From contig CBDUXP010000063.1 of the NCBI GenBank assembly GCA_965371225.1, forward strand, positions 1 to 21,292: a DNA stretch of 21,292 nt. Direction: 5' to 3'. This document shows, piece by piece, positions 1 to 21,292 of the stretch. Made by a program: the position numbers and the translations under genes. Below the pieces are notes generated by a model that was given only the letters and a program-made list of their open reading frames with translations, made no database searches and was not told the DNA's origin. Numbering within the stretch: the first letter of the stretch is position 1; every line of letters starts with the position of its first letter. This DNA comes from CBDUXP01 sp965371225 [NCBI: uncultured bacterium] (GTDB taxonomy: Bacteria; Abyssobacteria; SURF-5; CBDUXP01).

Positions 1-177
1 GGGCCGCCGCGGCGTCGAGTAGGTGAAGAGCGCTACGTCTGCGATCTCGCCGACGGCCCCCGTGTACACGTTGGCGTAGGCGACGCGGCCGTCCGCGAGT
101 CGTGAGCCTGGCGACACCTCGACCAACGGGACAATCTCGATGTCCTCCTCGTAGAGTCGCCGATAGATCCCCTGCAC
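1..177 (-). CDS. Probable partial minus-strand gene of unknown function, cut by the left edge
   Basis: The minus-strand frame that is codon-aligned with plus frame 1 reads as protein-like sequence with a coding signature. Third positions are almost all G or C, first positions are rich in G, and second positions are AT-rich. The plus strand over the same bases has a stop at 106-108 and weaker third-position bias. The peptide includes the stretches GIYRRLYEEDIEIVPLVEV and GRVAYANVYTGAVGEIADVA, which I do not recognise. An in-frame GTG at 177-175 is used here as the start and another lies at 240-238; neither has a clear ribosome-binding site. The C-terminal part lies outside the window. It may be a remnant joined to the neighbouring kinase gene rather than an intact gene. 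Function is unknown. Confidence 0.4.
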   Translation of the reverse strand, partial: MQGIYRRLYEEDIEIVPLVEVSPGSRLADGRVAYANVYTGAVGEIADVALFTYSTPRRP

Positions 178-181
178 CGTC

Positions 182-189
182 AGAAGGGG
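182..189 (+). promoter_or_regulatory. Ribosome-binding site of the hybrid kinase
   Basis: AGAAGGGG lies six bases before the GTG at 196. This favours GTG 196 over the ATG at 208 as the kinase start. Confidence 0.45.
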
Positions 190-195
190 CTCGTC

Positions 196-2148
196 GTGGG
201 CGACATCATGGCGCGGCGTCAGGCGGAGTTCGCCTTGCACGAGAGCCGGAGCAGTCTGGCCCGGGCACAAGAGATCGCGCAGTTGGGGAACTGGACCCTC
301 GACCTGACCACGGGCGAACTGCGCTGGTCGAATGAGGTGTACCGCATCTTCGGCGTGACGCCCGAGACGTACTCCCCCACGCTCGAGAGTGCCACCGTGA
401 TGTTCCACCCGGACGATCGCGAACCCGCGCTCGCCGCCCTGCAGCGGGCCTACCAATCGAACGAGCCGGACACGGCCAACTACCGGATCATTCGTCCCGA
501 CGGCGCGGTCCGCATCCTGCACAGCCGGGGGGAAGCGGTGACGTCAGCGGACGGCCACCGCCAAGTCGTAGGCACGGTGCAGGACATCACCGCGCGCCAC
601 GAGGCCGAAGCCCAGCGCGACCTGTTGGCCACCGCCGTGGAACAGGCGGCGGAGATGATTCTCATTACGGACGCGGACGGCAGCATCGAATACGTGAACC
701 CAGCGTTCGAGCGCATCACCGGGTACACGCGCGAGGAGGCGATCGGCCAGACGCCCCGCCTCCTGAAGAGCGGCAAGCACGAGGACGCCTTCTACACGGA
801 ACTCTGGGACATCGTCTCACGGGGAGAAGTGTGGGCCGGGAACTTCATCAACAAGCGGAAGGACGGATCGGAGTACGAGGAGGAAGCCGTCATCTCCCCT
901 GTCCGCGACGCGCAGGGCCAGATCGTCCAGTTCGTGAAGGTCATGCGCGACGTCACCCAGGAACGCACGTTGGAACAGCAGCTCCGGCAGGCCCAGAAAA
1001 TGGAAGCCATCGGCACGCTGGCCGGCGGCATCGCCCACGACTTCAATAACATCCTGACCGCGATCCTGGGCTTCGCCGAACTGGCCCAGCAGGCGGCGCC
1101 TGCCGGCAGCGATACGGCGGAGAATATCAACGAGGTGCTGACGGCCAGCGCGCGCGCCCGCGCCCTGGTCGCGCAGATTCTCGCGTTCAGCCGCCAGCAG
1201 GAGGTCGAGCGGCAGCCCATGGACATCATCCCGCTGCTCAAGGAAGCCATGCGGCTCGTCCGCGCCGGCCTGCCCAGCACCATCGAAATTCGCACCGACC
1301 TGCCGGGCAGCGCGGTGGTGGAAGCGGACCCCAGCGAAATCCATCAGGCCCTGATGAATCTGGCGACGAACGCCGGCCAGGCCATGCCCGAGGGCGGCAC
1401 GCTGCACGTGAGTGTCGAACACCTGGATCTGGACGCCGCCGCCTGCGCCGAACACCAGGGCCTCACGCCGGGGCTCTACGTGTGTCTTACGGTCCGGGAC
1501 ACCGGCTGTGGCATGGATGCCGACACGCTGGGCCGCATTTTCGAACCGTACTTCACCACGAAAGCCGTCGGGGAAGGCACCGGCCTGGGACTCGCGGTGG
1601 TACACGGCATCACCAAGAGTCTCGCAGGCGACGTGGCCGTGACGAGCGAACCGGGTGCGGGCACCGCCTTCCACCTGTACCTGCCGGCGGCGGACGCCGG
1701 GCCCGCCGCGGAGGCCAGACCCCTCGCGGCCGCGGTGGGCGGCGACGAGGCGGTGCTCCTGGTGGATGATGAACCGCAGGTGCAGACCGTGGTGCAGCGA
1801 GCGCTCGAACGCTTGGGCTACCGGGTCACCACGTGCGGCGACGGGCGGGAAGCGCTGGCGCAATTGCACGCGACCCCGGATGAATTTGCCGTCGTGGTCA
1901 CGGACAAGACCATGCCCCACCTCACCGGGTTCGAGCTGACCCGCGAAATCCGCCGGCACTGGCCGCACCTGCCCGTGCTCATGTGCACCGGGCTCTGGGA
2001 TCGGGATCTGGTTGAACGGGCGCAGGGGATCGGCGTCACCGAACTCGTGATGAAGCCGCTCACCGGCACCGAACTCGGCCACGCCATCCGGCGCATATTG
2101 GACGCGCCGCGTCCGACGCCCTCCCGCTCCCGGACACCGACCGCGTAA
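196..2148 (+). CDS. Hybrid sensor histidine kinase (PAS-PAS-HisKA-HATPase-REC)
   Basis: Signalling kinase of 650 residues with no membrane segment, so probably cytosolic. Two PAS/PAC sensor domains occupy about residues 15-135 and 145-265. A HisKA domain follows with the phospho-acceptor His281 in the motif AHDFNNIL. The HATPase_c domain has its N box around Asn392, the G1 motif DTGCGM at 435 and the G2 motif GEGTGLGLA at 459. A C-terminal receiver domain (about 518-640) carries acidic Asp524/Asp525, phospho-acceptor Asp570, Thr598 and Lys620. It therefore probably autophosphorylates and passes phosphate to its own receiver. No output domain is fused and no response regulator is adjacent, so the target is unknown. 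The protein begins directly in an ARRQAE-type linker that normally follows an earlier PAS domain, which hints at a lost N-terminal part. The downstream neighbour is convergent. Confidence 0.9.
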   Translation: MGDIMARRQAEFALHESRSSLARAQEIAQLGNWTLDLTTGELRWSNEVYRIFGVTPETYSPTLESATVMFHPDDREPALAALQRAYQSNEPDTANYRIIRPDGAVRILHSRGEAVTSADGHRQVVGTVQDITARHEAEAQRDLLATAVEQAAEMILITDADGSIEYVNPAFERITGYTREEAIGQTPRLLKSGKHEDAFYTELWDIVSRGEVWAGNFINKRKDGSEYEEEAVISPVRDAQGQIVQFVKVMRDVTQERTLEQQLRQAQKMEAIGTLAGGIAHDFNNILTAILGFAELAQQAAPAGSDTAENINEVLTASARARALVAQILAFSRQQEVERQPMDIIPLLKEAMRLVRAGLPSTIEIRTDLPGSAVVEADPSEIHQALMNLATNAGQAMPEGGTLHVSVEHLDLDAAACAEHQGLTPGLYVCLTVRDTGCGMDADTLGRIFEPYFTTKAVGEGTGLGLAVVHGITKSLAGDVAVTSEPGAGTAFHLYLPAADAGPAAEARPLAAAVGGDEAVLLVDDEPQVQTVVQRALERLGYRVTTCGDGREALAQLHATPDEFAVVVTDKTMPHLTGFELTREIRRHWPHLPVLMCTGLWDRDLVERAQGIGVTELVMKPLTGTELGHAIRRILDAPRPTPSRSRTPTA

Positions 2149-2150
2149 CC

Positions 2151-2171
2151 CCGCGCGCCGCCGCCGCGCGG
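2151..2171. terminator. Hairpin between convergent genes
   Basis: CCGCGCG (2151-2157) and CGCGCGG (2165-2171) form a perfect 7-bp inverted repeat with a 7-base loop. It fills the gap between the ends of the kinase and the MFS gene. There is no T run, so it may be a bidirectional or Rho-aided stop, or only a GC-rich palindrome. Confidence 0.4.
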
Positions 2172-3518
2172 CTACTTGAGCGAAAGGACCCGCGCCCGGA
2201 CGGCGACCACGCTGCCGATGCACGCGAGGAGACAGCACGCCGCCAGTTGCAACGTGTGCTGCACCCCAAGCGCGAGGGTGGTGCGCGTGCCGATGGCCGC
2301 CGCGGCCGCGGTCGCCGCCAGATTGCCCAGCGGGGCGCACCCCTGCGTGAACAGGATCACGATGCTCATGATGCGCCCCCGCATGGCGTCCGACGCCTCG
2401 CGCTGAATGAGTGTCAGGTTCAGGCTGAAAAACACGCCGCCACTCATACCCCACAGGAGGAGCAGCGGCAGGCCCACAGGCATCCGCGGAATGCTGCCGA
2501 TGAGCAAGAGGGTCACCCCGCCGATAGCCAGGACCCCGATCATCTTCCGTCCCGACCCGGTGAGGTCGTGCCGGGACCCCACCGCCAGCGTGCCGATGAT
2601 CAGGCCAATGCCCATAGCTCCCTGTATCAGACCTTGGCCGCGCACGTCCGACCCGTATACGTCCCGCGCGAGGAGCGGGGCCAGCGCGGTAAACGGCCCG
2701 ATGAAGAACAGACCGGGGAGCGCCGTCGTGAACAACAGGACGCGGATGATCCGATTGCGCCAGGCATCGCGCAGACCTTCCGCGATGCCCAAGACCACAC
2801 CGCGCACGCCGCGCGCCTGGGTGGCTTGGGAGTTCGGATCCGCGATGAGGGGCGGGAGACGCAGCGGGATCAGCGGGAGAATCGCCAGCCCGAACAGGAC
2901 CGTCAGCATGCCGAAGCTCGCCTGGAGGCCGGCGGAGCGGATGAGCACCCCCGCCAGCACCGGCCCGAGAATCATGCTGGCGTACTGCGCAAGGTTGGTC
3001 AGCGCCATAGCGTTGAGGAGGTATGGCTTCGGCACCAGACCGGGCACCGCTGCGAGCCGGGTGGGGTGGACCAGCGCCTGCACCGTGCCCATGAGGAAGT
3101 TGATGCCGTAGAGCACCGGAATCGTGAGGTGATTCGTGGCGTACAGGACGAAATACGCCGCGCCAAGTACGAGGCGGAACGTTTGGCTCGCGATGAGCAG
3201 CCGGCGCCGATCTACCCGGTCCGCGAGCACCCCCGCGAACACGCTGAAGAGAAAGAGCGGCAGCATGCCGAAGAACGGCACGAGTCCCACGTAGCGCAGG
3301 ATCGCCGCCTCCTGGCCCGCACTCCGCAGAGACTGGATCAGATAGTCCTGCAGCGTGATCATCACGAAGCCGGACCCGAACCACGCCAGGAACGTGTTGA
3401 GAAACAGATAGCGGAAGGGCGCGAACGACAGCGCGGCGAACATGCCGCGCCGCGCCCCGTCGCCGGGCGGGCTGGGCGCAGCTGATGTCCCGGACTCGGG
3501 GGAAACGAGGTCAGCCAT
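2172..3518 (-). CDS. MFS transporter, EntS-like (MFS_3) exporter family
   Basis: Integral membrane protein of 448 residues, the usual length for a 12-helix major facilitator. A polar N-terminal tail of about 30 residues precedes the first helix (starting near FRYLFLNTFLAWFG). The loop between helices 2 and 3 carries the motif A variant GVLADRVDRRRLL, typical of proton-coupled MFS exporters. The overall pattern (one-gene exporter, RVDRRR loop, MSGGVFFSLNLTLIQ segment) matches the enterobactin-exporter/macrolide-efflux branch. Substrate cannot be read from sequence. The start is ATG 3518, 60 bases after the aldo/keto reductase stop on the same strand, so co-transcription is possible. It converges on the hybrid kinase. 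Confidence 0.85.
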   Translation of the reverse strand: MADLVSPESGTSAAPSPPGDGARRGMFAALSFAPFRYLFLNTFLAWFGSGFVMITLQDYLIQSLRSAGQEAAILRYVGLVPFFGMLPLFLFSVFAGVLADRVDRRRLLIASQTFRLVLGAAYFVLYATNHLTIPVLYGINFLMGTVQALVHPTRLAAVPGLVPKPYLLNAMALTNLAQYASMILGPVLAGVLIRSAGLQASFGMLTVLFGLAILPLIPLRLPPLIADPNSQATQARGVRGVVLGIAEGLRDAWRNRIIRVLLFTTALPGLFFIGPFTALAPLLARDVYGSDVRGQGLIQGAMGIGLIIGTLAVGSRHDLTGSGRKMIGVLAIGGVTLLLIGSIPRMPVGLPLLLLWGMSGGVFFSLNLTLIQREASDAMRGRIMSIVILFTQGCAPLGNLAATAAAAAIGTRTTLALGVQHTLQLAACCLLACIGSVVAVRARVLSLK

Positions 3519-3578
3519 ACAGCGGCCGAAGTCGCGCGCCGCGCGCCGAGGTGCCCCGGCGTGCCACGGAGCGACGGG

Positions 3579-4715
3579 CTAGACTTCGGCCTCCGCCCAG
3601 AGGCGTTGGCCGCCTTCGCCGGCCAACCGGTCGTGCGTGTCGAACAGGAGCGTCGGGATGTCCAACTTCTCGGGACACCGGGGCAGACAGTCGCCGCACT
3701 TGGTGCACGCGGTGGCGTTCACGCCCGGCTGCCAATGGTCCGCGTTGCCGAGCATGTCGTAGCGGTAATTGCCGTAGTCCGTCATGTCGAACGCCACGGC
3801 CAGGTTGCGGTACCGCAGGATCTCGGGGATGTCGATCTTCTCCGGACACGGCAGGCAGTCGTAACACTCGGTGCAGTAGGTGGCGCCGACCCCCTGCACT
3901 TTGCCCGCGGTCAGCCCGTCGATGAGCCGCTGTTCCTCGGCCGTGCGCTCCGGGCCCCCGTCCGCAATCGCCAGGTGCAGGTCCAGTTCGTCCGGGTGCG
4001 CGGCGCCGACGGTGCACGTGGTGACCCCCGGCGTGGTCAGGCAAAAGCGGTGGTTCAGGCCGACCGGCGAATACGGTGCGCACAGTTCCGTCAGCACGTC
4101 CGTGGGCGCATACAGCTTGCCGCCCTTGTCCGAGGGCGAGATGATGAGCACCCCCATGTCCTTCTCGTGCGCGCGCTGCACCGCCGCCAGGTTACGTTGG
4201 CGCATGTAATAGTAGTGGACGTTCATGGACTCGAACTCGTCCGTGTCCAGGCACTTCAGGATGAACTCCAGCGGCGCGTGCGTGCTGAACCCCAGGTGCC
4301 CCACGAGCCCATCGTCCATGGCCTTGCGCGCGCCCTCCAGGGCGCCGTCCGCGCGGAACGTGTACTCGTACATCTCGTCGTTGTTCAGCCCGTGCACGTC
4401 CAGGTTATCCAGGTAGTCCACGCCGAGCTTCTTCATGGACTGCTCCAGGAGCATGCGGTACGCGTCCGCCGGGCACGGGGGAATCTTCGTGGTCAGGATC
4501 ACCTGGTCCCGGGGAATGTCCTGGAGCACCTTGCCGAGGAGGTCTTCGCTGTTCCCGTAGAACCGCGCCGTCTCCAGGTGCGTGAGCCCCGCCTCCACCG
4601 CCCGGTGGATCGTGGCGAGCGCCTGGTCCTCCCCCACCGGATCGGGAATGCGCATGGCCCCGAACGTCAGGACAGGCAGTTGTAACTCAGTTTTGCCGAA
4701 CCGGCGATATTCCAC
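3579..4715 (-). CDS. Aldo/keto reductase with C-terminal 4Fe-4S ferredoxin domain
   Basis: Predicted cytosolic oxidoreductase of 378 residues. The N-terminal TIM-barrel aldo/keto reductase domain (about 1-270) opens with the family signature EYRRFGKTELQLPVLTFG. The catalytic tetrad positions are Glu48 (normally Asp), Tyr53 in RFYGNSE, Lys77 in TTKIPP and His108 in DVHGL. The C-terminal domain has two cysteine clusters: Cys281/284/287/290 followed by Pro, and Cys337/340/343/347 followed by Pro, as in a two-cluster ferredoxin fold. This fused architecture is a known subfamily, whose substrate is generally unassigned. It probably couples Fe-S electron transfer to reduction of a carbonyl compound. 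The start is GTG, supported by a strong ribosome-binding site. The MFS gene follows on the same strand. Confidence 0.9.
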   Translation of the reverse strand: MEYRRFGKTELQLPVLTFGAMRIPDPVGEDQALATIHRAVEAGLTHLETARFYGNSEDLLGKVLQDIPRDQVILTTKIPPCPADAYRMLLEQSMKKLGVDYLDNLDVHGLNNDEMYEYTFRADGALEGARKAMDDGLVGHLGFSTHAPLEFILKCLDTDEFESMNVHYYYMRQRNLAAVQRAHEKDMGVLIISPSDKGGKLYAPTDVLTELCAPYSPVGLNHRFCLTTPGVTTCTVGAAHPDELDLHLAIADGGPERTAEEQRLIDGLTAGKVQGVGATYCTECYDCLPCPEKIDIPEILRYRNLAVAFDMTDYGNYRYDMLGNADHWQPGVNATACTKCGDCLPRCPEKLDIPTLLFDTHDRLAGEGGQRLWAEAEV

Positions 4716-4720
4716 AGCGG

Positions 4721-4728
4721 CACCTCCT
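4721..4728 (-). promoter_or_regulatory. Strong ribosome-binding site of the aldo/keto reductase
   Basis: On the minus strand this reads AGGAGGTG, five bases before GTG 4715-4713. It decides the non-ATG start. Confidence 0.7.
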
Positions 4729-4748
4729 CAGCGACCGAGCGAGTGCAC

Positions 4749-4754
4749 AGTATA
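4749..4754 (-). promoter_or_regulatory. Possible -10 element before the aldo/keto reductase
   Basis: On the minus strand TATACT matches the sigma70 -10 hexamer at five of six positions, about 35 bases upstream of the start. No convincing -35 hexamer is visible, so the call is weak. Confidence 0.2.
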
Positions 4755-4789
4755 GCGATCGCGGCCCGGTCGGCGGCTGCCGGCCGCGC

Positions 4790-4807
4790 GCCCCGCGGCG
4801 CCGGGGC
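4790..4807 (-). terminator. Hairpin after the zinc-ribbon gene
   Basis: GCCCCG and CGGGGC form a 6-bp stem with a 6-base loop, starting 18 bases beyond the stop of the zinc-ribbon protein. No T run follows, so it is a tentative terminator. Confidence 0.3.
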
Positions 4808-4824
4808 GACCGAATCAGCGGCCC

Positions 4825-6906
4825 CTAGGGCGGACAGAGGAGCGCGTCGCCAAGCTGTGCGTACCAGGACGGCGCTTGTTCCAATTGGGCTTGCCGGTCC
4901 GGGCTCTCCTCGACATCTGGCGGCGAGTCCGTGAGCGGGGCACCGACCGGGGTCGCCAAAATCTCCGCGCTGACGAGGATCATCGCCTCCGGCACCGTCA
5001 TGCTGCACCGGCGCGACACGGCCACCGCGGTGGTATCAAGGTGCTGCGTGTGCTCCCAATAGGTCAGCGACAGCCAAACGGACTTCGCGTGGCCCGTCGC
5101 ATCGACGACGGCCTCCAACATGGCCACCGCTTCCGGATCCTGCGTCTGCAAGCCACGTCCGGCCAGGGCGACGCTCAACCCCAGCGCCGAGCGCGCGTAC
5201 GCATTCAGATCGCGCGAGGGCACGCCGGTCATAGCGACGCGCGTCACTGCGTTGCGTACGAGCTTCAGCGGCAGGTCGAACTCAACCGCCATCTGGATCG
5301 CGGCGAACTGCGCCCCCAGCGCTCGCGCTTCCCGCGCCATCTGTTCGAGCAGCGTCAATTCGTCCGCCGTCAAGGTGTCCTCGCCGGTCAGCAACAGCAG
5401 CGCCTCTTCCACGACGGCTTCCACCGTCGCGAGTTCCGCATCGCTCAACGACGCCAACAGGTCCGCCAACAGGGCGGCGACTTCTTCCTCCGTGAGGTCT
5501 TGGGCGTACGCGGGGCGCCCAAAGACGGCCTTCCGGCTCACCTGCGCAACGTGACCGGCCACCCGGCGCAACAGCGATACGTCGCGCCCGGGCGAGACCG
5601 GTTGGTCGGGCGGGGGCGCATCCTCCGCTTCCCGGGGCACCAGGAACGTGTCGAGCGGTGGTGGCTCTTCCGGAACGTCCACGTGCACCGCCCGGACCAC
5701 CTCCCCCAGCCAGGCACGTTCAGCCGGCGAGACTTCACGCAACGCCAGGCGGGTGCGCTCGCGGGCCGCGCGGCGGTTTGGGTGATCCGCCGGGCGCGAC
5801 CGGAAAAACCGTGCTTCGCGGCGCATCCGCGTCACCTGTGCGTCCACCTGCCGCAAGCCGGCCGGCGTGAGGACCACGATCCGTGCTTCGAGCAGCAAGA
5901 GTTGCGCCTCGGTAGGCAGGCGCGCGATCCGCGCGCGGCGCATGGGTCCTGGTCCGCCCGGCTCCAACGCCCGCAGCACCAGGCCCGCGGTACAAAGTGT
6001 GAGCCCCACGCCGATGCGGACCACGCGGCGCACCGTTGCCCGGATGCGGCGCCGTTGCCCCAAGCTCACCTGCCCGGGCGGCGGCGGCGCCTGCGGTCGC
6101 CCGCCCATCAGGCGTTCTTCCAGCACATCCTTCTTGTGGACCTCATGGGTGGAGTAGAACGCGCCGCATCCCATGCATTTAATCCGGTCGCCCGCTTCGT
6201 CTTCGCTCGCGCTCCCTTCGTATCCGCAGACGGGGCATACCGTGCGCAGCTCGGGCGGCGCGCGCAGGGCCGCCAGGTGTGTGGCCAGCGAATCGTCGGC
6301 ATCGCTCGCCTCCAACGGTTCAGCATCTTCCTGCAGCGGAACCGGGGTGGGCGCGTCGCAGTTTGCGCAAGGTCGAGTGCTGCCGGCGAAGCGCCCCGGC
6401 ACCGTGTTTTCGAACCCGCACACGCTGCAGCGTGCGCGCAGGGTTTCCGCGGGGGTCGCCCCCCGCTCGGCTGGGGTGGACTGGGCGCGGCGATGGGCGC
6501 GGGGCTCGGCCGCCGGAGTGGCAGTGGCCCCGCCGCGCGGCACGGGCAGGGTGTCCGCCGAGGTGGCCAGGGGCCCCCCGCACTCCGGACACAAGTACCC
6601 GCTGGGCTCGGGTGGCGGAGCGGGACCGCACCAGCCACACCCACACTGCATCGCGGGCCCCGGCCGCTGACGCCGCAAGCGTCCCAGCGAGATGCGCAGG
6701 CTGTCCTGGAGGCGATCCCACCCGGCGCGGACCCGCACCGCCATGCCACCCTCACCAATAGACAGCGTCGCGCCGCAGTCCGGACACCGAATCTTCTTCC
6801 CCGGCCGGGCGCGCCGCACGGGCCCCTGGTGGCCACAGTCGGGACACGTCACCGATATGCGCGCGGCATCGTCCCGCCGTTGTCCTCCGGTGTCTGATTT
6901 CGACAT
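4825..6906 (-). CDS. Multi-zinc-ribbon protein of unknown function, possibly membrane-anchored
   Basis: Protein of 693 residues that I cannot assign to a named family. The N-terminal third holds four zinc-ribbon-like Cys4 modules: Cys21/24-41/44, Cys88/90/93-106/109, Cys160/163-180/183 and Cys224/227-244/247. They are joined by Pro/Ala-rich linkers. A short hydrophobic stretch (about 296-311, GVGLTLCTAGLVL) may be a single membrane span, preceded by an Arg-rich segment that would stay inside. The C-terminal half (about 330-693) is Ala/Leu/Glu-rich and mostly helical, with no catalytic motif I recognise. The start is ATG 6906. The ribbons could bind nucleic acid or protein, or regulate the C-terminal part. 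The gene has normal GC and codon pattern for the region. Confidence 0.75.
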   Translation of the reverse strand: MSKSDTGGQRRDDAARISVTCPDCGHQGPVRRARPGKKIRCPDCGATLSIGEGGMAVRVRAGWDRLQDSLRISLGRLRRQRPGPAMQCGCGWCGPAPPPEPSGYLCPECGGPLATSADTLPVPRGGATATPAAEPRAHRRAQSTPAERGATPAETLRARCSVCGFENTVPGRFAGSTRPCANCDAPTPVPLQEDAEPLEASDADDSLATHLAALRAPPELRTVCPVCGYEGSASEDEAGDRIKCMGCGAFYSTHEVHKKDVLEERLMGGRPQAPPPPGQVSLGQRRRIRATVRRVVRIGVGLTLCTAGLVLRALEPGGPGPMRRARIARLPTEAQLLLLEARIVVLTPAGLRQVDAQVTRMRREARFFRSRPADHPNRRAARERTRLALREVSPAERAWLGEVVRAVHVDVPEEPPPLDTFLVPREAEDAPPPDQPVSPGRDVSLLRRVAGHVAQVSRKAVFGRPAYAQDLTEEEVAALLADLLASLSDAELATVEAVVEEALLLLTGEDTLTADELTLLEQMAREARALGAQFAAIQMAVEFDLPLKLVRNAVTRVAMTGVPSRDLNAYARSALGLSVALAGRGLQTQDPEAVAMLEAVVDATGHAKSVWLSLTYWEHTQHLDTTAVAVSRRCSMTVPEAMILVSAEILATPVGAPLTDSPPDVEESPDRQAQLEQAPSWYAQLGDALLCPP

Positions 6907-6982
6907 GCGCGCCGACCTAGACCTCGGCTACCGTCGCGCAGGTCGCCCGCGAGCCTGCGCACGACGGACACCGGCCCCCGCT

Positions 6983-7171
6983 TCACTCACGTGCGTCACC
7001 GATCACCCCGCGAAAGAGAAACGCCCCGCCCGCGCCCACGAGCAGCGGCCAGAGACTGTGCGCGATCAGTGCCCCGCCCGCGCCCGCCACCCACAACGAG
7101 ATCTGCACCAGCCACGCAGGATGGCGCAGCAGTGCGAAGAGCGTGGTGGCGATTAACTTGAGGACCGGCAT
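6983..7171 (-). CDS. Small hydrophobic (membrane) protein of 62 residues
   Basis: Short minus-strand reading frame starting at ATG 7171. The peptide is hydrophobic almost throughout, with two likely membrane helices: about residues 19-38, WLVQISLWVAGAGGALIAHS, and 39-57. It ends in a short charged tail. It fits between the 113-residue gene and the zinc-ribbon gene on the same strand, with gaps of 57 and 76 bases. There is no recognisable family and no strong ribosome-binding site, so it could be a chance frame. Confidence 0.45.
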   Translation of the reverse strand: MPVLKLIATTLFALLRHPAWLVQISLWVAGAGGALIAHSLWPLLVGAGGAFLFRGVIGDARE

Positions 7172-7228
7172 GCCTACGCGCGCCGCGCACGCGCCGGAGC
7201 GCTCGGATGCCGCGATGCCGCGCGCACG

Positions 7229-7570
7229 TTAGCGCCCCCTCTGGAGGTAGCGGCTCGCCTTCCGCAGGGCGCCCGTGCACTGTTGCACCACGTCGGACCC
7301 GACCAGGTGTCGCCGCAGGGTCTTCAGGGACGGATCCAGGCCGCGCTGCTCACATGCGGCCAAAAACTCGGGCATCACGCCGGAGTCGCCGGCGACATCC
7401 AACACCACGTCAAACAGCTCGGCCCGCTGCTGGAACCCAACGGACAAGGCGCCGACCGCCGTCCACAATTCCTCCGCGGCGTGCCGCAATTCCTCGTTCT
7501 CACGTTGCAGCCGCCGTACATCCTCGGCAAGGCGCGCGATGCGTTGTGCATTGGCCTGGGCGTCGATCAT
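7229..7570 (-). CDS. Hypothetical protein with N-terminal coiled coil (113 aa)
   Basis: Small soluble protein with no recognised family. The first 45 residues look like a coiled coil with heptad-like Leu/Ala spacing (ARLAEDVRRLQRENEELRHA). A compact helical remainder ends in a basic tail (RKASRYLQRGR). ATG 7570 is chosen because the preceding minus-strand bases contain an AGCAGGGTG purine stretch; a GTG one codon upstream is an alternative. The same frame stays open to 8092 without protein-like content, so the longer version is rejected. It lies downstream of the GNAT gene, separated by 170 bases. Function is unknown. Confidence 0.6.
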   Translation of the reverse strand: MIDAQANAQRIARLAEDVRRLQRENEELRHAAEELWTAVGALSVGFQQRAELFDVVLDVAGDSGVMPEFLAACEQRGLDPSLKTLRRHLVGSDVVQQCTGALRKASRYLQRGR

Positions 7571-7722
7571 CACCCTGCTCCCGCCGTCCAACCCGGGCTC
7601 TGTCCCAGCAGGGGCGCCCCCTGTGAGCAGACAACTCGCAATATGGGGAGGGTAACACAGGCGGGGGAGGATGTTTAACTGAGGGGCCACCCCGAGACAC
7701 CGCAGCACAGCCCGCGGGGCGC

Positions 7723-7738
7723 GCGGCCGACCGGCCGC
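7723..7738 (-). terminator. Hairpin after the GNAT gene
   Basis: GCGGCCG and CGGCCGC form a 7-bp inverted repeat around two bases, three bases beyond the GNAT stop. A tail of T is missing. It could end the glycosyltransferase-GNAT transcript. Confidence 0.3.
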
Positions 7739-7740
7739 CG

Positions 7741-8259
7741 TCAGAGCATGCGGCGCATGACCACGCGCAGGTCGGGATCCAGGCCGAAGATGGACGTTTC
7801 GTGCTCGCGTTGCCGCTGTAAGGGCGGCGTGATCTCCCCTTCCTTTAGAACGCGGAACCCCAGCCGGGCGTAGAAGGGCGCATTCCACGGCACGTCGCGA
7901 AACGTGGTCAGCGCCAGCGAGGGGTACCCCGCCGCGCGCGCCCAGTCGCACACGCGCTCCACCAGCCGGCGGCCGAGCCCGCGCCGCCCGTGGTCCGGAT
8001 GCACGTCCACCTCGGCGAGGTACGCTTCCCCGTCGAGATCGTCCCCGTGCGCGAACCCCACCGGGACGTCGTCCGCACCGGTGGCCACCCACAACCGGCC
8101 CGCGCCCACCGCGTCCTGTAACAGCTCGATCGCGTAGGGGTCGCCGGGGTCATCGCCCAGCAGGCCGGTCCCCTCAAACGGATGCCACGCCGCCATCCCG
8201 ATGGCCTGGAGTTGTTCCAATTCATCGGACCGCGCGGCCCGGATGTGGTACGCGTGCAT
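7741..8259 (-). CDS. GNAT-family N-acetyltransferase
   Basis: Cytosolic acyltransferase of 172 residues, a normal GNAT length. The acetyl-CoA binding motif A is clear: strand AYLAEVDVHP followed by the pyrophosphate loop GRRGLGRRL and helix VERVCDWA. The later WNAPFYARLGFRVL segment is the typical motif B region. The acceptor substrate cannot be inferred; small-molecule amine or protein N-terminus are both possible. The start is ATG 8259, 13 bases after the glycosyltransferase stop on the same strand, so the two are probably co-transcribed. Confidence 0.85.
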   Translation of the reverse strand: MHAYHIRAARSDELEQLQAIGMAAWHPFEGTGLLGDDPGDPYAIELLQDAVGAGRLWVATGADDVPVGFAHGDDLDGEAYLAEVDVHPDHGRRGLGRRLVERVCDWARAAGYPSLALTTFRDVPWNAPFYARLGFRVLKEGEITPPLQRQREHETSIFGLDPDLRVVMRRML

Positions 8260-8272
8260 GGCGTGCGGCGCA

Positions 8273-9439
8273 CTAGGAGGACTGGCCGACGCGCAGGGTG
8301 CGCCCCCGCCAATGCACCCCGCCTTTCACGTACCAATAGTACAGCGCCACCAGCGTGCTGCACATGAACGACACACCGCTGAGGGGGAACGCCAGGAGCC
8401 CGAGGGGGCGCGCGGCAAACAGGTCGCGGAACAACACGAAACTCAGAGCCTGCCCCACGTACAGGACGGTGCCGGCCGCCGCCAGGGCCGGCGATCCCAA
8501 GCCCAGGCCGGCGACGACCGCGCCCGGACCCGCCCACACCCACGCGTTGTAGCCGAGCATGGCCGGCAAGGCCAGCCAGGGCCGGCGGCCGAACCCGGCG
8601 AGAATATTCTTGGAGTACGCCCAGAAGGCGGTGCGCGCGGAGGTGTACATGCGCACCTGGACGCAGCGGGGCGCCCGCCGCGCGCCCACGCGCAAGCCAT
8701 GCCGCTTCACCAGGCGGGCCAACTCCACATCGTCCGCCACCGCATCGCGGATCGCCGCGTGCCCGCCCACGCGCCGGTACGCATCCGCACGCATGAGCGA
8801 GAACGCCCCCGCCCCCATGACGCGGTCCGCATCGGCCGCTTCCATGCGCGGCGACACGAGCCACGCCAGGCCCACCGCCAGCAGCGGCAGCGCCGTGTGT
8901 TCCCACACGGATTCGTACCGCAGGCGGGGCAGCAGCGTGAGAAACGCATAATCGCCCCGCTCCAGCTCCGCCACTGCCGCGGCGAGACTTCCCGGCCGGT
9001 GGTCCGTGTCCGCATCCGTGAAGAGCAGGTACGCGCCCGTGGCCAAGGCCGCGCCACAGTGCAGCGCGTTGCACTTGCCCAGCCACCCCGGCGGTAGCGG
9101 CGGATCGTGCAGCACGTGGACGCGCGCGTCGCCGGCGGCGACCCGATCCGCGATGGCGCCCGTGCCATCCGTCGAGTGATCGTTGACGACAATCACCTGC
9201 AACTCCACCCCGGCTTGCGCGAGCAGGGAGCGCAGGGAGCGCTCGAGCCCTTCGGCTTCGTTGCGCGCGGGCACGATGGCGCTCACCTGCGGTCCCGTCT
9301 CCCCGGCGGCGGGATCAGGCTCCAGCGTGTCGAAGCTCCGGTACACGCGCCACGAGAACAGGAAGTGCAGCGTCCAGGTCAGCGCCGTCCCCAGGCACCA
9401 GGTCCAGCACACTGCTACGAGGGACAGACCGACTCCCAC
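8273..9439 (-). CDS. Membrane glycosyltransferase, family 2 (HpnB/CrtQ-like)
   Basis: Protein of 388 residues that transfers a sugar from a nucleotide-sugar donor to an unknown, probably lipid, acceptor at the inner membrane. An N-terminal hydrophobic segment (about 5-30) anchors it. The GT-A domain shows VSAIVPARNEAEG (52-64), VVNDHSTDGT (84-93), the PPLPPGWLGKCNAL segment and the metal-binding DAD at 142-144 in FTDADTDH. A DDVELARLVKRHGL helix follows. The C-terminal 120 residues contain three or four further membrane segments. The PPGWLGKCNAL signature resembles hopanoid- or carotenoid-associated family 2 transferases, but no hopanoid or carotenoid genes are nearby, so that role is not claimed. 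The GTG start is set by a good ribosome-binding site. Confidence 0.85.
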   Translation of the reverse strand: MGVGLSLVAVCWTWCLGTALTWTLHFLFSWRVYRSFDTLEPDPAAGETGPQVSAIVPARNEAEGLERSLRSLLAQAGVELQVIVVNDHSTDGTGAIADRVAAGDARVHVLHDPPLPPGWLGKCNALHCGAALATGAYLLFTDADTDHRPGSLAAAVAELERGDYAFLTLLPRLRYESVWEHTALPLLAVGLAWLVSPRMEAADADRVMGAGAFSLMRADAYRRVGGHAAIRDAVADDVELARLVKRHGLRVGARRAPRCVQVRMYTSARTAFWAYSKNILAGFGRRPWLALPAMLGYNAWVWAGPGAVVAGLGLGSPALAAAGTVLYVGQALSFVLFRDLFAARPLGLLAFPLSGVSFMCSTLVALYYWYVKGGVHWRGRTLRVGQSS

Positions 9440-9444
9440 TCAAT

Positions 9445-9450
9445 ACCTCC
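9445..9450 (-). promoter_or_regulatory. Ribosome-binding site of the glycosyltransferase
   Basis: On the minus strand GGAGGT lies five bases before GTG 9439-9437, supporting this non-ATG start. Confidence 0.65.
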
Positions 9451-9574
9451 GGCGATAGGGTACCCGCGCCCGCCGCGGCGGATGGCATGCTTCCGCCATT
9501 CGGGGCTAATCAAGACAAGTATAGTGCCAAATAAGCGTCCAAAGCACGTGATTTCCAAGGCCATAGCTCCTTCT

Positions 9575-9589
9575 ATCACAAATATTGAT
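9575..9589. promoter_or_regulatory. Possible LysR-type operator (T-N11-A)
   Basis: ATCACAAATATTGAT has matching outer arms (ATCA/TGAT) and the T-N11-A spacing known for LysR-family boxes. It lies 11 bases upstream of the -35 of the LysR promoter, in the only clearly AT-rich part of this 257-base intergenic region, and between divergent genes. Binding is inferred. Confidence 0.35.
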
Positions 9590-9600
9590 CCTTCGCATGC

Positions 9601-9628
9601 TTGACTGCGAATTTCTTAATGTTACAAT
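9601..9628 (+). promoter_or_regulatory. Sigma70-type promoter of the LysR-gltBD unit
   Basis: TTGACT (9601-9606) and TACAAT (9623-9628) each match the consensus at five of six positions and are separated by 16 bases. Transcription would start near 9635, giving a leader of about 60 bases before ATG 9697. No second promoter was seen before gltB, so this one may serve all three genes. Confidence 0.6.
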
Positions 9629-9696
9629 GCAGCCGGTCGGGGGCCGGTTGAGGAGTGGAGGCGCGTCTCCGGTCCGCCCTCGGCCCGTCCTACCTC

Positions 9697-10689
9697 ATGC
9701 AATTGAAGTCTCTCAAGGTGTTCTGCGACATCGTGGGCCACCGCAGCTTCTCGCGGGCGGCCGCAGAGAACGGTCTGTCGCAGTCGGGCGCGAGCCAGAC
9801 GGTGCACCATATAGAAGATGAGCTGGGGGTGAAGCTCATCGACCGGTCCAAGCGGCCCTTCGTGCTAACGCCGGAGGGTGAGCTGTTCCACGAGGGCTGC
9901 CGCGGCGTAGTGGAACGGTATTACGCGCTGGAGGAGACGGTGCGCCGCCGCCATCAGGAGCTGGCTGGCCGCGTCCGCGTCCTGTCCATCCCCTCCGTCG
10001 GGCTCCACCACATGCAGCGCTGCATTCGCGAATTCCAGACGCGGCATCCCCGGGCGGAGGTGCGCTTGGAATACGCGCAACCGGCACGCGTGTACGAGGG
10101 CGTGGAACACGACCAGGCCGACTTGGGGCTCGTGAGTTATCCCAAGCCCTCGCGCACGCACGAAGTCATCGAGTGGCGCCGCGAACCGCTGGTGCTCGTC
10201 TGCGCGCCGGACAACCCGCTGGCGCAACGGGCGACAGTCACGCCGGAAGACCTGGACGGTTGCCGCACCATCGCCTACGACAGTGCGCTTCCCATCCGGC
10301 GCGAGCTGGATCGCGCGCTGCAGGCCCAGGGCGTCGCCTTGCGGGTGGTACGCGAGTTTGACAACATCGAGCACATCAAGCGCGCCGTGGAAATCGACGA
10401 CGGGATCGCCCTGTTGCCGGAGCCCACCGTGCGCCGGGAGGTGGAGAGCGGCACGATGGTGGCCGTACCGTTAGCGGGGGATGGGCTCGTGCGGCCCCTG
10501 GGCATCATTTGCCGGCGCGGTAGGGAACTGACCGACGCCGCGCGCCAATTCATTGAATTTTTGCAGACGGCCGACGGGCTACAGGCCGGGGACGGCAATG
10601 GGCAACCGGCGGACGACGCCGCGGACAACGGGCGAGGCAACGGCGCAGGCGCTGCATCCCCACCATCGGCCCAGGCGCAGACCTCGTGA
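9697..10689 (+). CDS. LysR-family transcriptional regulator
   Basis: DNA-binding regulator of 330 residues. The N-terminal winged helix-turn-helix (about 1-60) is canonical: it opens [13 protein letters not shown] and continues with [18 protein letters not shown] and an [12 protein letters not shown] wing. The effector-binding domain (about 90-300) has the two-lobed LysR substrate-binding fold pattern, with the hinge-region segment [10 protein letters not shown] low-complexity Gly/Ala/Asp tail (about 300-330) is added. ATG 9697 is chosen because LysR proteins normally start at this point; GTG 9655 would add 14 atypical residues. gltB follows ten bases after the stop, so it is probably the regulator of gltBD, comparable in role to GltC. 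Unlike gltC it is co-directional rather than divergent. Confidence 0.88.
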
Positions 10690-10699
10690 GGCACCCGGG

Positions 10700-13600
10700 G
10701 TGAGCACCTTGCACGAAGCCCAGCAGCCTGGCGGCCCGCCGCAGCCGCAGGGGCTCTACGACCCGCGGTTCGAGCACGACGCCTGCGGTGTCGGCTTCGT
10801 CGTGAACATGCACGGCGAGAAGAGCCACGAGATCGTGCGCCAGGGGTTGGAAATCCTGGCGAACCTGGAGCACCGCGGCGCGTGCGGGTGCGACCCGCTC
10901 ACGGGCGACGGCGCGGGCATTGTGACCCAGATGCCGCACGAGTTCATGCAGTGGTGCGCGGAGCAGCAGGAGTTCACGCTCCCCGACGTGGGCGATTACG
11001 GCGTGGGCAATGTGTTCCTCCCGCCGGACGAAGGCGAGCGGCGGTACTGCGAGAGCCGGTTCGAGGCCATTGTCGAAGAGGAAGGCCAGCACGTCATCGC
11101 GTGGCGCGACGTGCCCCGGAACAATGCGGTCATCGGCCGGGTGGCGCGCGACGTGGAGCCGGTGATCCGCCAGGTGTTCGTGGGCCGCGGGGCCGCGACG
11201 CCGGAGGACATGTTCGAGTGGAAGCTGTACGTGATCCGCCGGCGGGTGGAGAACGCCATCCGCGCGAGCGACCTCGCTCAGCGCACGTACTTCTACCCGA
11301 CCACCCTGTCTTCGCGCATCATCGGCTACAAGGGGCTGCTGCTCGCCACCCAGATTGAGGCCTACTACACCGACCTGGGCAACGGGCGATTTACGAGCGC
11401 CCTCTCGCTCGTCCACCAGCGCTACAGCACGAACACGTTCCCCACCTGGGACTTGGCGCAGCCCTTCCGCTTCCTGTGCCACAACGGCGAGATCAATACC
11501 GTCCGCGGCAACGTCAACTGGATGCACGCGCGGGAGCGCATGTTCGCCAGCGACCGGTACGGGCACGATCTGCAAAAGATCTGTCCCGTCTGCACCCCGG
11601 GCGCCAGCGACTCGGCGATTTTCGACAACGCGTTCGAGATGCTCCTCATGACGGGGCGGTCCGTGCAGCAGGCCATGTCCATGCTCATTCCGGAACCGTG
11701 GGACAACCACGAGAGCATGCCGGACGAGAAGAAGGCGTACTACGAATACCAGGCCTGCCTCATGGAGCCGTGGGACGGGCCCGCGTCCATGGCCTTCACG
11801 GACGGCACGAGCATTGGCGCGGTGCTCGACCGCAACGGCCTGCGCCCCAGCCGGTACTGGGTGACCAAGACCGGGCTGGTGGTCATGGCCTCCGAAGCGG
11901 GCGTGCTCGCGATCCCGCCCGAAGACGTGTCGTACAAGGGGCGGCTGCGCCCCGGGCGCATGTTCCTGGTGAACACCCAGCAGGGCCGCATCATTGCCGA
12001 TGAGGTCATCAAGACGGGGCTCGCCGGGCGCCACCCGTATCGCCAGTGGTTGAACGACCATCAGGTGCGCCTCGGGGACCTGCCCGAGGTGCCGGGCGTG
12101 AACGGCCAGCTCGAGCAACCGATCCGGCAACTGCAACGGGTGTTTGGGTACACGCTCGAAGATCTGCGCATCATCATGGGCCCCATGGCCATCGACGCCA
12201 AGGAACCCATCGGGTCCATGGGCAGCGACACGCCCATCGCCGTCCTGTCCGACCGGCCCCAGCTCCTGTACAACTACTTCAAGCAGTTGTTCGCGCAGGT
12301 GACCAATCCGCCGCTGGACGCCATGCGCGAGGAAATCATCACGTCCCTGGTGAGCACCATCGGCGCCGAGGGCAACCTGCTGGACGAGACGCCCGAGCAG
12401 TGCGGCCTCCTCCGCCTCGCCCAGCCGATCCTGTCCAACGAGGCGTTGGCCCGCATTCAGGCCATCGACCGGCCGCGCCTGTCGAGCCGGACCCTGTCCA
12501 TCCTGTTTCCGCAAGCGGAGGGCACCGCCGGGATGCGGCGGCGTCTGGCCGAACTGCGCCGCGAGGCGTCGGCCGCCCTCGATGCCGGCGTCACCATTCT
12601 CGTGCTGTCCGACCGCGGCGTAACTGAGGAGATGGTGCCCATCCCCGCGCTGCTCGCCGTGAGTGGCACCCACCACCACCTGGTGCGCGAAGGTACGCGC
12701 ACGCGCTGCGGGATCGTGATCGAGACCGGCGAGGCGCGCGAGATGCAACATTACGGGCTCCTGAGCGCCTACGGCGCGGGCGCCATCAACCCGTACCTCG
12801 CGTTCGCCACCCTGCGACAGATGCGGGACGAGGGCTACCTGCCGGACTCGCTGACCCCGGACCAGATCGAGGCCCGCTACATCAAAGCCATCGGCAAAGG
12901 CCTCTTGAAGATCATGTCGAAGATGGGCATCTCGACCTTGCAGAGTTACCGTGGCGCGCAGATTTACGAAGCGGTGGGACTGAACACGTCCTTCATCGAC
13001 GAGTTCTTCACCTGGACGCCCAGCCGGATCGAGGGGATCGGACTCGATGAGGTCGGCGAAGAAGCGCTCCGCCGGCACGAGCACGCGTTCCCCGGCACCG
13101 CCGTGCCGGAGAATTTGGCCCTCGATGTGGGCGGCCAGTATCAGTGGCGTCGCAAAGGCGAGGCGCACCTCATGAACCCGGAGGTGATCGCCGCGCTGCA
13201 GCAGGCCACGCAGATCAACAGCCGCGCGGAGTTCCAGGCGTACTCCCGGTTGATCGACGCGCAGGAAAAGCAACTGCTCACGCTCCGCGGACTGCTGGAG
13301 TTCAAACCGCTGGCTGAGCCGCTGCCCCTGGACGACGTGGAGCCGGCCGCGGAGATCGTGAAGCGGTTCGCTACCGGCGCCATGTCGTACGGCTCCATCT
13401 CCCGGGAGGCGCACGAGACGCTCGCCATCGCCATGAACCGGCTCGGCGCGAAGAGCAACACGGGCGAGGGCGGCGAGGATTCCGCCCGCTTCACCCCCGA
13501 CGCGAACGGCGATACCCGGTGCAGCGCCATCAAGCAGGTCGCCAGCGGCCGCTTCGGCGTCACGAACGAATACCTGGTCAGCGCGCAGGAACTGCAGATC

Positions 13601-15286
13601 AAGATGGCGCAGGGTGCGAAACCCGGCGAGGGCGGGCAACTGCCCGGCCACAAGGTGGACAAGGAAATCGCCCGCATCCGCCACAGCACTCCGGGTGTCG
13701 GACTCATTTCCCCGCCGCCGCACCACGATATCTACTCCATCGAGGACCTGGCCCAGCTCATCCACGATCTGAAGAACGCCAATCGTGACGCGCGGATCAG
13801 CGTGAAACTGGTGGCGGAGGTTGGGGTGGGAACCGTCGCGGCCGGCGTGTCCAAGGGCAAGTCCGACGTGGTCCTCATCAGCGGGTATGACGGCGGCACC
13901 GGCGCCAGCCCCCAGACGTCCATCAAGCACGCGGGCATCCCCTGGGAACTCGGCCTCGCGGAGACGCACCAAGTGCTCCTGCGCAATGACCTGCGTAGCC
14001 GCATCATCGTGCAAACGGACGGGCAGATTCGCACCGCCCGCGACGTGGCGATCGCCACGCTGCTCGGCGCCGAAGAGTGGGGCATCGCGTCCGCGGCGCT
14101 CGTGGTGATGGGTTGCATCATGATGCGCAAGTGCCACCTGAATACGTGCCCCGTGGGCATCGCGACACAGGACAAAGTGTTACGCAAGAAATTCCACGGG
14201 TCGCCGGACCACGTGGTGAACTACTTCTTCCTCCTGGCCGAGGAGTTGCGCGGCATCATGGCGTCCCTCGGCTTCCGTACTATCAACGAGATGGTTGGCC
14301 GGGTGGACAAGCTCGACACGCGCCAGGCCATCGCGCACTGGAAAGCCAAGGGGCTGGACTTCTCCGCGATCCTCCACAAACCGGACGTGCCCGCGGAGTT
14401 CGGCACCTACTGCAATCAACCGCAGGATCACGGCCTGGAGAAGGCGCTGGATATGACGACGCTGCTCGACCTGTGCGAACCCGCCCTGGCGCGCCAAGAG
14501 CCGGTGCGGTTGGACTTGCCGATCCGCAATATCAACCGGACCGTGGGCACCATCCTCTCCAGCGAAGTGACGAAGCGCTACGGCGGCGGTGCGTTCGACA
14601 AGCCGGACACGATCCGCATCCACTTCCGCGGCAGCGCCGGGCAGAGCCTGCTCGCGTTCGGCGTCCACGGCATCACGTTCATCATCGAAGGCGATGCGAA
14701 CGACTACTGTGGCAAGGGCCTCTCGGGCGGGAAAATCATCCTCTACCCGCCGAAGGAGAGCACGTTCGTCCCGACGGAGAACATCATCGCGGGCAACGTC
14801 TGCCTGTACGGCGCCACGGGCGGCGAGATGTACGTCCGCGGCATTGCCGGGGAGCGCTTCTGCGTGCGGAACAGTGGCGCCCTCGCCGTGGTGGAGGGCG
14901 TCGGCGACCACGGCTGCGAGTACATGACCGGCGGCCGCGTGGTGATCATCGGCGAGACGGGACGGAATTTTGCCGCGGGCATGAGCGGCGGCATCGCCTA
15001 CGTGCTCGATGAAGAAGACGTGTTCCCCAGTCGCGTGAATTTGGAAATGGTGGATCTGGAGGAACTCACGACGCCCGACGACCGGCAGGAGGTGCTCGAC
15101 CTGCTGCGGAAGCACGTGGAGTACACGGACAGTGCGCGGGCGCGGTACGTGTTGGACCACTGGGACGAGTTGGTGCACAAGTTCGTGAAGGTGATGCCCG
15201 TCGACTACCGGCGCGCGCTTGAAGAACTCCAGAAGGAAGCCGAGGCGGCCCGGGCCGGCGCGCTGGAAGAAGTTGGCCATGGGTGA
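10700..15286 (+). CDS. gltB: Glutamate synthase, large (alpha) subunit
   Basis: Large subunit of glutamate synthase, 1528 residues, the usual size. It hydrolyses glutamine, channels ammonia and makes glutamate from 2-oxoglutarate with electrons from GltD. A 28-residue propeptide is expected to be removed to expose Cys29 in HDACGVGF as the N-terminal nucleophile of the class II glutamine amidotransferase domain (about 29-430). The central domain follows (about 470-770). The FMN-binding synthase domain comes next (about 820-1210), with [14 protein letters not shown] and GGTGASP. A 3Fe-4S cluster is expected at Cys1139/1145/1150. The last domain is the GXGXG beta-helix (about 1260-1470). GTG 10700 is chosen because GAGG lies eight bases upstream and the longer frame only overlaps the LysR gene with low-complexity residues. 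It overlaps gltD by eight bases. Confidence 0.96.
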
Positions 15287-16772
15287 CCTGCGCGGCTTCA
15301 TGAAGCACGACCGCGTCGCGCCCGGGAAGGAACCGGTGGAGCGGCGCGTTACCCACTACCGGGAGTTCCAGGAACCGCTCCCACCCGAGGTGCTCACCGC
15401 CCAGGCCGCCCGCTGCATGGATTGCGGCGTGCCCTTCTGCCACACGGGCTGCCCCCTCGGCAACATCATTCCCGACTGGAACGACCTGGTCTATCGCGGG
15501 CAGTGGCGCGATGCGCTCGCACGGCTCCACGGGACGAACAATTTTCCCGAGTTCACCGGCCGCATCTGTCCCGCGCCGTGCGAGGCCGCGTGCGTCCTCG
15601 GCATCAACGAGGATCCCGTTTCCATTAAACAGATCGAGGTCTCCATCATCGACCGCGGGTTCGCCGAAGGCTGGATCGCGCCCGAGCCGCCCGCGGAGCG
15701 CACGGGCAAGACGGTGGCCGTGGTCGGGAGCGGTCCCGCGGGGCTGGCCGCGGCGCAACAGCTCAACCGCGCCGGCCACACCGTCACCGTCTACGAGCGG
15801 GCGGACCGGCCGGGCGGCTTGCTCATGTACGGGATTCCCGATTTCAAGTTGGAGAAGGACCGCGTGTGGCGCCGCGTCCGGCAGATGGAAGCCGAAGGCG
15901 TGGTGTTCCGCTGCGGGGCGAACGTGGGCGTCGACGTGGACGTGGAGGACCTCCGCCGCGAGACCGATGCACTCCTGCTGACCGGCGGCGCGACGCACCC
16001 GCGCGACCTCCCGATTCCCGGCCGCGAGCTGGCCGGAATCCACTTCGCCATGGAGTTTCTGCCCCAACAGAACATGCGCAACCAAGGCGACACGATCCCC
16101 GACGACATCGCACTCACCGCCACCGGCAAGGACGTCATCGTCATCGGCGGCGGCGATACCGGCAGCGACTGCGTCGGCACCTCGAACCGGCAGGGTTGCA
16201 AAAGCCTCACGCAGTTCGAGCTGCTGCCTGAGCCGCCGGACCTGGGCAATTTCCCGCGCCTTCACGAACGGCCGGCCAACTCGCCCTGGCCCACCTGGCC
16301 GCTCCTGCTGCGCACGAGCAGTTCACACGAAGAAGGCTGCGACCGCTACTGGAGCTTGCAGACCAAGGCATTCCACAGCGACGCGCGCGGGCACGTGGCC
16401 GAGCTGGTGACCGTGGAGTTGGAGTGGGGCACCGGCGACAACGGGCGGCCCGCGTTCAAGGAACTGGCCGGCACGGAGAAGACGTGGCCCTGCCAGCTCG
16501 TGCTGCTCGGCATGGGGTTCCTCGGGCCGGAAAAGCGCGGCGCCATCGAGCAGCTCGGCCTGGCGCTGGACCCGCGCGGCAACGTGCAGTGCAACGAGCA
16601 GTACATGTCCAGCGTCGATGGAGTCTTTGCCGCCGGCGATATGCGCCGCGGCCAGTCGCTCGTCGTGTGGGCGATTCACGAAGGCCGGGAAGCCGCCCGC
16701 GCCATTGACAAGTACCTCATGGGCGTCACCAACCTGCCCAGCGTCAACGCCGGCGACTTCGCCTGGCGGTAG
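15279..16772 (+). CDS. gltD: Glutamate synthase, small (beta) subunit
   Basis: Small subunit of glutamate synthase, 497 residues, which takes electrons from NAD(P)H and passes them through FAD and Fe-S clusters to GltB. The N-terminal Fe-S domain (about 1-140) has Cys-rich segments [17 protein letters not shown] and [15 protein letters not shown]. The FAD-binding Rossmann motif is [10 protein letters not shown] from residue 150. The NAD(P)-binding motif GGGDTGSDC starts at 290. The C-terminal FAD contact is [14 protein letters not shown]. The start ATG 15279 overlaps the gltB stop in ATGGGTGA, so translation is probably coupled. A longer upstream frame inside gltB is rejected. Confidence 0.96.
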
Positions 16773-16779
16773 CCCGCGC

Positions 16780-16808
16780 GCCGGCGGCGCCCCGCTAGCG
16801 GAGCCGGC
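16780..16808 (+). terminator. Possible terminator after gltD
   Basis: GCCGGC occurs at 16780-16785 and again at 16803-16808, pairing around a perfect 10-base palindrome CCGCTAGCGG (16792-16801). A short pyrimidine tract (CCCTTTC) follows. It lies eight bases beyond the gltD stop. Confidence 0.35.
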
Positions 16809-16859
16809 CCTTTCACCATAGACTTGGGCTGGCTGCGGGAGGCCGCGCGAGGGACACGC

Positions 16860-17912
16860 ATGAACCAACGCACACGACTGGGCCTCGTGGTGGTGCTGGG
16901 CGGGGTGGTCATCGGGGGAGCCGTGGCGTACACCCACCAGCTTGCCCGCCAAAGCGCTGACCAGTTTGGGGCCTTGCCGCCTGGGAAAGTACGCCTGCCG
17001 GCTAGTCCGCCGGACGCCGTGGTGCTCACCTACCTCTATTACTGCACGCTGTATGGGTCGCCGGAAGACGCGACGCCGCGGACGCTCGCCCGCCTCGTCA
17101 AGCGCGCGCCGTGGGACGACCTGCTGCCGCCGCGCACTGAGTTCGACGACGCGCTCGCCGCGGCGGCCGCGGCGTGTGGGGACGAGATGACGTCGAAGGA
17201 CTGGCTCGCCCAGGCCGAGTACTTCGGTGAACTCCCCGGCGCCCTGGCGCGGGCCAACATGAGCATGGACCGCCATCCGTTCCATGCCGAGGCTCTATTC
17301 GGGGACCTGCACGGCGCCGGCCAGGGCGCACACTTCCTCCTCGCGCTCGCCCCCGCCGCCTGCGCTGACGGCGGAGCCCCCATCGGCATTACGTACTCGG
17401 GTGTCGTCGGCCGTGTGGCGCCGGACGATGCGGCAGCGCAGCGCCAGCTCGCGCGCTCGCGGTTGCTGTCAGAGAACTGGAAGGCGTTCGTGCGGGGAAA
17501 CGTCCCTACGCTTGCCACGTTCGCCACGCATGAGGACCGGGTCATCCGCCGGGAAGCGGTGCAAGCGCTGGCCCGCGCGGGCGACCGGGACGCGATCGTT
17601 CCGCTGCGGGAGCGATTGGACGATCCAGACGAAGAGCTGCGGTACATCGCCCTGCTCGGGCTGGCGGAGTTGGGCGACCTGTCGGTGGAGCTGCGGCTCC
17701 GCGCGCTGTTGGGACAGGACGAGGACTACTTGAGCTACGGGCTCTTGCACTACCGCGTGGTGCTGGCGTTGGCCGGCCTGGGCGCGACCGACATGCGGCC
17801 GGAACTGGAACTCATGGCGGACTGGCATTCGCCCGTGTTGTTTCCCCGCGAAGCGCGCGCCGCCTTGCGCACGCTGGACCAACGCGCGCGCGCGCGGGCG
17901 CGAGACCGGTAA
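16860..17912 (+). CDS. Membrane-anchored protein with C-terminal HEAT-like repeats
   Basis: Protein of 350 residues with no named family that I recognise. One N-terminal hydrophobic helix (about 8-27, LGLVVVLGGVVIGGAVAY), flanked by Arg and His, is a signal anchor, so the body is probably outside the cytoplasm. The middle (about 50-210) is a mixed region without motifs. Residues about 220-345 contain two to four helical HEAT or PBS-like repeats (for example REAVQALARAGDRDAIVPL and RYIALLGLAELGDLSVEL), usually protein-protein contact surfaces. ATG 16860 is preceded by GAGGGA at five bases; a TTG at 16824 gives a longer but less likely form. It lies between gltD and the phosphatase gene; no functional link to either is shown. 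Confidence 0.7.
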   Translation: MNQRTRLGLVVVLGGVVIGGAVAYTHQLARQSADQFGALPPGKVRLPASPPDAVVLTYLYYCTLYGSPEDATPRTLARLVKRAPWDDLLPPRTEFDDALAAAAAACGDEMTSKDWLAQAEYFGELPGALARANMSMDRHPFHAEALFGDLHGAGQGAHFLLALAPAACADGGAPIGITYSGVVGRVAPDDAAAQRQLARSRLLSENWKAFVRGNVPTLATFATHEDRVIRREAVQALARAGDRDAIVPLRERLDDPDEELRYIALLGLAELGDLSVELRLRALLGQDEDYLSYGLLHYRVVLALAGLGATDMRPELELMADWHSPVLFPREARAALRTLDQRARARARDR

Positions 17913-18003
17913 CCCTGTGCTAGACTACGCCGTTTTGCGCCGGGCGAAGTGACCGGCACCAATACGCGCGTCACGTGCGCGCCCCGTCCTTGGAGAACCT
18001 CGC

Positions 18004-19383
18004 ATGCAGCGCATCGCGTTGGCCGTCTGTCTGATCGCCGCCCTGACCGGCACGCCGGCGACCGGGGATCCGCTTCCGGCGGGCCCAGAGGCGTTCACGG
18101 GCAAAGCGAAGAACGTCATCCTGTTTCTCGGCGATGGGATGGGCGTATCCACGGTGACAGCGGCACGCATGCACGCGAAGGATGCGGCGTATGAGCTGAC
18201 GCTGGATCGCTTGCCCTTTACCGCCATGTCGCGCACCTATTCGGCGTCGCACCAGGTCACGGATTCGGCGGCCGGCATGAACGCGCCCATGACCGGCCAC
18301 AAGACCGCGAACGAGGCAATCGCCGTGGACGCGGACGGGAATCCGCTCCGCACGTTCCTGGAGATGGCCGAAGCCGCGGGCAAAGAAACGGGCATCGTGA
18401 CGACGACCACGGTCACCCACGCCACGCCGGCCGTCTGCTACGCGCATATCAACAGCCGCAACAAGGAACGCGAGATCGCGACCCAGCTCGTGCCCGGCAC
18501 GAAGGCATACAATCGCGCGCTCGGCGACGGCCTCGAGGTGATCCTGGGCGGCGGCCGGATGTTCTTCGTGCCTCGCAGCGACTCCGGTGGTGCACCGGTG
18601 TTGGACGAAGAGGGGATGCCGGGTGGCCGCGACGATGGACGCGACCTGCGCGCGGAGATGCAGGCGGCGGGTTATGCGTACGTGTGGAACGCGGACCAAC
18701 TAGCGGGCCTGGACCTTGCCGCAACGGACAAGCTGCTGGGCCTGTTCGACTCCAGCCACATGAAGTTCGAGGCGCAGCGCATGCAAGACCCCGCGGCCGA
18801 GCCGAGCCTGCCAGAGATGACCGCGGCCGCCTTGACTATCCTGAAGCGAAGCGAGGCCGGCTTTTTCCTTATGGTCGAGGGCGGGCGGATCGACCACGCC
18901 CACCACGCCAACGTCGCGCACGCCGCCCTGACGGAGATGCTGCAGTTCGATCGGGCCGTCAAGATCGCCGTTGACATGGTGGACCTGCGCGAAACCCTCA
19001 TCATCGTCACGGCGGACCATTCGCACGTCATGACGATCGCCGGGTATCCCAAACGGGGTACCTCCATCTTCGGCATCGCCGGAACCGACGCGACCGGCGC
19101 GCCGTACACGACGCTGGGGTATACGAACGGGCCGGGCTATCGGGGCCGCGTCCCGCGCGTGGCGCCGGCGCAGGACGAGTTCAACGGGGTGCTGGGCCTA
19201 CCCGCGCCGAAAGATCCCACGCATCCGACTTACGTTCAGGAAGCGGCCGTGCCCCTGCGAAGCGAGACGCACGGCGGGGAAGACGTGATCATCTGGGCCA
19301 TCGGCGCCGGCGCGGGCCGGGTCCGGGGCGTGGTGGAGAACACGCAGACGTTCCACTGGATGCGCGCCGCCAGCGGGCTGTGA
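18004..19383 (+). CDS. Alkaline phosphatase, PhoA family, secreted
   Basis: Phosphate-ester hydrolase of 459 residues, the usual size. An N-terminal signal peptide (about 1-20, hydrophobic core IALAVCLIAALTG) sends it across the membrane. Asp44 in FLGDGMG is a metal ligand and Ser88 in TDSAAGMNAP is the nucleophile that forms the phosphoserine. Further metal ligands of the family are seen: Glu292, Asp297 and His301 around VEGGRIDHAHH, Asp338 and His339 in TADHSH, and His423 in ETHGGEDV. All key residues are present, so it should be active in releasing phosphate. ATG 18004 has a GGAG-containing ribosome-binding site about seven bases upstream. No Pho-box-like site was identified in the 91-base gap before it. 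Confidence 0.93.
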   Translation: MQRIALAVCLIAALTGTPATGDPLPAGPEAFTGKAKNVILFLGDGMGVSTVTAARMHAKDAAYELTLDRLPFTAMSRTYSASHQVTDSAAGMNAPMTGHKTANEAIAVDADGNPLRTFLEMAEAAGKETGIVTTTTVTHATPAVCYAHINSRNKEREIATQLVPGTKAYNRALGDGLEVILGGGRMFFVPRSDSGGAPVLDEEGMPGGRDDGRDLRAEMQAAGYAYVWNADQLAGLDLAATDKLLGLFDSSHMKFEAQRMQDPAAEPSLPEMTAAALTILKRSEAGFFLMVEGGRIDHAHHANVAHAALTEMLQFDRAVKIAVDMVDLRETLIIVTADHSHVMTIAGYPKRGTSIFGIAGTDATGAPYTTLGYTNGPGYRGRVPRVAPAQDEFNGVLGLPAPKDPTHPTYVQEAAVPLRSETHGGEDVIIWAIGAGAGRVRGVVENTQTFHWMRAASGL

Positions 19384-19419
19384 TGATTCGAGCACTACAC
19401 ACGAAGCTTTTTCCAAACC

Positions 19420-19428
19420 TGCTATTCT
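19420..19428 (+). promoter_or_regulatory. Possible extended -10 promoter of the OLD-family gene
   Basis: TGCTATTCT has the TG-N-TATTCT form of an extended -10 element, 44 bases before ATG 19473. No good -35 hexamer is visible. It lies in the AT-richer gap at the composition break. Confidence 0.3.
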
Positions 19429-19461
19429 CTGGGCCAATTCGTCACTGAGAGATTGAATGAT

Positions 19462-19466
19462 GGAGG
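19462..19466 (+). promoter_or_regulatory. Ribosome-binding site of the OLD-family gene
   Basis: GGAGG lies six bases before ATG 19473 and fixes this start. Confidence 0.7.
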
Positions 19467-19472
19467 CGACGA

Positions 19473-21292
19473 ATGCGGCTCAGCCGACTGCACGTCCTAA
19501 GTTTTCGGGGCCTTCACGACGCAAGACTTGAACTGAACCAACATACGGTTCTTGTCGGCCCAAACGGAACCGGAAAGTCGTCGTTCCTACACGCCCTCCG
19601 CTTTTTCTACACGCAGAGTTTCCAGCTATCGGAGGACGATTTTCACGCTGGTGATGTGTCCACGAACATACAAGTTCAGCTGACATTTTCTGACCTATCA
19701 GATCAAGCTAAGAGAGATTTCGCACCCTACCTAGAAGGGGATTCTTTAAGTATTACCAAGAAAGCCTCCCTCTCGGACGACCGGACATCAAGTAATCAGA
19801 CTTATCATGCCATACGTCAGGTCCATCCTGGTTTTGCGGAGATCCGGTCAGCGAGGGCATTCAGGGAGAAGCAATCTCTATACAACCAACTCCGCGAGAG
19901 AGAGACATACGATGACTTGTCACCTGTACGGGGCGCAGATGCGCTAGAGACTGCTCTAACGGCATGGGAGGAAAACAATCCCGATGCGTGTGAGCCTACC
20001 GAGTCCGAACTAAGGTTGCTCGGTTGGACCGGCGTAGCGATCGGCAAGATAAAGCAACATTCTGACCTGATTTTCATTCCTGCCGTAAGACAGGCCGTCG
20101 AAGAGGCAGAAGAGACCAGGAAATCTCTGACCAAGCTAGTTATACAGCCTCGCATCAAGGCGTGGACTGAATTCCAAAACTTCAAAACTAGTACTAAGGT
20201 CGATTACGACGCCATAACCAACGCACCTCACAGACCAGACTTGGCTGACGTCCAAGAAGGCTTGACCAATATTCTCAAAACCTATGCGCCAGAGGCCGCA
20301 GTGGTACTAGAGTGGGATACTACTACTGTAATCTCGATCCCCGACCCCGCAGTAAGGTTGGATCTCGTCGAACATGAGTACCAGGGGCCCATCGAACATA
20401 AGGGGCATGGCCTACAGCGCGCTTTCATTTTTGCTCTACTGCAATTTCTAGCGGACTCGATGCATGAGTTTGATGAAGATACCTCTGGAGCGGAGTCGGA
20501 CGCGCCTGCAGGCCCCTGTTACGTATTGGCAATTGAAGAACCGGAGCTTTATCAACATCCGATCCGATGTAGGGCCCTATGCAGGACACTTCAACGGCTA
20601 GCAGAGCAATCGCCTCCCGGTCGGGCCTACATGCAGGTAATTTACGCGAGTCATTCACCACATTTCGTAGACTTCTCACGATTCACAAACGTTCGTCTCG
20701 TACGTAAATTACCCGTGGTGCTTGCAGACACCCTGCCCCCTACCTGGGTAGACACCGCCTCTGTCTCTGAAGTAGCTGAGAAATTGGCATCTTTCCATGA
20801 GCTACAGCCGGACGTCGTCAACATGGAGCGTGTAGTGGCGGACATTCAACGCCTGATGGGGCCCGAACTAAGTGAAGGTCTTTTTGCGAACGCTGTGTGC
20901 TTGGTTGAAGGCCCAAGCGATAGAGCCGCCTTCCATGCTGTTGCTCTTGGTCTTGGCTATGACTTGGACCACCTTGGAATCGCTGTGATACCGGCTCATG
21001 GAAAGACGGCGCTGCACTATCCGCTTGTGATTTTCCAATCTCTCCAGATACCTTGCTATGTAGTCTTTGACGCTGATGCCCATCTTTCCGAGAAAGATGC
21101 CAAGCCAGAATGGAATCGCAGACTGCTACATTACCTAGGTGGACCGCAGGAGGATCATCCGGAAACACAGGTCTTGGGACACGTCGCGTGTTTCCATAGG
21201 AATTTGGAAGCACATTTGGAGGAAGACGCCATCGGCCAGGAGCTTTATGGGCAACTATTACACGAGGCTTGCGAGTTCTATGGCTTTTCGAG
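19473..21292 (+). CDS. OLD-family ATP-dependent endonuclease (AAA/ABC ATPase plus TOPRIM), partial
   Basis: The frame is open from ATG 19473 to the right edge (606 codons, no stop), so the C-terminus is missing. The ATPase head has Walker A GPNGTGKSS at 29 (Lys35), a signature-like GLQRAF at 313, Walker B LAIEEPELYQHP with Glu355/Glu356, and an H-loop ASHSPHF with His394. The TOPRIM nuclease domain follows: Glu479 in CLVEGPSDRAAF, the DAD pair Asp533/Asp535 in VVFDADA, and Glu579 in NLEAHL. This order is that of OLD nucleases, including GajA of the Gabija anti-phage system; family members nick or cut DNA under nucleotide control. Base content is lower (42% and 57% GC in two hand-counted 60-base lines versus 70% in a line of the phosphatase gene), and CTA, GTA, ATA, AGA and AGG codons are common. 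This suggests transfer. Whether a helicase partner follows cannot be seen. Confidence 0.88.
   Translation, partial: MRLSRLHVLSFRGLHDARLELNQHTVLVGPNGTGKSSFLHALRFFYTQSFQLSEDDFHAGDVSTNIQVQLTFSDLSDQAKRDFAPYLEGDSLSITKKASLSDDRTSSNQTYHAIRQVHPGFAEIRSARAFREKQSLYNQLRERETYDDLSPVRGADALETALTAWEENNPDACEPTESELRLLGWTGVAIGKIKQHSDLIFIPAVRQAVEEAEETRKSLTKLVIQPRIKAWTEFQNFKTSTKVDYDAITNAPHRPDLADVQEGLTNILKTYAPEAAVVLEWDTTTVISIPDPAVRLDLVEHEYQGPIEHKGHGLQRAFIFALLQFLADSMHEFDEDTSGAESDAPAGPCYVLAIEEPELYQHPIRCRALCRTLQRLAEQSPPGRAYMQVIYASHSPHFVDFSRFTNVRLVRKLPVVLADTLPPTWVDTASVSEVAEKLASFHELQPDVVNMERVVADIQRLMGPELSEGLFANAVCLVEGPSDRAAFHAVALGLGYDLDHLGIAVIPAHGKTALHYPLVIFQSLQIPCYVVFDADAHLSEKDAKPEWNRRLLHYLGGPQEDHPETQVLGHVACFHRNLEAHLEEDAIGQELYGQLLHEACEFYGFS

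Follow-up and report, generated by a model that had tools for sequence, protein, structure and literature searches.

The last gene of the window (the whole stretch of 21,292 nucleotides that was analysed) is likely to encode an OLD nuclease of the TOPRIM type that was acquired horizontally, is closest by sequence to class 1 and would act as an anti-phage effector. This reading is based on the domains, the catalytic residues of the visible part, the predicted OLD fold and a foreign base composition that begins at a sharp border. It also draws on the two phyla sampled, in which relatives are sparse, and on the fact that some relatives are linked to known or candidate defence genes. The initial annotation had described an OLD-family nuclease and candidate anti-phage gene, and this is borne out by Pfam, PADLOC, a profile search of the PDB and the predicted fold. 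The break in base composition and the partner contexts of the relatives are additions to it.

Domain structure and conserved residues

The OLD-family ATPase-nuclease gene occupies positions 19473..21292 of the forward strand, with 606 codons visible and its 3′ end beyond the contig. The ORF (19473–21290, 606 amino acids) starts with ATG and is open at the contig end. A GGAGG sequence, read directly at 19462..19466 on the same strand, is the likely ribosome-binding site, with a 6-nt spacer before the ATG. A scan of positions 19200–19700 gave no sigma-70-like promoter, for which it is a weak test, and no terminator. There is no tRNA in the window.

Pfam places an ABC/SMC-type ATPase domain (AAA_15) at the N-terminus, residues 1–399, with 105.9 bits against a cut-off of 32.1, and an OLD-like TOPRIM domain (PF20469) at residues 470–535 (20880..21077, forward strand), with 63.5 bits against a cut-off of 23.2. 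Both matches are far beyond chance. The window protein thus has the features by which the OLD family is recognised, namely an ABC ATPase with Walker A, Walker B and H-loop and a fused C-terminal TOPRIM domain. The two domains lie in one ORF, whereas PARIS has them in separate genes. PADLOC ranks Old first (157.7 bits), followed by AriA (118.4) and GajA (103.1), and NCBIfam gave only matches below threshold.

The aligned relatives are 638–696 residues long (median 657, n = 69), and extend 41–87 residues (median 49 over the 69) past the point at which the window protein stops. About 50 C-terminal residues of the window protein therefore fall beyond the contig, and as these are unseen the intactness of the gene is not proven. 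Because the contig ends inside the gene, any partner gene to the right is also out of view, so that the 'module' of the initial annotation is unproven. All 69 aligned relatives are longer than GajA (578 residues), in agreement with the earlier remark that the protein is longer than GajA.

Conservation was counted over 70 alignment rows, consisting of the window protein and 69 of its 83 relatives. The alignment left out L001, L002, L052, L065, L068, L070, L071, L072, L076, L077, L078, L083, L084 and L093, which apart from L001, L002 and L083 are fragments, near-copies or a fused ORF. The Walker A motif or P-loop, GPNGTGKS (residues 29–36; 19557..19580, forward strand as for all the motifs), contains Lys35, found in 70/70 rows. 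The Walker B region, IEEPELYQHP (residues 354–363; 20532..20561), contains Glu356 (70/70) and Glu355 (69/70). His394 (20652..20654; 70/70) is the probable H-loop histidine, named after PMC7049728. The TOPRIM acids Glu479, Asp533 and Asp535, which form the Glu and DxD motifs, are each present in all 70 rows. The initial annotation had listed these residues together with Glu579 as motifs intact and in order. All of them are indeed present, but Glu579 (21207..21209) is found in only 58 of the 70 rows, and is therefore conserved without being a strict motif.

A lysine at alignment column 720, past the end of the window protein, is present in 69/69 relatives. The basic catalytic residue is Arg487 in Thermus OLD and Lys562 in B. 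pseudomallei OLD (PMC7049728, PMC6755086), and the column-720 lysine is a candidate for its counterpart, an equivalence that we infer. If so, one likely active-site residue is missing from the window only because the contig ends.

Predicted structure and relationship to OLD classes

With AlphaFold2, the window protein was modelled at a pLDDT of 89.4 and a pTM of 0.86. Its top match among solved folds is 6p74, the class 1 OLD of Thermus scotoductus (Foldseek E 1.8e-23). Comparison using VIA-align gave Z 21.6 with 6p74 (rmsd 8.3 over 433 residues), up to 19.1 with GajA (rmsd 4.7, 410 residues) and 17.5 with the retron Eco8 OLD (rmsd 6.1, 405 residues), so that the structure search against the OLD classes proposed earlier puts 6p74 first. 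SMC heads reach Z 19.6, on the ATPase part. In the predicted structure the lead of 6p74 over GajA is narrow (Z 21.6 vs 19.1), and the rmsd is lower for GajA (4.7 vs 8.3).

The separation by sequence is wider. A profile of the subfamily searched against the PDB scored 158 bits with 6p74, 47.6 with GajA and 39.2 with the Eco8 OLD; a search with profile A5 gave 36.5 bits with the class 2 C-terminal region 6nk8. Judged on these scores, the stand-alone class 1 OLD of Thermus is clearly the closest to the window protein, ahead of GajA and the retron-Eco8 OLD. A reading with GajA of Gabija as the closest kind is not supported by these scores or by the neighbourhoods described below.

The Thermus OLD resembles the window protein in its two-domain plan, Walker A, Walker B glutamate, H-loop histidine and TOPRIM acids. 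It differs in length, having 525 residues, about 110–170 fewer than the relatives of the window protein. Folding of a full-length relative, L037, gave a model with pLDDT 84.5. Its top match, using VIA-align as well as Foldseek, was again 6p74 (VIA-align Z 24.7, rmsd 9.9, 471 residues; GajA 18.9). The last 75 residues of the L037 model are mostly helical and it is predicted to end in helices (584–656). Thermus OLD is described as lacking a C-terminal helical domain (PMC7049728). The same paper gives class 1 OLD proteins as shorter on average than class 2. The subfamily is thus class-1-like by sequence, yet long for class 1. Class 1 members are single isolated genes, class 2 members have a UvrD/PcrA/Rep-like helicase just downstream, and class 3 (retron) members have a reverse transcriptase and an ncRNA beside them. 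The OLD classes and the gene contexts of each are set out in PMC10568477.

Other known OLD proteins are more remote. The Old protein of phage P2 has the same domain order and 22.3% identity over 88% of the query, but is much more distant, with the longest end branch in the tree. GajA, a class 2 OLD, shares the ATPase, the fused TOPRIM and a similar fold, but differs in its far lower sequence score relative to 6p74. The retron-Eco8 effector, of class 3, also has the OLD fold, with a weaker match. Further OLD proteins in the literature include the nuclease of Menshen (PMC10952713). Some have other functions, which counts against the anti-phage reading, such as the archaeal Cran1, for which a cell-cycle role is described (PMC12796447).

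Base composition and left flank

The OLD gene has a GC content of 51.7% and a GC3 of 52%, compared to 66–71% and 82–91% in 11 other genes of the window. Its codon usage is similarly distinct, with a mean log-likelihood per codon of −1.73 vs −0.71 to −1.04 in the other genes. Within 17901–21292 the best GC change point, which marks the edge of the low-GC segment, is at 19378 (67.5% to the left and 51.5% to the right). This is five bases before the end of the stop codon of a host-like alkaline phosphatase gene (phoA-like; 18004..19383, forward strand; PF00245, 408 bits; GC 67.5%), which forms the left border and lies outside the system. The low-GC segment from 19378 onwards was probably acquired horizontally. 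A GC content at least 5 points below the flanks is also seen for OLD in 33 of the 67 relatives' loci that have at least 9 kb of flank.

The genes upstream of OLD are, from Pfam, phoA-like, HEAT-repeat, gltD and gltB. PADLOC was run on nine other window genes, leaving out GltB and an acetyltransferase gene; seven had no match and two had weak generic ones (HEAT-ARM, 26.4 bits; dinucleotide-binding, 32.2 bits). Nothing convincing was found in the way of insertion repeats at the composition border, and no relative was found with a phoA-like gene followed by OLD. A DNA search of plasmids with the phoA-like and OLD genes matched eight records, all inside the phosphatase part. The best full-length identities of the window GltB are 61, 62 and 63% in three phyla, and 65–67% for large partial matches; the full-length matches are to proteins from the phyla of the Sumerlaeota, Verrucomicrobia and Phycisphaerae loci that served as centres. 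Elsewhere in the window, on the reverse strand at 4825–6906, is a gene for a protein of 693 residues that carries several zinc-ribbon-like CxxC repeats.

Occurrence of relatives

In genome contigs, a scan guided by the alignment led to 94 confirmed relatives, from which 80 loci were kept; these have 28–41% identity to the window protein and come from many phyla of bacteria, with some in archaea. Viral contigs yielded 30 loci, of which many are partial. Scans of the genome and viral contigs with patterns from the single protein confirmed no relatives. Among plasmid records the best identities are 33.9% (Roseibium) and 32.5% (Paracoccus), with 26–31% in several others, and gp28 of phage KS5 is 28.7% identical. 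The window protein forms a long branch, and is at most about 41% identical to anything found. In even samples, matches at E 1e-30 or better occur in 9/392 genomes of the phylum of G014 and 4/387 of that of G011, counts that include these two centre genomes, which were picked because they hold a match. The initial annotation had named an ordinary conserved chromosomal neighbourhood in relatives as a refuting outcome; instead the neighbourhoods are varied and the occurrence is patchy.

Gene neighbourhoods

Neighbours within six genes of OLD were clustered across 83 family loci, defined by a score of at least 250 bits to the window protein, with five fragments added; weaker relatives (L085, L086, L088 and others) are outside this count. 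Genes were called by a simple longest-ORF script. Flanks are often cut by contig ends: at least one gene is present downstream in 75 of the 83 loci and at least six in 54, the upstream figures being 81 and 53. Pfam and PADLOC searches of neighbours covered the 87 ORFs of 180 aa or more that directly adjoin OLD, out of 172 at positions −2 to +2.

An Hma operon context is found in 7/83 loci, with an HmaA-type helicase and/or RmuC upstream of OLD. In these seven, members of the HmaB (DUF1156) cluster overlap the OLD stop by 4–10 bp, and in six HmaC (DUF499) follows further on, while L019 is cut by the contig end. In L013, L014, L016, L018 and L019 an RmuC-family gene directly precedes OLD, separating it from the HmaA helicase, although in L016 and L018 the contig stops short of HmaA. 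The OLD proteins of the seven loci of these Hma, or type-1 DUF499-centred BREX-related, systems are about 38–41% identical to the window protein, which has the phoA-like gene upstream instead of HmaA or RmuC. The recruitment of OLD-TOPRIM proteins to BREX and DUF499/Hma systems is described in PMC12839542, so that OLD within Hma-type systems is already in print.

A second context is an nSTAND3-type gene, which adjoins OLD in 7/83 loci by clustering and overlaps it by 4 bp in five; the Pfam model matched in six, and L048 is cut. Six adjacent proteins match the PADLOC candidate PDC-S73, which is the PADLOC model for this gene. The gene (772–794 aa if complete) overlaps or abuts OLD in L001 (8025–10343), L048, L054, L055, L069, L081 and L074, and is downstream in six of these loci and upstream in L074. 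By eye only, its N-terminus is nuclease-like.

An SbcD-like metallophosphoesterase occurs within six genes of OLD in 11/83 loci and an SbcC-like ATPase cluster in 8/83; L002, L065, L067 and L068 are near-copies of this type of locus. The two genes are seen near OLD in unrelated bacteria (L002, 8080–11831, and L059, L051, L034, L025 and L089). The N6_N4_Mtase family is matched by five of the 87 adjacent proteins, one of them in L050.

A UvrA-like gene of a single cluster lies one to three genes upstream of OLD in four Sphingomonadales genomes (L058, L079, L076 and L090), its identity being checked with Pfam for L058 and L079. It may just mark a chromosomal insertion site. In L071 (9730–16317; its genome is shared with L132) a 2195-aa ORF joins the OLD ATPase and TOPRIM to DUF4011, an AAA_11/AAA_12 helicase and an MTES_1575 nuclease, and its TOPRIM part matches only 59 of 67 profile positions. 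The ORF may reflect a genuine fusion, a deletion that kept the frame, or an artefact of assembly.

With E. coli UvrD as the phmmer query, the six genes on either side of OLD included no UvrD-like gene, in 83 loci of which many have cut flanks and eight have no called gene downstream. The search, which used this single query and had no GajB control, gave one homologue among the 83 loci, 13 genes from OLD. No reverse transcriptase family is among the best 25 of the 78 Pfam families matched by the 87 adjacent proteins.

A same-strand gene of at least 150 aa lies within 60 bp of OLD in 19/71 loci, which suggests that most loci are stand-alone. This count, like that for GC, used 71 of the 83 loci, the 12 left out including the Hma locus L019; among the 71, five have no called gene downstream and one has none upstream.

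A quick tree of 85 rows requires one change for the seven Hma-linked OLD proteins (support 92), which come from several phyla. L012, on a contig of 4 kb, and L052 fall in the same clade without an HmaB-cluster gene downstream. The window branch lies outside every context group, and an AU test, run after removal of two very long rows, did not reject joining it to the nine rows of the Hma clade (p 0.244). The tree therefore does not predict the partner of the window gene.

Alternative explanations

It is possible, although we think it the less probable course, that OLD opens a multi-gene defence operon running to the right, in which a partner senses the phage and OLD is the effector. Candidates for the partner are an nSTAND3-type gene, SbcD/SbcC-like genes and, on the model of the Hma/DUF499 systems, a DNA methyltransferase. 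The tight same-strand partners in 19 of 71 loci are consistent with this, as are the overlaps of OLD with HmaB in seven loci and with the nSTAND3-type gene in five, and the AU result for the nine Hma-clade rows (p 0.244). However, 52 of the 71 loci have no tight partner, counting the few flanks with no called gene (five downstream, one upstream), the upstream half of Hma (HmaA and/or RmuC) is absent from the window, where the upstream gene is phoA-like, and the tree puts the window in no context group. A bolder version, which is distinctly improbable, would make the window protein the first representative sampled from a deep, unnamed OLD lineage, heading an operon of its own with a partner new among characterised OLD systems, and would have the clade swap between unrelated sensor modules (DUF499/methylase, nSTAND3, SbcCD-like). 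The absence of a visible 3′ end, the foreign composition and the lack of a sigma-70-like promoter in 19200–19700, a weak test, would also fit an acquired gene that is decaying or silent and has no present function. We consider this unlikely, given that 606 codons are open, the catalytic residues that are invariant in the relatives are kept, and a ribosome-binding site is in place.

A Gabija identity, in which the gene would be GajA and a UvrD-like GajB would follow just past the contig end, is very unlikely. GajA models of PADLOC do score up to 103 bits, and in the structure comparison GajA reaches Z up to 19.1 (rmsd 4.7), but Old and the Thermus OLD are clearly better by sequence, and no UvrD homologue lies within six genes of OLD in the 83 loci, many with cut flanks. 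Moreover PF00580 is not among the best 25 of 78 Pfam families, so that at most one of the 87 neighbours matches it. A chromosomal housekeeping repair ATPase related to RecF, SMC or Rad50 is hardly credible. The heads of SMC, Rad50 and RecF match the ATPase part with Z of about 16–20, and there is a weak RecF match (TIGR00611, 31.5 bits against a cut-off of 172), but these matches end by about residue 475, the TOPRIM domain is present, the composition is foreign, and matches are rare in the sampled genomes. Over its full length the protein best matches an OLD nuclease with TOPRIM, and not the RecF/SMC-like ATPase without TOPRIM that the initial annotation had named as a refuting outcome; on the TOPRIM domain and the composition, a housekeeping identity is rejected.

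We therefore favour an acquired, class-1-like OLD nuclease with an anti-phage role. By analogy with characterised OLD proteins, the ATPase heads would gate the nuclease, and the trigger may be a change caused by the phage, such as exposed DNA ends or the loss of a host end-processing complex; a link of Gabija and OLD to the loss of RecBCD on DNA is reported in PMC12407980. The TOPRIM domain would then cut nucleic acid (DNA or tRNA) by two-metal catalysis, and the infection would abort after this cleavage.

Significance

OLD proteins are established anti-phage effectors, so that a further divergent member chiefly enlarges the inventory, and the window OLD is ordinary in itself. The border downstream of the phoA-like gene is a concrete place to look for the remaining acquired segment. 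One OLD clade recurs both apparently stand-alone and beside several unrelated partners, and such a clade is a convenient set for asking whether an OLD effector is interchangeable between sensing modules.
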